From an uncultured Bacteroidota bacterium (lineage in GTDB: Bacteria; Bacteroidota; Bacteroidia; Flavobacteriales; Flavobacteriaceae), in the NCBI GenBank assembly GCA_902577515.1, contig CACGZJ010000001.1, positions 62,001 through 126,000 on the forward strand: 64,000 bases of DNA, in the 5' to 3' direction. Of this stretch, positions 1-64,000 are shown one piece after another. A program made the translations under genes and the position numbers. Below the pieces are notes generated by a model that made no database searches, was not told the DNA's origin, and saw nothing but the letters and a program-made list of their open reading frames with translations. How positions within the stretch are numbered: the stretch's first letter is position 1; the number at the start of each line of letters is the position of its first letter.

Positions 1-444
1 AGTATTATCAAGTATCCATTTAATTTTTGTACCTGAAAAATAGGCATCTATAACAAGACCTGTTTTTTGTTGAATCAAAGTAGTTTTATTTTTTTCAATT
101 AGTTCATCACAAAAACTTGCGGTTCTTCTATCCTGCCACACAATTGCATTGTAAACAGGTTTTCCTGTTTGCTTATCCCAAATTATTGTTGTTTCTCTTT
201 GATTTGTAATACCAATTGAATCTATTTCATTAGGGTCAATTTTTGATTTATTTATTACATCTTTTATAGCCTTTAGTTGGGTATTCCATATTTCAGTAGC
301 ATTATGTTCTACCCATCCCTCCTTCGGAAAAAACTGATTGAACTCATACTGGGCAATTTCAATTACCTCAGCATTTTTATTAAAAAGAATTGCTCTTGAA
401 CTTGTTGTTCCTGCATCTATTGATAGTATATATTTTTTTATCAT
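1..444 (-). CDS. glpK: Glycerol kinase, N-terminal part (runs off window start)
   Basis: Phosphorylates glycerol with ATP to sn-glycerol 3-phosphate in the cytoplasm. The visible 148 residues begin at the ATG at 444. They contain the phosphate-binding motif [14 protein letters not shown] (residues 8-21), WVEHN (44-48), and [13 protein letters not shown] (78-90) holding the Arg-Glu pair that contacts glycerol. IVWQDRRT (101-108) supplies the Trp of the glycerol pocket. These motifs separate glycerol kinase from other FGGY kinases such as xylulokinase. The C-terminal two thirds lie outside the window, so intactness cannot be judged. A terminator for the upstream gene sits just before the start, so this gene probably has its own promoter. 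Confidence 0.93.
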
Positions 445-468
445 TTGAAACGATTTAATGCAATTTAA

Positions 469-503
469 AAAAAAACCCTCCATTAATGGAGGGTTTAATT
501 TTT
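469..503 (-). terminator. Rho-independent terminator after the 519-1208 gene
   Basis: A perfect inverted repeat AAACCCTCC / GGAGGGTTT with a six-base loop ends the minus-strand transcript of the secreted protein gene at 519-1208. It is followed on that strand by a run of at least eight T. On the plus strand a T-rich tract also follows, so it could work in both directions. Confidence 0.85.
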
Positions 504-518
504 TTAGTATAATTTACA

Positions 519-1208
519 TTAATTCCACGTTCCTAAAACAGTGGAGATTGTTGAACCTCTATACTGAGAAATAGGAGTAATTATAGAATTAAATTTTGCA
601 AATGCTTCCTGCTCTTTTTCATTATCAGGGAAAAAAGTAAACTGAGATTTTGCATCAGAATGAGTTGTGTAAATATAATGAGTCTCATTTCTTTCACCTC
701 CAGTATATTGACCAAGAGATATGTAGTTGCCATTTGAAAAGCCTTCATTTAATTCAATGAATGCTTGTGCAAACGTTCCAGGATCATCTACATAAAAAGA
801 CCACATTTGTTCAGAATAAGAACCGTTTTCTCCTTGAATTCTAACTAAAGATTGTCCCTGTTTCATTGCAACAATTTTAGCTAAGCCTTCAAGATTTTCA
901 ACATATGCTTCATATGCTTCTCCAGATCTAAGTTCTCTCAACTGTGAAAGACCATCAGGGGTTCCAGCAAAATTTAAGAAATGAGTAGCTTTAGTCCACT
1001 CAGATTTATTTTGAATTGCATTTAATGTTAATGATGAACCCTCTGGAAAATCTATACTTGAATAAAAGTCATCTACAAGTTTATAGACTAAAGATGCTTT
1101 TCCAGGAGTTACTTCTAAGGCAACTTCTGTCCAATATATTTGTTGTTGAGCAAAAGCAGTAGAAATAGTTAATAGAAATGCACTAGATAATAAAATTAAT
1201 TTTTTCAT
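519..1208 (-). CDS. Secreted protein of unknown function, paralogue of 8013-8708
   Basis: I do not recognise a named family. The 229-residue product has a clear signal peptide (residues 1-20, cut after AFA), so it is exported. It shares length, layout and motifs with the product at 8013-8708: IYWTEVAL matches ITWQNVNL near the mature N-terminus, ATHFLNFAG (74-82) matches ATHVLNFVG, and ETHYIYTTH (175-183) matches ETHYIYLTY. The two Thr-His motifs sit about 100 residues apart, each after a helix-like stretch, which suggests two copies of one alpha/beta domain, possibly of the ferredoxin-like dimeric barrel type (inference). Its own terminator follows. No catalytic residues can be named. Confidence 0.8.
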   Translation of the reverse strand: MKKLILLSSAFLLTISTAFAQQQIYWTEVALEVTPGKASLVYKLVDDFYSSIDFPEGSSLTLNAIQNKSEWTKATHFLNFAGTPDGLSQLRELRSGEAYEAYVENLEGLAKIVAMKQGQSLVRIQGENGSYSEQMWSFYVDDPGTFAQAFIELNEGFSNGNYISLGQYTGGERNETHYIYTTHSDAKSQFTFFPDNEKEQEAFAKFNSIITPISQYRGSTISTVLGTWN

Positions 1209-1275
1209 TTAATATTGATTTAAGATTAAGCTTAAATATAACCAATAGATAGATAAATTAAAATTAAGCAATAAC

Positions 1276-2025
1276 TTATCTTAAGAAACTTCCACCATTT
1301 ACATCTATTGTTGAACCAGTTGAATGATCCATCTGGCCAGAAACTATTAGTGAAACTAATGGTGATATATCCTTAGGCTCTGTTAGTCTATCTAGAGTAA
1401 TTCCTTGTTTTACAACATCCTCTCCATGTTTATCAATAAAACTTTGAGCCATTTCAGTTCTGACAAATCCGGGAGCAATACTAATTGCTACTATATTATC
1501 AGTTTTTCCAAACGATCTTGACATAGTTTTAGTAAGCGAAATCATTCCTCCCTTTGAACATGCGTAAGAAATATAATCCTCTTGCTCACCCCTGAACGCA
1601 GCTCTTGAAGCAATATTAATAAATCTCAATCTGGATTTAATTTTATTTACTCTTTTATAATTTATTAACTCTTTAAAAATAAGTGAAGGAGCTTTAAGAT
1701 TCACATCAATTGTTCTATCAAATAACTCATTCCATTTTTCAAAGTCTATTGATATATCTGCAGATTCTGCTATTCCAGCATTATTAATAATACAATCTGG
1801 AAATGATAACTTATCAATTGTATTAGTTACAAGATCTTTAATTTGATTAGTGTCAGATAAATCTGATTGTATTGTGAAAGAATTTGTTTTAGAATCTTTT
1901 ATTAGATTATTCAATGAAGATTTATTTTTATTATAATGAAGTGCTATATCATGTCCCTCATTAATCAGAGTACTAGCAATATTAAATCCAATTCCTTTAG
2001 ATGATCCCGTAAGAAGTATTTTCAT
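1276..2025 (-). CDS. Short-chain dehydrogenase/reductase (FabG-like)
   Basis: An NAD(P)-dependent oxidoreductase of the classical SDR family with 249 residues, the usual length. It has the Rossmann motif TGSSKGIG (residues 6-13), NNAG (81-84), catalytic Ser140, Tyr154 and Lys158 in YACSK, and the PGFVRTEM segment after the active site. The C-terminal GSTIDVNGG is typical of 3-oxoacyl-ACP reductase-like members. The substrate is not fixed by sequence: it could be a fatty-acid or polyketide 3-oxoacyl reductase or a reductase of another small carbonyl compound. No fatty-acid genes are adjacent, so I do not call it fabG. Confidence 0.85.
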   Translation of the reverse strand: MKILLTGSSKGIGFNIASTLINEGHDIALHYNKNKSSLNNLIKDSKTNSFTIQSDLSDTNQIKDLVTNTIDKLSFPDCIINNAGIAESADISIDFEKWNELFDRTIDVNLKAPSLIFKELINYKRVNKIKSRLRFINIASRAAFRGEQEDYISYACSKGGMISLTKTMSRSFGKTDNIVAISIAPGFVRTEMAQSFIDKHGEDVVKQGITLDRLTEPKDISPLVSLIVSGQMDHSTGSTIDVNGGSFLR

Positions 2026-2082
2026 AAATGTAAATGATTAGGAATATATTTTAAAGTTATTAAAATTATTTGGAAGGAAATG

Positions 2083-2157
2083 TGGGCGCTGAGGGATTCG
2101 AACCCCCGACCCCTTGGGTGTAAACCAAGTGCTCTAAACCAACTGAGCTAAGCGCCC
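2083..2157 (-). tRNA. tRNA-Val (anticodon TAC)
   Basis: The minus strand folds into a complete cloverleaf of 75 nt. It has a seven-pair acceptor stem GGGCGCT/AGCGCCC, D stem GCTC/GAGC, anticodon stem CTTGG/CCAAG with loop TTTACAC, and a T loop TTCGAAT. The anticodon TAC reads valine codons. CCA is not encoded after discriminator A73, so it must be added after transcription. Confidence 0.95.
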
Positions 2158-2168
2158 TAATAAGTGAG

Positions 2169-2176
2169 CAAATATA
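2169..2176 (-). promoter_or_regulatory. -7 promoter box of tRNA-Val (TATATTTG)
   Basis: TATATTTG on the minus strand matches the Bacteroidota TAnnTTTG element. It ends 11 bases before the mature tRNA 5' end, a natural spacing for a primary transcript with a short leader. Confidence 0.65.
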
Positions 2177-2203
2177 ATATTTTTAGTGATAATGATATAA
2201 TAT

Positions 2204-3826
2204 TTATTCTCTAAATCCAGGTGGAATTTTTTTATGAAAATCAGTAATTTTTTGAATTTCATCAGCTAATGAAATTAATTTATGTTCTTCATAATAATTA
2301 CTTAATAATGAAATACTGGTTGGTCTATTATTTTTATCAAAACCATTGGGAATTGAAATTACAGGATGCCCGGTAAGATTTGTTATTAATAATTGATTTT
2401 CTCCAAAACTTGGACTTAATATAACATCATAATTTTTAAATAAACTATCTATCTCTGATATTAGCTTTGTTCTAAATCTAGATGCTTGAATATACTCAAC
2501 AGCAGGAATTAATCTGGATTGTCTTATTGAGTTAGCTCTAGACTTCTCATCCTGAAGTACCATCTCTGAATCAAGATTATCCATTAAGAACTTGTCAAAA
2601 AATGCTCCAGCTTCAGATCTTAAAATTATATCAAATACTTTAAAGGGATAGTCATTAGGTAAACTAAGTGAATCCAGTTTATATTTACTTTTTAGGATTT
2701 CAATTATTTTAAAATTATTAGCTGCATACCTTGATGTATCTTTCTCAAAAAGATTTTTTAGATAACCTATTTTCAAATTTTTAATTGAATTGATTTTTAG
2801 TGGTCTCTGTTTTAATGAATCTTTATATTTTATTACATTAAAAACAATAGCAGCATCTGATGCAGTTCTTGCTATTGGACCAACTTTATCCATACTCCAT
2901 GATAGGGTCATAAAACCATTAGTGCTTACTGTACCATAAGTTGGTCTTAATCCAGTTACTCCGCATCTAGTTGATGGAGAAATAATTGAGCCTAATGTTT
3001 CAGTACCAATCGAAAATGCAACTAATCCTGCTGATGTAGCAGAAGCAGAACCAGCAGAAGATCCGCTTGAACCTTGATTAAGATCCCATGGGTTTTTTGT
3101 TTTTCCATTATACCAAGTATCCCCTCTGGCTAAAGAACCAGAAGAAAGTTTAGCTATCATTACAGCTCCTGCATTTTCAAGTTTTTTAATTACTTCTGCT
3201 TTTTCATTTATAATCCTACCTTTATAAGGTTCTGTTCCCCATGTAGTTGGATAATTTGGATATGAGGCTATATCTTTAATTCCATAAGGTATTCCATGTA
3301 ATATACCTCTATAAATCCCTCTTTCAATTTCATTATCAGCTCTTATAGATTGTTCTATAGCAACCTCCTCAATTAAGTTAACAACTGAGTTTAATTTTTT
3401 ATCAAATTGTTTAATTCTATCTATATATATCCTTGTAAGCCTTTCTGATGACAAAATCTTGTTTTTAATTAGATATGCTAATTCTTGAATCGATAGATAA
3501 GCTATTTCATAATCATGTTTAGGAAGTTCTGTTTTAATAATTTGAAATTGAAAGTCATAATTAACATTTTGACTATAAGGTAAATTAAATGAATTAGAAG
3601 GTGAGATATTTTCTTCAAGCTTAAATTCTCTCATTTGATTAAATCCTTCTCTGTTTCTATTAACATAATCGACCATAGTTTTTATTTGCTTTGAAGTAAA
3701 ATCAACAGACATTAATTTTAAAGATCGGCTTATATCAAAGGAGTTAATTCTATCATATGAAATTATAGATATTATTGAGATAAAAAAAAGTGCTGAAACA
3801 GCTAATATGAAAATGTTCTTTTTCAA
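2204..3826 (-). CDS. Amidase signature family hydrolase, membrane-anchored or secreted
   Basis: An amidase of the Ser-cisSer-Lys type that hydrolyses C-N amide bonds; substrate unknown. Residues 8-24 form a hydrophobic segment acting as a signal or anchor, so the catalytic part is probably periplasmic. The active-site set is visible: Lys184 in GIKDIA, the Ser-rich loop GSSGSSAGS (252-260), and the nucleophile in GTETLGSIISPSTRCG, most likely Ser280. An N-terminal region of about 90 residues before the amidase core is poorly conserved. GatA-type tRNA amidotransferase is unlikely because of the export signal and the absence of gatB or gatC. The gene stands alone, with tRNA-Val downstream. Confidence 0.88.
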   Translation of the reverse strand: MKKNIFILAVSALFFISIISIISYDRINSFDISRSLKLMSVDFTSKQIKTMVDYVNRNREGFNQMREFKLEENISPSNSFNLPYSQNVNYDFQFQIIKTELPKHDYEIAYLSIQELAYLIKNKILSSERLTRIYIDRIKQFDKKLNSVVNLIEEVAIEQSIRADNEIERGIYRGILHGIPYGIKDIASYPNYPTTWGTEPYKGRIINEKAEVIKKLENAGAVMIAKLSSGSLARGDTWYNGKTKNPWDLNQGSSGSSAGSASATSAGLVAFSIGTETLGSIISPSTRCGVTGLRPTYGTVSTNGFMTLSWSMDKVGPIARTASDAAIVFNVIKYKDSLKQRPLKINSIKNLKIGYLKNLFEKDTSRYAANNFKIIEILKSKYKLDSLSLPNDYPFKVFDIILRSEAGAFFDKFLMDNLDSEMVLQDEKSRANSIRQSRLIPAVEYIQASRFRTKLISEIDSLFKNYDVILSPSFGENQLLITNLTGHPVISIPNGFDKNNRPTSISLLSNYYEEHKLISLADEIQKITDFHKKIPPGFRE

Positions 3827-3917
3827 CTATTAATTTTTCCTTTAAATTATTAAATTTTATATAAATTTTTATAAGAAAAGTTGTAGGAAAATAAAGTTTA
3901 TTATATTGGATTAATAC

Positions 3918-4760
3918 ATGAATAATATTTTTATAAATTTCTTAATATCATTTTTGACTTTCAGTATCTGTATCTTTATTGCAAATCTAACAGGTATTCA
4001 AAATATAACTTTTGCAGTTTTATTTATCTTTCTGATCCACCTACTAATTTTTGTTCCTTCATATTATTTTCAAACAGAAAAATTTTTTGATTTGACTGGG
4101 ACAATATCATACGTATCGTCTGTTCTTTTTATTTTTTTTAAATCAAATACAGTAGAATCATTTAATTTAGGAAGTCTAGCATTATCAAGTTTTATAATTA
4201 TTTGGTCATTAAGACTAGGAACATTTTTATTTCTAAGGATTAAAAAAGCAGGAAAAGACAGAAGATTTACTGAGATAAAGAAATCTTTTTCATGGTTTTT
4301 TATGACATTTAGTGTATCAGGAATGTGGGTTACAATATGCTCAATTTGTGCATTGACAGGTATAGCTAATGGAATAATTTTTTCTAGCACAACAATTATT
4401 GGAATAATTATTTTTATAATTGGATTTACAATAGAAATAATTGCTGATTCTCAGAAAACAAAGTTTAGAGCTAAGGACGATAATAAAGATAAATTTATTT
4501 CAATTGGTCTATGGAAGTACTCAAGGCATCCAAACTATTTAGGTGAAATAATACTGTGGCTTGGAATCTCATTAATTAGTTTTTCATCACTTGAGGGGTT
4601 TCAATATATTACACTAATTTCTCCTATTTTCACATATTTACTTTTAGTTAATGTTAGTGGAATAAATCTTTTAGAAAAAAGTGGCAAAAAAAAATGGGGT
4701 CATCTTGAGAGCTATAAGATTTATAAAAAAAATACACCTAGATTGATAGGATTCCTATAA
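3918..4760 (+). CDS. DUF1295 / steroid 5-alpha-reductase-like membrane protein
   Basis: An integral membrane protein of 280 residues with about seven hydrophobic segments. The C-terminal motif WKYSRHPNYLGEI is the cofactor-binding signature shared by DUF1295 proteins, steroid 5-alpha reductases and isoprenylcysteine methyltransferases. The family is thought to contain NADPH-dependent lipid reductases and small-molecule methyltransferases; the reaction here is unknown. It is a single plus-strand gene between minus-strand genes, ending only six bases before the convergent barrel gene. Confidence 0.85.
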   Translation: MNNIFINFLISFLTFSICIFIANLTGIQNITFAVLFIFLIHLLIFVPSYYFQTEKFFDLTGTISYVSSVLFIFFKSNTVESFNLGSLALSSFIIIWSLRLGTFLFLRIKKAGKDRRFTEIKKSFSWFFMTFSVSGMWVTICSICALTGIANGIIFSSTTIIGIIIFIIGFTIEIIADSQKTKFRAKDDNKDKFISIGLWKYSRHPNYLGEIILWLGISLISFSSLEGFQYITLISPIFTYLLLVNVSGINLLEKSGKKKWGHLESYKIYKKNTPRLIGFL

Positions 4761-4766
4761 TCTGAT

Positions 4767-5474
4767 TTAGTCTATATTAATACTAATTCCTCCAGAAATA
4801 AAAAACATATCGTTATTTATGCCCTTACCAATAGATAGATCAAGCTGTTTTTTATTGTCTAAAAGGTATGTAATTCCTGAATCAAAATTAATGTTAGAAT
4901 TATCTTTAAACTCATCACCAAATATTTCAAAAAATACACCAAAAGAACCTAGGCTTTTTCCATACACGATTGTATATATAAATTGCCCATCCATTTTTTC
5001 AAATTTGTTATAACCTATATTATAGCCAATTTGAGATTGATTATTCAGATCATGTGAAACACTTATTCTACTCAGAAATCCATATACATTATTAGAATAT
5101 ATTTCATTAGCAGTTGGTATAGAAAGGTGAGATATAAAAGCAACTTTAGTATTATTAGAAGTTTTATTAAAGATTTTGAACTTTGCTCCTACCTCAAAAT
5201 CACTAAATGATGATTTTTTCATAAATGATAATTCATCATTTATTAAATAATTACTATTAAGTCTAATTTCAATTCCTTCAATTATACCAAGCCTAAAAAG
5301 AGTGGTAATGATAGACTTAGATTTTTCTATTAAAATACCCGATTCGATTTGAATTTGTCCATATGATAAAACTAATGCAGATTCAGTTTGATCTGGTCTA
5401 TCAGTTGTAATTTGAGAAAAAACCAGAGAACTATTAAACAACAGAAATAAAAAAATTAATAATCTATTTTTCAT
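4767..5474 (-). CDS. Outer-membrane beta-barrel protein (phenol-degradation MetA-like family)
   Basis: The start is placed at the ATG at 5474 because a typical signal peptide (MKNRLLIFLFLLFNSSLVFS) begins there; an upstream extension in frame would put charged residues before it. The mature protein opens with ITTDRPDQTES, the hallmark of the PF13557-type barrel family. It continues with alternating hydrophobic strands and ends in a strand-like segment, as outer-membrane barrels do. About 236 residues. The function is unclear; relatives are annotated as transporters. The start overlaps the 3' end of folC by 11 bases, so translation is probably coupled. Confidence 0.75.
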   Translation of the reverse strand: MKNRLLIFLFLLFNSSLVFSQITTDRPDQTESALVLSYGQIQIESGILIEKSKSIITTLFRLGIIEGIEIRLNSNYLINDELSFMKKSSFSDFEVGAKFKIFNKTSNNTKVAFISHLSIPTANEIYSNNVYGFLSRISVSHDLNNQSQIGYNIGYNKFEKMDGQFIYTIVYGKSLGSFGVFFEIFGDEFKDNSNINFDSGITYLLDNKKQLDLSIGKGINNDMFFISGGISINID

Positions 5475-6669
5475 GAAAAATTTCTTTTGCAATGTAATTA
5501 CTACCTGCAATAATAATTAAATCATCAGCAGAAGCCTGACTAAATATATTCCTATAAATCCTATTTGGATTTTTATCAAAATTAATATTTTCTCCTACAC
5601 TTTCTTCAATTTCAAATTGATTCATTGACCTTGACATATTTGAAGAAGTAAAATAAATTAAAGATTTATCTGGAAGATAACTTACTAATTTTTTAATGTT
5701 TTTTCCTTTAACAAAGCTTAAAATAAAAAATACTTTGTCATATTCTAATGAACTTAATTGTTTTGATAAATGAACAAAACCGGAGTCGTTATGTGCAGAA
5801 TCAAAAACAGTCTTTGGTCTTTCATTTATGACTGTCCACCTACCATAAAGATCAGAATTTAAATCAATTTTTAAAATTCCTTTTTCTATACTAGTATCAT
5901 TAATCTTTTTGTCATTAAGATTTCTACAAATTTGGACCACTGTTTTAATATTTTTATTTAAATATTCTATGTCTGAATTTTCAAATTTTGATTTGTAATC
6001 TGATGCAAATATTATTTCTGAAAAGTTTTTATTGGCGATATCAATAAAAATACTTTCTGTTTCTCTATCTCTTTCCCCAATAATTACTTTGGTATTTTTT
6101 TTTATAATTCCTGCTTTTTCAAATGCAATTTTTTCTAAAGTATTTCCCAATATTTCAGTATGATCATATGAAATGTTTGTAATTACAGATAAAATTGGAT
6201 TGATAATATTTGTAGCATCTAATCTCCCTCCTAAGCCTACTTCAATTATTGCATAGTCAACATTTTTTTCAATAAAATAGTATAGCGACATTCCAAATGT
6301 AAGCTCGAAAAAAGTAAGCTGCAGTTTTTCAATTATTTCGCGATTTGACATAATAAACTCTTTAATAAAACCCTTTTCGATTTTATTATTATTTACTTTG
6401 ATTCTCTCTCTATAATCAAAAAAATGAGGTGATGTGAATGTACCTACATTATACCCTGACTCTTGAATTATTGACGATAAATATGCACATGTACTTCCCT
6501 TTCCATTTGTACCTCCGATATGAATTAGCTTTTCGTCTTGAATATTAAGATTAAGATGATCAACAAAATATTTTATTTTATCAAGACCTGGTTTATATGC
6601 TTTAGAACCTTGAGATTGATAAAATGGCAACCGATTTAAAATCCAATTCTCAGTTTGCTTATAATTCAA
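5464..6669 (-). CDS. folC: Bifunctional folylpolyglutamate / dihydrofolate synthase
   Basis: Adds glutamate to folates (and usually makes dihydrofolate from dihydropteroate) in the cytoplasm. The 401-residue protein has the Mur-ligase-type P-loop GGTNGKGST (residues 52-60), the following TFTSPH segment, EVGLGGRLDATN for the second nucleotide and metal site, and the C-terminal domain with DSAHN. The length fits FolC. It is tightly packed: nine bases after nhaD, and overlapping the downstream barrel gene. Confidence 0.93.
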   Translation of the reverse strand: MNYKQTENWILNRLPFYQSQGSKAYKPGLDKIKYFVDHLNLNIQDEKLIHIGGTNGKGSTCAYLSSIIQESGYNVGTFTSPHFFDYRERIKVNNNKIEKGFIKEFIMSNREIIEKLQLTFFELTFGMSLYYFIEKNVDYAIIEVGLGGRLDATNIINPILSVITNISYDHTEILGNTLEKIAFEKAGIIKKNTKVIIGERDRETESIFIDIANKNFSEIIFASDYKSKFENSDIEYLNKNIKTVVQICRNLNDKKINDTSIEKGILKIDLNSDLYGRWTVINERPKTVFDSAHNDSGFVHLSKQLSSLEYDKVFFILSFVKGKNIKKLVSYLPDKSLIYFTSSNMSRSMNQFEIEESVGENINFDKNPNRIYRNIFSQASADDLIIIAGSNYIAKEIFHEK

Positions 6670-6678
6670 TATTAGTAA

Positions 6679-8001
6679 TTAAAGAATATATGCTTCCAAC
6701 AATACAAATGTTATAAATCCGGCAAGAAATCCTAAGAATGCTAACCATCCTATTTTTTTTAGATACCAGAAAAACTCAATTTTTTCCATCCCCATAGCAA
6801 CAACTCCGGCTGCTGAACCAATTACAAGTACACTACCTCCTGTACCTGCTGCATATGCAATTAAGTGCCATAAAGAATCATCAACTGGTTGGGAAAACAT
6901 ACCTATTGAAGCAGCTACTAAAGGAACATTATCAATTACTGCTGACCCTAATCCTAAGAAACCTGCAACTATTCTAATATCAGGAATAACAGTTTCTAGG
7001 TATTGAGCGAATTCAAATAGATATCCAATTGATTCTAGAGCTGCAACTGCCATTAAAATTCCTAAAAAGAATAGAATGCTTGGAAGCTCAATCTTAGTTA
7101 ATGCAGAATGTACTGGACTCTTACTGTGCATAATACTATCCTCATTAGGAGTACTAATATTAAATTTAGTACCACTATATATCTCTGCAAATGTTGCAAC
7201 TATAGCAAGTGAAAGCATCATACCCACATAAGGTTGAAGACCAGTAAAAACTTTAAAAAATGGAACAAAGAGAATAGCTGATAATCCTAACCACAGCATT
7301 CTAGTACCTATTTTAGTTATACTACTTTCATCATTATCCATTTTATCTAAATTTCCTTTAAAGGGTTTTAGAAATGACGCAATATATACTGGTACTATCA
7401 TACATACTACAGAAGGAATAAACACATAATACAATAACATTGGGACAGTAACTTTATCAGCTATCCATAACATTGTTGTAGTTACATCTCCAATTGGTGA
7501 CCAAGCCCCTCCTGCATTTGCTGCAATCACAATTAATCCAGCAAACCATAATCTTAGATTTTTATCTCTAATGATTTTCTGGAGAATTGTAATTAAAACA
7601 ATAGTGGCAGTTAAATTATCGATTATGGCAGACAGAATAAATGCTAATATTGAAAATATCCATAATAATTTTCTCTTTGATTTGGTTCTAATGAATGATT
7701 TTATTTTTTCAAAACCATTATAATAATCAATAATCTCAACAATGGTCATTGCTCCTAAAAGGAAAATTAATATCTCTGAAGTGTGAGATAAATGATATGC
7801 CATTATCTTCTTTATTTTTGTAGGTATTAGTTCCCGTAACTCTGTATCAACTTCAAATACCGGTATGTGAAATATTGCAATCAATGCCCATAAAAAAGCC
7901 ATCATCGCTAAAGCAGGTATAAGCTTATCAATTTTTAAACTATGCTCTAATGTTATTGCTAAATAACCTAAAATAAATATTCCTAATAATATTGTTTCCA
8001 T
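6679..8001 (-). CDS. nhaD: Na+/H+ antiporter, NhaD type
   Basis: Exchanges internal sodium for external protons across the inner membrane, a fitting function in a marine cell. The 440-residue product is almost wholly hydrophobic with about 12 membrane segments. The loop GGAWSPIGDVTTTMLWI, rich in Asp and Thr, and the later SAVIDNVPLVAA half-helix are characteristic of NhaD and the wider ion transporter superfamily; the earlier SAIIDNLTAT is the matching half in the first repeat. It lies 11 bases after the upstream secreted-protein gene and nine before folC, so it is likely in the same operon. Confidence 0.92.
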   Translation of the reverse strand: METILLGIFILGYLAITLEHSLKIDKLIPALAMMAFLWALIAIFHIPVFEVDTELRELIPTKIKKIMAYHLSHTSEILIFLLGAMTIVEIIDYYNGFEKIKSFIRTKSKRKLLWIFSILAFILSAIIDNLTATIVLITILQKIIRDKNLRLWFAGLIVIAANAGGAWSPIGDVTTTMLWIADKVTVPMLLYYVFIPSVVCMIVPVYIASFLKPFKGNLDKMDNDESSITKIGTRMLWLGLSAILFVPFFKVFTGLQPYVGMMLSLAIVATFAEIYSGTKFNISTPNEDSIMHSKSPVHSALTKIELPSILFFLGILMAVAALESIGYLFEFAQYLETVIPDIRIVAGFLGLGSAVIDNVPLVAASIGMFSQPVDDSLWHLIAYAAGTGGSVLVIGSAAGVVAMGMEKIEFFWYLKKIGWLAFLGFLAGFITFVLLEAYIL

Positions 8002-8012
8002 TTAATTAAAAT

Positions 8013-8708
8013 TTATTCCCATGATTGAAGCATAACCCTTGTTATACTCCTAGTATATTCATCATCTTTTGTCTCTTCTATCCATTTGGTAATTGCATCT
8101 GCTTGATCTTTATTTTCGGCATTACCAAAGTCCAAAGCGGCAACTAGATCAGGATAAGTTAAATATATATAATGAGTTTCACCATTTTCAACCCCATGAG
8201 TAGTTTGACCAATTGAAACATATCCAGAATCATCATTAAAAGCAGACATTAAGTTTGCAAAAGCTGTTAAAAATTTAATTGGATCTTTTACTTTCCACTG
8301 GTGTGATTGAGCAATAGGCTGTTGCCATTTATCTAGATTATATCTCACAAGAGTAACACCTGCCGTAACAGAAAATCCATCCCTGCTAGTTAAAGAATTT
8401 AATTTTGATACATAAGCATCCCATTCCGGTGTTAATTTTCTAGATTCAAATTCTGCAAGTGCCTCCTTAGAACCTACAAAATTTAAAACATGAGTAGCCT
8501 TTTCACTTGATCCTTTATATTCAATACTCCATAGAGAAACTCTAACACTCTCGGGTATTAGAATATTAGAATAGAATCCATCAATTAAATTATATACAGA
8601 GTCAGTATTTTCAAAAGGAACATTTAAATTAACATTCTGCCATGTAATATTTTGTGCACCTATATTAAATGAAATTAATGATAGAATAAGTAAATATGTT
8701 TTTTTCAT
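8013..8708 (-). CDS. Secreted protein of unknown function, paralogue of 519-1208
   Basis: A 231-residue product with a signal peptide (residues 1-18, cut near GAQ). It matches the product at 519-1208 along its whole length: FYSNI/FYSSI, ATHVLNFVG (71-79), VSIGQTT against ISLGQYT, and GETHYIYLTYPD (176-187). The two Thr-His motifs again suggest a duplicated domain. It sits between anmK and nhaD with short spacing, so it is probably co-transcribed with cell-wall recycling and ion transport genes, but that context does not indicate a function. I do not recognise the family. Confidence 0.8.
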   Translation of the reverse strand: MKKTYLLILSLISFNIGAQNITWQNVNLNVPFENTDSVYNLIDGFYSNILIPESVRVSLWSIEYKGSSEKATHVLNFVGSKEALAEFESRKLTPEWDAYVSKLNSLTSRDGFSVTAGVTLVRYNLDKWQQPIAQSHQWKVKDPIKFLTAFANLMSAFNDDSGYVSIGQTTHGVENGETHYIYLTYPDLVAALDFGNAENKDQADAITKWIEETKDDEYTRSITRVMLQSWE

Positions 8709-8747
8709 TTGAATGATTTATGGTAGACAACTAATTTATTAAAAAAA

Positions 8748-9809
8748 TTAAACTTTTGACAAGAAAATCTTTCCAGAACAATGATCTTTCGATGCTCCCG
8801 TTACCGAAGAATAACAATTGTTAATATTTTGATGTCTTAAAACTCCTAGAAACGCAAAGATTAATGCTTCTTTAAATTCAATTATATTATTTGAAGGAAT
8901 TATTATTTTACAGTTTGTTCTAGTCCTAATCATATTAATTAAATAATCATTATATGCACCTCCACCAGTAACTAAAACTTTCTCAATGTTATTTAAATTA
9001 TTTGCAATTTGAGTTGCAATATGGTTAGAAAATGTATTTAATAAATTTTCAATTGGATGATCTATAAATTTATTTATCAATGGAATTAAATTTTTATCTA
9101 CCCACTCAACTCCCAATGTCTTAGGAGGAATAGATTTATAATATTCTAGTTTATCCAGTTCTTTAGAAAGATCTATAATTGTCTTTCCTGATAAGGCCAT
9201 AGACCCCTTATCATCATAATCCTTTCCAATTTTTTTTGATAAATTATTGAGTATGATATTAACAGGGCATATATCATAAGCTATCAACTTATTATTTTGA
9301 TACTTTGAAATATTAGCAAATCCCCCAAGATTAATAAAAGAGTCATATTCTCTAAATAAATATTTTTCGCCTACAGGAACTAGAGGAGCTCCTTGACCTC
9401 CAAGTTTCACATCTTGAACTCTAAAATCACATATAACATCTTTATTAATTTTTTTTGAAAGAATTGGCAAATTTCCAATTTGATAAGTAATTGCATTAGA
9501 GGGATCATGAATAGCTGTATGCCCATGAGAACTTATAAAATCAATTCTATCAATTGAAAATTGATTTATAAATTGACTAAGAATTTCTGCTAGCTTATAA
9601 GAGTAATGAATATCAATTTCTTTAATTTCTTCAAGACTCTTATTAGATAGATCAATTAATAATTTTGCTACAGAATCTTCATATTTATATGTTTTAGAGT
9701 AAATAATATCAAAACTCCAACTTTCATCTTGAGTAAACTTCACATAGACAATATCTAACCCATCTAAAGAGGTTCCTGACATGACTCCAATTACATAAAA
9801 GATATTCAT
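8748..9809 (-). CDS. anmK: Anhydro-N-acetylmuramic acid kinase
   Basis: Phosphorylates and opens 1,6-anhydro-MurNAc to MurNAc-6-phosphate during recycling of peptidoglycan. The 353 residues include the N-terminal ATP-binding motif GVMSGTSLDGLD (residues 8-19), SSHGHTAIHDP, the FRVQDVKLGGQGAPLVPVG segment typical of AnmK, the NLGGFANIS motif and the VTGGGAYN motif of the second nucleotide-binding half. The gene begins three bases after the porin gene stop. Confidence 0.95.
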   Translation of the reverse strand: MNIFYVIGVMSGTSLDGLDIVYVKFTQDESWSFDIIYSKTYKYEDSVAKLLIDLSNKSLEEIKEIDIHYSYKLAEILSQFINQFSIDRIDFISSHGHTAIHDPSNAITYQIGNLPILSKKINKDVICDFRVQDVKLGGQGAPLVPVGEKYLFREYDSFINLGGFANISKYQNNKLIAYDICPVNIILNNLSKKIGKDYDDKGSMALSGKTIIDLSKELDKLEYYKSIPPKTLGVEWVDKNLIPLINKFIDHPIENLLNTFSNHIATQIANNLNNIEKVLVTGGGAYNDYLINMIRTRTNCKIIIPSNNIIEFKEALIFAFLGVLRHQNINNCYSSVTGASKDHCSGKIFLSKV

Positions 9810-9812
9810 TTT

Positions 9813-11846
9813 TTATTGAAAAAAATTCCAAACTAACCCTAATCTTACTGACAGGTCTCTATATGGATTAAATGGATCAGAATAATAGTCGTAACCTGTA
9901 AATGAACTATTTAAATGTTCAACTTTGATAAATACTCGCGTCTGTTGTATCCTAGCATTAAAAAAGAAGTCAAATCTTGGATATTCACCTATTTCTTTAA
10001 AGTTTTGAGTAACAAATTCTGACAACAGAGGATTATAATAATCTGCATAGAACTTAGTAAAATAATTAAATGTTATACCAGTTTGAATATATAGTGAATT
10101 ATTAAAAATATCAGATGAAAACATTAAAGTATTTCTAGTTACCCATTCTGGAACGTTGAGAGTCAAATATTCTCCTAAATCTATTTCTTGCTCCTTTTTT
10201 TGAAATAATCCAGTATTTATAAGACTAAATTTTCCAATATTAATCTTACTATCTAACCTAATTTTAAAAAATTTAATTTGAGTGTTCTCCTGTTCAACTA
10301 TAGCAAACCTTTTATTTTCAATTTCACCAGTTAACTCATTTGCGGTTTCTTTAAAATATGTATAATTATCAATCTCACTATATTCACCAGATATTTTTAA
10401 TAAATCATTATAGGATAAATTAATTGAGGCAGTTCTTACTTTTTGATTTTTTAGATTATCATTATACCAGTTATATTTTGAATATGCACTATTAAATAAT
10501 ACATAATTAAAATTAGGAGTGTTTTCAAAAACTGATGATTTAAAATCTACATATAAATTTTTTAAAATTTCTCCATTTAGTTCAATTAGGAATGAGTTAA
10601 ACAAATATTCATCCTTCAACGACTTATTATAATTGAAATGGAAATTATAATTTCCAAGACTTTTTTTCCAATTAGCGGTTATAATCTTTTGATCTATACT
10701 TAAGTCATACGGTAAGTTACTAATAGAATCCTCTATTTGTTTAAATTTATTTATCCAAGAAATATTATTAAATCCCAACTCAAATTTTCCAATTTTATTT
10801 AAATCTATTTTGGCAAATAACTCATGTTCCTGTTTTGTAAATCTTTGAAGATCAAGTATTGGTTTTTCTCCAACGAATTCTCCAAAAAAATTTGCAGCAT
10901 ATTGATCTTTGTATTCAAATTTTTTGTACTCGTGGGTAAATTTATATCCTACAGAAATAATATCATTTTCACTATTTTTTAAAATGGTTCTCTGTAGGTA
11001 TGAAAAAAACCTCTTGGAGTATAGATTGTTTTCAGATAAAATAGCTGCCCCAAGTCTAGACCTATCTAAATATCCATCATAGTAGACCATCTTGTATGAT
11101 CCATCTTCATTTAAAATCTGATTTCCCTCATTATCAAGTTCAAAATAATTTGGTGCTTGTTCAAAAAAGTATATATCGTCCGAACCTAAGCCTCCGTTTT
11201 CTTTATTAAAAATATTTTGAGATGTTAGATGGAGTCTCCATATAGTTTTATTGTCTTTAGATTTAAAATTTGATGAAAATCTTATTTGATTACCTCTTGA
11301 TCTAGTACCTTGATATTTTCCTAAAGATTTATATCCCTTTTGAGCAATTGTAAAATTATATTCAGGTGTTAAATTTATAGACAATAAAAAATCTAAAATT
11401 TGACCTTGTTCAAAAGTTGATTTTGCAAACATTTCAGTAAAAGGTGTTGGCACATTATAGTAACCTATATCTTCTTTCTCATAATAATGATAGTGTTTTG
11501 CTTTTGCACCAACTTGTGGAAGATTATAAAAATCGTAAAAGTTATATGACAGTTTGTTATATGTATGACCTACATTTGCAAATGATAGCAATTCAAACAT
11601 GTCTCTTCTTAAAAAATTAAATTGATAATCCTTTGATATAGACAATGTAGTGTCTATACTTATTGATGTTCCATCCTCATAGAAAATTTTATAATCCTTA
11701 ATAGTAATAGAATCTTTTTTTTCTTCTTTTGGTTTTACTTTAAGTTCTTTTTCTTTAGTTTTTAATTTTTGATTATCTACTTCAGATTGAGCAATTAAAC
11801 TAATCGGTAATAAAAAAAAAGCTAAAACCAGAAAAAAATTCTGCAT
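9813..11846 (-). CDS. Putative porin of Bacteroidota (PF14121-like)
   Basis: An exported outer-membrane protein of 677 residues with a signal peptide (1-19, cut after LIA). A charged Lys/Glu-rich linker follows at about 25-45. The remainder is dominated by alternating polar and hydrophobic residues and many aromatics, as in a large beta barrel, ending in RLGLVWNFFQ with a terminal aromatic. The phrase NLPQVGAKAKHYHYYEKEDI and the PTPFTEMF segment match the putative porin family found in flavobacteria. The substrate is unknown. It is the first gene of a compact minus-strand run that continues with anmK. Confidence 0.78.
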   Translation of the reverse strand: MQNFFLVLAFFLLPISLIAQSEVDNQKLKTKEKELKVKPKEEKKDSITIKDYKIFYEDGTSISIDTTLSISKDYQFNFLRRDMFELLSFANVGHTYNKLSYNFYDFYNLPQVGAKAKHYHYYEKEDIGYYNVPTPFTEMFAKSTFEQGQILDFLLSINLTPEYNFTIAQKGYKSLGKYQGTRSRGNQIRFSSNFKSKDNKTIWRLHLTSQNIFNKENGGLGSDDIYFFEQAPNYFELDNEGNQILNEDGSYKMVYYDGYLDRSRLGAAILSENNLYSKRFFSYLQRTILKNSENDIISVGYKFTHEYKKFEYKDQYAANFFGEFVGEKPILDLQRFTKQEHELFAKIDLNKIGKFELGFNNISWINKFKQIEDSISNLPYDLSIDQKIITANWKKSLGNYNFHFNYNKSLKDEYLFNSFLIELNGEILKNLYVDFKSSVFENTPNFNYVLFNSAYSKYNWYNDNLKNQKVRTASINLSYNDLLKISGEYSEIDNYTYFKETANELTGEIENKRFAIVEQENTQIKFFKIRLDSKINIGKFSLINTGLFQKKEQEIDLGEYLTLNVPEWVTRNTLMFSSDIFNNSLYIQTGITFNYFTKFYADYYNPLLSEFVTQNFKEIGEYPRFDFFFNARIQQTRVFIKVEHLNSSFTGYDYYSDPFNPYRDLSVRLGLVWNFFQ

Positions 11847-11902
11847 CTATTTTGTAATTTTATACTAATGTAATATTTCTTTTAAAGATTACTTTTATCA
11901 AA

Positions 11903-12505
11903 ATGTTAATTACAAAGTTTTCAGAGCATAAAATGGAAGCAGGAATTGATGAAGCAGGAAGGGGGAGCCTTGTTGGACCTGTGACTGCAGCAGCAGTAAT
12001 ATTAGATAACGATTTAAAAATTCCATGTCTTAATGATTCTAAAAAGTTATCAAGTATTAAAAGATATGAGTTAAGAAAAATAATTGAAGAAACGGCAATT
12101 GCTTATTCAGTAAGTTTTGTCGACTGTAAAACAATAGATAAAATAAATATTCTAAATTCAACATTAAAAGCTATGCACAATTCAATAGAAAATCTAAAAA
12201 TAAAGCCCAGTTTTATTCTAGTTGATGGCAACAGATTCAAACCCTATAAAAACATTTTACATAAATGCGTTGTAAATGGTGATCAAAAGTATTTTAACAT
12301 AGCTGCAGCATCAATTTTAGCTAAAACATATAGAGATGATTATATGGAGTCTATTCATCATAAATTTCCTATTTATGATTGGAAAAATAATAAAGGGTAT
12401 GGTACAATGCATCATATTGAGATGATTAGAAAACATGGAAAAACAATTTTTCATAGAAAATCTTTTAAACTAAAGTCTGATCAATTAAAACTTAGTCTTA
12501 GTTAA
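11903..12505 (+). CDS. rnhB: Ribonuclease HII
   Basis: Cuts RNA in RNA-DNA hybrids, including single ribonucleotides left in DNA. Catalytic residues are seen in GIDEAGRGSLVGP (Asp16, Glu17), in LVDGNRF (third acidic residue) and in the AAASILAKTYRD segment (fourth). At 200 residues it has the usual length. The chosen ATG at 11903 gives a ten-residue lead; ATG at 11933 is also possible. The stop overlaps the next start as TAATG, so the lipoprotein gene downstream is translationally coupled. Confidence 0.95.
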   Translation: MLITKFSEHKMEAGIDEAGRGSLVGPVTAAAVILDNDLKIPCLNDSKKLSSIKRYELRKIIEETAIAYSVSFVDCKTIDKINILNSTLKAMHNSIENLKIKPSFILVDGNRFKPYKNILHKCVVNGDQKYFNIAAASILAKTYRDDYMESIHHKFPIYDWKNNKGYGTMHHIEMIRKHGKTIFHRKSFKLKSDQLKLSLS

Positions 12506-14916
12506 TGAAATTTATTAGTAAGTTATTTTTGTCCTTTTTATTTTTAATCTATTCGTGTAGTTCAAATCAAGAAACTTTAATCTCTGGATTAGATCTTTTG
12601 CCATCTGATTCATCAATAATTATTAATATTAATGATATTGATACCACAAGGAAAATATTAAATGAAAATTTATTAGTAAATGCAATTTATCCAATGTATA
12701 AGTCAATTACTAAAAAGCTTAGCATACTTGTTGATGATAAAATAAAGAACGGGATCTTAAGTGTCTCTCCATACGGAAAAGATGATCTAGCCTATACATT
12801 TATTAGCAAGATTGATCTTAATGATTCTTTATTTAATGATTTAAATAAATTACAGAAATATCAGAATTTTAATATTTATTCGAATGATAATAAAAATATA
12901 TACATAGCATCTTTAGAAGATTTTTATGTGAGCTCTGATAAGGATATAATAATCGAAAATATTATTAGAGATTTTAATTCAAAAAATTATAATGTAGACT
13001 CTGAATTATTGAAAATTTCAAAAACAATTTTAAATAATGAACCTTTTAATATTTTTCTTAAATCCAAAGAGAAAAAGGAAAGAAATGATATTTTTAAAAA
13101 TCTTTCCTTCTTTCCAAATGTTAACACTTCTTGGATTGCATATGACTTTCAAAACTCATTAAGTGAAATTAATTTAAATGGAGTGACAAGAATTAATGAT
13201 TCAATTAATTCAAAGCTATCTATATTAAAAGATATTTATCCTATTGAACTAAAAACTGATAAAATAATACCTAATTCGTTTAAATCATTTATATCAATAG
13301 CTGTTGGTGATTATGAAAGATTCATTTTCAACATGAAAAATTATTTAAACTCAAATAATATTTCAGCAGATAATTTAAGTTTTAAATCATTAAGCATAAT
13401 TGAAGAAATAAGTTTTGTAGATGATCAAGAAAAATTTATCGTTTTAGGAATCAGAAATATTGAACAGATTAATAATTATTTTGATTTATTTGATACTGAT
13501 TATGAAAATATTAAGCTTATCAATTTTAAAGATAATTTTGAACAGCTGATTGATTATCTTAACTATAAATCAAATGTAAAATATACTTCTATTGTTGATA
13601 ATTTTTTAATTCTTACGAATTCAGTTTCACAACTAAGAAAAATTAATAATTCAATTAGTGTTAACGATGTATTGGGGTCTAATTCAGATTACCTAAAATA
13701 TAAAAACAATAATTCCTCAAAATATAATTTTTATTGGGTTGCAAATTCTTTAAATATCATAGATGATATAAATATTAATAATTATGAATTAGATGAATAT
13801 CCATATATTTCTCTATCAGGAGCTTTAAATCAAAATATAGCACTTTTTAATTTTGATTTTTCTAAGGTTAATAAAAGTATAGAAAATGGAAATATATACA
13901 CAGAGTTTCTAATTTCATCAAATGAAGAGATAATTTCAGATCCTATTTGGCTTAAAAATCACTTAAATAAAGGTTATGATTTTGCATTTCAGGACAGTAA
14001 TAATTATCTAAATTATTATTCTAATAAAGGTGATCTTTTATGGAGAAAATCACTTTCGGGGAGAATTATTGGCGAAATAAAACAAATTGATTTATATAAA
14101 AATGGAAGATTACAAATTTTATTTAGAACTAGCAATAGATTGTATTTGATTGATAGAAATGGTAAAGAAGTAAGTCAACTAAGTTTTGATATTAAAGATG
14201 GAGAAATTAATCATCCTATTTCAGTTTTTGATTATGATAAAAATAGAAACTACAGAATCCTTGTAACTACTGATAATAAAGTTCAAATGTATGATAGTAG
14301 TGGTAAAATTGTTAATGGATTTAATCCTGATAATTTCAAATCAGAAATTATTAATAGTCCTGTCCATATAAGAATAGATGATAAGGATTATATAGTATTA
14401 CAATTAAAAAATGGGGAGTTAAAAATATTAAACAGAAGAGGCAAAGACAGAGTAGTTGTTGATGAAAAAATTCAATTTAGCAATAACTCTGTGTTTTCAT
14501 TTTTAAAATTATTTACGACTACAGATGATCAAGGAAATTTAATTCAAGTTGATTCTGATGGAAAATTAACTAGAGACAACAGAAACTTGTCTAAGGATAA
14601 TTTGATTAACATTTATAATAATAATTTGATATATCTAAATGAACAGGAATTATCAATAAATGGGATTTCTATAAAGTTACCAATTGGTAGATATTCAAGA
14701 CCAAAATTATTTAATGTAAATGGAAATCTATTTGTAGGTATAACAGATCTTAATGAAGGTAATTTATATTTGTTTAAGGATAATGCAGAATTAGTTGAAG
14801 GTTTCCCAATAAAGGGAAGTTCATCTTTTAATTTAATTGATTCTGATAATGATGGTAAATTAGAAATTATATCAAGGCTTGATAAATTTTCTGTTGTTTC
14901 ATATGAGATTAATTAA
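12505..14916 (+). CDS. Large lipoprotein of unknown function with C-terminal propeller-like repeats
   Basis: 803 residues with a lipoprotein signal ending at Cys18 (FLFLIYSCSS), so it is anchored to a membrane. Residues 20-480 form a region rich in Asn, Ile, Lys and Ser, with alternating strands and helices and without a recognised motif; it resembles DUF3352-type proteins that begin LLPSDSS (32-38). From about 490 onward, short strand units with [YQ]-[LM]-[IYF]-D-x-x-G-K type turns (YLIDRNGK, QMYDSSGK, ILNRRGK) suggest a PQQ/WD-like beta propeller. The calcium-loop-like DSDNDGKLE lies near the C-terminus. It overlaps rnhB by one base and the convergent lipB by four. Confidence 0.72.
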   Translation: MKFISKLFLSFLFLIYSCSSNQETLISGLDLLPSDSSIIININDIDTTRKILNENLLVNAIYPMYKSITKKLSILVDDKIKNGILSVSPYGKDDLAYTFISKIDLNDSLFNDLNKLQKYQNFNIYSNDNKNIYIASLEDFYVSSDKDIIIENIIRDFNSKNYNVDSELLKISKTILNNEPFNIFLKSKEKKERNDIFKNLSFFPNVNTSWIAYDFQNSLSEINLNGVTRINDSINSKLSILKDIYPIELKTDKIIPNSFKSFISIAVGDYERFIFNMKNYLNSNNISADNLSFKSLSIIEEISFVDDQEKFIVLGIRNIEQINNYFDLFDTDYENIKLINFKDNFEQLIDYLNYKSNVKYTSIVDNFLILTNSVSQLRKINNSISVNDVLGSNSDYLKYKNNNSSKYNFYWVANSLNIIDDININNYELDEYPYISLSGALNQNIALFNFDFSKVNKSIENGNIYTEFLISSNEEIISDPIWLKNHLNKGYDFAFQDSNNYLNYYSNKGDLLWRKSLSGRIIGEIKQIDLYKNGRLQILFRTSNRLYLIDRNGKEVSQLSFDIKDGEINHPISVFDYDKNRNYRILVTTDNKVQMYDSSGKIVNGFNPDNFKSEIINSPVHIRIDDKDYIVLQLKNGELKILNRRGKDRVVVDEKIQFSNNSVFSFLKLFTTTDDQGNLIQVDSDGKLTRDNRNLSKDNLINIYNNNLIYLNEQELSINGISIKLPIGRYSRPKLFNVNGNLFVGITDLNEGNLYLFKDNAELVEGFPIKGSSSFNLIDSDNDGKLEIISRLDKFSVVSYEIN

Positions 14917-15617
14917 TTTTCATAAAATATTTTTGCACCAAAATGTTTAGCAAAATTTTTCATTAAACACTTTTTTAATTTTTTAATGTCTATTTCTTCG
15001 TTCAATAATTCAGATATAGAAGTAACACCCTTATCTTTTATTCCACAAGGAATTATATTTTTAAATTCTTCAAGATTAGAATCAACATTTAAACAAAATC
15101 CATGCATGGTAACCCATCTACTTGCTCTTATGCCAAATGCACATATTTTTTTGTATTTATTTAAATTTTCAACCCATACACCAGTTTCTCCTTTAATTGT
15201 AAATCCTAAAATGTCGTAAAAACTTAGAGTATCTATAATAGTATTTTCAAGAGATCTTAAATAAAGATTTATATCAGTAAAAAAATTATCTAAGTCAATT
15301 ATAGGATAACCCATAATTTGACCTGGACCGTGGAATGTTATATCGCCCCCTCTATTAATTTTAAAAAATTCAATTTCTTTTTCTTTTAATTGATTCTTAT
15401 TTAAAAGAAGATTTGACATTTCTCCACTTTTTCCAATAGTATAAACTGGGTTATGCTCGGTGAAAATTAAATAATTGTTGGTTTGTATTTTTTTTTCTAG
15501 AGTCCTATTTTGAACTTTTTGATCAATTATTTTTTGAAAAATATCTTCTTGAAATTTCCAGGCATCAGAAAACGAAGTCCTCCCTATATCTTTAACTATT
15601 ATTTTTTTATTTTTCAT
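14913..15617 (-). CDS. lipB: Octanoyl-[acyl-carrier-protein] transferase
   Basis: Transfers octanoate from acyl carrier protein to lipoyl-dependent proteins, the first step of lipoate synthesis. The 234-residue protein carries the family motif RGGDITFHGPGQ, the catalytic Lys in KICAFGIR with the following WVTMHGF, and the catalytic Cys in IIPCGI. lipA is not in the window. Its last four bases, TTAA, are shared with the stop of the plus-strand lipoprotein gene. Confidence 0.95.
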   Translation of the reverse strand: MKNKKIIVKDIGRTSFSDAWKFQEDIFQKIIDQKVQNRTLEKKIQTNNYLIFTEHNPVYTIGKSGEMSNLLLNKNQLKEKEIEFFKINRGGDITFHGPGQIMGYPIIDLDNFFTDINLYLRSLENTIIDTLSFYDILGFTIKGETGVWVENLNKYKKICAFGIRASRWVTMHGFCLNVDSNLEEFKNIIPCGIKDKGVTSISELLNEEIDIKKLKKCLMKNFAKHFGAKIFYEN

Positions 15618-15625
15618 TAATCATT

Positions 15626-15633
15626 CAAATATA
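15626..15633 (-). promoter_or_regulatory. -7 promoter box of lipB (TATATTTG)
   Basis: TATATTTG on the minus strand ends eight bases before the lipB ATG (15617). At the spacing seen for the tRNA genes here, transcription would start at or next to the start codon, giving a leaderless or nearly leaderless mRNA. Confidence 0.55.
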
Positions 15634-15667
15634 GAAATTTGTACTTCAATGATTATTTTATAAAACC

Positions 15668-15675
15668 TATCTTTG
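15668..15675 (+). promoter_or_regulatory. -7 promoter box of lysS (TATCTTTG)
   Basis: TATCTTTG fits TAnnTTTG and ends 15 bases before the GTG at 15691. It contains the TTG at 15673 that would otherwise be a possible start, which argues that translation begins at the GTG. Confidence 0.6.
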
Positions 15676-15690
15676 TTTAAACAATATATA

Positions 15691-17376
15691 GTGACCGAAC
15701 AAGAAAAAATAAGGAGAGAAAAACTTGAAGAGCTAAAAAAGCTTGGAATTGATCCTTATCCAGCTGAACTTTATCCAGTAACAAATTATTCTACAGATTT
15801 AATCTCTAAATATGAAGATAAAAAACAAGTAGTAATTGCTGGTAGAATTATGTCTAGGCGAATTCAAGGAAATGCTTCTTTTGCAGAAATTTTGGATAGT
15901 AAAGGTAGAATTCAAGTATATTTTAACAGAGATGAGATTTGTGAAGGAGATGAAAAAACTAAATATAACGTAGTTTATAAAAGGTTACTTGATATTGGAG
16001 ATATAATTGGTATAAATGGTGAATTGTTTAAAACAAAAGTTGGAGAAATCACGGTATTAGTAAAAGATTTCAAAATTCTTAATAAATCACTAAGACCACT
16101 TCCATTACCAAAAGTTGATTCTCAAGGAAAGGAATATGATAGTTTTACTGATTTAGAACAAAGATACAGACAAAGATATGTTGACCTTATTGTAAACCAA
16201 AGTGTAAAGGAAACATTTGTAAAGAGAACAAAAATTATTAATTCTATTAGAAATTTTTTAAATAATAAAGATTATCTCGAGGTAGAGACTCCCATTTTAC
16301 AATCAATTCCAGGTGGAGCAACAGCTAGACCATTTATAACTCATCACAATGCATTAGATATACCTCTTTATCTAAGAATTTCAGATGAATTGTTTTTAAA
16401 AAAATTGATTGTTGGTGGGTTTGAGGCTGTTTATGAATTCTCTAGAGATTTTAGAAATGAAGGAATGGATAGAAATCATAATCCTGAATTTACAATACTT
16501 GAACTTTATGTTGCATACAAAGATTATTTCTGGATGATGGAACTCACTGAGTCATTAATTGAAAAAGTATGTATAGAGCTTCATGGTAAAACTAAACTTG
16601 AATTTGATTCGAAGAAAATAGATTTTAAGGCTCCATACGAGAGGATATCAATTACTGAAGCTATTATTAAATATACTGGTTATGACATCTCAGGTAAAAA
16701 TGAAAGCGATTTAAGATCCATTTGTAAAGATCTAAATATTGATATAGACGATAGTATGGGAGAAGGAAAGTTGATAGATGCAATTTTTGGTAATAAATGT
16801 GAAAAAAACTTTATCAATCCTACATTTATAACTGATTATCCTAAATCAATGAGTCCCCTAACAAAAGAGCACAGATCAAATCCTAATCTCACAGAAAGAT
16901 TTGAATTAATTGTGAATGGAATGGAAATTGCAAATGCATATTCAGAGCTTAATGACCCAATTGACCAATTAAAAAGATTTGAAGATCAATTTGAATTAAG
17001 TAAGAAAGGTGATGATGAAGCAATGTCTATTGATATGGACTTTATTAAATCTTTAGAGTATGGAATGCCTCCTACATCAGGAATTGGAATTGGAATTGAT
17101 AGACTAGTTATGCTTATGACTGATAAAACATCAATTCAAGAAGTTTTATTCTTCCCTCAAATGAAACCAATAAAAAAGGAACCCGATATTTCCGAAGATG
17201 CAAAGATTATTTTTAATAGACTCAAAAATATTGAGCAAATTCTTTTAGCTGACTTTAAATCAGAATTTGATTTATCAAATAAGAAATGGGATAAAGTTTT
17301 AAAAGAGCTTAGGGGAAATGATTTAATAGATATTTTTAAGTCTGATGATGGAAGTTTATTCATCAAACCTGTTTAA
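15691..17376 (+). CDS. lysS: Lysyl-tRNA synthetase, class II
   Basis: Charges tRNA-Lys. About 561 residues. The GTG at 15691 is chosen because the product then starts TEQEKIRREKLEELKKLG, as flavobacterial LysS does, and because the upstream in-frame TTG lies inside a promoter box. An N-terminal OB-fold anticodon domain (about 20-150) is followed by the class II core with motif 2 FRNEGMD and motif 3 GIGIGIDRLVML. The last 60 residues after the catalytic core form an extension beyond the E. coli protein, common in Bacteroidota. The 3' end overlaps the convergent glucosaminidase gene by 21 bases. Confidence 0.95.
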   Translation: MTEQEKIRREKLEELKKLGIDPYPAELYPVTNYSTDLISKYEDKKQVVIAGRIMSRRIQGNASFAEILDSKGRIQVYFNRDEICEGDEKTKYNVVYKRLLDIGDIIGINGELFKTKVGEITVLVKDFKILNKSLRPLPLPKVDSQGKEYDSFTDLEQRYRQRYVDLIVNQSVKETFVKRTKIINSIRNFLNNKDYLEVETPILQSIPGGATARPFITHHNALDIPLYLRISDELFLKKLIVGGFEAVYEFSRDFRNEGMDRNHNPEFTILELYVAYKDYFWMMELTESLIEKVCIELHGKTKLEFDSKKIDFKAPYERISITEAIIKYTGYDISGKNESDLRSICKDLNIDIDDSMGEGKLIDAIFGNKCEKNFINPTFITDYPKSMSPLTKEHRSNPNLTERFELIVNGMEIANAYSELNDPIDQLKRFEDQFELSKKGDDEAMSIDMDFIKSLEYGMPPTSGIGIGIDRLVMLMTDKTSIQEVLFFPQMKPIKKEPDISEDAKIIFNRLKNIEQILLADFKSEFDLSNKKWDKVLKELRGNDLIDIFKSDDGSLFIKPV

Positions 17377-17883
17377 TTTAAACCTTTCAATTAAAGTTAT
17401 TAATTTCTCAGCATATTTTGGATCAGTGGCATAACCAGCAGCTTTAAGCCCAATTGCCCATGACTTATAATCTTTTCTATTTAACTTAAATAATGAACTG
17501 TATCTGTCCCTTTCAACTAGAAATAGAGAATGGTCTTTATAAGATCTTAAAGGGTTTTTATATGACCTAAAACATTCATCTTTTGCATCATCATCATGTG
17601 AAATTGATTTACCTTTCCATCCTTTGTGACACTTAATACCAAAATGATTATTTGCTTTTTTTGCCAGAGTACTTTGACCATGACCCGATTCCAGAATTCC
17701 TTGAGCTAACGTTATACTCGCAGGTATTTTGTAGAATCTCATGTTTTTAGTTGCAGCCGGAGCATATTTCTTTATATATAAATTTATCTGATCATCAACA
17801 GACAAATTACTTTCTGATAAAGGCCTAAATGATGAACATGAAGAAAGAAATATGAATATTAAAAACAGTAATAATTTTTTCAT
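17356..17883 (-). CDS. Glucosaminidase-domain lipoprotein (peptidoglycan hydrolase)
   Basis: Likely cuts the glycan strands of peptidoglycan. The 175-residue protein has a lipoprotein signal ending at Cys16 (IFLSSCSSF) and a single glucosaminidase (PF01832-type) domain with ASITLAQGILESGHGQS, in which Glu65 is the expected catalytic acid. FGIKCHKGW and GYATDPKYAEKL follow as in the family. Many flavobacterial relatives carry LysM domains after the catalytic domain; this one does not. The start codon is only 12 bases from the divergent start of the DUF4136 gene. Confidence 0.88.
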   Translation of the reverse strand: MKKLLLFLIFIFLSSCSSFRPLSESNLSVDDQINLYIKKYAPAATKNMRFYKIPASITLAQGILESGHGQSTLAKKANNHFGIKCHKGWKGKSISHDDDAKDECFRSYKNPLRSYKDHSLFLVERDRYSSLFKLNRKDYKSWAIGLKAAGYATDPKYAEKLITLIERFKLNRFDE

Positions 17884-17895
17884 AACTTTAGAATA

Positions 17896-18426
17896 ATGGA
17901 AATTATAAAAAAATTATACTCTCAAAAAATAATATTATTCACATTAGCTTTAATAATTAACTCATGTGGAATTTATGTCCAATATGATTATGATTCTGAT
18001 GTGGATTTTAATAAGTACAATTCATATACATTCTATGAACCAGATATTGAGAAGGTTGAAATTTCCGATCTTGATAAAAAGAGGATTTTAAAATCACTAG
18101 ATATGGGCCTTAAGTCTAAAGGACTTGAGAGATCTAGTTCTCCTGATCTATTAGTTACATTTGAGACTCAATCAAAAGAAAGGGTCTATGTTAATAATTA
18201 TTTACCCTATGGCTGGAGTCCTTTCTTTTACCGATATCCGTACTCATCAGGATACTCAAGAGTTCAAGGTACTCTTTATGTGAATTTTATTGATAGTAAG
18301 AATCAACAGCTTATATGGCAAGGTAAAGGTGTAGGAGTTTTAAATGAATACTCAAAAGATAGAGATAAGATGATTGGTAATTTTGTTTCAAGTATACTTG
18401 AAAAATTTCCACCTACAGCTGACTAA
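17896..18426 (+). CDS. DUF4136 lipoprotein
   Basis: 176 residues with a lipoprotein signal ending at Cys24 (LIINSCGIY). The mature start YDYDSDVDFNKYNSYTFYEP is the signature of DUF4136, a family of envelope lipoproteins of unknown function. Residues 100-120 are rich in Tyr, Pro and Ser, then the family's VNFIDSKNQQLIWQGKG strand pair follows. A TAACTTTA sequence, one mismatch from the -7 box, overlaps the tight divergent spacer. The end overlaps convergent alaS by 14 bases. Confidence 0.88.
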   Translation: MEIIKKLYSQKIILFTLALIINSCGIYVQYDYDSDVDFNKYNSYTFYEPDIEKVEISDLDKKRILKSLDMGLKSKGLERSSSPDLLVTFETQSKERVYVNNYLPYGWSPFFYRYPYSSGYSRVQGTLYVNFIDSKNQQLIWQGKGVGVLNEYSKDRDKMIGNFVSSILEKFPPTAD

Positions 18427-20995
18427 TTATTTTTTCAGACTCAGCTAAGGCTTTACCTATAGCATTAATATTTTTTCCACCTCCAGTAGCAAAGAAAGGC
18501 TGACCTCCACCGCTACCATCAATTATAGGAGCTAACTGTTTTATAATATTTGAAGCATTAAAATTCCTTTCAGCTATTAAATTCTTTGAAATAAAACATG
18601 AAATAAATACTTTTTCATCACTACTAGATAAAACAATCATAAATAGATTATCTATTTCATTAGAGAGTGAGAAGCATAATTCTTTGATTGATTTATTATC
18701 TAGTTCTAATTCCCCCGTGAATGTATTTAAACCATTAACTTCTTTTATCTCATTAATAATTAATTCTTTTATTGATTGAATTTTTAACTTGTTTTGAGAA
18801 TCTATTTCTTTTTGAAGGAGTTTATTTGCTTTTTCACTTTCAGCTTTTTCTTTAAGTACTTGATCTTTTAACTGTTCTTCCTTAATTCTAGTTTTATTAC
18901 TCGATGCTGTAATTCTTCTAATACCAAATGCCTGGGAACCCTCAGAAATTATTTTAAAATCTTCAATCTCTTTTGTATTATCTACATGAGTACCTCCACA
19001 TAGTTCATAAGATTCACCAAACTTTATTGTTCTTACAACATCCCCATATTTTTCTGAAAATAGACCAATAGCTCCTGCTTTAATTGCATCATCATAATTT
19101 GCTTCCCTATTTTCAACGCACTTAATTTCATCTTTAATTAAGTCTTTAACAAGTTCTTCAACGTCATTTAATTCTTTATCTGATAGTTTAGATTGATGTG
19201 AAAAATCAAATCTAAAAATATCTTCAGTAAGCATGGAACCTCTCTGCTCTATATGGTTTCCTAATATTTTTTTTAGTGCAAATTGAAGAAGGTGCGTTGA
19301 AGTATGATTTTTCTGAATAGATACCCTTCTATCTTTATTAATTTTCATTAGTAAAGATTCATCTAGTTTATCTGGTAAATCATCTACGAGATGAATTATG
19401 TCCTCACCTTCTCTAAAAGTATTTTTTACAGCTATAGTTACTGAGTTTGAAATAATTTCTCCAGTATCTCCAATTTGTCCACCTCCTTCAGGATAGAAAG
19501 GGGTTTCATTTGTAACAAGATGGTATTGAGTTTCTCCTTCACTGGTTATACATTCGCGATACTTGAAAACTTTTGTTTCAAGTTCATAATCATCGTAGCC
19601 TTTAAATACATTTATAGATGAAATCTCATTTACAATAACCCATTCTTTAACCTCTTCATTACTTGTTGATTTTGATCTGCTTTTTTGAACTTTCATATGT
19701 TCATTAAATTCATCTAAATCAACTTGAAAATCATTTTCACTTGCAATTAATGACGTAAGATCAATGGGAAATCCATATGTATCATAAAGCTTGAAAGAAT
19801 CTTCACCGCTAATTTTCTTATCATTTGGATTAGACTCAATAATTTGATTTATAAGGGAGAGGCCTTGATTTAATGTTTTGAGGAAACCTTTTTCTTCCTC
19901 ATGAATTAATGAGGTAATGTATTTACTCTGATTTTTTAAGTCAGGATAAATAGTCAGATATTGTGAGATTACTACATCAACAAGTTCATAGATGAATGGA
20001 GTCTTTATGTCAAGATTTGTATATCCATATCTTATAGCTCTTCTTAGAATTCTCCTGATAACATATCCAGGTCCATTATTGCTTGGTATTTGACCATCTG
20101 AAATTGTGAATATTAAGGCTCTAATATGATCAGAGATGACTCTTATAGCAATATCAATATTTTCATCACCTGACAAATATTTTTTATTTGAAATATCTTC
20201 AATTTTCTTAATAATATCTGCAAATAAATCCGTGTCATAAGTTGACTCTTTTTTCTGTAGTGCCATACAAAGTCTCTCAAGTCCCATTCCAGTATCCACA
20301 TATTTTTTTTCAAGTTTTATTAAGGATCCATCTTTCTTCCTATTGTATTGGATGAATACTAAATTCCATATTTCTACAACTTGAGGATGGTCTTTATTTA
20401 CAAGATCCGCTCCTTTAATTTTTTTCTTATCTGATTCAGATCTTAGATCAATGTGAATTTCAGAACATGGTCCACAAGGTCCTATATCTCCCATCTCCCA
20501 AAAGTTATCCTTTTTGTTACCACTTATAATTCTATTTTCACTAAAAAACTTTTTCCATTCGTCAAAAGCTACTTGATCAAATTCAAGATTATCATCTTTT
20601 GATCCTTCAAATACAGAGACATAAATATCCTCTTTTTTAATTCCATATATATTAGTGATTAGATCATATGACCAACCAATTATCTCTTTTTTGAAATAAT
20701 CATCAAAGCTCCAATTACCCAGCATTTCAAAAAAAGTATGGTGGTAGGTGTCAACTCCAACCTCTTCTAAGTCATTGTGCTTTCCCGAAACCCTAAGACA
20801 CTTTTGAGAGTTTGCAACTCTAGAAAACTTGGATCCTTGATTACCTAAAAAAATATTTCTAAACTGATTCATACCAGCATTAGTAAACATTAAATTTTTA
20901 TCCGATTCGTTGATTACAGAGGCTGAGGGAATAATATTGTGTCCTTTGTCTTTGAAGTATTGAAAAAATTTTTCTCTAACAACGGATGAATTCAT
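18413..20995 (-). CDS. alaS: Alanyl-tRNA synthetase
   Basis: Charges tRNA-Ala and edits mischarged Ser or Gly. The 860-residue protein has the class II catalytic core (about 1-440) with FTNAGMNQFRNIFLG near the N-terminus and VDTGMGLERL. The editing domain has HTSTH and the distal CGGTH zinc motifs, and the C-terminal oligomerisation and tRNA-binding part ends with DGSGGGQPFFATGGG. Length and domain order are normal for the family. Confidence 0.97.
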   Translation of the reverse strand: MNSSVVREKFFQYFKDKGHNIIPSASVINESDKNLMFTNAGMNQFRNIFLGNQGSKFSRVANSQKCLRVSGKHNDLEEVGVDTYHHTFFEMLGNWSFDDYFKKEIIGWSYDLITNIYGIKKEDIYVSVFEGSKDDNLEFDQVAFDEWKKFFSENRIISGNKKDNFWEMGDIGPCGPCSEIHIDLRSESDKKKIKGADLVNKDHPQVVEIWNLVFIQYNRKKDGSLIKLEKKYVDTGMGLERLCMALQKKESTYDTDLFADIIKKIEDISNKKYLSGDENIDIAIRVISDHIRALIFTISDGQIPSNNGPGYVIRRILRRAIRYGYTNLDIKTPFIYELVDVVISQYLTIYPDLKNQSKYITSLIHEEEKGFLKTLNQGLSLINQIIESNPNDKKISGEDSFKLYDTYGFPIDLTSLIASENDFQVDLDEFNEHMKVQKSRSKSTSNEEVKEWVIVNEISSINVFKGYDDYELETKVFKYRECITSEGETQYHLVTNETPFYPEGGGQIGDTGEIISNSVTIAVKNTFREGEDIIHLVDDLPDKLDESLLMKINKDRRVSIQKNHTSTHLLQFALKKILGNHIEQRGSMLTEDIFRFDFSHQSKLSDKELNDVEELVKDLIKDEIKCVENREANYDDAIKAGAIGLFSEKYGDVVRTIKFGESYELCGGTHVDNTKEIEDFKIISEGSQAFGIRRITASSNKTRIKEEQLKDQVLKEKAESEKANKLLQKEIDSQNKLKIQSIKELIINEIKEVNGLNTFTGELELDNKSIKELCFSLSNEIDNLFMIVLSSSDEKVFISCFISKNLIAERNFNASNIIKQLAPIIDGSGGGQPFFATGGGKNINAIGKALAESEKIISQL

Positions 20996-21001
20996 TTTTT
21001 T

Positions 21002-21009
21002 TATATTTG
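21002..21009 (+). promoter_or_regulatory. Possible -7 promoter box (TATATTTG) of the M23 peptidase gene
   Basis: TATATTTG on the plus strand ends 47 bases before the ATG at 21057, in the divergent alaS intergenic space. The spacing would leave a leader of about 40 bases. Confidence 0.45.
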
Positions 21010-21056
21010 TAGAGGTTTACAGCCATTAAAAGGTTGAAATTACAACAAATTGGTCT

Positions 21057-22034
21057 ATGTCCAAAACTAAATACTACTTTGATTCTGATAATTTAGAGTT
21101 TGTTCCAATCAAAAGAACATTTGTAGAACGTATCTACAGGTTGTCTCTTTTTTTAATTAGTTCAGTGATTATTGGAGCATTTATTACAGTTGTACTTCTA
21201 AACACTGATTTTATCGATACACCTAAGGAAATAGTTCAGGCTCGAGAAATAGACAATTATGAACTACAATTAAAAGTATTGAACAAAAAATTAGAGCAAG
21301 TTGAATCTACTTTAGCTAATATTGAGAAAAGAGATAATAACCTCTATAGGGTTTATTTTGAGGCTAGTCCTATTCCTGAAGATCAAAGAAGATCAGGATT
21401 TGGTGGTGTAAATAGATATGATTATTTAGAAGGATTTGAAAGTTCAGACGTTATAGTAAATACAACAGAGAGGCTAGACATTTTAACTAAAGAATTAGTA
21501 ATTCAATCTAAATCACTAGATGAAATTGAACTTTTAGCTAAGAGCAAAGAATCACTTTTAACCTCAATTCCGTCAATACAACCTGTAAGCAGCTCTGATC
21601 TAAAAAGAATGGCATCTGGTTATGGTTATAGAATTGATCCATTTACTAAGAAAAGAACTATGCACTGGGGTATGGATTTTTCTGCAAAGACTGGTACACC
21701 CATATATGCAACTGGTGACGGAAGAATCTCAAGAGCAGATGCTAGAGCCGTTGGTTTTGGTAACCACGTTAGAATTGATCATGGTTTTGGATATGTGAGT
21801 ATATACGCTCACATGGATAAAATTGTTGTTCGAAGAGGCAATAGAGTAAAAAGAGGAGATCTTATAGGTTATGTTGGTAACACCGGTAGATCTGTTGCTC
21901 CTCATCTTCATTATGAAATTGTGAAGGACGGTAGAAAAATAAATCCTATAAACTTCTACTCAGGTAGTCTATCCCCAATTGAATTTGAAGAGCTAGTAAA
22001 TCAGGCTTCACAGGAGAATCAATCTCTTGACTAA
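21057..22034 (+). CDS. M23 family metallopeptidase (LytM-type), membrane-anchored
   Basis: A probable D,D- or glycyl-endopeptidase of peptidoglycan, or its regulator. 325 residues: cytoplasmic N-terminus, one membrane segment at about 29-49, a coiled-coil stretch (about 60-95 and again 135-170), then the M23 domain (about 185-310). Zinc ligands are intact: His203 and Asp207 in MHWGMDF, and His285 in HLHYE; His252 in YAHMD and His283 complete the site. Since the ligands are intact it is likely active, unlike EnvC-type regulators. A MerR-type regulator gene begins one base after its stop. Confidence 0.92.
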   Translation: MSKTKYYFDSDNLEFVPIKRTFVERIYRLSLFLISSVIIGAFITVVLLNTDFIDTPKEIVQAREIDNYELQLKVLNKKLEQVESTLANIEKRDNNLYRVYFEASPIPEDQRRSGFGGVNRYDYLEGFESSDVIVNTTERLDILTKELVIQSKSLDEIELLAKSKESLLTSIPSIQPVSSSDLKRMASGYGYRIDPFTKKRTMHWGMDFSAKTGTPIYATGDGRISRADARAVGFGNHVRIDHGFGYVSIYAHMDKIVVRRGNRVKRGDLIGYVGNTGRSVAPHLHYEIVKDGRKINPINFYSGSLSPIEFEELVNQASQENQSLD

Positions 22035-22035
22035 A

Positions 22036-22365
22036 ATGTTTAGTAATCTTCCAGAAAAAAAATACTATAGCATAAGTGAAGTAGCAACTCACTTTAAAGT
22101 CAATACTTCATTATTAAGGTTTTGGGAAAAAGAATTCAAAGAGATAAATCCTATGATTAAATCATCTGGAATAAGAAAGTATACAAAAGAAAATATTGAG
22201 TCCATAAGATTAATATATACCCTTCTAAAAAAAGATGGACTAACAATTCAAGGTGCAAAAAAGAAGTTAAAATCTAAAGATATATCAGAAGATGAAAATC
22301 TGGCAATCTTGAAAAAGCTTAACAAAATTAAAGAGGAGCTAAAATCTCTAAAAAAAACTTTATAA
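22036..22365 (+). CDS. MerR family transcriptional regulator
   Basis: A small DNA-binding protein of 109 residues. I place the start at ATG 22036, one base after the M23 stop; a TTG nine bases upstream inside the peptidase gene is less likely. The N-terminal winged-helix motif KYYSISEVATHFKVNTSLLRFWEKEF is of MerR type, followed by RKYTKENIESIRLI and a short C-terminal coiled coil. There is no effector-binding domain and no Cys cluster, so the inducer is unknown. The stop abuts the stop of convergent der. Confidence 0.9.
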   Translation: MFSNLPEKKYYSISEVATHFKVNTSLLRFWEKEFKEINPMIKSSGIRKYTKENIESIRLIYTLLKKDGLTIQGAKKKLKSKDISEDENLAILKKLNKIKEELKSLKKTL

Positions 22366-23667
22366 TTATTTTTTTCTTAGAAAAACATCAATGGGAACTC
22401 CTGAAAAATTGAAATTTTTTCTCAATTGATTTTCTAGAAAACGTTTATAAGGATCTTTTATATACTGAGGCAGATTACAGTAAAATGCAAACTGAGGATA
22501 CCTAGTAGGAAGTTGTCTACAAAACTTGATTTTTATGTATTTACCTTTAGTACTAGGTGGAGGTTTTTGCTCAATGATTGGTAGAATAAAATCATTTAAC
22601 TTTTTAGTAGGTATTTTATATTCCCTTCTTTGATTTACCTCCATTGCAATTTTAATTGCATCAAAGATTCTTTGTTTTGTTAAAGCCGAAATAAATACAA
22701 TTGGTATATCAGTAAACGGAGATGTTTTAGATATAATTTCTTCTTCAATTGATTTAGTAGTCATATGATCTTTTTCCACAGTATCCCACTTGTTAACAAG
22801 AATAACAATACCTTTTTTATTTCTAGCTGCAAGCCAAAAAATATTTTGAACCTGAGAATCAAAACCTCTTTCTACATCAAACATTATTAAACATGTATCT
22901 GAATTTTCAATTGCTCGAACAGATCTTAAAATTGAGTAGAACTCAATATCTTCAGATACTTTACTTTTTTTTCTAATACCAGCTGTATCAATTAAGTCAA
23001 ATTCAAAACCAAATTGATTATATCGAGTGTATAAACTATCTCGAGTTGTTCCAGCAACATCAGTGACTATGAATCTATCTTTTCCGATAAGGGAATTAAT
23101 AAATGATGATTTACCAGCATTGGGTCTTCCAACAACAGCAAACTTAGGGACATCCGAAATTATTAAGTCCTCTTTTGGAAGCTTATCGGATAATAAGTCC
23201 AAAAATTCACCTGTTCCAGATCCATTAATCGATGATAAACAGAATAGATTTTCAAAACCCAGAGAATAAAATTCGTTAGAGTCTTCTATAAGTTTAGAAT
23301 TATCAACTTTATTTACCAAGAGTAGAGTTTCTTTAGAGGATTTATGAAGCATATCTGCAATAGATTGATCAACTCCAGTTAGACCATCTTTAACATCAAC
23401 CAAGAATAAAATTACATCAGCTTCCTCAATGGCTAATATTACTTGCTTATCAATCTCTTTTTGAAAAACGTCATCACTTGAAGGAAGGTATCCTCCAGTA
23501 TCTATAACACTAAACTCAACTCCATTCCAGTCAGATTTTCCATAATGCCTATCTCTAGTTACTCCACTTACCTCATCAACAATGGCCTCTTTCCTCTCAA
23601 TTAATCTATTGAAAAGTGTAGATTTACCAACATTAGGTCTTCCAACTATTGCAACAATTCCACTCAT
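22366..23667 (-). CDS. der: Ribosome-assembly GTPase Der (EngA)
   Basis: A double-domain GTPase needed for 50S subunit maturation. 433 residues with two G domains: GRPNVGKST at 9-17 with DTGG (56-59) and NKVD, then GRPNAGKSS at 180-188 with DTAG and NKWD. The C-terminal KH-like domain contains the PPPSTKGKYIKIKF segment. It is four bases after era, forming an era-der operon. Confidence 0.97.
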   Translation of the reverse strand: MSGIVAIVGRPNVGKSTLFNRLIERKEAIVDEVSGVTRDRHYGKSDWNGVEFSVIDTGGYLPSSDDVFQKEIDKQVILAIEEADVILFLVDVKDGLTGVDQSIADMLHKSSKETLLLVNKVDNSKLIEDSNEFYSLGFENLFCLSSINGSGTGEFLDLLSDKLPKEDLIISDVPKFAVVGRPNAGKSSFINSLIGKDRFIVTDVAGTTRDSLYTRYNQFGFEFDLIDTAGIRKKSKVSEDIEFYSILRSVRAIENSDTCLIMFDVERGFDSQVQNIFWLAARNKKGIVILVNKWDTVEKDHMTTKSIEEEIISKTSPFTDIPIVFISALTKQRIFDAIKIAMEVNQRREYKIPTKKLNDFILPIIEQKPPPSTKGKYIKIKFCRQLPTRYPQFAFYCNLPQYIKDPYKRFLENQLRKNFNFSGVPIDVFLRKK

Positions 23668-23671
23668 TTAA

Positions 23672-24562
23672 TTATAGATTATATCCAAATTTTTTTAAAG
23701 AAGATGGATCATTTCTCCAATTCTTTCTCACCTTAACAAATACTTCTAAGAATATTTTCTTTCCAAAAAATTTCTCTAGATTACTTCTTGCTTCAGAAGC
23801 AACTCTTTTCAATGCGGATCCCTTATGACCAATCAGAATGCCTTTTTGTGAATCTCTTTCAACTAGAATTAAAGATCTAATTTTAATAATTTTTGGTGAG
23901 TCCTTAAAATCTTCAGTTATTACCTCAACAGAGTATGGAACTTCTTTGTCATAATGAATTAAAATCTGCTCTCTTATGGATTCATTTACAAAAAATCTTT
24001 CAGGTCTATCAGTAAATTGATCTTTTGGAAAAAATGGAGGCGATAAAGGAAGCTTCTCTTTAAAAATTTCAATCAACTCATCAATAAAGAATCCTTCAAT
24101 TGCAGAGACCGGGTAAATATCAACATTTGGAAATATTGATTTCCAATGCGATATTGATTCTTCTAATTCTTGTTGAGAAGAAAGATCAATCTTGTTAATC
24201 AATAGAATTATTGGAATTTTAAAAGAATTTAGTTTTCTAACTAATGATTCATCAAAAGACTCTTTATTTCCAACCTCTTCAACTATTACTAGGAAATCAG
24301 AGTCTATTAAAGTTTCTTTAATAAACTTCATCATTGCCTCTTGAAGTTTGTAGCTTGGATCTAAAATGCCAGGGGTATCTGATAAAACAATTTGATAATC
24401 TTCACCATTTATTATTCCTCTAATTCTATGTCTTGTAGTTTGAGCCTTAGAAGTAATAATAGATAGCTTCTCTTTCATAAAAGAGTTAATCAAAGTTGAT
24501 TTACCAACATTTGGTCTCCCAATAATTGATACAAATCCGGATCTATGTTTAGTATTAGTCAT
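23672..24562 (-). CDS. era: GTPase Era
   Basis: Binds 16S rRNA and assists 30S maturation. 296 residues: the G domain with GRPNVGKST (15-23), DTPG and NKID, then the KH domain with GHKGSALKRVASEAR and the conserved KVRKNWRND near the C-terminus. First gene of the era-der operon, with a promoter box just upstream. Confidence 0.97.
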   Translation of the reverse strand: MTNTKHRSGFVSIIGRPNVGKSTLINSFMKEKLSIITSKAQTTRHRIRGIINGEDYQIVLSDTPGILDPSYKLQEAMMKFIKETLIDSDFLVIVEEVGNKESFDESLVRKLNSFKIPIILLINKIDLSSQQELEESISHWKSIFPNVDIYPVSAIEGFFIDELIEIFKEKLPLSPPFFPKDQFTDRPERFFVNESIREQILIHYDKEVPYSVEVITEDFKDSPKIIKIRSLILVERDSQKGILIGHKGSALKRVASEARSNLEKFFGKKIFLEVFVKVRKNWRNDPSSLKKFGYNL

Positions 24563-24567
24563 TTCGG

Positions 24568-24575
24568 CAAAGATA
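24568..24575 (-). promoter_or_regulatory. -7 promoter box of era-der (TATCTTTG)
   Basis: TATCTTTG on the minus strand fits TAnnTTTG and ends five bases before the era ATG at 24562. The start of transcription would fall at or just inside the start codon, so the mRNA is probably leaderless. Confidence 0.5.
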
Positions 24576-24620
24576 ACTACTTAAATTCAATGCCTTAAAA
24601 ACTAAGTAATGAAAGTTTAC

Positions 24621-24628
24621 TATATTTG
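24621..24628 (+). promoter_or_regulatory. -7 promoter box of tRNA-fMet (TATATTTG)
   Basis: TATATTTG ends ten bases before the mature 5' end of the initiator tRNA. With the tRNA-Val box it gives an internal measure of box-to-start spacing in this genome. Confidence 0.65.
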
Positions 24629-24638
24629 CACTCTATAT

Positions 24639-24711
<73 letters not shown>

Positions 24712-24721
24712 CTAAAACAAT

Positions 24722-24758
24722 AAAACGGTTATACTATATTAGTGTAACCGTTTTTTTT
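24722..24758 (+). terminator. Rho-independent terminator of tRNA-fMet
   Basis: A 13-pair stem (one G:T) built from AAAACGGTTATAC and GTGTAACCGTTTT with a seven-base loop, followed by eight T in total. It lies directly after the tRNA and 16 bases before the next start codon. Confidence 0.9.
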
Positions 24759-24773
24759 AATTTTATTATTAAG

Positions 24774-25913
24774 ATGCAGTTTTATTCAAATCCAATATAT
24801 GTTTTAATCATGCTTTCATTGATGGTAATACTATCAGTTTATGCTGGCAAATCAAAAATAGGGACCAAACTTGGTGGACCTGCATTATTGGTAATTATTT
24901 TTACAGCAATTATTGCAAATTTTGAATTAATTCCTTCAGCTTCTAATAGCATTGATTTATATGATATAATTTTTAAATATGTAGCACCTATATCAATTTT
25001 TTACTTATTACTAAATATTAATATATCCTCAATAAAAAAGGCAGGGTTACCAATGATAGGTCTCTTTATATTAGGTTCTTTAGCTACTACTTTCGGCATA
25101 TTAGTCTCATGGTATATTCTATCGCCTGAAATTACATTAGGAGAGGATGCAAGGATTATTGCAGGAATGTTAACAGGAACATACACTGGTGGAAGTGTTA
25201 ATTTTAATGCAATTGCATTAGAATATGATTTTCAAAGAAAGGGAGTGTTGTATGCAGGAACAATTGCTGTCGACAATGTAGTTACAACAATTTGGATTAT
25301 GATTACTTTGACTATACCAATGATTTTTAGAAATGTATGGAAAAGTAATAGGTCAATTATTAAAAATTCAAATAAAAAACAGCATAATTCTCATCTTGAT
25401 TCAATAGATTTTGAATCCTTAATTTGGTTAGTTTTCTTAGGAATTACTTCATATTTTCTATCAGATATAATTTCAAGTTATACTAATATTCCTTCAATTT
25501 TAATATTAACAACTATAGGAATATTATTAGCTCAATTAAAATTTATTTCAAATTTAAAAGGAAGTCATAGTCTAGGAATTTACATGGTTTATCTTTTCTT
25601 AGCAGTAATTGGTGCTTATTGTGAACTAAGCGCTGTTGATAAGCTGGAAGAGATAGGTATTACTCTTTTATTATTTACAAGTATAGCGGTACTTTTTCAT
25701 GGAATTATTTTTATACTTATTGGCGGATTAGTTTACAGAGATTGGGATATGATTTCAATTGCAAGTCAAGCAAATATTGGCGGTGGAACATCTGCTATAG
25801 CTTTGGCTGAGGCTTTTGATAGAAAAGATTTAATTCTTCCTGCTATTTTAATTGGAAGTCTAGGAAATGCCTTAGGTACTTATCTTGGATTTATGGTAGT
25901 CTATATTCTCTAG
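24774..25913 (+). CDS. DUF819 family integral membrane protein
   Basis: 379 residues with about ten membrane segments. GGPALLVIIF near the N-terminus, MLTGTYTGGSVNFNAIA in the middle and SQANIGGGTSAIALAEAF near the C-terminus match the DUF819 (YjcL-like) family, whose two-repeat layout resembles secondary transporters. The substrate is unknown. It is preceded by the tRNA terminator and shares the palindromic CTAG stop with the convergent SGNH hydrolase gene. Confidence 0.87.
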   Translation: MQFYSNPIYVLIMLSLMVILSVYAGKSKIGTKLGGPALLVIIFTAIIANFELIPSASNSIDLYDIIFKYVAPISIFYLLLNINISSIKKAGLPMIGLFILGSLATTFGILVSWYILSPEITLGEDARIIAGMLTGTYTGGSVNFNAIALEYDFQRKGVLYAGTIAVDNVVTTIWIMITLTIPMIFRNVWKSNRSIIKNSNKKQHNSHLDSIDFESLIWLVFLGITSYFLSDIISSYTNIPSILILTTIGILLAQLKFISNLKGSHSLGIYMVYLFLAVIGAYCELSAVDKLEEIGITLLLFTSIAVLFHGIIFILIGGLVYRDWDMISIASQANIGGGTSAIALAEAFDRKDLILPAILIGSLGNALGTYLGFMVVYIL

Positions 25914-26692
25914 AAAACTACTTCATCCGATACTTGCTGAAGAAATGGCAGAACTTCATCTTCTACAATGCTATAATAAATGTCAACTCCTTTATTATCT
26001 ACTCCTTTATACCTCTTTGATAGATTCATAGAAGACTCTGCACTTATATGTGAAAAAATAACACAGCTTGCAAGGTATGATCCATTAGAATTTGGATGCT
26101 TATCATCTTCCATGAGTAAACTAAATTGAGGGTACTTATCTTGGAATATCTTAAATGCTCTCCCAACTGGGATTAACTTATTAGCAGTTCCTTCAATTAT
26201 CTCTTTTATATTTTCTTCTATTGGATATTCCACATTATCTAAATTAAACTGCTCAATAGATGGGTACATCCATGTGGAAAAGAAATGAATTTGTGTAGAA
26301 GCTGGAATAATTGATTTTATCTGTCCAAAATAAAATCCTGAGTCACCATCCGCATTGGTTAATATATTTGAACTATGTTCTTGAATTATAATATGATCAA
26401 AAGTCTCACTTTCAAGTAATGATTTTAAGTCGGGATTGTTCCAATGAGATTTCAGAGTTGCTGATGGGACTGTAAAGTGGGAAACATCCCAGTTTAGACC
26501 TCTTTCAATTGACATTTTTTCTACTATAGAAGGTAAATTCCAATAAAATGTAAAGCTGTTACCTATGAAAAGTATTTTCTCATTTATAATACTGAAAGGA
26601 AATTCATTAGTTTCATTACTAAGATTTTCCTTTGCAGATGAACTGCATGATATTAAGCAAAATAAAAGAAATATTTTTATAGACTTCTTCAT
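25910..26692 (-). CDS. SGNH/GDSL-type hydrolase lipoprotein
   Basis: 260 residues with a lipoprotein signal ending at Cys16 (CLISCSSS). The SGNH blocks are visible: LFIGNSFTFYW with nucleophile Ser46, the IIIQEHSSN segment, and Asp196/His199 in EDDKHPN. It is therefore a probable esterase or deacetylase acting in the periplasm or at the surface. It lies three bases after the gamma-glutamyltransferase gene and is surely co-transcribed. The substrate is unknown. Confidence 0.82.
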   Translation of the reverse strand: MKKSIKIFLLFCLISCSSSAKENLSNETNEFPFSIINEKILFIGNSFTFYWNLPSIVEKMSIERGLNWDVSHFTVPSATLKSHWNNPDLKSLLESETFDHIIIQEHSSNILTNADGDSGFYFGQIKSIIPASTQIHFFSTWMYPSIEQFNLDNVEYPIEENIKEIIEGTANKLIPVGRAFKIFQDKYPQFSLLMEDDKHPNSNGSYLASCVIFSHISAESSMNLSKRYKGVDNKGVDIYYSIVEDEVLPFLQQVSDEVVF

Positions 26693-26695
26693 TAT

Positions 26696-28291
26696 CTATT
26701 GTTCATAATTAGATACACTACCTTCCCAGTCAGGATCAGACGCACCTATCCACTTATTTTTTTTTGGATCATATGCAATTGCATTAACTCTTCCAAACTT
26801 ACCTTCCTCTGGTATTTGTTCTACATCATATAGATCTTCATACAAATTATTGTAAAATCTATTAACTCCTAAATGGCTTTCTAATTGAACAGGACCATTA
26901 AATTTATATACCCTGGGTAAACTAATTGACGCTCCAATATCCAATTTCTGTTTAAGGAATCTGTAAGCAACTTGAGTAATGGCTGGTGGTATCTTATTTC
27001 CTCCTGCAGCACCTATAGCTAAAATTAATTTTCCATTTTGAGTAAATAGTGTTGGGGATACATGAGAAGATACTCTATCTCCAGGTTTATCCTCACCAAG
27101 GTATCCTCCAAGATAAGGCCCCATAGTTACATTATATAAAAAACCTAAACCATCTGTTACAACTTTAGATCCCATAATAGGTCCAATTGTTTGAGTTATA
27201 GACACAACATTTCCAAACTCATCAGCTACAGTTAAATGTGCAGTATTACTATTAGAGTAATCTAGTCTTTTGTCATTTGAGGAAATCTCAAATAATTGAT
27301 TATTAATTTTATCTGCAATCTGCTTTGCTCTATCTTTTGAAAGAATACTTTTAAGAGAATCAGGTTGATTTTGATATATTCTATATTCATATGCCTTTTC
27401 AATAGCATGAGCAATTTTTAACGCCCTGTCTTCTTCATACTCAATTTCAAGTTGATCAATTATCTGCATTATTTGGATAGTTATTGCTCCAAAAGAGGGA
27501 AGATTTAATGAGTGTATTTTATAACCATTAAAATCACCTGATATTATATCTGATTCTATTGCTTTATAATTTTTAAGATCCTTTAGAGTAATATAACCTC
27601 CATTAGCTTGAATATCTTGAACAATCTTTTGTGCAACCTCACCCTCATAAAATCCTGCATTTCCATTTTTTGATATTTGTTTAAGTGTATTTGCAAGATC
27701 TTTCTGAATTAATTTATCTCCTGGCTTAAATGGCTCACTATTTGAATTTAAAAAATATTTTTTTGTAGATTCAAAATCATTAAAATCTTCAACTTCTCCT
27801 TTAATTCTTTTAATTTCTCCAGGTAATATTTCAAATCCATTCTCTGCAACATATATAGCAGGTTTCATTACAGTTTCAAGATCTAATTTCCCATGATCTT
27901 CATGAAGTTTTAATAATCCTGCAACAACACCTGGTATACCTATAGTTTTATATCCATAACTATCATTTTCTTCACCCTCAGACTTTGTATAAGATTCTGG
28001 AATTTGAGTCATAGCATCAACTCCTGATATATCACCATCTGATGTCATAAATATAGCTTGAAGTCTACCCCCTATTCCACTCATACTAGGTTCAACAACA
28101 GCTAAAGTAAATGCTGATGCAACTGCTGCATCAAATGCGTTCCCTCCTACTGAAAAAATTAATTTGCCTGCTTCAGATGCATATGGATGTGGTGAAGAAA
28201 CTACACTATTACTATATATAGATTTTTCACTATTACAACTGAATATTACAAAGATTGTTAGTGCAAAAAAAAGTTTATTGATTTTTAACAT
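26696..28291 (-). CDS. ggt: Gamma-glutamyltransferase / hydrolase, lipoprotein
   Basis: An Ntn-hydrolase that removes or transfers gamma-glutamyl groups, for example from glutathione. 531 residues, with Cys19 as the lipoprotein cysteine (FVIFSCNSEK). GGNAFDAAVASA (49-60) and LAVVEPSMSGIGG (63-75) are family motifs. The self-cleaving nucleophile is Thr350 in NTAHLTVAD. The C-terminal subunit has the AIGAAGGNKIPPA segment where many relatives have GSPGG. It should mature by self-cleavage before Thr350. Nearby susCD and M20 genes suggest use of external gamma-glutamyl compounds (inference). Confidence 0.92.
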   Translation of the reverse strand: MLKINKLFFALTIFVIFSCNSEKSIYSNSVVSSPHPYASEAGKLIFSVGGNAFDAAVASAFTLAVVEPSMSGIGGRLQAIFMTSDGDISGVDAMTQIPESYTKSEGEENDSYGYKTIGIPGVVAGLLKLHEDHGKLDLETVMKPAIYVAENGFEILPGEIKRIKGEVEDFNDFESTKKYFLNSNSEPFKPGDKLIQKDLANTLKQISKNGNAGFYEGEVAQKIVQDIQANGGYITLKDLKNYKAIESDIISGDFNGYKIHSLNLPSFGAITIQIMQIIDQLEIEYEEDRALKIAHAIEKAYEYRIYQNQPDSLKSILSKDRAKQIADKINNQLFEISSNDKRLDYSNSNTAHLTVADEFGNVVSITQTIGPIMGSKVVTDGLGFLYNVTMGPYLGGYLGEDKPGDRVSSHVSPTLFTQNGKLILAIGAAGGNKIPPAITQVAYRFLKQKLDIGASISLPRVYKFNGPVQLESHLGVNRFYNNLYEDLYDVEQIPEEGKFGRVNAIAYDPKKNKWIGASDPDWEGSVSNYEQ

Positions 28292-28293
28292 AT

Positions 28294-28330
28294 AAAAAAG
28301 GGTTTGTAAAATAAAATTACAAACCCTTTA
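28294..28330 (-). terminator. Rho-independent terminator between susD and ggt
   Basis: A perfect 13-base inverted repeat, AAAGGGTTTGTAA / TTACAAACCCTTT, with a seven-base loop. It is followed on the minus strand by six T. It ends the susCD transcript before the ggt start at 28291, so ggt depends on read-through or a promoter hidden in the hairpin region. Confidence 0.87.
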
Positions 28331-28338
28331 TTAAAAAT

Positions 28339-29760
28339 TTACTGATTTACTTCAGTTTTTGTAAAAATACCTGGGTCTTCAGCTGGTGCATTTGAATTTG
28401 AATTCAATTCAGTAGCAGCATAAGGCATTCTTTCTGGATAAGGAGGATTAGGACCAAGTACTAGTGTAAATGGAACTGATATAGCGGAATCAGACTTTCT
28501 TAGTCTTCTGGCATCATTATATGCCATATGCATACCAAATCCACTAACATATCTCTCTTCTATTACCTCTCTTAAAAAAGCTGTCTTAGGATCGGCTCCA
28601 TCAGAGTTTTCTATTCCACCTGAATTAAAGTCAGAAGAAGTAAATGCTTCATATTTAAATCCACCTGAATTGTGGTTATCATTAAGATTACCTCCTGAGT
28701 TTAGCCAAGATCTTACATTATTTAAATGAGTAAGACCATCTGATAAGCTACCTTGTCTAGCTTTAGCCTCTGCTAGAATTAACTCATTTTCAAAGTATGT
28801 TACCATATTTTGCGGCTCAGTTTCTGCAATTATACCAGTATTGGCAGAACCACTAGAAGAATTAATCTTATAGTAACCATATCTTGCTGATTCATCAGTT
28901 TTAGAATGATTTCTGTTTATTGAGTAATCATTACTTAAAAGTTGTAAAAGATAACTTTCTGAACCACCAGAAGAGTTTCCAAGATCTCCAGCTCTTGAAC
29001 CATTAAGAATAGTTGCAAAAAGATTTTGATCTCCAGATTGAGTTCCAGGAGGTTTATATTGCATATCACCCGATGGGGAGCTTATACCATTATTTGCAGC
29101 TGAAATTGCTCCTGCATAATCTTTTTTATGAAGATTAAATCTAGCAATTAAAGTATAAGCTGCCTCAATCCATTTAGTAGTATTTCCACCAAAATAGATA
29201 TCCTGAGATAAGCTTGCAGATGATGCAGATTGTAATGTAGATATACCTGCATTAAGTTTAGCTATAGCAGCATTATAGACAGAAATTTGACTATCAAATA
29301 TTGGATCTTCTATTTCAGGATTTCCAGCCTCGCTGTAAGGTATTCCACCCCACAATGATGCAGCGGTACCAAATGCATGACCTTCAATAATTTGCGCAAT
29401 TCCTACTAATTGAGTATTCGTAGAGTTGTCTTGCAATTGTCTCATATTATTAAGAACTCCCACATAAAGTGCAAACCACTCACTATTAGACTCAACTGTA
29501 GATAAAGCATAACCATATATATTAGAATATAATGAACTAAATCCAATTAATTGACCAGAATACATTCCACTAATTCTATTCAAATGTCCTAATTGAATTT
29601 GAATATTTGCAAGCTGAGCACCTGTTAAAAATAATTTATCCTCAACATCTGTTGTTAAAATATCATTTGGATTTGCATTGATATCTTCATTTAAGTCCTC
29701 ACATGAAAATGAGAAAACTATTAGAAGAGCTAAGATTGATTTTGTATATATATTTTTCAT
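28339..29760 (-). CDS. SusD/RagB family outer-membrane substrate-binding lipoprotein
   Basis: The surface lid of a SusCD uptake complex. 473 residues, lipoprotein Cys20 (IVFSFSCED), then DLNEDINANPNDI, the usual SusD start. A helical TPR-like core follows, with IIEGHAFGTAASLWGGIPYSEA, and the C-terminal half includes ENELILAEAKARQGS and the EVIEERYVSGFGMHMAYNDARRL segments. The compact size and SusD-like nutrient-binding features fit a peptide or small-ligand system as well as a glycan one. Four bases separate it from susC. Confidence 0.93.
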   Translation of the reverse strand: MKNIYTKSILALLIVFSFSCEDLNEDINANPNDILTTDVEDKLFLTGAQLANIQIQLGHLNRISGMYSGQLIGFSSLYSNIYGYALSTVESNSEWFALYVGVLNNMRQLQDNSTNTQLVGIAQIIEGHAFGTAASLWGGIPYSEAGNPEIEDPIFDSQISVYNAAIAKLNAGISTLQSASSASLSQDIYFGGNTTKWIEAAYTLIARFNLHKKDYAGAISAANNGISSPSGDMQYKPPGTQSGDQNLFATILNGSRAGDLGNSSGGSESYLLQLLSNDYSINRNHSKTDESARYGYYKINSSSGSANTGIIAETEPQNMVTYFENELILAEAKARQGSLSDGLTHLNNVRSWLNSGGNLNDNHNSGGFKYEAFTSSDFNSGGIENSDGADPKTAFLREVIEERYVSGFGMHMAYNDARRLRKSDSAISVPFTLVLGPNPPYPERMPYAATELNSNSNAPAEDPGIFTKTEVNQ

Positions 29761-29764
29761 CTTA

Positions 29765-32700
29765 TTAATAATTTATTGTTAAACTAAAAAGAAAACCTTT
29801 CGTCTGAGGATTAGTGAAGTATTCAACACCTTGTGCTGTACTTACACCAATTGTATTTATCTCAGGATCAATCCCATCAACTTTATTGATGTTTATTAAA
29901 TCTCTACCTGTGAAAGAAAGCATTACATCACTTAAACCAAGATTTGTGATTGCAGGTGTATCTAGTACGTAACTTAAAGTTAAGTCTCTAAGTTTAGTCC
30001 AAGTAGCATCAGCTATAGAGAAGTTATATGCTTGGTTATCACCAAATCCTCCTCCAATACCAGTTCTATACCAGTTTTCATCAAGGAGAACAGGTCCTCC
30101 ACCAAAGTCTTGAATATTTCCTCTAACAGTTGTGCCTGCAGGTATTGTATTACCTCTGTAATTTACTAATGACTGATCTAGAGTTACTCTATTAGCAGTT
30201 TCTTGAGTTGTACCAAATCTTCTTAATACCCAAAGAGTTCTAGGTGAAAAGTCTCCACCTTGAGAGTGCTCTAATACAGCATTTAGTCTTAGTTTCTTGT
30301 ATCTCATACTCAACGATATACCACCTCTCCAATCTGGATTAGGATCACCTAATACAATTGGACTTGAAGTTATCTGAGGGAAACCATTAGAGTTAAGATC
30401 AAAACTTCCATCTGGATTTGTTTTCGAACCAGTACCATATAATGAACCTAATGAGTATCCTACAATAGCTCTAGAACTTACTGATGCACCTGGTGATAGG
30501 TTAATAGTCTCAGTTCCATAAAGATCTGTTACTTCATTTTCATTTTTTGACCAGTTAATTGCTGTTGATAATCCAAAGTCATTTGTATTGACAAGATCTA
30601 TACCAAGATCAAGCTCAATTCCATTATTCGTCATTTCACCATAATTTCCATACTGAGTAGAGAAACCTGTTGAAGGAGATAATGAAACATCTAATAAAAT
30701 ACCTTCAATTATATTATCATAATAAGTTACTGATAAAGAAACCTTATCATCTAAGAATCTAAAGTCACCACCAATTTCCCATTCAGTTTTTAATTCAGGT
30801 TCAAGATTCGGATTACCTAAGTTATTATCTAACCTAAATCCTCCTCCAAAAAGATTACTATCTAGTGGGTCACTATAAGTAGAGTAACCAAATCCTCCCT
30901 CAGCTAATGTCTCAAACTTGTGAGCAGAAGGTTGAACACCTACTTGCCCCCATGAAGCTCTAAGCTTAGCAAATGAAAGAGCGTTAGATTGTATTAAATC
31001 CTCAGTAAGAACCCATGCTGCATCAGCAGAAGGATAAAAGAATGTTCCACTAATTGTAGAAGAAGCTTCTTGAGTTCCAGAAAGATTTAAAAATAGTTGA
31101 TCACTTATATCAAAGTTTAATATTGCATATCCTCTATTAGATCTTCTAAATGCTTTAGCTCCACTAAATGTTGAAGCCTCCGAAGATGTATTTAAGGCCG
31201 TAGTTCTTTTAGCAGAGTTGACCAAAAATCCAGTTATATTTCCAGAAACTCTAGAATACTTTCTATCATTATAGCTCCAACCAACAGTTGTAGTTAGATT
31301 TACTTGATCTGATAACTGAAAATTAGCTTTACCAATAACATCTAAAGCAGAGTTTCTAATATCAAAAACATCCTCTTGATATTGACCGTTTGCTCTTGAA
31401 CTTGCATCTCCAACTGGGAAGAAATAAGTTCGTTTATCATCTGCAAAATCTAAATTACCTCTAGTAATTACTTGCAGCCAGTTGGTTGGCTTGATAGTAA
31501 TTTGAGGAGTTACTGTTACTCTGTTTACCCTTGTACTTGATTCTTGCTCATTGACAGTCCATAGTGGATTTGTATATGATTGGTTTACACTTTGACCAAT
31601 AGGTTTTCTATATGATCTACCTCTATTTATATATTCTACTCCACTTGAACTATAATATGTTCCTTTGTAGTCTCTACCATCAAAATCTGGCGGAGTTCTT
31701 AATAGTCCTAGCATCATACCTGACACATTAGAACTTTGCTGAATTCTATTTGAATTAGTATATGTGTAAGACATTTTTGATGATAGAGTAATTTTATCAT
31801 TTAATTTTGCCTCGTAGTTAAGTCTAGCATTAGTTCTTTCATATGAAGCATTTTTTATAACACCATCTTGATCAAGATGACCTAGACTAAAGAAATAATT
31901 ACTATTCTCATTACCACCACTTACTGTTAAATCATTTTGCAAAGCATGACCTGTTCCAAAGACTGAGTTGAAATTTTCATCAACAAATGTCTCCTTAGAG
32001 TTCTTTTTACTGATAGCCTGATATTTTCTACCATTGTCTGCAACAAAATAGGCTCCAGATTTAAATTCATCTGCTCCACCTGATCTATTTGGGATATAGT
32101 CTCCCCAGGATTCTGCTCTATTTTCACCAAAAACACCACTTCTTCCTTGTCCCCATGTATTTTGCATAGGAATTCTCTCTGAAATTTCATCAAAAGAATA
32201 AGAAGATTTAAATGATATTTTAGCCTGGCCCCTTTGACCTTTTTTTGTAGTTATCACAATTACTCCATTTGCAGCCCTACTTCCATATAATGAAGCAGCA
32301 GATGCTCCTTTTAAAACATTTACAGATTCAATATCACTTGGATTAATGTCATTTAATCGTGAACCTTGTGAAACACCACCATTTCCACCTGTAATATTAT
32401 TACCTCCAGCGTATGTAGTAGTATTATCAAGGGGAACACCATCAACAATTATTAATGGTTGTATTGATCCGTCAATTGTATTTGCACCACGAATTCTAAT
32501 TGTACTCCCAGCTCCTGGGTCTCCATTAGATCGAGTAATTCTTACACCGGACGCTTTTCCACTTAATGCGTTAACCACGGTTGGTTCAGCTGACCGGATA
32601 ACATCATCTGTGTCGATAACTGATGATGTAGAACCTTGTTGATCTCTAACAGCTGCAAACCCCAAGGCAGTAACTACTACCTCTTCTAATTCGTTGTCAA

Positions 32701-32974
32701 GCTGTAACGAGATGTTGATATTGGTTTGACCTGCAACAGTTATAAACTGAGTAGTATAACCAATGTAACTAATAGCAAGGACTTGTCCTTGACTAGCAGA
32801 TATTTCAAAATTTCCATCAAAATCTGTAGATACACCTGTATTAGTACCCTCGATGATAACGTTTGCTCCTGGAAGAGGCACACCGTTTTCATCACTCACC
32901 AAACCACTTACAGGGGCCTGGCTAAAAGAAATTAAAGAAAAAAATAAAAAAACTGTACTAAGTATAATTCTCAT
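29765..32974 (-). CDS. SusC/RagA family TonB-dependent outer-membrane receptor
   Basis: The barrel of the SusCD pair, importing ligand with TonB energy. 1069 residues: signal peptide (1-18), a carboxypeptidase-regulatory-like domain (about 20-100, with GLVSDENGVPLPGANVIIEG), then the TonB plug (about 110-240). The plug carries RGANTIDGSIQPLIIVDGVP and SVNVLKGASAASLYGSRAANG. A 22-strand barrel extends to the C-terminal TKGFLFSLTINY. No glycoside hydrolase or sulfatase gene is nearby, so a polysaccharide locus is not supported. Confidence 0.95.
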   Translation of the reverse strand: MRIILSTVFLFFSLISFSQAPVSGLVSDENGVPLPGANVIIEGTNTGVSTDFDGNFEISASQGQVLAISYIGYTTQFITVAGQTNINISLQLDNELEEVVVTALGFAAVRDQQGSTSSVIDTDDVIRSAEPTVVNALSGKASGVRITRSNGDPGAGSTIRIRGANTIDGSIQPLIIVDGVPLDNTTTYAGGNNITGGNGGVSQGSRLNDINPSDIESVNVLKGASAASLYGSRAANGVIVITTKKGQRGQAKISFKSSYSFDEISERIPMQNTWGQGRSGVFGENRAESWGDYIPNRSGGADEFKSGAYFVADNGRKYQAISKKNSKETFVDENFNSVFGTGHALQNDLTVSGGNENSNYFFSLGHLDQDGVIKNASYERTNARLNYEAKLNDKITLSSKMSYTYTNSNRIQQSSNVSGMMLGLLRTPPDFDGRDYKGTYYSSSGVEYINRGRSYRKPIGQSVNQSYTNPLWTVNEQESSTRVNRVTVTPQITIKPTNWLQVITRGNLDFADDKRTYFFPVGDASSRANGQYQEDVFDIRNSALDVIGKANFQLSDQVNLTTTVGWSYNDRKYSRVSGNITGFLVNSAKRTTALNTSSEASTFSGAKAFRRSNRGYAILNFDISDQLFLNLSGTQEASSTISGTFFYPSADAAWVLTEDLIQSNALSFAKLRASWGQVGVQPSAHKFETLAEGGFGYSTYSDPLDSNLFGGGFRLDNNLGNPNLEPELKTEWEIGGDFRFLDDKVSLSVTYYDNIIEGILLDVSLSPSTGFSTQYGNYGEMTNNGIELDLGIDLVNTNDFGLSTAINWSKNENEVTDLYGTETINLSPGASVSSRAIVGYSLGSLYGTGSKTNPDGSFDLNSNGFPQITSSPIVLGDPNPDWRGGISLSMRYKKLRLNAVLEHSQGGDFSPRTLWVLRRFGTTQETANRVTLDQSLVNYRGNTIPAGTTVRGNIQDFGGGPVLLDENWYRTGIGGGFGDNQAYNFSIADATWTKLRDLTLSYVLDTPAITNLGLSDVMLSFTGRDLININKVDGIDPEINTIGVSTAQGVEYFTNPQTKGFLFSLTINY

Positions 32975-33064
32975 AGTCGATTTTTAATTTTTGTTTTATG
33001 ATATTTCAAGATATTAATTTAACTGAAACAAAACAATTTTAAATTCTTTTTTTAAATTTATGAT

Positions 33065-33262
33065 ATGGAAAATATCACTTACACATGTAACGAATGTGGA
33101 ATGTCAGTTAAAAGCCAATGTGGCAAATGTGATGAACCTCTTCAAAACAAGACTATAACAACAGACAGTGGTGATGAAGTTCAGGTATCTTTCTGCCCAC
33201 AATGCGATGGCATGATAAAGTCCCCGATGTGCTGTGGACTTGATATGTCATGCGAAATTTAA
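33065..33262 (+). CDS. Small cysteine-rich (zinc-ribbon-like) protein
   Basis: A 65-residue protein with nine cysteines arranged as CNEC, CGKC, CPQC, CC and a final C, so it very probably binds zinc or another metal. It starts MENITYTCNECGMSVKSQCG and has no signal peptide. The pairs resemble two zinc ribbons, but the repeat does not match a rubredoxin or ribosomal-protein ribbon. It is a lone plus-strand gene between the divergent susC and the convergent M20 gene. The coding case rests on the regular Cys spacing and an unbroken frame. Function unknown. Confidence 0.75.
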   Translation: MENITYTCNECGMSVKSQCGKCDEPLQNKTITTDSGDEVQVSFCPQCDGMIKSPMCCGLDMSCEI

Positions 33263-33273
33263 GTTATATACTT

Positions 33274-34872
33274 TTAATCTTCTTTTACAGTTGGATATTT
33301 TACTCCTAGTTGATCTAAATATGTATCATATTTAGTTTCGTCAAAATAAAACTTCTTCATTTCATCCCTATATTTTTCCATTATCTCAGTATTTAAATAA
33401 ACCGGAGGTGGATCTGTTTCAGATATCATTGGTCTGTATGTATCTTCTTTACTCTGGATCTTATTAAAATAGTTTTTGGCCTCAATAAGTTTATCAGGTT
33501 TTGTCAAAAAATCTAATGCAGTCATTGCAACAACTTTAGCCCCTGCAGTAGCCCCTTTATGAGCTATGGGTGTAGCAGCAGCAACACTTGCTGACCAATG
33601 GTGGAAAGTAACATCAGGAATATTTGAAGGAAATCTAAGCACAACAGTAGGGACCTTCCAAGAGACATCACCTATATCATCAGAACCTCCACTAACATTA
33701 TAAGGGAGAGGCTCAAGAAGAGGAGGTAATTCAGTTGCTAAGCCTTCAGGATTTTCGTTACCTAAGACTTTTTGAAGAGCTTTTGCTAAAGCTTGATCAT
33801 CCTCCGACCAATCAGGCAAACCAACTTTTTTGATATTATTATACATTTCCTCAGCAATTGTTTTGTTAAAATGCCTTGGCCATGCAGCTCCTAGTACCTC
33901 AGAATCAAAAGTAGTATTTGTCATTAATGCTGCTCCTTCAGCCATTTTATTTGCTGTTGCATACATATTCATAATTCCAGCATATGTAATTTCTCTTAAG
34001 AAAAACCAAATTGAGGCTTTGGATGGAACAACATTTGGTTGATCGCCAGAATCAAGAAAAATTGAATGAGATCTTTGGTCTGGATGTAGGTGCTCTCTTT
34101 TATAATTCCAGCCAATATTCATTAATTCAGCTGCATCAAGAGCACTTCTAGCTATCCATGGTGAACCAGCTGAATGTGCTGTTTCTCCATAAAAAGTATA
34201 TTTAACTGAAATCAGTCCGGTACCAGTAGGTCTTCCCCAGGATGTAGACATGTTGGTACTTACATGAGTAAAAATACATATATCGACATCATCAAAATAA
34301 CCATCTCTTACATACCAAGCTTTTGACCCTAAAATTTCTTCTGCAACACCTGGCCAAATTAATAGAGTTCCATTAATGTTGTTTTCAATCATAATTTTTT
34401 TTAGGGATAGGGCAGAAGTTAAAACAATTGGAAGACCAATATTATGCCCCTCACCATGTCCTGGAGCGCCCTCAACTACTGGTTTTTCATATGCAACACC
34501 AGGATATTGAGATGTAGACGGAACTCCATCAAAGTCACTTCCTAAAGCTATTACTGGACCACCTTCTCCATTAGACCAAGTTGCAAGCCACGAAGTAGGT
34601 ATATCAGAAATTTTATATTCAACGTCAAATCCATTTTCTTCTAAAATGGCTCCCATATATTTTGAGGTTTCAAATTCTTGAAACCCAAGCTCACCAAAGC
34701 TAAACACTTTATCTATCATTACTTGAGTCATTTTTTTATCTTCCTCCACTAATTGTTCAACTTGATTTTTGAGATTATCAATTTTCCTATTTGAAAAATT
34801 ATTTTGAGATTGAATGTTTGATACAAATCCTATGATTAATATAGATATAAAGATTTTTTTTATTTTTTTCAT
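33274..34872 (-). CDS. M20 family amidohydrolase, secreted (AbgB-like)
   Basis: A metal-dependent peptidase or amidohydrolase. 532 residues with a signal peptide (1-22, cut near IQS), so it acts outside the cytoplasm. GSDFDGVPST and PGHGEGHNIG hold the first metal ligands; EEILGSKAWYVRDG follows with the catalytic Glu. TAHSAGSPW marks the dimerisation-domain start, and the C-terminal GGSDDIGDVSWKVPTV with FHHWSA is typical of AbgB-type p-aminobenzoyl-glutamate or amino-acid amide hydrolases. It lies nine bases after the NagB/PIG-L gene and is probably co-transcribed with it. Confidence 0.88.
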   Translation of the reverse strand: MKKIKKIFISILIIGFVSNIQSQNNFSNRKIDNLKNQVEQLVEEDKKMTQVMIDKVFSFGELGFQEFETSKYMGAILEENGFDVEYKISDIPTSWLATWSNGEGGPVIALGSDFDGVPSTSQYPGVAYEKPVVEGAPGHGEGHNIGLPIVLTSALSLKKIMIENNINGTLLIWPGVAEEILGSKAWYVRDGYFDDVDICIFTHVSTNMSTSWGRPTGTGLISVKYTFYGETAHSAGSPWIARSALDAAELMNIGWNYKREHLHPDQRSHSIFLDSGDQPNVVPSKASIWFFLREITYAGIMNMYATANKMAEGAALMTNTTFDSEVLGAAWPRHFNKTIAEEMYNNIKKVGLPDWSEDDQALAKALQKVLGNENPEGLATELPPLLEPLPYNVSGGSDDIGDVSWKVPTVVLRFPSNIPDVTFHHWSASVAAATPIAHKGATAGAKVVAMTALDFLTKPDKLIEAKNYFNKIQSKEDTYRPMISETDPPPVYLNTEIMEKYRDEMKKFYFDETKYDTYLDQLGVKYPTVKED

Positions 34873-34881
34873 AACTTAAAT

Positions 34882-36801
34882 TTAATAATAATGTCTTTTA
34901 AATGATTCAATTGCAGCATAATCTGCAAGTCCCATATTTTTATATTTTTCTGCTGTTTCACTATTTCTTTCTTCGGCTCTAACCCAAAACTCTCGTAGGT
35001 CTTGCCCTTGAAACATTACACCATCTTTTTGAGTCTGATGAAAAAAGATTGCTTTTCTTTTTCTTAACACTTGAGCAGGACTCATAGGTACTGCCATATC
35101 GATATCATGTATCTCCCAATCTAACCATGCACCTCTATATAGCCAAAGCCAGCAATCTTTAATGAACTTTTCACCCTTTAAAGAATTTAAAGCCTCTAAA
35201 ATTATATCCAAACAAACTTTGTGAGTTCCATGTGGATCTTCAAGATCTCCAGCAGCAAATATCTGATGAGGTTTAATTTTTTTTATTAATGATGCTGTTA
35301 TCAGTAAGTCTTTCTTTGTTGGAGGATTCTTTTTTATTCTTCCTGTATCATAAAATGGAAGATTCATAAAATGAGTATTTGAATCTGGAATCCCAATATA
35401 TCTTGTAGCAGCTATAGCTTCTCTTTTTCTTATAAATCCTTTAAAATTTCGTAAAGCTTTTGAATCAACTTTATCTGGCTTATTATTCTTTAATTCCTTT
35501 ATTAATAAACTGACAGGTACTTCGGAGTCATTTTTAAACATGTCCTTGGAAACCTCTAAAAATTTGAGAGCATCATGATCTGAGACAGCAATATTCCCTT
35601 TTACTTGGTATGCAATATGAACTTCATGTCCTTGAGATACAAGTCTATCAAATGTTCCTCCCATTGATACTACATCATCATCAGGATGAGGACTAAAAAT
35701 AATTACCCTTTTAGAACTAGGTGATTTTCTCTCAGGTCTGGTTGAGTCATCAGCACTTGGTTTTCCTCCAGGCCAACCTGTAATTGTATTTTGAAAGTGA
35801 TTAAACATCTTAATATTAAGATCATATGCAGATCCTTCAAGAGCCAATAAATCAGATAATCCATTCTTATTATAGTCTTCGTCAGTTAATTTTAATATAG
35901 ATTTTCCAGTTATCTCACAAAGCCAAACTATTGCTCTTCTTTTCATTGAATCAATCCATTCACATGTGCTAACTAGCCATGGAGTTTTAAATCTTGTTAA
36001 TTCACTGGCAGACTCTTTATCAAGGACTAGTGTAGTATTCTTATGACTTTGAAGATATGTAGTTGGAATTAATGATGTGATAGTATCTTCTACTGATTTT
36101 TTTACAATTAAACTTTTATGAAGTCCCCATGCCATCACAATAATCCTTTTTGCGCTAAAAATTGTTCTTACACCCATAGTTATCGCCTTAGTAGGTACAT
36201 TCTCAATACCATTAAAACTTTTACTTGCATCAAATCTAGTTGTATGGTCAAGAGTAATAAGTCTAGTTTTAGAGTTAAAATGAGAGCCAGGTTCGTTAAA
36301 TCCAATATGTCCAGTTCTCCCAATACCTAATAGCTGTATATCTATTCCGCCATATTGTTCAATCTTTTCCTCATATGAAGAGCAGTATTTTTTAATTTCT
36401 TTCTCAATTATTTCTCCAGATGGTATATTAATATTTTCTTTTGGAAGATCAATATGATCAAATAGATTTTCATTCATGAAATGATTATAACTATTAGTAT
36501 CATCTTTTTTTATTCCATAATATTCATCAAGATTAAATGCAATTACATTTTTGAAACTCAATGATTCATTTTTATGGATCTTAATAATTTCTTGATAAAC
36601 TTGCGTTGGAGATGAACCTGTAGCGAATCCTATTACACAATTTTTATTTTTTTCCTGTTTAGACTTAACTAGATCACATATCTCTCTGGCAATATGAATA
36701 GAGGCCTCATGTGAATTCTCAAAATTAACAGTATGAAGTTTTTCAAATCTAGTATCCTCGTTGATTCCTGGAGATTGATACTTGAGGTTTTTTTTGGACA
36801 T
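34882..36801 (-). CDS. nagB: Fusion of glucosamine-6-phosphate deaminase-like and PIG-L deacetylase-like domains
   Basis: 639 residues in two domains. The N-terminal NagB domain (about 20-275) has FATGSSPTQVYQ (59-70), LDEYYG with Asp92, and GRTGHIGFNEPG (161-172) with His165 and Glu170. The E. coli catalytic Asp141, two residues before His143, corresponds here to Thr163. The C-terminal domain (about 363-639) has the LmbE/PIG-L metal motif PHPDDD (371-376) and LEDPHGTHK as the third-ligand region. This architecture is known in Bacteroidota; a coupled deacetylase and deaminase for GlcNAc derivatives is the natural inference, but the altered catalytic residue leaves the NagB activity open. It starts the operon with the M20 gene. 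Confidence 0.9.
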   Translation of the reverse strand: MSKKNLKYQSPGINEDTRFEKLHTVNFENSHEASIHIAREICDLVKSKQEKNKNCVIGFATGSSPTQVYQEIIKIHKNESLSFKNVIAFNLDEYYGIKKDDTNSYNHFMNENLFDHIDLPKENINIPSGEIIEKEIKKYCSSYEEKIEQYGGIDIQLLGIGRTGHIGFNEPGSHFNSKTRLITLDHTTRFDASKSFNGIENVPTKAITMGVRTIFSAKRIIVMAWGLHKSLIVKKSVEDTITSLIPTTYLQSHKNTTLVLDKESASELTRFKTPWLVSTCEWIDSMKRRAIVWLCEITGKSILKLTDEDYNKNGLSDLLALEGSAYDLNIKMFNHFQNTITGWPGGKPSADDSTRPERKSPSSKRVIIFSPHPDDDVVSMGGTFDRLVSQGHEVHIAYQVKGNIAVSDHDALKFLEVSKDMFKNDSEVPVSLLIKELKNNKPDKVDSKALRNFKGFIRKREAIAATRYIGIPDSNTHFMNLPFYDTGRIKKNPPTKKDLLITASLIKKIKPHQIFAAGDLEDPHGTHKVCLDIILEALNSLKGEKFIKDCWLWLYRGAWLDWEIHDIDMAVPMSPAQVLRKRKAIFFHQTQKDGVMFQGQDLREFWVRAEERNSETAEKYKNMGLADYAAIESFKRHYY

Positions 36802-36824
36802 TTTTTCTTTCTCTTATGAAATTA

Positions 36825-36832
36825 CAAAGTTA
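36825..36832 (-). promoter_or_regulatory. -7 promoter box of the NagB/PIG-L gene (TAACTTTG)
   Basis: TAACTTTG on the minus strand ends 23 bases before the ATG at 36801, giving room for a short leader of about 15 bases. Confidence 0.5.
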
Positions 36833-36906
36833 ATAATGTTTTCATGAATTTATTCTTATGTTTTTTTAATTTTACAAAATCAATTTAAAATCTCAACTAT
36901 CTTAGC

Positions 36907-37830
36907 ATGAATACAATCATTATAGGAAGTGGGCCAGCTGGATACACAGCGGCAATCTATGCAGCTAGAGCTGATCTTAAACCAATAATATATACTGGTT
37001 TAGAACCAGGTGGTCAACTAACTACTACAACTGAAGTAGATAATTTTCCTGGATATCCCCAAGGTATTGATGGGCCAACCATGATGAATGAATTAAGAGA
37101 ACAAGCAGAAAGATTTGGAACAAAAGTTGAAGTTGATTTTATTTCAAAAGTAGAATTTTCAAAAGAAAAAGGAGGAGTGCATAAAATTTACACTCAAAAT
37201 GGTGATGAAATACAAACAAAGACGATAATAATATGTACAGGTGCTTCTGCTAAATATCTTGGTCTTCCAAGTGAACAAAAACTTATTGGCGGTGGAGTTT
37301 CAGCTTGTGCAGTTTGTGACGGGTTCTTTTACAAGGGTCAAGATGTTGCTGTAGTAGGTGGAGGAGATAGTGCAATTGAGGAGGCAACATATTTAGCGAA
37401 AATTTGTAATAATGTTACAATGTTAGTTAGAAAGGATCATTTTAGAGCTTCAAAAGCGATGCAACATCGCTTAAGCAATTTTAAAAATATTCATGTTCTT
37501 TTTAATTCTGAAATAGATGAAGTATTGGGCGATAATGTAGTTGAGGGAATAAAAATTAAAAATAATATCACAAATGAGTATTCTGAAATTAATATTACTG
37601 GACTATTCCTTGCCATTGGTCATACTCCAAATACAGAGATTTTCAAAGGTATTGTTGATATGGATGATGGCGGATATATACTAACAGATAAGACTTCAAC
37701 AAAAACAAATATACCTGGAGTATTTGCTGCAGGTGATGTCCAAGATAAAGATTATAGGCAAGCAATTACTGCTGCAGGTACTGGCTGTATGGCAGCTCTA
37801 GATGCTGAAAGATATTTACAAGAAATTTAA
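36907..37830 (+). CDS. trxB: Thioredoxin-disulfide reductase
   Basis: An FAD enzyme that reduces thioredoxin with NADPH. 307 residues: GSGPAGYTAAIYAARA (7-22) binds FAD, the redox-active pair is Cys134/Cys137 in CAVC, GGGDSAIEEATYLAK binds NADPH, and FAAGDVQDKDYRQAITAAGTG closes the FAD domain. Length and motif order are normal. Its stop overlaps that of the convergent arginase-fold gene as TTAA. Confidence 0.97.
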   Translation: MNTIIIGSGPAGYTAAIYAARADLKPIIYTGLEPGGQLTTTTEVDNFPGYPQGIDGPTMMNELREQAERFGTKVEVDFISKVEFSKEKGGVHKIYTQNGDEIQTKTIIICTGASAKYLGLPSEQKLIGGGVSACAVCDGFFYKGQDVAVVGGGDSAIEEATYLAKICNNVTMLVRKDHFRASKAMQHRLSNFKNIHVLFNSEIDEVLGDNVVEGIKIKNNITNEYSEINITGLFLAIGHTPNTEIFKGIVDMDDGGYILTDKTSTKTNIPGVFAAGDVQDKDYRQAITAAGTGCMAALDAERYLQEI

Positions 37831-38948
37831 ATTCTTTTTGATGCTTTTATCCACCTTACAGGCAGGTTATCATTTAAGGCATCTTGATAATCACTTTCAA
37901 GACAAGGCAAAAATTTAGTTTTATCATTACTAGATGAGTTTACTGTCATCCACCATCTCTCTGAAATCTTACTTTTATAAAATATAATATCTCTACCTGA
38001 AGTTTGAACTATATATTTAAAAAATAATTGAGAATCATTAAAATTCGATTCATAAGTTCTATTATTTAAATTTTCAATAAAATACCAAATGATCTCAGAA
38101 TATAATTTATTAGAAATCTCATTTTTATTTAAGTCAAACAATCCAAAAAAGGATGTCTTATTGCTTTGACCTGCATATTTACTTAGTATACAAGCAAGTC
38201 TTGGATCTATTCCGTTAGGATTAGAATTTCCTGAGAATGATAATGATTTCATATCAAAACCAACTATATCAGCATCTCGAACAATTGGTTCAGCTCTCAT
38301 ATTATTTTCTGAAATTTCACCCAATGAAATTTTTTCAAAGAATAATTTTTCCATTAGCTCTAACTCCTCATATGAGCATAGGTGTCGTTGATACCCGATA
38401 TTTGTAAAATCATTTAATTTATTAGAATCATCCAGTATAATTTTGTTCATGTATGTTCTACCTGAAATTATATCTGAATCTTGATATAAGTCAAATTGAT
38501 TATCAATTGATACAATGTTTACTTTCTCAGAATAAGAATCAAAAGATTTGAAGATTGGATATATTATATCATTACTCCCTCCTATTACGATTAAAGTAAT
38601 TTTTTTTGAATATAATTCCTTACAGATATCATAAATTGCATGATAGGTATCCTCAACAGTATTACCGTTAGGAAGATCACCTAAATCAGATATGGTTATT
38701 TTCCATTTCCCTTGTTTTAGCGTATAAAGTTCTTTTCTAAGAATATTTAAATCTTGTATATCAGATTCAAAATAAGAGTTTCTAGTTTCGCTAATTCCAA
38801 TTATGCAAAGATTTGATGAATCTATATCAGGAATACCAGATTGTTCAGTATGAAATTTTATTTTATTAAAAAGTGATCCTTGTAAGTGATTTTCATTTAA
38901 TTCATTGAGTAAATTTTCTGAAACAGGTTTTAATAGCTCAAGGCTCAT
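37827..38948 (-). CDS. Arginase-fold (ureohydrolase-like) protein with degenerate metal site
   Basis: 373 residues with the outline of the arginase/formimidoylglutamase family. The usual GGxHS is GGSND (123-127), so His is Asn126; DAHxD is DNQFD (149-153), with His replaced by Gln151; and SxDxDxxDP is reduced to FDMKS with Lys234. Only some metal ligands remain, so hydrolysis of guanidino compounds is unlikely. The C-terminal WYFIENLNNRTYE and ERWWMTVN segments are specific to the topA-linked Bacteroidota branch as I remember it. It overlaps topA by four bases (ATGA), so the two are co-translated. The role is unknown; it may bind rather than cut a ligand. Confidence 0.78.
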   Translation of the reverse strand: MSLELLKPVSENLLNELNENHLQGSLFNKIKFHTEQSGIPDIDSSNLCIIGISETRNSYFESDIQDLNILRKELYTLKQGKWKITISDLGDLPNGNTVEDTYHAIYDICKELYSKKITLIVIGGSNDIIYPIFKSFDSYSEKVNIVSIDNQFDLYQDSDIISGRTYMNKIILDDSNKLNDFTNIGYQRHLCSYEELELMEKLFFEKISLGEISENNMRAEPIVRDADIVGFDMKSLSFSGNSNPNGIDPRLACILSKYAGQSNKTSFFGLFDLNKNEISNKLYSEIIWYFIENLNNRTYESNFNDSQLFFKYIVQTSGRDIIFYKSKISERWWMTVNSSSNDKTKFLPCLESDYQDALNDNLPVRWIKASKRI

Positions 38949-41395
38949 TTTTTCTTTTTTGGATTTAGATATTCTTTAGCAATATCTAAAGTAATAGTTT
39001 TGGGATCTATTTCTTTTGGAATTTCTATTTTCTTTTTACCCATTGTGATAATTGATCTTCCCCATCTACCCTTTTCAAGCTTAATTCCTTCATCAACCCA
39101 CTCGGCAATTAATTTTTCTTTTTCCTTTTTTAATTTTAATTCAATTAGTTCCTCAATATTATCTATACTAAGATTATCGAAGTCATATGTCTTATTTACA
39201 TTGATAAACATTTCGTTCCATTTTATAAATGGTCCAAACCTACCCTTTCCTTTTGTTACAGGCAAATCATTATAAGTATGAATAGGCTCATCCGCTTTTA
39301 ACTTTTCATCAATCAGCGGGATTGCAGAGTCTATATCTACTGAATGAGGATCAATTTCCTTAGGTATTGAAATAGATTTTGAGGAATATTTTAAATATGG
39401 CCCATATCTACCATTATTGACAGTTACAATCTCACCTTTATAGCTTCCAATTTCCTTGGGAAACTTAAATAGTTCTAATGCTTCGTCAAGAGTTATTGTA
39501 TCTAACTGCTTATCTTTAGTTAAGCTTGCAAAAATTGGTTTGTCCTCATCATCAATTGTTCCTATTTGAGCAATTGGACCAAACTTTCCAAGTCTAACTT
39601 TAACGACTCTTCCTGAAACTGGATCATCTCCTAAAATTTTTTCACCTGATTGTCTTTCAGCTGTATCTTTTACAACATTTACATTTGTGTGAAAATCCGA
39701 ATAAAATTGTTTTATTGTATCAGTCCAGTTTTGATTTCCCTCAGCTATTTTATCAAAACTTTTTTCAACTTCTGCAGTAAACCCATAATCAAGAATATTA
39801 TGAAAATTATCAACTAAAAAGTCATTTACAATTATACCAATATCAGTAGGAACAAGCTTGCCTTTATTAGAACCAGTTTTTTCAATTGAAGTATTTTCAA
39901 TTATATCTCCATTTTTTAATTCTATTGATTTATAGCTTCTTTCTGTGCCTTCGTTTTCACCTTTAGCTACATAGCCTCTATTCTGAATTGTTGATATTGT
40001 AGTTGCGTAAGTTGCAGGTCTCCCAATACCAAGTTCCTCCAATTTTTTAACTAAAGATGCTTCAGTATATCTTGAGGGAGGTCTAGAGAATAACTCTCTT
40101 GAAATGATATTAGTTAAATCAAGATCCTCATTAACATTTAATTGTGGTAAGATGCCTTTTTCTTCCTGAACTTCATCGTCAGTTCCTTCATTGTATACTC
40201 TTAGAAAACCATCAAACTTTATTACTTCACCTCTAGCAATAAATATTTCATCAAAAGAATTTGAATTGATATTCACGACTGTTCTCTCAATTTGTGCATC
40301 TGACATTTGTGAAGAAATTGTCCTTCTCCAAATAAGTTGATATAATCTTTGCTGATCATAATCTGAGGATATATCTTCAACCAAAATATCTGTTGGTCTA
40401 ACAGCTTCATGAGCCTCTTGAGCTGATTTATTTTTATTTTTATAATTTCTCAGATTTACATAACTATCTCCATACTTGCTCTCAATTTTAGATAAAATTG
40501 ATGATTTAGCTTCTTCAGATATAGTGACACTATCTGTTCTCATATATGTTATTAAACCTGCTTCATAAAGTTTTTGAGCTGTTGACATAGTCCTTGTGAC
40601 CCCAAAACCAAGTTTCCTAGAAGCCTCTTGCTGAAGCGTTGATGTGGTGAAAGGAGGTGTAGGAGATTTCTTAGCCGGTTTTTTTTCTACGTTAGACACA
40701 TTATATGAACTATTGATATTTTTTACAAGAAATGCTTTAACTGCTTCAGCAGAATCAAATTTCTTGTTTAACTCAGCCTTTAGGTTGACTCCACTAGAAT
40801 TTTTAAAAGTTGCAATTGACTTGTAAGTACTATTTGTTAAAAAGTTTTTAATCTCTCTTTCCTTTTCAACAATAAGTCTTACTGAAACTGACTGAACCCT
40901 TCCAGCAGAAAGGCCTGTCTTAACTTTTCTCCATAATACTGGAGATAGTTCATAACCTACTAATCTATCTAAGACTCTTCTAGCCTGTTGAGCATTTACA
41001 AGATTATAGTTTATCTCTCTAGGACTATCTAATGCACTTAAAATTGCGTTTTTGGTTATTTCATGAAATACTATTCGATCATAGTCTTTATTAATTAAGT
41101 TTAAATTTTCATATAAGTGCCAAGCAATTGCCTCACCTTCTCTATCTTCGTCACTTGCTAACCAAATTTTATCAGATTCATTAACATACTTTTTAAGATC
41201 TTTTATAACAGGTTTCTTTTCTGTAGGAATTATATATTTAGGTTTAAAATTATTTTCAACATCAACTCCTAATTCTTTAACTGGAAGGTCTGAAATATGC
41301 CCAACACAAGACACAACTTTAAAGTCTTGTCCTAAAATTTTTTCAATAGTCTTTGCTTTTGTAGCAGACTCAACAATGACTAAATTTTTTGGCAT
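38945..41395 (-). CDS. topA: DNA topoisomerase I
   Basis: Relaxes negative supercoils. 816 residues: the Toprim domain starts NLVIVESATKAKTIEKIL and includes SDEDREGEAIAWHL with the metal-binding acids; the active-site Tyr is in GLITYMRTDS; the C-terminal repeats KGRFGPFIKW and GRYGPYLKY are Topo_C units in place of the zinc fingers of E. coli. Length and layout are normal for Bacteroidota. Confidence 0.97.
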   Translation of the reverse strand: MPKNLVIVESATKAKTIEKILGQDFKVVSCVGHISDLPVKELGVDVENNFKPKYIIPTEKKPVIKDLKKYVNESDKIWLASDEDREGEAIAWHLYENLNLINKDYDRIVFHEITKNAILSALDSPREINYNLVNAQQARRVLDRLVGYELSPVLWRKVKTGLSAGRVQSVSVRLIVEKEREIKNFLTNSTYKSIATFKNSSGVNLKAELNKKFDSAEAVKAFLVKNINSSYNVSNVEKKPAKKSPTPPFTTSTLQQEASRKLGFGVTRTMSTAQKLYEAGLITYMRTDSVTISEEAKSSILSKIESKYGDSYVNLRNYKNKNKSAQEAHEAVRPTDILVEDISSDYDQQRLYQLIWRRTISSQMSDAQIERTVVNINSNSFDEIFIARGEVIKFDGFLRVYNEGTDDEVQEEKGILPQLNVNEDLDLTNIISRELFSRPPSRYTEASLVKKLEELGIGRPATYATTISTIQNRGYVAKGENEGTERSYKSIELKNGDIIENTSIEKTGSNKGKLVPTDIGIIVNDFLVDNFHNILDYGFTAEVEKSFDKIAEGNQNWTDTIKQFYSDFHTNVNVVKDTAERQSGEKILGDDPVSGRVVKVRLGKFGPIAQIGTIDDEDKPIFASLTKDKQLDTITLDEALELFKFPKEIGSYKGEIVTVNNGRYGPYLKYSSKSISIPKEIDPHSVDIDSAIPLIDEKLKADEPIHTYNDLPVTKGKGRFGPFIKWNEMFINVNKTYDFDNLSIDNIEELIELKLKKEKEKLIAEWVDEGIKLEKGRWGRSIITMGKKKIEIPKEIDPKTITLDIAKEYLNPKKKK

Positions 41396-41479
41396 ATTTT
41401 ATTTTTTGGGCCTAAATGTAATTAGATTTATTGTTATGAATCATAAAAAAATTAATTTTTTAAAATTTGTTTAACATAA

Positions 41480-41510
41480 TTGCTAGTTAGTTTTAAAGAA
41501 AGTAATTTTG
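41480..41510 (+). promoter_or_regulatory. Promoter of the MBL/rhodanese gene (TTG, 20 bases, TAATTTTG)
   Basis: TTG at 41480-41482 and TAATTTTG at 41503-41510 are separated by 20 bases, a suitable -33/-7 spacing for the Bacteroidota housekeeping sigma factor. The box ends seven bases before the ATG at 41518, so the mRNA is probably leaderless. Confidence 0.55.
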
Positions 41511-41517
41511 TATTTAA

Positions 41518-42888
41518 ATGAAAGTTGAGCAGATATATACAAAGTGTTTATCACAAGGTTCATACTACATAGAGAGTAATAAAGAAGTAGCTATTATTGA
41601 CCCTTTAAGAGAAGTTGATATCTATATAGCTAAAGCTAAATCAAGTAATTCTAAAATTAAATATATTTTTGAAACACATATTCATGCAGATTTTATTAGT
41701 GGTCATTTAAATCTTGCAAAAAAATCAGGAGCACAGATAGTTTATGGTCCTGAAACAGAAACTGATTTTGAAAATATTAATGCGAAAGATTATGAGGAAT
41801 TTAAAATTGGTGATATAACTATTGTTGCAATTCATACACCTGGCCATACAGTTGAGAGTACAACTTACTTACTTAGAGATTCATCAGGAAAAGATCATGC
41901 AATTTTTACAGGAGACACTCTATTTTTAGGTGATGTTGGAAGACCTGATCTTTCTCAAAAATCAAGTCTAAGTAATAGTGATTTAGCATCTATGCTTTTC
42001 GATAGCTTAAGAAACAAAATAATGACTCTTGATGATGATGTTATAATTTATCCTGGTCACGGAGAGGGTAGTTCATGTGGAAAAGATCTAAGTTCTGATA
42101 CAGTTGGGACTTTGGGCGATCAGAAGAAAACTAATTATGCACTAAGAGAAAATATGAGTAAAGAAGAGTTCATTAATGAAGTGATTGATGGATTGTTAGA
42201 ACCTCCAAAATATTTTCCTGCTAATGTAAGTTTGAATAAAAAGGGTTATTTAGGGTCTGAAGAAATTTTGGAAAAGTCAATTAATCCTTTGAGTCCTGAT
42301 GAAATAGAGGAAGAATTTAAAAACTCAACAGTACTGGATGTGAGGAATCATGATGACTTTTCAAAATCTCATATACCTGGATCAATCTTTATAGGTTTAG
42401 ATGGAAGATTTGCTCCGTGGGTTGGTGAGATTCTTGAGGATATTACTCAACAATTAATTTTAGTAACCCCTGAGGGGAGAGAGGAGGAAACTGTACTAAG
42501 ATTATCTAGGGTTGGTTTTGATAATATTCTCGGTTATCTAGAAGGAGGAATAGAATCATGGGTTAGTTCAGGTAAAGATACTGTACATATAAAAAACATT
42601 AATGCTAATGACTTTTTAAAATTAAATTCAGAGTCTGATATTAAAGTACTAGACGTAAGGTCAAAAAAGGAAAATAGTCAATCTAAAGTGGAAAATTCTT
42701 TTAATATTCCCCTTATTTCTCTAAAGGATGAAATAGAAGGAATTAATACAAATAGCAACCTATACGTTTATTGCAAAGGTGGTTATAGGAGTATGATTGC
42801 ATGCTCAATCCTAAAATTCAATAATAAAGATAATATTGTAAATATATTGGGTGGATTTGACTCTATATCATCAAATCAAGGTATATAA
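41518..42888 (+). CDS. MBL-fold hydrolase with two rhodanese domains (persulfide dioxygenase-like)
   Basis: A cytoplasmic sulfur-metabolism protein. 456 residues: the metallo-beta-lactamase domain (1-240) with THIHADF (53-59), HTPGHTVEST, FTGDTLFLGDVGRPDL and YPGHGEGSSCG matches the persulfide dioxygenase/ETHE1-like branch. Rhodanese domain 1 (about 265-350) lacks a catalytic Cys: the loop reads TPEGREE. Rhodanese domain 2 (about 360-456) has the loop YCKGGYRS with Cys419. Oxidation of low-molecular-weight persulfides and transfer of sulfane sulfur is the likely role (family knowledge plus inference). Confidence 0.88.
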   Translation: MKVEQIYTKCLSQGSYYIESNKEVAIIDPLREVDIYIAKAKSSNSKIKYIFETHIHADFISGHLNLAKKSGAQIVYGPETETDFENINAKDYEEFKIGDITIVAIHTPGHTVESTTYLLRDSSGKDHAIFTGDTLFLGDVGRPDLSQKSSLSNSDLASMLFDSLRNKIMTLDDDVIIYPGHGEGSSCGKDLSSDTVGTLGDQKKTNYALRENMSKEEFINEVIDGLLEPPKYFPANVSLNKKGYLGSEEILEKSINPLSPDEIEEEFKNSTVLDVRNHDDFSKSHIPGSIFIGLDGRFAPWVGEILEDITQQLILVTPEGREEETVLRLSRVGFDNILGYLEGGIESWVSSGKDTVHIKNINANDFLKLNSESDIKVLDVRSKKENSQSKVENSFNIPLISLKDEIEGINTNSNLYVYCKGGYRSMIACSILKFNNKDNIVNILGGFDSISSNQGI

Positions 42889-42956
42889 ATTGCTCATTTT
42901 TAACTTTTAAATATTTATATTTTTTGTAATTTAAAATATACATTAAAAAAAATCTT

Positions 42957-45900
42957 ATGAAGACAAAAAATATATTATCAGCAATTCTAATTATTTTTTC
43001 TTTAAACACTTATGGACAGAAAAAGAAATCTGAGCTAAAATTTGACCAAAACCTATATAGCTCAATTGAGTATAGATTGGTAGGGCCATTTCGAGGTGGT
43101 CGAGCTGGAACAGCAGTCGGTGTTTTAAATAATCCAAATTTATATTACATGGGAACAGCTGGAGGTGGAGTATGGAAAACACAAGATGCTGGCTCTACTT
43201 GGGAACCTATTAGTGATGGTTATTTTGGTGGAAGTATTGGAGCAATTGCAGTAAGTGAATCTGATCCAAACATCATATATGTTGGTGAAGGTGAACAAAC
43301 CCTAAGAGGGAATGTATCTTCTGGGCACGGAATGTGGAAAAGTACAGATGCTGGTGAAACCTGGCAATACATAGGTTTGCCAAAATCTGAGCATATATCT
43401 AGAATAAGAATTCATCCTGAAAATCCTGAAATAGTTTATGTAGGAGTTATAGGAAATTTATGGAAGCCCAATTCTGAGAGAGGGCTATATAAAACAAATG
43501 ACGGTGGAATTACATGGGAAAAAATCTTATACGTTTCTGATAAAGCTGGAATTGGAGACATAATTCTCGATCCAAATAATTCTAGAATTATATATGCTAC
43601 AACCTGGCAAATGAAAAGAAATGGATATAGAATGGATAGTGGAGGTCCTGATTCAAAAATTTTTAGAAGTTATGATAGTGGTAAAACGTGGGAAGATATT
43701 TCAGAATTTAATGGATTACCATCATTTCCGTGGGGAATAGTTGGTGTAGCAATTTCTCCTGTAAATTCAAAAAGAATTTGGGTAATGGTTGAAGCAGATA
43801 ATGGAGGTTTATTTAGATCAGATGATGGAGGCAACAACTGGGAAAAAGTTAATTCTAATAGAGCATTAAGACAGAGAGCTTGGTATTATACAAGAATTTA
43901 TGCTGATACTCAAAATGAAGATAAAGTATTTGTTCTTAATGTAAGTTATGGAGTATCAACTGACGGAGGAAAAACTTTTACACTAAAGAATGCTCCTCAT
44001 GGAGATCATCATGATTTATGGATTGACCCAAATAATAATATGAGAATGGTAATTGCTGATGATGGAGGTGCACAAGTTTCAAATGATGGAGGAGAAAATT
44101 GGTCAACATATTTTAATCAACCTACAGCTCAATTCTATAGAGTCTCTACTGATAATTCTTTTCCATATAGAATATATGGTGCTCAACAAGATAATAGTAC
44201 AGTAAGAATAAAACATAGATCCTCAGGCTCTTCAATAACTGAAAGAGATTGGGAGCCAAGTGCTGGGGGAGAAAGTGCCCATTTAGCACCTGATCCAAAG
44301 AATAATGAAATAGTATTTGGAGGTACATACAAAGGCTACATGATGATGCAAGATCATTCAAATGGTCAAATTAGGTCAGTAAATATTTGGCCAGATAATC
44401 CAGCAGGATCAGGTGCTGAAGTGATGAAGTATCGATTCAATTGGAACTTTCCTGTTATGTTTAGCCCGAACAATCCTAATAAGTTATACGCAGGCTCAAA
44501 TTATTTACATCTTTCTGAGAATAGTGGACAGACATGGAAAACAATATCTCCCGATTTAACAAGAAATATTCCAGAGACAATAAAGTCGTCAGGAGGTCCC
44601 ATTACTCAAGATAATACTGGCGCAGAGTATTATGCTAATATTTTTGCAATTGCTGAATCAGAACTAGAGGAAGGTGTAATCTGGGTTGGAAGTGATGACG
44701 GTTTAATTCATATAACAAAAGATGGAGGAGAAACATGGGAAAATATAACTCCACCAAAAAAATTATCACCTGAATTAAACATGATAAATAGTATCGATCC
44801 AAGTCCATTTAAGAAAGGGAAAGCATATGTAGCTGCAACGTCATATAAGTTTGGAGATTATACTCCCTATCTATACAAGACTGAAGATTACGGAAAAAGT
44901 TGGAGCCTTATTACGGATGGAATTAATTCAAATTATTACACTAGAGTTTTGAGAAGTGACAAAAAAAGAGAAGGTCTTCTTTATGCAGGAACAGAGTGGG
45001 GAATGTATATTAGTTTTGATGATGGAAATTCATGGTCTGAATTTCAGTTAAATCTTCCTGTCACATCCATCAGAGACCTCAAGGTTAAAGATAATGACCT
45101 AGTTGTTGCTACTCATGGTAGGAGTTTTTGGATTATTGACGATTTAACTCCATTGCACCAATTAAATAATGATAATCAAAATGATGATGCGATACTTTTT
45201 AAACCTGACCTTTCATACAGAATGGCTCAATCAGGTGGTCGAAATAGGCCTAATAATCTTTTATATGGTGAAAACCACCCTAATGGAGTAATTGTAAATT
45301 ATTATATAAAGAATCTACAAGAAGGTGATTATATAAGAATTGATATTGAAAATAAGGATGGGTCAGTTATTAGAACTTTTACAAATAATAAAGATAAACA
45401 CTCCAAGATTGAAAATAATGATGTTAATAAAATGGTTGGGAATCCTGTCTTGAGTAATCCTAATGATATTGATAATGCATTGAGTTCAGACAATCTTGTC
45501 TCATTATCTCCTAGGTCAGGTGGAAATAGGCTAATATGGGATATGAGGTATCCAGGGTTTAAATCATTTGAAGGTATGGTTCTCTATTCTTCCCCAAATG
45601 TAGGTCCAAAAGTTGCACCAGGAAAGTATATTATTAAAATGACTTACAATGATCAAATCCAACAAAAAGAATTTGAGATAGTCAAAGATCCAAGAGTTAA
45701 GATTTCTCAAGCTGATTATGAAGATCAATTAGAATTTTTAATTAATGTCAGAGATGAAGTCAGTAGAGCTAACCAAAAAATAATTGATATCAGAAATATT
45801 AAAAACAATATGATTTTTATTTCTGAGAAGACTAGGGATAATATTGAATTACAAGAAATGATAAATAATTATTTGACTGATGTCTCTGAAATTGAAAATA

Positions 45901-46163
45901 ATATTCATATGACAAAAAATCAAAGTCGACAAGATCCTCTAAATTATGGAATTCGAATAAACAATAGAATTGCATTTTTGCTAGCAGATTCTCAAAGAGG
46001 AGACTATCCTCCTACTGATCAATCAAAAGAATTCTTTATTCAAGTAAAAGGAGAATTAGATTCAGAAGTAATGAAATTAGATGCTCTGATTGATAAGCAT
46101 TCGCAAAAGATTAAAAATTATTTAGAGGAAAATAAAATTGAGTTAATTTCTTTAAATAACTGA
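42957..46163 (+). CDS. Secreted BNR/sortilin-like propeller protein
   Basis: 1068 residues with a signal peptide (1-20, cut after TYG). At least nine Asp-box motifs of the form S/T-x-D-x-G-x-T-W are visible, including TQDAGSTW, STDAGETW, TNDGGITW, SYDSGKTW, SDDGGNNW, SNDGGENW, TKDGGETW, TEDYGKSW and SFDDGNSW. They span residues 70 to about 690 and imply one or two beta propellers of the VPS10/BNR kind. The last 250 residues (about 820-1068) include a beta-sandwich-like part (PKVAPGKYIIKMTYND) and a helical region. No sialidase catalytic residues can be assigned; such proteins are common in marine Bacteroidota and their role is unknown. Confidence 0.83.
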   Translation: MKTKNILSAILIIFSLNTYGQKKKSELKFDQNLYSSIEYRLVGPFRGGRAGTAVGVLNNPNLYYMGTAGGGVWKTQDAGSTWEPISDGYFGGSIGAIAVSESDPNIIYVGEGEQTLRGNVSSGHGMWKSTDAGETWQYIGLPKSEHISRIRIHPENPEIVYVGVIGNLWKPNSERGLYKTNDGGITWEKILYVSDKAGIGDIILDPNNSRIIYATTWQMKRNGYRMDSGGPDSKIFRSYDSGKTWEDISEFNGLPSFPWGIVGVAISPVNSKRIWVMVEADNGGLFRSDDGGNNWEKVNSNRALRQRAWYYTRIYADTQNEDKVFVLNVSYGVSTDGGKTFTLKNAPHGDHHDLWIDPNNNMRMVIADDGGAQVSNDGGENWSTYFNQPTAQFYRVSTDNSFPYRIYGAQQDNSTVRIKHRSSGSSITERDWEPSAGGESAHLAPDPKNNEIVFGGTYKGYMMMQDHSNGQIRSVNIWPDNPAGSGAEVMKYRFNWNFPVMFSPNNPNKLYAGSNYLHLSENSGQTWKTISPDLTRNIPETIKSSGGPITQDNTGAEYYANIFAIAESELEEGVIWVGSDDGLIHITKDGGETWENITPPKKLSPELNMINSIDPSPFKKGKAYVAATSYKFGDYTPYLYKTEDYGKSWSLITDGINSNYYTRVLRSDKKREGLLYAGTEWGMYISFDDGNSWSEFQLNLPVTSIRDLKVKDNDLVVATHGRSFWIIDDLTPLHQLNNDNQNDDAILFKPDLSYRMAQSGGRNRPNNLLYGENHPNGVIVNYYIKNLQEGDYIRIDIENKDGSVIRTFTNNKDKHSKIENNDVNKMVGNPVLSNPNDIDNALSSDNLVSLSPRSGGNRLIWDMRYPGFKSFEGMVLYSSPNVGPKVAPGKYIIKMTYNDQIQQKEFEIVKDPRVKISQADYEDQLEFLINVRDEVSRANQKIIDIRNIKNNMIFISEKTRDNIELQEMINNYLTDVSEIENNIHMTKNQSRQDPLNYGIRINNRIAFLLADSQRGDYPPTDQSKEFFIQVKGELDSEVMKLDALIDKHSQKIKNYLEENKIELISLNN

Positions 46164-46228
46164 AAATTACTGACAAATTGGCATATTTTCAATTAATTAA
46201 TTAATTTTATAATCAAAATTAAATTAAT

Positions 46229-47614
46229 ATTAAAAAGAAGTCTTTATATATTGAAACATATGGATGTCAGATGAATTTTGCTGATAGCGAAGTAGTTGCA
46301 TCAATTCTTGATAAAGATGGTTATAAACTTACTGATAAGGCAAAAGATGCTAATCTTGTATTACTGAATACTTGTTCTATAAGAGATAAAGCTGAGCAAA
46401 CTGTAAGAAATAAGCTAAAAAATTTTAATTCACAGAAAAAAGAGAATAAAGATCTTAAAGTTGGCTTATTAGGGTGTATGGCGGAAAGACTCAAAGAAAA
46501 ACTTCTTGATGAGGAAAAAATTGTTGATTTAGTTGTTGGACCTGACTCATATAAAGATCTACCAAATCTATTAGATGAAGTAGAGCATAATCAAAGAGCA
46601 GTCAATGTGATTCTATCTAAATCTGAAACTTATGGTGATATTTCCCCTGTTAGAATTCATAATAATGGTATTAACGCATTTGTATCTATTACAAGAGGTT
46701 GTGATAATATGTGTACTTTTTGTGTTGTGCCTTTTACAAGGGGAAGAGAAAGAAGTAGAAACCCTGATAGCATATTAAGGGAGATAGATGAGTTAAACCA
46801 AAAAGGATATAGGGAAATAACATTACTCGGACAAAATGTTGATAGTTATTTATGGTATGGTGGAGGTCCCAAAAAAGACTATAAAAAAGCCACTGAAGAG
46901 CAAAAGAAAAATTCTATAAATTTTTCAAGATTACTTGACTTGGTTGCTTCAAGTTTTCCTGAAATTAGAATAAGATTTTCAACTTCTAATCCTCAGGACA
47001 TGACAATTGATGTAATTGAAACTATGTCTTTATATGGAAATATATGTAATTATATTCACCTTCCTATTCAGTCTGGAAGTGATAGAATTTTAAAAAAGAT
47101 GAATCGACTTCATACTAGAAAGGAGTATCTTGATCTTATAAAGAAAATTAGAGAAATAATCCCTAATTGTGGTATTTCTCATGATATGATTACTGGGTTT
47201 CCATCTGAAACTGAAAGAGATCATCAAGATACTTTATCTCTAATGGAAGAAGTAAGGTATGACTTTGGATATATGTTTGCGTATTCTGAAAGACCGGGAA
47301 CTTATGCGGCTAGACATTTTAAAGACGATATCTCTCCAGAAATTAAACAAAGAAGGTTAGAAGAAATAATTACTCTTCAACAAAGGCAAAGCCTAGAAAG
47401 AAATAAAAGTTTTATTAATAAAGATTGTGAAGTACTTATAGATAAAGAATCTAAAAAATCAAATGATTTTTGGAGTGGAAGAACAACTGAAAATAATGTT
47501 GTTGTTTTTCCTAAATACAATTTTAAATTAGGTGATACTGTAAATGTTAATATTAGTGATTGTACAACTGCAACTCTAATTGGAAATATTAATCAATCAA
47601 AAGCTAAGGTTTAA
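46229..47614 (+). CDS. miaB: tRNA-2-methylthio-N6-dimethylallyladenosine synthase with non-canonical start
   Basis: A radical-SAM enzyme that methylthiolates i6A37 in tRNA. The frame upstream of the first ATG (46271) encodes KKKSLYIETYGCQ, the conserved N-terminus holding the first cluster cysteine, so the protein must start earlier. The only codons between the in-frame stop TAA (46220-46222) and this segment that could start it are ATT at 46223 or 46229; I use 46229. Other motifs are intact: LNTCSIRDKAE, LGCMAERLK, the radical-SAM CDNMCTFC motif, and a C-terminal TRAM domain. The stop overlaps the next start as TAATG. Confidence 0.9.
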   Translation: MKKKSLYIETYGCQMNFADSEVVASILDKDGYKLTDKAKDANLVLLNTCSIRDKAEQTVRNKLKNFNSQKKENKDLKVGLLGCMAERLKEKLLDEEKIVDLVVGPDSYKDLPNLLDEVEHNQRAVNVILSKSETYGDISPVRIHNNGINAFVSITRGCDNMCTFCVVPFTRGRERSRNPDSILREIDELNQKGYREITLLGQNVDSYLWYGGGPKKDYKKATEEQKKNSINFSRLLDLVASSFPEIRIRFSTSNPQDMTIDVIETMSLYGNICNYIHLPIQSGSDRILKKMNRLHTRKEYLDLIKKIREIIPNCGISHDMITGFPSETERDHQDTLSLMEEVRYDFGYMFAYSERPGTYAARHFKDDISPEIKQRRLEEIITLQQRQSLERNKSFINKDCEVLIDKESKKSNDFWSGRTTENNVVVFPKYNFKLGDTVNVNISDCTTATLIGNINQSKAKV

Positions 47615-48876
47615 TGGAGTCGGTTTTAAATGTAAAACAAAGGTTTGGTATAATTGGAGATAATCCTAAACTTAATAGAGCAATTGAAAAATCAATTCAA
47701 GTTGCTAACTCTGATATATCTGTTCTTGTTACAGGAGAGAGTGGTGTTGGAAAAGAGAACATTCCTAAAATTATTCATCAGTATTCTCACAGAAAACATG
47801 CTAAATACATTGCTGTTAATTGTGGAGCAATTCCCGAGGGTACAATTGATTCTGAATTATTCGGGCATGAAAAAGGAGCATTTACTGGAGCTACAGCAAA
47901 CAGGAGTGGTTATTTTGAAGTAGCTGATGGTGGAACAATATTCCTTGATGAAGTTGGTGAACTTCCACTTTCTACTCAAGTAAGACTTTTAAGAATTCTT
48001 GAAAGTGGAGAATATATTAAAGTTGGATCTTCAAAAGTTCAAAAAACTAATGTAAGAATAGTGGCTGCGACAAATATTAATATGGATGAGGCAATAAAAA
48101 AAGGAAAATTCAGAGAAGATCTTTTTTACAGGCTAAGTACTATAATTATTAACATACCGCCATTAAGGGATAGAAAAGATGATATCCCTATTTTGTTCAG
48201 AAAATTTGCATCTGATTTTGCCCAAAAATATAACATGCCAACCTTAAGACTTGATGAATCTGCTCAAAACTTACTCTGTCAACAAGACTGGAAAGGTAAT
48301 ATAAGACAGCTTAGAAATATTGCTGAACAAATGTCAATATTGGAAAAAGAAAGGAATCTTAAAATTGATACTCTAAATAATTATCTTCCAAATAAAGTTT
48401 CTAAACTACCCGCAACTCTTGATGATGTTAAAGAAGATTCATCATCTTTCTCATCAGAGCGTGAAATACTTTATAAGGTTCTGTTTGATATGAAGAATGA
48501 CTTAAATGATCTAAAAAAATTAACTCTTGAAATTATGCAAGGCGATGATAACAATGAGATAAAAGAAAAGAATCAAGGCTTGATTAATAAAATTTATGGT
48601 GATGATGAATCATATGACAGTCAAGAAATACAAAATTCACCCGTTGATTTGAATGTTGATATAGAGAGTAAAGTTCAGGATAAGTATGACTATGTTGAAA
48701 CGATTGAAGAGGAAGAGACACTTTCTTTACATGATAAAGAATTAGAAATGATTAAGCAAGCACTAATAAGAACAAATGGTAGGAGAAAAAATGCTGCAAA
48801 AGAGCTTGGAATATCTGAAAGAACATTATATAGAAAAATTAAACAACACAACATTGGAGATATATCAGAGCTTTAA
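47614..48876 (+). CDS. Sigma-54-type AAA+ activator with Fis-type DNA-binding domain
   Basis: 420 residues: the AAA+ domain lies directly at the N-terminus, with Walker A GESGVGKE (41-48), the sigma-54 contact loop GAFTGA (88-93), and Walker B GGTIFLDEVGE (106-116). RIVAATNINMDEAI and FREDLFYRL follow. A linker of about 100 residues (270-375), rich in Asp, Glu, Ser and Lys, leads to a Fis-type helix-turn-helix (about 378-415, GRRKNAAKELGISERTLYRK). There is no receiver, PAS or GAF domain, so the signal is unknown. It sits between miaB and lptE, a conserved flavobacterial order. Confidence 0.9.
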   Translation: MESVLNVKQRFGIIGDNPKLNRAIEKSIQVANSDISVLVTGESGVGKENIPKIIHQYSHRKHAKYIAVNCGAIPEGTIDSELFGHEKGAFTGATANRSGYFEVADGGTIFLDEVGELPLSTQVRLLRILESGEYIKVGSSKVQKTNVRIVAATNINMDEAIKKGKFREDLFYRLSTIIINIPPLRDRKDDIPILFRKFASDFAQKYNMPTLRLDESAQNLLCQQDWKGNIRQLRNIAEQMSILEKERNLKIDTLNNYLPNKVSKLPATLDDVKEDSSSFSSEREILYKVLFDMKNDLNDLKKLTLEIMQGDDNNEIKEKNQGLINKIYGDDESYDSQEIQNSPVDLNVDIESKVQDKYDYVETIEEEETLSLHDKELEMIKQALIRTNGRRKNAAKELGISERTLYRKIKQHNIGDISEL

Positions 48877-49384
48877 AAAACAATTTTTACTTTTATACTT
48901 TTCATTAACTACCATATCATGTGGTATATATAGTTTCACTGGATCCTCAATTCCAATTGGAGTTGAAACCTTTCAAGTAAATTATTTTGAAAATATAGCT
49001 GGTAACAGACCTGGATCAACAGTAGAGCCTGGACTGGATACAGATTTTACAATTGCGCTACAAGATTTAATTGTGAACCAAACTAGTTTAAATCTTGTTA
49101 ATCAAGGGGGTGATATAATATACAGTGGTGAAATAACTGAATTTAGTGTTACTCCAATGGCAGCTACTGCAGAGATTAAAGCTGCGCAAAACAGACTAAC
49201 AATGTCGGTAAATCTTATATACGAAAACACCCTTAACGAGGATGACAATATAGAAAAGGGGTTTTCTTTCTATTATGATTTTCCAGGGAATTTACAAGTT
49301 TATGATATTAAAGACTCTGCATTAAAGGAGTTATTTGATAGGATCACTCAAGATATCTTTAACGAAACATTAGCAAAATGGTAA
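48854..49384 (+). CDS. lptE: LPS-assembly lipoprotein LptE
   Basis: The plug and partner of the LptD barrel that delivers LPS to the outer surface. I place the start at TTG 48854: it gives a 176-residue product with a lipoprotein signal ending at Cys23 (FSLTTISCG). Earlier in-frame ATG codons lie well inside the upstream gene and would block the signal. The start overlaps the activator gene by 23 bases, implying coupled translation. The mature part has FQVNYFENIAGN, the dyad of beta strands around ISLP-type positions, and FSVTPMAATAEIKAAQNRL, as in LptE. Confidence 0.85.
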   Translation: MEIYQSFKKQFLLLYFSLTTISCGIYSFTGSSIPIGVETFQVNYFENIAGNRPGSTVEPGLDTDFTIALQDLIVNQTSLNLVNQGGDIIYSGEITEFSVTPMAATAEIKAAQNRLTMSVNLIYENTLNEDDNIEKGFSFYYDFPGNLQVYDIKDSALKELFDRITQDIFNETLAKW

Positions 49385-49983
49385 ATAAGACAAGTGATTC
49401 CTTCTCTAAAATTATAAAAGAATTTGATCCTTCAGATTCCTCAACATCTACAGTTTTAAAAGGAATACTAAATACTTACCCTTTTTTTCAGTCAGCATCA
49501 GCTTATTTTTTAAAAACACTTAAAGTTCAGAAGAAAGATTCATTCAATGAATTACTCCCAAAAACTGCTATCTTAACACACAATAGGACTATCCTTAGGA
49601 ATTGGATATATGAAAAGGAAGAAAATAAAACTGATCAGAAGTTTGATAAAATTGAAAAATATTCTTTTTTAGATTGGTTTGATGTAATAAATGAAAATGA
49701 ATCAAATTTGGATTACAAGATTAACTTAATTGATAATTTCATAAAGAATTCTCCAAAAATTAATATAAACAAGGAATATAATAATGATATTGAAATTATT
49801 CCTGAATCTAAGATCAAGGATGATCTAATAACTGAAACACTCGCAAAAATATATATTAATCAAAAAAAATATAATAAAGCGATAAAAGCCTATAATATTT
49901 TAGGCTTGAAATATCCAAAAAAAAGTAGTTTCTTTGCAGACCAAATTGAAAGGATTAAAAACTTAAAAAAAAATAATAATTAA
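49378..49983 (+). CDS. Hypothetical protein with C-terminal TPR-like repeat
   Basis: 201 residues, cytoplasmic (no signal). A short C-terminal helix pair, KIYINQKKYNKAIKAYNILGLKYPKKSSFFADQI, reads as one TPR unit. The rest is helical and Ser/Asn/Lys-rich with no motif. Its ATG overlaps the lptE stop by seven bases, and SecG follows two bases after its stop. In flavobacteria this gene sits in the same place between lptE and secG; its function is unknown. Confidence 0.8.
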   Translation: MVNKTSDSFSKIIKEFDPSDSSTSTVLKGILNTYPFFQSASAYFLKTLKVQKKDSFNELLPKTAILTHNRTILRNWIYEKEENKTDQKFDKIEKYSFLDWFDVINENESNLDYKINLIDNFIKNSPKININKEYNNDIEIIPESKIKDDLITETLAKIYINQKKYNKAIKAYNILGLKYPKKSSFFADQIERIKNLKKNNN

Positions 49984-49985
49984 TC

Positions 49986-50330
49986 ATGGGAACTTTTTGG
50001 ATATTAGTATCGCTGATTTTATTTGTTTGTGTTTTATTAATACTTGTTATAATGGTGCAAAACCCTAAAGGAGGTGGCCTTTCGTCTACTTTTGGTGGAG
50101 GCCAACAACAAATTGGTGGTGTAAAAAGCACCACAGATTTTCTTGATAAAAGCACATGGGCTCTTGCTATAATTATTCTTGTTTTGATTCTTATTTCAAA
50201 CGTAACATTAATGAATGAATCAGATAATTCTGACTCAATTCTAATTGATGAATCAATTCCTGAGCAAACAATTCCTGAAATTCCAGAACAAAGTATACCT
50301 GAAATTCCCGCTGAAACTATAGATGATTAG
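49986..50330 (+). CDS. secG: Preprotein translocase subunit SecG
   Basis: Assists SecYE in protein export. 114 residues: two membrane segments (about 3-22 and 56-75) enclose the conserved loop MVQNPKGGGLSSTFGG, followed by TTDFLDKSTW. The C-terminal tail from about residue 90 is a Pro/Glu/Ile-rich stretch with repeats of the IPEQxIPEIP type. It is normally the last gene before groES in this order. Confidence 0.93.
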   Translation: MGTFWILVSLILFVCVLLILVIMVQNPKGGGLSSTFGGGQQQIGGVKSTTDFLDKSTWALAIIILVLILISNVTLMNESDNSDSILIDESIPEQTIPEIPEQSIPEIPAETIDD

Positions 50331-50340
50331 TGTCATGATG

Positions 50341-50363
50341 TCATGAAAAATATCATTTCATGA
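50341..50363. promoter_or_regulatory. Inverted repeat TCATGAAA-N7-TTTCATGA upstream of groES
   Basis: An eight-base perfect inverted repeat with a seven-base spacer, 48 bases before the groES ATG. It is not followed by a T run, so it is a poor terminator for secG; its position fits an operator. It differs from CIRCE, the HrcA site TTAGCACTC-N9-GAGTGCTAA. Confidence 0.4.
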
Positions 50364-50410
50364 ATTTTAAATTAAATGGCACAGTTTGTGAAATCTTTAA
50401 ATTAAAAAAA

Positions 50411-50689
50411 ATGAGTAAAATTAATATTAAACCACTTGCAGATAGAGTTTTGGTTCAACCTTCTGAAGCTGAAACAACTACTTCATCTGGGATTATTATT
50501 CCAGATACTGCTAAAGAAAAACCTCAGAGAGGTAAAATTGTTGCAGTTGGTCCTGGAACAAAAGAAAATCCAGTAACTCTTAAATCTGGTGATATTGTAC
50601 TTTATGGAAAGTATTCAGGAACTGAACTACAACATGAAGGTGTTGATTATTTAATAATGAAAGAAAGTGATATTCTCGCAATTGTATAA
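50411..50689 (+). CDS. groES: Co-chaperonin GroES
   Basis: The 10-kDa lid of the GroEL chamber. The start is at ATG 50411, giving [17 protein letters not shown] and 92 residues; a longer in-frame start at 50360 would add 17 unrelated residues and overlap the inverted repeat. The mobile loop [13 protein letters not shown] and the [13 protein letters not shown] segment are typical. It forms one operon with groEL, 16 bases apart. Confidence 0.96.
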
Positions 50690-50699
50690 CTAAACTTAA

Positions 50700-52340
<1,641 letters not shown>

Positions 52341-52358
52341 TAGATTAACCACAATGAT

Positions 52359-52387
52359 AAAAACCTGCTTTTCAGCAGGTTTTTTTT
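52359..52387 (+). terminator. Rho-independent terminator after groEL
   Basis: AAACCTGC / GCAGGTTT stem with loop TTTTCA and a run of eight T. It is followed immediately by the promoter box of purH. Confidence 0.92.
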
Positions 52388-52388
52388 G

Positions 52389-52396
52389 TACTTTTG
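52389..52396 (+). promoter_or_regulatory. -7 promoter box of purH (TACTTTTG)
   Basis: TACTTTTG matches TAnnTTTG and lies two bases after the groEL terminator T run. It ends ten bases before the ATG at 52407, implying a leader of at most a few bases. No clear -33 TTG is seen because the terminator fills that position. Confidence 0.5.
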
Positions 52397-52406
52397 TTTT
52401 CTTCAT

Positions 52407-53918
52407 ATGAAAAAGGTTTCTTCAGCACTGATTTCAGTTTTTAATAAAAATAAAATTGAACATTTATGTCAGATTCTTTCAGACAATAATGTTAAAATAT
52501 ATTCTACTGGAGGAACTTATGATTATATAAATAGTCTGGGTATTAAACTTGAAAAAGTAGAGGACATAACTTCATACCCATCTATTTTAAATGGAAGAGT
52601 AAAAACCCTTCATCCTAAGATATTTGGTGGAATTTTAAAAACAAATTCAAAGTCTGACATTGATGAATCAAAAAATTATGAAATTCCTGATATAGATCTT
52701 GTAGTAGTTGATCTATATCCTTTTGAAGAGACTGCTAAAAGTTCAAGCAATCATGAGGATATTATTGAAAAGATTGATATAGGAGGGATCTCTCTTATTA
52801 GAGCTGCAGCAAAAAACTATGAAAACGTTATTTGCATTTCATCTCAAGATCAATACAATGAATTGATTAATGTTTTAAAGAATGATTTTAAAACAGATAT
52901 AGAATATAGAAAAAAACTTGCGTTTGAAGCATTCCAAAAAAGCTCAGATTATGACTATCAAATTTCATCTTATTTAAATAATAAGAATATTAATTCAAAT
53001 TCTGTTAAGGCTACTGTAAAAGAGTTAAGGTATGGGGAAAACCCTCATCAAAATGGTAGATTTATCGGCCAAATTGATAGAATATTTGAACAAATACATG
53101 GTAAAGATATCTCATACAATAATCTTTTAGATATAGATTCAGCAATAGGACTTCTTAAAGACTTGGAAACAAAAAAATCAGTTTTTTTAATACATAAGCA
53201 TAATAATCCATGTGGTGTTTCTATAAGGGATAGTTTATTGGATGCTTATTTGGATGCACTATCATGTGATAATGTATCTGCTTTTGGTGGAATTTTAACT
53301 TCTAACCAGACTATTGACGAGAATACTGCTAAAGAGATCGACAAGTTATTCTTTGAAGTTCTAATTGCACCTAACTTTAGTAACAGCGCATTGGATATTT
53401 TAAAATCTAAAAAAAATAGAATAATTATAAAATTAAAATCTTATCCAACAAATAAAATACAAAATAGATCATGTCTTAATGGTATACTTGAGCAAGATCT
53501 AGATGATAAAACTGAAAAATTTGATGATTTTAAAGTTGTTACAAAAATAACACCAGATTCTACAAAATTTGGTGATCTTGTATTAGCATCAATAATTGCA
53601 AAACATACAAAGTCAAATTGTATAGCAATTGTAAAAAACAAACAATTAATAGGATCTGGGATGGGTCAAGTATCAAGAATAGATGCGTTAAATCAAGCAA
53701 TTGAAAAATCTAAAAAATTTGGTTTTGACCTAAATGAGTCTTGTCTAGCAAGTGATGCTTTCTTTCCATTTTCAGATTGTGTTGAAATATCACATGTAAA
53801 TAATATCAATACTATTGTTCAGCCTGGAGGCTCAATTAAAGATAAAGATTCCATTGATTTTTGTAATAAGAATGGGATGTCTATGGTTTTTTCAGGAATA
53901 AGACATTTTAGACATTAA
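52407..53918 (+). CDS. purH: Bifunctional AICAR transformylase / IMP cyclohydrolase
   Basis: Catalyses the last two steps of IMP synthesis. 503 residues from the ATG at 52407 (MKKVSSALISVFNKN); an earlier in-frame ATG at 52386 lies inside the terminator and promoter. The N-terminal MGS-type IMP cyclohydrolase domain (1-190) has YSTGGTYDYI and NGRVKTLHPKIFGGIL; the transformylase domain has ELRYGENPHQ, KHNNPCG, ASDAFFPF, QPGGSIKD and the C-terminal MVFSGIRHFRH. Confidence 0.97.
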   Translation: MKKVSSALISVFNKNKIEHLCQILSDNNVKIYSTGGTYDYINSLGIKLEKVEDITSYPSILNGRVKTLHPKIFGGILKTNSKSDIDESKNYEIPDIDLVVVDLYPFEETAKSSSNHEDIIEKIDIGGISLIRAAAKNYENVICISSQDQYNELINVLKNDFKTDIEYRKKLAFEAFQKSSDYDYQISSYLNNKNINSNSVKATVKELRYGENPHQNGRFIGQIDRIFEQIHGKDISYNNLLDIDSAIGLLKDLETKKSVFLIHKHNNPCGVSIRDSLLDAYLDALSCDNVSAFGGILTSNQTIDENTAKEIDKLFFEVLIAPNFSNSALDILKSKKNRIIIKLKSYPTNKIQNRSCLNGILEQDLDDKTEKFDDFKVVTKITPDSTKFGDLVLASIIAKHTKSNCIAIVKNKQLIGSGMGQVSRIDALNQAIEKSKKFGFDLNESCLASDAFFPFSDCVEISHVNNINTIVQPGGSIKDKDSIDFCNKNGMSMVFSGIRHFRH

Positions 53919-53933
53919 TTGGTATTATTTAAT

Positions 53934-53941
53934 TAACTTTG
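53934..53941 (+). promoter_or_regulatory. -7 promoter box of the mreB operon (TAACTTTG)
   Basis: TAACTTTG ends nine bases before the mreB ATG at 53951, leaving almost no leader. It contains the TTG at 53939 that could be mistaken for a start. Confidence 0.5.
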
Positions 53942-53950
53942 CAGACTATT

Positions 53951-54970
53951 ATGGGATTTTTCACTGAAGAAATAGCTATTGATCTTGGGACTGCAAATAC
54001 TTTGATTATTCATAACGACAAAGTTGTTATTAACAGTCCTTCTATTGTTGCTATGGATAGGTCTACAAAAAAAATAATAGCAATTGGTGAAGAAGCAAAA
54101 TTTATGCAGGGTAAAACCCATGAAAATATAAAAACAATTAGACCTCTTAAGGATGGTGTCATTGCTGATTTTGAGGCTTCAGAAAAAATGATTAGTGAAT
54201 TAATTAGAAGTATTCCTACTCTAAAAAAAAGATGGTTTTCTCCTTCCCTGACTATGGTAATTTGTATTCCTTCTGGAATCACCGAAGTTGAAATGAGAGC
54301 TGTAAAAGAATCTGCTGAAAGAGTAAATGGAAAGGAAGTATATTTAATTCATGAACCAATGGCAGCAGCTATTGGTATTGGTATTGACATAGTAAAGCCA
54401 AAAGGTAATATGGTTGTAGATATTGGAGGTGGAACTACCGAAATTGCAGTTATTGCACTAGCAGGTATTGTTTGTGAAAAGTCATTGAAAGTAGCTGGTG
54501 ATATGCTCACTAATGATATAGTGTACTACATGAGGACTAAACATAATTTATATATCGGTGATAGGACAGCAGAAAAAATAAAAATTGAAGTAGGATCTGT
54601 AACTGAAAGTCTAGATGATCCTCCTGAAGATATGCATGTTCAAGGCAGAGACCTATTATCAGGAAAGCCAAAAGAAAAGATTATTTCTTACATAGAAGTA
54701 GCTAAAGCTATTGATAAATCTGTCATAAGAATTGAGGATTCAATCATGGAGACTCTATCTCAAACCCCACCAGAACTTGCTGCAGATATATATAATACAG
54801 GAATATACCTGGCTGGAGGTGGAGCACTTCTTAGAGGCTTAGATGAAAGGTTGTCAAAGAAAACTGATCTACCTGTTTACATTGCTGAAGATCCGCTTCA
54901 AGCAGTAGTTAGGGGGACAGGAATTGCCCTTAAGAATATAGATAAATTTAAGTCTGTTCTAATCAAGTAA
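53951..54970 (+). CDS. mreB: Rod-shape determining actin homologue MreB
   Basis: Forms membrane-bound filaments that guide wall synthesis. 339 residues from ATG 53951: the start MGFFTEEIAIDLGTANTLI is the usual amphipathic segment and phosphate-1 motif. VVDIGGGTTEIAVIAL is phosphate-2, and YLAGGGALLRGLDERL is the adenosine motif. First gene of a complete mreBCD-mrdA-rodA cluster, the rod elongation machinery. Confidence 0.97.
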   Translation: MGFFTEEIAIDLGTANTLIIHNDKVVINSPSIVAMDRSTKKIIAIGEEAKFMQGKTHENIKTIRPLKDGVIADFEASEKMISELIRSIPTLKKRWFSPSLTMVICIPSGITEVEMRAVKESAERVNGKEVYLIHEPMAAAIGIGIDIVKPKGNMVVDIGGGTTEIAVIALAGIVCEKSLKVAGDMLTNDIVYYMRTKHNLYIGDRTAEKIKIEVGSVTESLDDPPEDMHVQGRDLLSGKPKEKIISYIEVAKAIDKSVIRIEDSIMETLSQTPPELAADIYNTGIYLAGGGALLRGLDERLSKKTDLPVYIAEDPLQAVVRGTGIALKNIDKFKSVLIK

Positions 54971-54977
54971 TTTTTTA

Positions 54978-55781
54978 ATGCAATCAATAATTAATTCCAT
55001 AGTTAAAAATAGGAACTTAATTATATATCTTTTCCTTTCATTTGTTACTTTCAACTATCTATACAATAATAGTTCAGTTCACTACTCTGGATTTGGAAAA
55101 GTTGGAACATTCATTTCAGGTTCAACTTCTAGTATTTACTCATACATAAATTCTTATTTTAATCTTAGGCAAGAGAACAATAAGTTAATTGAAGAAAACC
55201 TTGAATTAAAAAAAATTGAATCTCAATTTTTTGATATTTCTGATACTAAAGATATTTCAAACAGTAAAATCGATAAAACTATTAGTGCTAAAGTAATATT
55301 TAACTCAATTAACAAGAATAAAAATATTATTGTAATCAATAAAGGAGAATTTAATGGTATAACTAGAGAAATGGGTGTTATATCTTCACGAGGGGTTGTT
55401 GGAATTATAAAAAATATAACAGGTAATTACTCTTCAATTGTTTCATTACTTAATACAGATTTAAAGATAAATGCTATTTTGAAGAACTCTTCAACTATAG
55501 GATCGATAAGTTGGAATGGATTAGATCCTAGAATTGTTCAACTTAATGATATTCCTCTAAGTAGTTCAATTAAAGTTGGAGATACAATTGTGACTGGGGG
55601 TATGTCATTTTATTTTCCTAGGGGAATACCCATCGGGACAATAGAAGATTATAACAATACATCACTCGAGGGATATTATTCTATTGATGTATTAATTTTC
55701 AGCGACTTTTCTTCGCTTTCTAATCTTTACATTTTAGAAAGAACGGATAATGATGAAATTAAATCCTTATTAAATGAATAG
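54978..55781 (+). CDS. mreC: Rod-shape determining protein MreC
   Basis: Periplasmic scaffold of the elongasome, activating PBP2. 267 residues: one N-terminal membrane segment (about 13-30), a coiled coil (about 60-80, RQENNKLIEENLELKK), then the beta-rich domain with VISSRGVVGIIKNI, the KINAILKNSSTIGSISWNG segment and VTGGMSFYFPRGIPIGTI. It lies seven bases after mreB and overlaps mreD by eight. Confidence 0.94.
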   Translation: MQSIINSIVKNRNLIIYLFLSFVTFNYLYNNSSVHYSGFGKVGTFISGSTSSIYSYINSYFNLRQENNKLIEENLELKKIESQFFDISDTKDISNSKIDKTISAKVIFNSINKNKNIIVINKGEFNGITREMGVISSRGVVGIIKNITGNYSSIVSLLNTDLKINAILKNSSTIGSISWNGLDPRIVQLNDIPLSSSIKVGDTIVTGGMSFYFPRGIPIGTIEDYNNTSLEGYYSIDVLIFSDFSSLSNLYILERTDNDEIKSLLNE

Positions 55782-56280
55782 AGAGTTAGCGAAAGATATA
55801 ATTCTATCATTATTAATTGTATTATCTCAATTATTGATTTTCAATCATATTAATCTTTTTGGAACTGTAAATCCTTTCATATATGTTTCTTTGTTCATCC
55901 TTTATAAAACAACATATAATAAAACATTTTTGATTCTATATGGATTTTTAGTTGGACTAATAATTGATTTGTCATTGCAAACCTATGGTACCCATACCCT
56001 GGCCTCAATTACAGTATGTTATCTGAGAGAAAGAATAGTGAAATATTCATTTGGAGTAAACTCTATATTACCATTAGCAATGATTAGGGGTACACAACTA
56101 ACAAATAGAGTAACATATTTCTTAATAATCATATTTCTTCATTCATTTATTTATTTTTCTTTAATCTTTTTTAATTTCGAATTTACATTAACTATATTTT
56201 TATATACTCTTATTAATTCAATTGTTAACTTTATAGTCATTTGGATTGTCTCTAAGTTAATTTTCGAAAAACAAAAATGA
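55774..56280 (+). CDS. mreD: Rod-shape determining protein MreD
   Basis: A membrane subunit of the elongasome. 168 residues and five to six hydrophobic segments; the family is weakly conserved, but the position between mreC and mrdA and the motif GLIIDLSLQTYGTHTLAS support the call. It overlaps mreC by eight bases and mrdA by four (ATGA). Confidence 0.88.
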   Translation: MNRELAKDIILSLLIVLSQLLIFNHINLFGTVNPFIYVSLFILYKTTYNKTFLILYGFLVGLIIDLSLQTYGTHTLASITVCYLRERIVKYSFGVNSILPLAMIRGTQLTNRVTYFLIIIFLHSFIYFSLIFFNFEFTLTIFLYTLINSIVNFIVIWIVSKLIFEKQK

Positions 56281-58127
56281 TAAGGAAGAATCTCTTAATT
56301 TGGATTACTATATTTAGCTCTGTAATTTTTATAATTCAGCTTGCTTCTCTTCAGCTTGCCAGTGATTCTTTTAATAGAGATTTTGCAGTACAAGAAATCT
56401 CAGTATACCCTGAAAGAGGTTTAATTTTTGATAGAAACGGTGAATTATTAGTTACGAATCAACCAATGTATGAGTTGATTATTATACCAGAAAATACAGT
56501 TGAATTTGATACAATTCAACTATCAAATTTAATTGGTATTGAACATAACGACTTATCTAAAAGAATATCATCTGCAATAAAATATTCAACAAAACTACCT
56601 TCTGTTATTCAATCTCAAATTTCAAAGGAAGAAAATGCTTTTTTACAAGAAAAAATCTGGCAATTTGATGGTTTTTATCTAAGAAAAAACTCTGTAAGAG
56701 ACTACATCAGGCCTTTTGCAAGTAATGTAATAGGTTATACCGGTGAGGTTGATCAAAATGATATAAACTCAAATCCATATTATGAAAAAGGAGAAATGAT
56801 TGGTAAGCAGGGTATTGAAAGCTATTATGAAGAAAGATTAAGAGGAGTAAAAGGCAAGAGATATTTTCAAAAAGATAGGTTTAATAGGATCATTGGCCCA
56901 TATAATGATTCAAAAAAAGATATATCACCAAAAAAAGCTGATAATCTTACTTTAACTATTGATATTAAACTACAAGAATATGCTGAAAGTTTATTAAATA
57001 ATAAGAGAGGAGGAATTGTTGCAATTGAGCCATCTTCTGGAGAGATACTTACATTAGTTAGTGCCCCGACATACCATTCTAATCAATTTATCGGTCAAGA
57101 TAGAACCGCTAATTTTCAAGGCTTACTTAACGATACAATAAATAAGCCTTTATTTGATAGATCACTTCAGGCTCAATACTCACCTGGATCTCCGATTAAA
57201 ATACTTAATGCATTAATTGGACTTCAAGAGGGTGTAGTTAATGAAAGTACTACTTTTAAGTGTAATGCAGGTCATTACTATGCTAGGAATGCCTTCATGG
57301 CTTGTCATAATAAAATAGGTACCATTAGTAATTTAAGAAAGGGTATTTACAATTCATGTAATACATATTTTGCTAAAACCTACAAAATGATAATTGACAA
57401 ATATGATTCACCAAGTCAAGGTCTTGATAGCTGGAGTAAGCATATTAAAAGTTTTGGTCTTGGAGATTATCTTGGATATGATTTATCTATTGGCAAAAAG
57501 GGATTTATTCCAGAATCAAACTATTACAATAGGTTTTACGGAAATAATAGATGGAGTGCTTCAACAACTATATCAAATTCTATTGGTCAAGGTGAAATTT
57601 TAACTACTCCTATTCAAATGGCCAACTTTACATCTGCTATTGCAAATCGAGGATTTTATTATAAACCTCACTTTGTAAAAAAAATTAATAATCAATCAAA
57701 TATTCGTTTAGAAAAAAATTTTACATCAATTGATAAAGGAAACTTTGAGGTAGTAATTAATGGTATGGTTGATGTTGTAGATAGGGGTACTGCAAGAATT
57801 GCTAAAATAAAGAATATTAATATAGCTGGAAAAACTGGAACTGTTGAAAACTTTATATTAATTGAAGGAGAGAAAAAACAACTAACCGATCATTCAACTT
57901 TTATTGCATTTGCCCCTGCAGAAGATCCAAAAATTGTTATTTCAGTTTTCGTTGAAAATGGATATTGGGGAAGCAGATGGGCAGCACCTATTGCAAGCCT
58001 TATTATAGAAAAATATTTAACTGGAAATGTTGAAAGGAAATGGCTTGAAAGTAGAATGATAAATGGTAGCCTTTTAGCTGAATATGAAAAGCCATATAAA
58101 TTTCAAAATTTTACAATTAATGAATAG
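56277..58127 (+). CDS. mrdA: Penicillin-binding protein 2 (elongasome transpeptidase)
   Basis: Cross-links peptidoglycan during rod elongation. 616 residues: N-terminal membrane anchor (about 8-27), the pedestal domain with ERGLIFDRNGELLVTN, then the transpeptidase domain with Ser305-x-x-Lys308 in YSPGSPIK, Ser360-Cys-Asn362, and Lys519-Thr-Gly521. The active-site loop SPIK departs from the usual STFK, but both catalytic residues are present. It overlaps rodA by eight bases. Confidence 0.96.
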   Translation: MIRKNLLIWITIFSSVIFIIQLASLQLASDSFNRDFAVQEISVYPERGLIFDRNGELLVTNQPMYELIIIPENTVEFDTIQLSNLIGIEHNDLSKRISSAIKYSTKLPSVIQSQISKEENAFLQEKIWQFDGFYLRKNSVRDYIRPFASNVIGYTGEVDQNDINSNPYYEKGEMIGKQGIESYYEERLRGVKGKRYFQKDRFNRIIGPYNDSKKDISPKKADNLTLTIDIKLQEYAESLLNNKRGGIVAIEPSSGEILTLVSAPTYHSNQFIGQDRTANFQGLLNDTINKPLFDRSLQAQYSPGSPIKILNALIGLQEGVVNESTTFKCNAGHYYARNAFMACHNKIGTISNLRKGIYNSCNTYFAKTYKMIIDKYDSPSQGLDSWSKHIKSFGLGDYLGYDLSIGKKGFIPESNYYNRFYGNNRWSASTTISNSIGQGEILTTPIQMANFTSAIANRGFYYKPHFVKKINNQSNIRLEKNFTSIDKGNFEVVINGMVDVVDRGTARIAKIKNINIAGKTGTVENFILIEGEKKQLTDHSTFIAFAPAEDPKIVISVFVENGYWGSRWAAPIASLIIEKYLTGNVERKWLESRMINGSLLAEYEKPYKFQNFTINE

Positions 58128-59379
58128 ACTAAGTATATTTAAATATGATTTAGTTTCAATTATTCTATATCTTAGCCTAGTATCATTTGGTTTAGTAAAT
58201 ATTTATTCTTCTAGTTTTAACGAGTCTTCTATAAATTTATTCGATGTTAGTTCTATTGTGGGTAAGCAAGTCTTATTTTTTTTTCTATCCCTTATTGCAT
58301 TCATATTTATACTTTTCACAAGAAGTAGGTTTTTTGATAATTCTGCATATATATTTTATTTTTTTTCTATTATACTCTTGCTGGGTCTATTTATTTTTGG
58401 TGTCGAAAGAGGGGGAGCAAAATCATGGTATGCACTCGGTCCAATAAGCTTTCAACCAAGCGAGCTCGCTAAATTGGGAACGGCTTTATTTTTATCAAAA
58501 TTTTTAAGTATAATTCAAACAGACCTAAAGAGTAATAGAGATATATTAATTGTATTTATAATTATACTAATACCTCTAATTTTAACTACTATACAACCTG
58601 ATCCCGGTTCAGCATTAATTTTTTTAGCTTTTATCTTTCCTGTTATTCGTGAAGGACTAAATCTTAATTATTTTTATTTTGGATTATATATTATTTCAAC
58701 TTTGTTACTGACACTAAAATTCAATTTTCTTGTCTGCTTAGCCATATTGATGATTGTTTTTTCTGCGTATCTAATTTATTTTAGAACTAAAAAGATTAAA
58801 ATTTCATTACTTAAATTTTTATTTTCATTTTTCATATTAATTTGTATTTCCTTCTCAACTAATTATCTATTTGAGAATGTCTTGGAGCAAAGACATAGAG
58901 ATAGAATAAATTTAGTTCTTGGAAAGGAAGTAGATACTAGTGGAATTGGGTATAATATTAATCAATCTAAAATTGCAATTAGTAATGGTGGACTTTTTGG
59001 TACTGGTTTCTTAGAGGGCACTCAAACTAAAGGAAATTTTGTTCCAAGACAACATACTGATTTTATTTTTAGTACAATTGGAGAAGAATGGGGGTTTATT
59101 GGTACAATTATTACTATTATATTTTTTTCATTTTTAATCATTAGAATTATAACTAGGGCAGACAAGCAACCAAATCATTTTAGACGGATTTATTCTTATT
59201 GCTTTGCTAGCTTACTTTTTTCCCACTTTTTTCTAAATATTGGCATGTCAATAGGATTAATTCCATCTATTGGCATACCTCTACCATTTATAAGTTATGG
59301 TGGGTCAAGCCTGTTAATATTTAGTATGATGTTCTTTGTTTATATAAACTTTGACTCTAGTAGATTAATGGAAGATTAA
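58120..59379 (+). CDS. rodA: Peptidoglycan glycosyltransferase RodA
   Basis: The SEDS-family glycan polymerase paired with PBP2. 419 residues from the ATG at 58120, chosen because MNRLSIFKYD leads directly into the first membrane segment; an in-frame ATG 36 bases earlier lies inside mrdA. About ten membrane segments; GGAKSWYALGPISFQPSELAK, QPDPGSALI, and the C-terminal IPLPFISYGGSS are SEDS signatures. Its TAA is shared with the stop of the convergent protease gene. Confidence 0.96.
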   Translation: MNRLSIFKYDLVSIILYLSLVSFGLVNIYSSSFNESSINLFDVSSIVGKQVLFFFLSLIAFIFILFTRSRFFDNSAYIFYFFSIILLLGLFIFGVERGGAKSWYALGPISFQPSELAKLGTALFLSKFLSIIQTDLKSNRDILIVFIIILIPLILTTIQPDPGSALIFLAFIFPVIREGLNLNYFYFGLYIISTLLLTLKFNFLVCLAILMIVFSAYLIYFRTKKIKISLLKFLFSFFILICISFSTNYLFENVLEQRHRDRINLVLGKEVDTSGIGYNINQSKIAISNGGLFGTGFLEGTQTKGNFVPRQHTDFIFSTIGEEWGFIGTIITIIFFSFLIIRIITRADKQPNHFRRIYSYCFASLLFSHFFLNIGMSIGLIPSIGIPLPFISYGGSSLLIFSMMFFVYINFDSSRLMED

Positions 59380-61517
59380 TCAATATTAATTTGAGAAAGA
59401 ATTTCATTTGATTTAATAGAAGAAAGATCTTTGAGTAAGTTCATAGCTTCATTAACATAAATGTCTTTTTTTAGTGACTCAATCCACCTTTCTCTCTTTT
59501 CTTTAATGTCATCATTGTATGAATTATCCTCTTTATCATTAGTATTATTCCATTGAAAATAATATGGTGATTCAAACTCTTCAATTTGTTTTAATTTTTC
59601 GTTCTGAGACTTTGAACTTTTAAGGTCACCTTTATATGTAATATAATCTAGAGAAATTGTCTTATCATCTTGTTGAGATTTGATCCAAGATGCATGCTCA
59701 TCAATTATTGAAAAAAACTCATTATTATTTATTCTATTTTTACTATCAATAATAACCTGTGAATAATTAAATATCTTATTTGAGTTACTGTACCTAGCTG
59801 GATCAATTTTATCCCAACTTAATGGGTTCTCTAAATCTTTTTCTCCTATTTCGACATAAGAATATCTATTTGGAAATACTATATCACTCTTTACTCCCTC
59901 AAGCTGAGTAGATCCGCCATTTACCCTGTAGAATTTATCAGTTGTAATTTTAAGAGATCCTAGATCACCATATGTATTTCCTGATACAACATTATTTAGA
60001 TCAACAATATTTTGAACAGTTCCTTTCCCATAAGTTTGTTTACTACCTAAAATTATAGCTCTGTTATAGTCTTGAAGAGCTGCCGCAAGAATTTCAGAGG
60101 CTGAAGCAGAAAATTCATTTACAAGAACTATAAGCGGACCATCCCAAAGGATTGAAGGGTCGTTGTCTCTTAAAATCTCTTTTCTTCCGCCGATACTTTT
60201 AACTTGAACAACTGGACCTTTTTCAATAAAAAAACCTGTGATATCAACTACAGTTTTAAGAGATCCACCTCCATTATTCCTAAGATCTAAAATCAATCCA
60301 TTAATACCTTTTGATTTTAAATTTACAATCTCTCTCTTCAAATCGCTGGCTGCATTTCTCTCACCATAATCATCAAAGTCAACATAAAATCTTGGTAGAT
60401 TAATAAGACCATATTTTGAAAGATCGTCGTTTATTATTGAGGATTTCGCATAAGTTTCTTCAAGTTCAACAATATCTCTAGTTACAATTACCTGTTCTAC
60501 TCCTCCATCAACTCTTTTAACAGTTAAATAAACTTTTGTTCCTTTTTCTCCTTTTATAAGATCAGTTGCATCACTTAATTTCATTAATGATATTTCAGTA
60601 GGCTCCTCATCCTCTGACTGAGCTACAGAAATTATAACATCACCAACATTTAAAAGATTATCTCTCCATACTGGACCACCAATGATAATCTCTACTATTT
60701 CAACTTGTTGTTTTGTTTTTGACAATCTTGCACCTATTCCTTGAAACTTTCCTGAAATGTTTTGATCAAAAACATCTTTTGCTTCAGGAGCTAAATAAGT
60801 AGTATGAGGATCAAATTGGGTAACAATAGAATTAAGATAAATAGAGAACCAATCTGTTCTTTCTAATTCACTATTAAATTGAAAAAAATCTTTTAGATTT
60901 TCTTTGATTGAAATTCTAGACTCTTGTTCAATTTCTTGATCGGTTTTAGTTTGCTTATTTTCAGAATCACTTTTACTTTCATTTATTTCTTTTTTTGATG
61001 CATAGCCATCAAGAGCTGATAACTTTAATCTTTTTCTCCAAATGTTTTTTAAATCATCAAGATTTACTGCATAATTTAAATTTTCATAGTCAAGATTAAT
61101 CTCTTCGTCAATATTAAAATTGAAAGGCTTGTCAAGTATGTCTTCATAAAATCCTTCAACTTCAGAAATTCTATTCAATAATGTTTCGTATACGATATTA
61201 AAGAAAGTAATATCTGAAGAGTTTATTTGGTCATCTATAAGAAGTCTATATTCTGAAAAAATTTCAATATCAGATTCATACAAAAACCTTTTCTGAGAAT
61301 CTACAGCTTCAATGAATTCATCAAATACTTTTATTGAAAAATCATCATTTATTATTTTAGGATCATAATGCAACTTATCTAGAACATAAGAAACAAGATC
61401 AACAAGTAATCTATCTTTATTTGGCTGATCACTTGAAAACTTGAAATTTGAAACTTCAAAATAAATAACAAGCGAAATTATACCAGATACAATTAATCCA
61501 AAAATTCTCAAAATCAT
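59376..61517 (-). CDS. prc: Tail-specific protease (Prc/Tsp, S41A family)
   Basis: A periplasmic protease that trims or degrades proteins from their C-termini, including envelope proteins. 713 residues: a signal or anchor (1-20), an N-terminal helical domain, a PDZ domain (about 250-340 with GIGARLSKTKQQVEIVEII and GDVIISVAQ). The S41 core has LVNEFSASASEILAAAL with the catalytic Ser, and the catalytic Lys in GSKQTYGKGTVQ. The C-terminal 150 residues resemble DUF3340. It lies downstream of the elongasome genes, convergent to them. Confidence 0.92.
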   Translation of the reverse strand: MILRIFGLIVSGIISLVIYFEVSNFKFSSDQPNKDRLLVDLVSYVLDKLHYDPKIINDDFSIKVFDEFIEAVDSQKRFLYESDIEIFSEYRLLIDDQINSSDITFFNIVYETLLNRISEVEGFYEDILDKPFNFNIDEEINLDYENLNYAVNLDDLKNIWRKRLKLSALDGYASKKEINESKSDSENKQTKTDQEIEQESRISIKENLKDFFQFNSELERTDWFSIYLNSIVTQFDPHTTYLAPEAKDVFDQNISGKFQGIGARLSKTKQQVEIVEIIIGGPVWRDNLLNVGDVIISVAQSEDEEPTEISLMKLSDATDLIKGEKGTKVYLTVKRVDGGVEQVIVTRDIVELEETYAKSSIINDDLSKYGLINLPRFYVDFDDYGERNAASDLKREIVNLKSKGINGLILDLRNNGGGSLKTVVDITGFFIEKGPVVQVKSIGGRKEILRDNDPSILWDGPLIVLVNEFSASASEILAAALQDYNRAIILGSKQTYGKGTVQNIVDLNNVVSGNTYGDLGSLKITTDKFYRVNGGSTQLEGVKSDIVFPNRYSYVEIGEKDLENPLSWDKIDPARYSNSNKIFNYSQVIIDSKNRINNNEFFSIIDEHASWIKSQQDDKTISLDYITYKGDLKSSKSQNEKLKQIEEFESPYYFQWNNTNDKEDNSYNDDIKEKRERWIESLKKDIYVNEAMNLLKDLSSIKSNEILSQINID

Positions 61518-61625
61518 ATAGTAAAATTAGCTTAAAAAAAATTAAGGTAACCCTAATAACAGCAAAGTTTATGTTAAAGTTAAAAGAGTAAAACGTTTTC
61601 ATATATTTACATGAAATTATTTTAA

Positions 61626-62396
61626 ATGAAAAAGCCACTTATTTTAGTAACAAATGATGATGGTATAAATGCTCCTGGAATAAGAACTTTAATTTCTGTA
61701 ATGAAAAATATTGGTGATATTGTTGTTGTAGCTCCAGATAGTCCTCAATCTGGTATGGGGCACGCTATAACGATAAATTCAACATTACATTCTTCTAGAA
61801 TTACTCCAAAAGATTCTGAAATTATTGAGTATAGTTGTTCTGGAACACCCGCTGATTGTGTTAAACTAGCCATTAATGAGTTAATGCCTAGGAAACCTGA
61901 TTTATGTGTATCTGGAATTAATCATGGCTCCAACTCTTCAATTAATGTTATATATTCAGGTACTATGAGTGCTGCCATTGAAGCTGGGATAGAAGGAGTT
62001 CCTTCAATTGGGTTTTCCCTTTTAGACTATCGATGGAATGCAGATTTTAGTCAATCTACAGATTTTATAAGTAAGATCACCCTTAATACCCTAAATAATG
62101 GAATTCCAAAAGGAGTTGTTTTAAACGTGAATATTCCATCAGTAAAAAAGTCTAACATTATGGGTATTAAGATTTGTAGACAAGCAAAGGCTTATTGGGT
62201 TGAAGAGTTTGATAAAAGAAAAAATCCTTTTGGTCAAGAATACTACTGGTTAACTGGCAAGTTTATCAATGAAGATCAAGGAGAAGATACTGATGAATGG
62301 GCTCTTAACAATAATTATATTTCAATTGTACCAGTTAAATTTGATTTAACTGCTCACGATGCAATTCAAGGACTAAACGAGTGGGATTTTAAATGA
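61626..62396 (+). CDS. surE: 5'/3'-nucleotidase SurE
   Basis: A metal-dependent phosphatase of nucleoside monophosphates and polyphosphate. 256 residues: VTNDDGINAPGI with metal ligands Asp11 and Asp12, Ser42 in DSPQSGMGHA, and SGINHGSNSSINVIYSGTMSAA with the Asn ligand. The stop overlaps the lpxB start as ATGA, so the two are coupled. Confidence 0.96.
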   Translation: MKKPLILVTNDDGINAPGIRTLISVMKNIGDIVVVAPDSPQSGMGHAITINSTLHSSRITPKDSEIIEYSCSGTPADCVKLAINELMPRKPDLCVSGINHGSNSSINVIYSGTMSAAIEAGIEGVPSIGFSLLDYRWNADFSQSTDFISKITLNTLNNGIPKGVVLNVNIPSVKKSNIMGIKICRQAKAYWVEEFDKRKNPFGQEYYWLTGKFINEDQGEDTDEWALNNNYISIVPVKFDLTAHDAIQGLNEWDFK

Positions 62397-63490
62397 AATA
62401 TTATATAATTGCTGGAGAGGCATCAGGAGATTTATATGGTTCTCGTCTAATAACTGAAATAAAATTGCTAGACAGTAACGCTGAAATTAGATTTTGGGGT
62501 GGAGATAAAATGATTTTGAGTGGTGGAACTATTGTAAAGCATATAAAAGAACTAGCGTTTATGGGATTCTATGAAGTAGTCAAGAATCTTGATAAAATCA
62601 TAAGTAATTTTAGTCTTTGTAAAAAGGATATACTAGATTTTAATCCTGATAAAATAATTTATATTGATTATCCTGGTTTTAACTTGAGAATTTGTAATTG
62701 GGCTAAAAAGAAGGGATTCAGCAACTACTATTATATAAGTCCTCAAATATGGGCGTGGAAAGAAGGGCGCATAAAAAAGATAAAAAAAAGTATAGATAAG
62801 CTATTTGTTATTTTTCCATTTGAAAAGAAATATTATAATGAAAAACATAATATGGATACATTTTATTATGGGCATCCTTTAATAGAGGTCATTAATTCAT
62901 ATAAAATAAATAATAGCTTTTTTAGTGAAAATAATATCCCTAACAACAAACAAGTTGTTGCATTTTTACCAGGTAGTAGGGTTCAGGAGATTAAAACTAT
63001 GCTACCAATTTTTTTATCGATAATTAGTAAGTATCCTAACTATAATTTTATAATTGCAGGTGTAAATAATGTAGATCCTAATATATATAATATAGCCCCA
63101 TATTCTAATTTATTTATTGTATATAATCAAACGTATGACTTACTAACTAATTCTTTTGCAGCTATTGTTACAAGTGGTACAGCGTCACTTGAATGTTCTC
63201 TTTTTAAAGTCCCTCAGTTGGTATGTTATAAAACAAGTGGTCTTAGTTTCATTATTGGTAAATTATTTGTTAAACTAAAATATATATCTCTTGTAAATAT
63301 TATTCTAGAAAATAATATTATAAAAGAACTCATTCAAAATGATCTTAATGAGAAAAATTTATCTTACGAATTTGATAAGCTTTGTGAAGAAGAAAAAAGA
63401 TCAAAAATAATTAAAGAATATTCTAAAATTTTTGATTTATTATCTGTCGATTATACATCAAAGAAAATTGCTTCATCAATTTTTAGTTGA
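62393..63490 (+). CDS. lpxB: Lipid-A-disaccharide synthase
   Basis: Joins UDP-2,3-diacylglucosamine and lipid X into the lipid A disaccharide at the inner membrane. 365 residues, beginning YYIIAGEASGDLYGSRLI, with DYPGFNLRI, YISPQIWAWKEGRIKKIK, FYGHPL, FLPGSRVQEIKTMLP and TSGTASLECSLF, all LpxB motifs. It is one of two lipid A/LPS genes in this stretch with lptE. Confidence 0.96.
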   Translation: MKYYIIAGEASGDLYGSRLITEIKLLDSNAEIRFWGGDKMILSGGTIVKHIKELAFMGFYEVVKNLDKIISNFSLCKKDILDFNPDKIIYIDYPGFNLRICNWAKKKGFSNYYYISPQIWAWKEGRIKKIKKSIDKLFVIFPFEKKYYNEKHNMDTFYYGHPLIEVINSYKINNSFFSENNIPNNKQVVAFLPGSRVQEIKTMLPIFLSIISKYPNYNFIIAGVNNVDPNIYNIAPYSNLFIVYNQTYDLLTNSFAAIVTSGTASLECSLFKVPQLVCYKTSGLSFIIGKLFVKLKYISLVNIILENNIIKELIQNDLNEKNLSYEFDKLCEEEKRSKIIKEYSKIFDLLSVDYTSKKIASSIFS

Positions 63491-64000
63491 TTCCGTGCAT
63501 CATACTTACAATCTTTTTATTTGCAACTATCATTAATAATCCAACAAATGCAGGTAAAATTGTAAAAATTAAAAAGAAAACAGACATTCCATAGTCCTCA
63601 ACAATTGGGTCTAGAAAGCTCCCCGTAATACCTGCACTTAAATTTGCAATAAAGTTAGCTACAAACCAAACACCAAACATTAACCCAACAAGCTTCTGAG
63701 GGGCTAATTTACTTACATAAGAAAGTCCAACAGGTGAAACACACAATTCTCCTAAAGTATGGAATAAGTAGGCAAGTATTAAAAAAATCATACTCTGAGA
63801 GGCAGAATAAGCACCCAAAGGTATGTTAATAGAGCCATAAGATAGTATAGCAAACCCTATTGATAAAAGCATTAATCCAATTCCAAATTTTACAGGACCA
63901 GATGGGTTATATTTAGACTGCCATATTTTTGATAGCACAGGTGCAAATACAATAATAAAAAAAGAGTTCAAAATTGCAAACCACGATGCAGGAACTTCAG
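63483..64000 (-). CDS. POT/PTR family peptide transporter, C-terminal part (runs off window end)
   Basis: A proton-coupled di- and tripeptide importer. The visible 172 residues begin inside the gene: reading in from 64000, the frame gives EVPASWFAILNSFFIIVFAP, a POT segment, so the true start is beyond the window. GELCVSPVGLSYVSKLAPQ with LMFGVWFVANFIAN and four to five membrane segments confirm the family. The last eight bases overlap lpxB. The N-terminal half, with the ExxER proton site, cannot be seen. Confidence 0.92.
   Translation of the reverse strand, partial: EVPASWFAILNSFFIIVFAPVLSKIWQSKYNPSGPVKFGIGLMLLSIGFAILSYGSINIPLGAYSASQSMIFLILAYLFHTLGELCVSPVGLSYVSKLAPQKLVGLMFGVWFVANFIANLSAGITGSFLDPIVEDYGMSVFFLIFTILPAFVGLLMIVANKKIVSMMHGIN

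Follow-up and report, generated by a model that had tools for sequence, protein, structure and literature searches.

The locus and its neighbours

The window, the whole stretch of 64,000 nucleotides analysed here, comes from a genome of 1.16 Mb (78% complete), in which the gene described below is the sole PF00491 gene found. The gene and its two immediate neighbours are arranged as follows.

37827..38948, minus strand: gene of a putatively metal-free arginase-fold protein of 373 amino acids (open reading frame, PF00491, AlphaFold2 model and fold matches)
38945..41395, minus strand: topA, the upstream gene, sharing an ATGA overlap (TIGR01051, 677.3 bits against a cut-off of 456.4)
36907..37830, plus strand: trxB, the convergent neighbour (TIGR01292, 405.9 bits against a cut-off of 343.45)

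Open-reading-frame analysis placed the ATG of the gene inside the ATGA overlap with the topA stop codon, where the first-pass annotation had described it. On the other side, trxB and the gene are convergent and their stop codons overlap. The trxB gene occupies the place held by gldKLMN in the rest of the window's family. The same layout is found in 18 rows of the window's own clade, which is defined here as the window's genome (G000) plus L002-L019, marine genomes of 0.8-1.3 Mb. Upstream of topA, miaB and a sigma-54-type regulator (41518-48876, plus strand) are divergent, as in the Flavobacterium locus L020, but two further genes intervene between topA and this pair in the window, unlike in L020. 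Because miaB is divergent beyond topA in both, we regard them as the same locus, in which trxB has replaced gldKLMN. An open reading frame at 34882-36801 (minus strand) resembles, by eye from its sequence, a glucosamine-6-phosphate deaminase fused to a PIG-L-type deacetylase. A promoter scan was not informative, returning 33 sites against 25.9 expected by shuffling.

Fold and C-terminal domain

Pfam family PF00491 matched residues 76-218 of the protein at 37.4 bits (cut-off 22). The NCBIfam formimidoylglutamase model TIGR01227 reached 34 bits against its cut-off of 229.15, which upholds the earlier warning that automatic annotation under that name would be misleading; the same model matched 13 of 13 A1 members at an E value of 0.01 or better (best 7.7e-30). 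The usual enzyme label of the orthologue family is probably wrong.

An AlphaFold2 model built from 13 rows had a pLDDT of 88.4 and a pTM of 0.90. Its core superimposed on T. cruzi formiminoglutamase entries with a Z score of 31.9 (2.2 Å over 269 residues), in agreement with the arginase fold proposed at first reading, and its structural matches mostly cover residues 14-299. By descent and predicted fold (PF00491 above cut-off; model Z of 31.9), the protein is placed in the ureohydrolase (arginase) superfamily. The fold matches of the model also include the 4rh* entries of a T. brucei arginase-like protein; in the window protein, metal ligands are replaced in the sequence.

Beyond the core, the model and profile outline one further unit.

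37833..38024, minus strand: C-terminal domain of four strands and two helices, residues about 309-372, containing Cys349

Modelled alone, this domain gave a pLDDT of 86.1 and no structural match (best Foldseek E value 1.1), which is no proof of a new fold. In a sample of 118 genomes, the profile of the domain matched the orthologue locus in 29 of 29 genomes of the window's class. The nine other matches were partial and at most 20.5 bits (one in each of eight genomes from other classes, plus a further match in G115); occurrence of the domain in other proteins was rejected, these partial matches being taken as chance. As judged from the profile searches, the predicted domain is, within the genomes searched, found convincingly only in the orthologue family and is a mark of it.

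The metal site

The six ligand positions (126, 149, 151, 153, 232, and 234) were set by alignment with the B. subtilis formimidoylglutamase structure 3m1r and 21 paralogue rows. Ureohydrolases read H-D-H-D-D-D at these positions; the window protein reads N126, D149, Q151, D153, D232, and K234. The motifs GGSND, DNQFD, and FDMKS, reported in the first-pass annotation as standing in place of the ureohydrolase motifs, are all present. The altered segments are the following.

38571..38573, minus strand: Asn126 in the metal position of GGxH; some formiminoglutamases likewise carry Asn there
38490..38504, minus strand: D149-N-Q151-F-D153 replacing DAHxD, with His replaced by Gln151 (alignment)
38247..38255, minus strand: D232-M-K234 replacing DxD, with the second Asp replaced by Lys234 (alignment)

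The three replacements by Asn, Gln, and Lys are real and three ligands are kept, but the reading of all three as lost positions went too far, since Asn alone is not a loss. The first position of 3m1r reads GGDN, the T. cruzi formiminoglutamase has N114 there (from a structure title, 'N114H variant'), and among the 21 paralogue rows 13 read HDHDDD and 7 NDHDDD, so that 20 of 21 show either pattern. Asn126 is non-diagnostic because these two enzymes and the seven paralogue rows carry the same residue. Ureohydrolases of the NDHDDD type, in which only the first His is replaced by Asn, were seen in other classes of the phylum (L116-L118, L120-L122, and L124). An active enzyme altered only by Asn at position one was considered and rejected: such families exist, but positions 151 and 234 are also changed here. 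On the alignment, Gln151 and Lys234 are the diagnostic changes, with which the normal two-metal site cannot be formed.

The pattern NDQDDK is identical in 18 of 18 tabulated own-clade rows (the frameshifted L018 copy excluded). Because of this identity and the purifying selection described below, the change of the site is not attributable to chance or sequencing error. A complete site (HDHDDD or NDHDDD) was found in 0 of 157 orthologue rows, in which the gene of G464 is entered twice and the five very divergent f5 rows, also non-canonical, are kept separate; two copies of the window gene (L001 and L026) and the frameshifted L018 were left out of the alignments. The first-pass annotation had called for an alignment of topA-linked homologues, and the losses at the metal site are present there too. 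Its description of the protein as a non-catalytic member of the arginase fold is consistent with the 0 of 157, and its overall reading is supported in part.

In the 157 rows, position 151 is occupied by Lys (43), Arg (33), Gln (24), Leu (13), Ile (10), His (6), and others, and position 234 by Ser (47), Asn (27), Lys (21), Gly (20), Asp (8), and others. D149, D153, and D232 are retained jointly in 132 of the 157. The seven f2 rows all read N-S-I/V-S-N-D, the Asp residues at 149, 153, and 232 being gone as well, and in the five f5 rows most of the metal site is gone. A salt-bridge swap, in which a basic residue at 151 or 234 would replace the metal, was also tried and rejected (p = 2.8e-4 over 132 rows with three Asp; p = 0.55 over 115 rows with the own clade counted once).

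Distribution, tree and selection

An initial search returned 24 loci: small marine genomes resembling the window's contributed 18 (70-91% identity), and the other six were more distant (31-40%). In a sample of the phylum, 158 of 395 genomes had a match at an E value of 1e-3 or better. The orthologue is present in 90 of 98 genomes of the window's class (f1 41/41, f2 8/8, and other families 41/49, assigned by reading) and in 196 of 199 genomes of its family. Matches in other classes, in 68 genomes, were weaker; the 13 of these genomes whose loci were retrieved gave ordinary ureohydrolases (NDHDDD types or HDHNDD) and no orthologue. A mobile origin was rejected, no match being found among 72,556 plasmid records.

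In a quick tree of 74 rows, the 21 paralogues were split from the orthologues by a branch of length 1.06 with 100% SH-aLRT. Since the tree separates the orthologues from paralogues with the canonical site, we infer that the enzyme site was lost early. Family f2 groups in the tree with a contig labelled Weeksellaceae and is probably that family.

In a reduced set of 139 rows, with the own clade counted once and L143 dropped as the same gene as L183, six residues are near-invariant: E220 (139/139), C349 (139/139), R224 (138), W288 (138), P221 (137), and W332 (136). These residues are absent from most paralogue rows. The conservation of E220, R224, W288, W332, and C349 despite the loss of the site indicates that something other than the enzyme site is kept in the orthologues.

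The median dN/dS of the gene was 0.085 (21 pairs of 7 own-clade sequences), which denotes purifying selection; the own-clade values for comparison were 0.051 for topA (21 pairs) and 0.026 for trxB (15 of 21 pairs computable). Recent decay to a pseudogene is excluded by this value and by the intact frames of 18 own-clade rows. The L018 orthologue (L018:7992-9138) carries a frameshift close to its start, from an assembly error or a real break, although the locus around it is conserved.

Linkage to topA and gldKLMN

The topA gene lies within 500 bp upstream of the orthologue in every locus of three groups: the own clade (19 of 19), other loci of the window's family (40 of 40), and the loci picked from the order of G394 (40 of 40). 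The last were picked from 105, mostly away from contig ends, the topA outcome being unknown at the time of picking. It is adjacent in only two of seven f2 loci and in none of the 39 loci of f3, f4, f5, f8, and f9. The coupling to topA noted at first reading is thus real and old, but the further proposal of a partner kept with topoisomerase I is not required by the data, because the link is absent in all 39 loci of these five families. In f8 (L077, L079-L081, L083-L085), the orthologue stands right after an nqrF-like gene in seven of eight loci and before murK- and murQ-like genes in four of eight (names by sequence reading), a setting unlike that of topA and gldKLMN.

Downstream, gldK directly follows the orthologue in 40 of 40 loci of the window's family outside the own clade, with gldLMN after it wherever the locus is long enough; none of the 19 loci of the own clade, counting the window, has it there. 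Among the 40 picked loci of the order of G394, 26 have gldK downstream, with porP first; this figure is not a fair rate, because the loci were picked and the last few were chosen in the knowledge that GldL was near. Neither link is strict: that to topA is the most persistent in the three groups, and that to gldKLMN offers the best clue to function. The first-pass annotation mentions neither this second old neighbour, gldKLMN, nor the extra C-terminal domain.

Co-occurrence with type IX secretion

Of the 149 genomes of the order of G394, 105 have both the orthologue and GldL, 32 GldL alone, none the orthologue alone, and 12 neither (G496, at 32 bits, was counted as a paralogue). The orthologue thus occurs in 105 of 137 GldL-positive and 0 of 12 GldL-negative genomes (Fisher p = 1.3e-7, which is not a fair probability, the genomes being related). 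The co-occurrence is also inflated, because a gap in an incomplete genome removes the neighbouring orthologue and GldL together; G549, whose congener G437 has both, is an example of linked genes missing together. Among the 105 double-positive genomes, 57 carry the two genes on one contig, 56 of them within 8 kb. In the phylum sample, GldL was found without the orthologue in three f10 genomes, one f12 genome, and one f11 genome, and the orthologue without GldL in G359 and the window's genome. Since GldL-positive genomes lacking the orthologue exist (f10, f11, f12, and 32 in the order of G394), the orthologue is not needed for the secretion machine.

In profile searches, none of GldL, SprA, and PorU turned up in any of the 19 own-clade genomes, whereas each was found in all three outgroup genomes. 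A single absence counts for little here, since the own-clade assemblies are mostly small and partial, with no completeness stated. In G735, a 95% complete genome of the window's genus, the orthologue is present and GldL was not found; it is apparently the same assembly as the genome of L014 (equal coordinates) and is not a twentieth case. In 14 control genomes, the searches gave GldL in 0, SprA in 0, PorU in 2 (below cut-off), and PF00491 in 9. The own clade has apparently lost the type IX secretion machine and kept the orthologue beside topA, as far as gene content indicates.

Discussion

Formimidoylglutamase HutG (3m1r from B. subtilis; 4mxr and 4myn from T. cruzi) is one of the closest solved structures in both profile and fold comparisons and shares the arginase fold with the window protein. 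The B. subtilis 3m1r and T. cruzi enzymes also share Asn at the first metal position. The window protein differs from HutG in having neither the His at 151 nor the Asp at 234 and in carrying the extra C-terminal domain. Judging from its entry titles (4rhi, 4rhk, 4rhm, and 4rhq), the T. brucei arginase-like protein is a precedent for a dead ureohydrolase. It has lost other ligands, the titles of its mutants implying wild-type S149, R151, S153, and S226, and it is a eukaryotic protein without the topA or gldKLMN context of the window gene. A second precedent is MetCb (8x3g and related entries), which, in the part of PMC11271267 describing metformin hydrolase, is a metal-free non-catalytic subunit supporting an active partner, members of its clade having 3 to 5 of the 6 ligands changed. 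The same account shows a binding role for this metal-free arginase-fold protein, a likeness to the window protein, and places metCb next to its active partner metCa, whereas no ureohydrolase gene adjoins the window gene.

Pseudo-ureohydrolases are therefore already known, and what appears new, on the genomic evidence, would be a widespread family that has a C-terminal domain peculiar to it and is set beside topA and gldKLMN. Among the matches listed from the open literature, no title or abstract opening treats the gene, subscription journals falling mostly outside this scope. Searches for arginase and formimino-type terms found no passage in PMC12635249, PMC8986121, PMC7440613, or PMC5682007, and a search for arginase found none in PMC12147357.

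The window protein is very probably a ureohydrolase pseudoenzyme. We also favour, with less assurance but as the likelier course, a fuller reading in which this metal-free pseudoenzyme has a cytosolic binding or regulatory role, descends from an ancestral topA-X-gldKLMN locus, and is kept here for a role independent of the machine. The protein would no longer hydrolyse anything; its emptied pocket, its conserved residues, or both would bind a ligand or a protein partner, with E220-P221-R224, W288, and the C-terminal W332/C349 as candidate binding residues. The retention of three Asp residues in 132 of 157 rows counts against a pure scaffold, which would not need D149, D153, and D232. An old place of the gene is topA-X-[porP]-gldKLMN, between topA and the genes of type IX secretion and gliding. 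Because of this place beside gldKLMN, the ancestral job most likely touched the type IX machine or its expression. As the machine is apparently gone from the reduced marine clade and the gene persists there with topA, the protein should have a machine-independent role too. The partner may be found among the secretion machine, TopA, and something encoded elsewhere.

A related alternative would make the protein an accessory to the type IX secretion and gliding motor, acting for example at the cytoplasmic side of GldL. The 40 of 40 family loci with gldK directly downstream, the 56 of 105 double-positive genomes with both genes within 8 kb, and the finding that the orthologue never occurs without GldL in the order of G394 (0/12) all speak for such a function. 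It nevertheless appears doubtful, as all 19 own-clade genomes retain the orthologue although the searches found no GldL, SprA, or PorU in them, and as several GldL-positive lineages lack it. More tentative still is an extended version of the preferred reading, in which the protein would long have served the class as a cytosolic sensor or adaptor, a small ligand in the emptied pocket tying the state of the cell to the secretion and gliding motor and to topoisomerase I, and would have outlived the machine in the marine clade.

We regard it as unlikely that the protein partners or regulates topoisomerase I, the overlap coupling translation so that the two proteins act together. The ATGA overlap, the upstream topA in all loci of the three groups (19/19, 40/40, and 40/40), and the survival of this link in a clade in which GldL, SprA, and PorU were not found are what such a partnership would leave. 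Yet topA is not adjacent in f3, f4, f5, f8, and f9 (0/39) and is so in only two of seven f2 loci; the orthologue is missing from 8 of 98 genomes of the class, though topA is a general housekeeping gene; and a Pfam search showed no DNA-binding domain in the window protein.

Retention of activity, with a mononuclear or altered metal site on D149, D153, and D232, would account for the joint conservation of these residues in 132 of 157 rows, and the T. cruzi formiminoglutamase, whose structures carry Mn according to their titles, tolerates Asn at position one. We consider it quite improbable, however, given the variability of position 151 (Lys, Arg, Gln, Leu, Ile, and others) and position 234 (Ser, Asn, Lys, Gly, and others) and given that Asp residues of the site have been lost from f2 and several other members that still keep the gene. 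Least probable is a role as non-catalytic subunit in a mixed ureohydrolase, comparable to that of MetCb beside MetCa in metformin hydrolase: the metal-free MetCb subunit offers the precedent (in the section of PMC11271267 cited above), and further PF00491 genes occur in 12 of 12 other family genomes tested and 4 of 19 own-clade genomes, but this role is not favoured because no second PF00491 gene was found in 15 of 19 own-clade genomes (several incomplete) and none is adjacent, the neighbours being topA and trxB.

The gene stands after topA and, in the window's family outside the own clade, ahead of gldKLMN, a core operon of the type IX machine. If the protein acts on that machine, a cytosolic component would have been overlooked under an enzyme name. 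If it does not, it would be a widely conserved pseudoenzyme that cells retain in genomes as small as about 1 Mb. In both cases the enzyme label is open to doubt.
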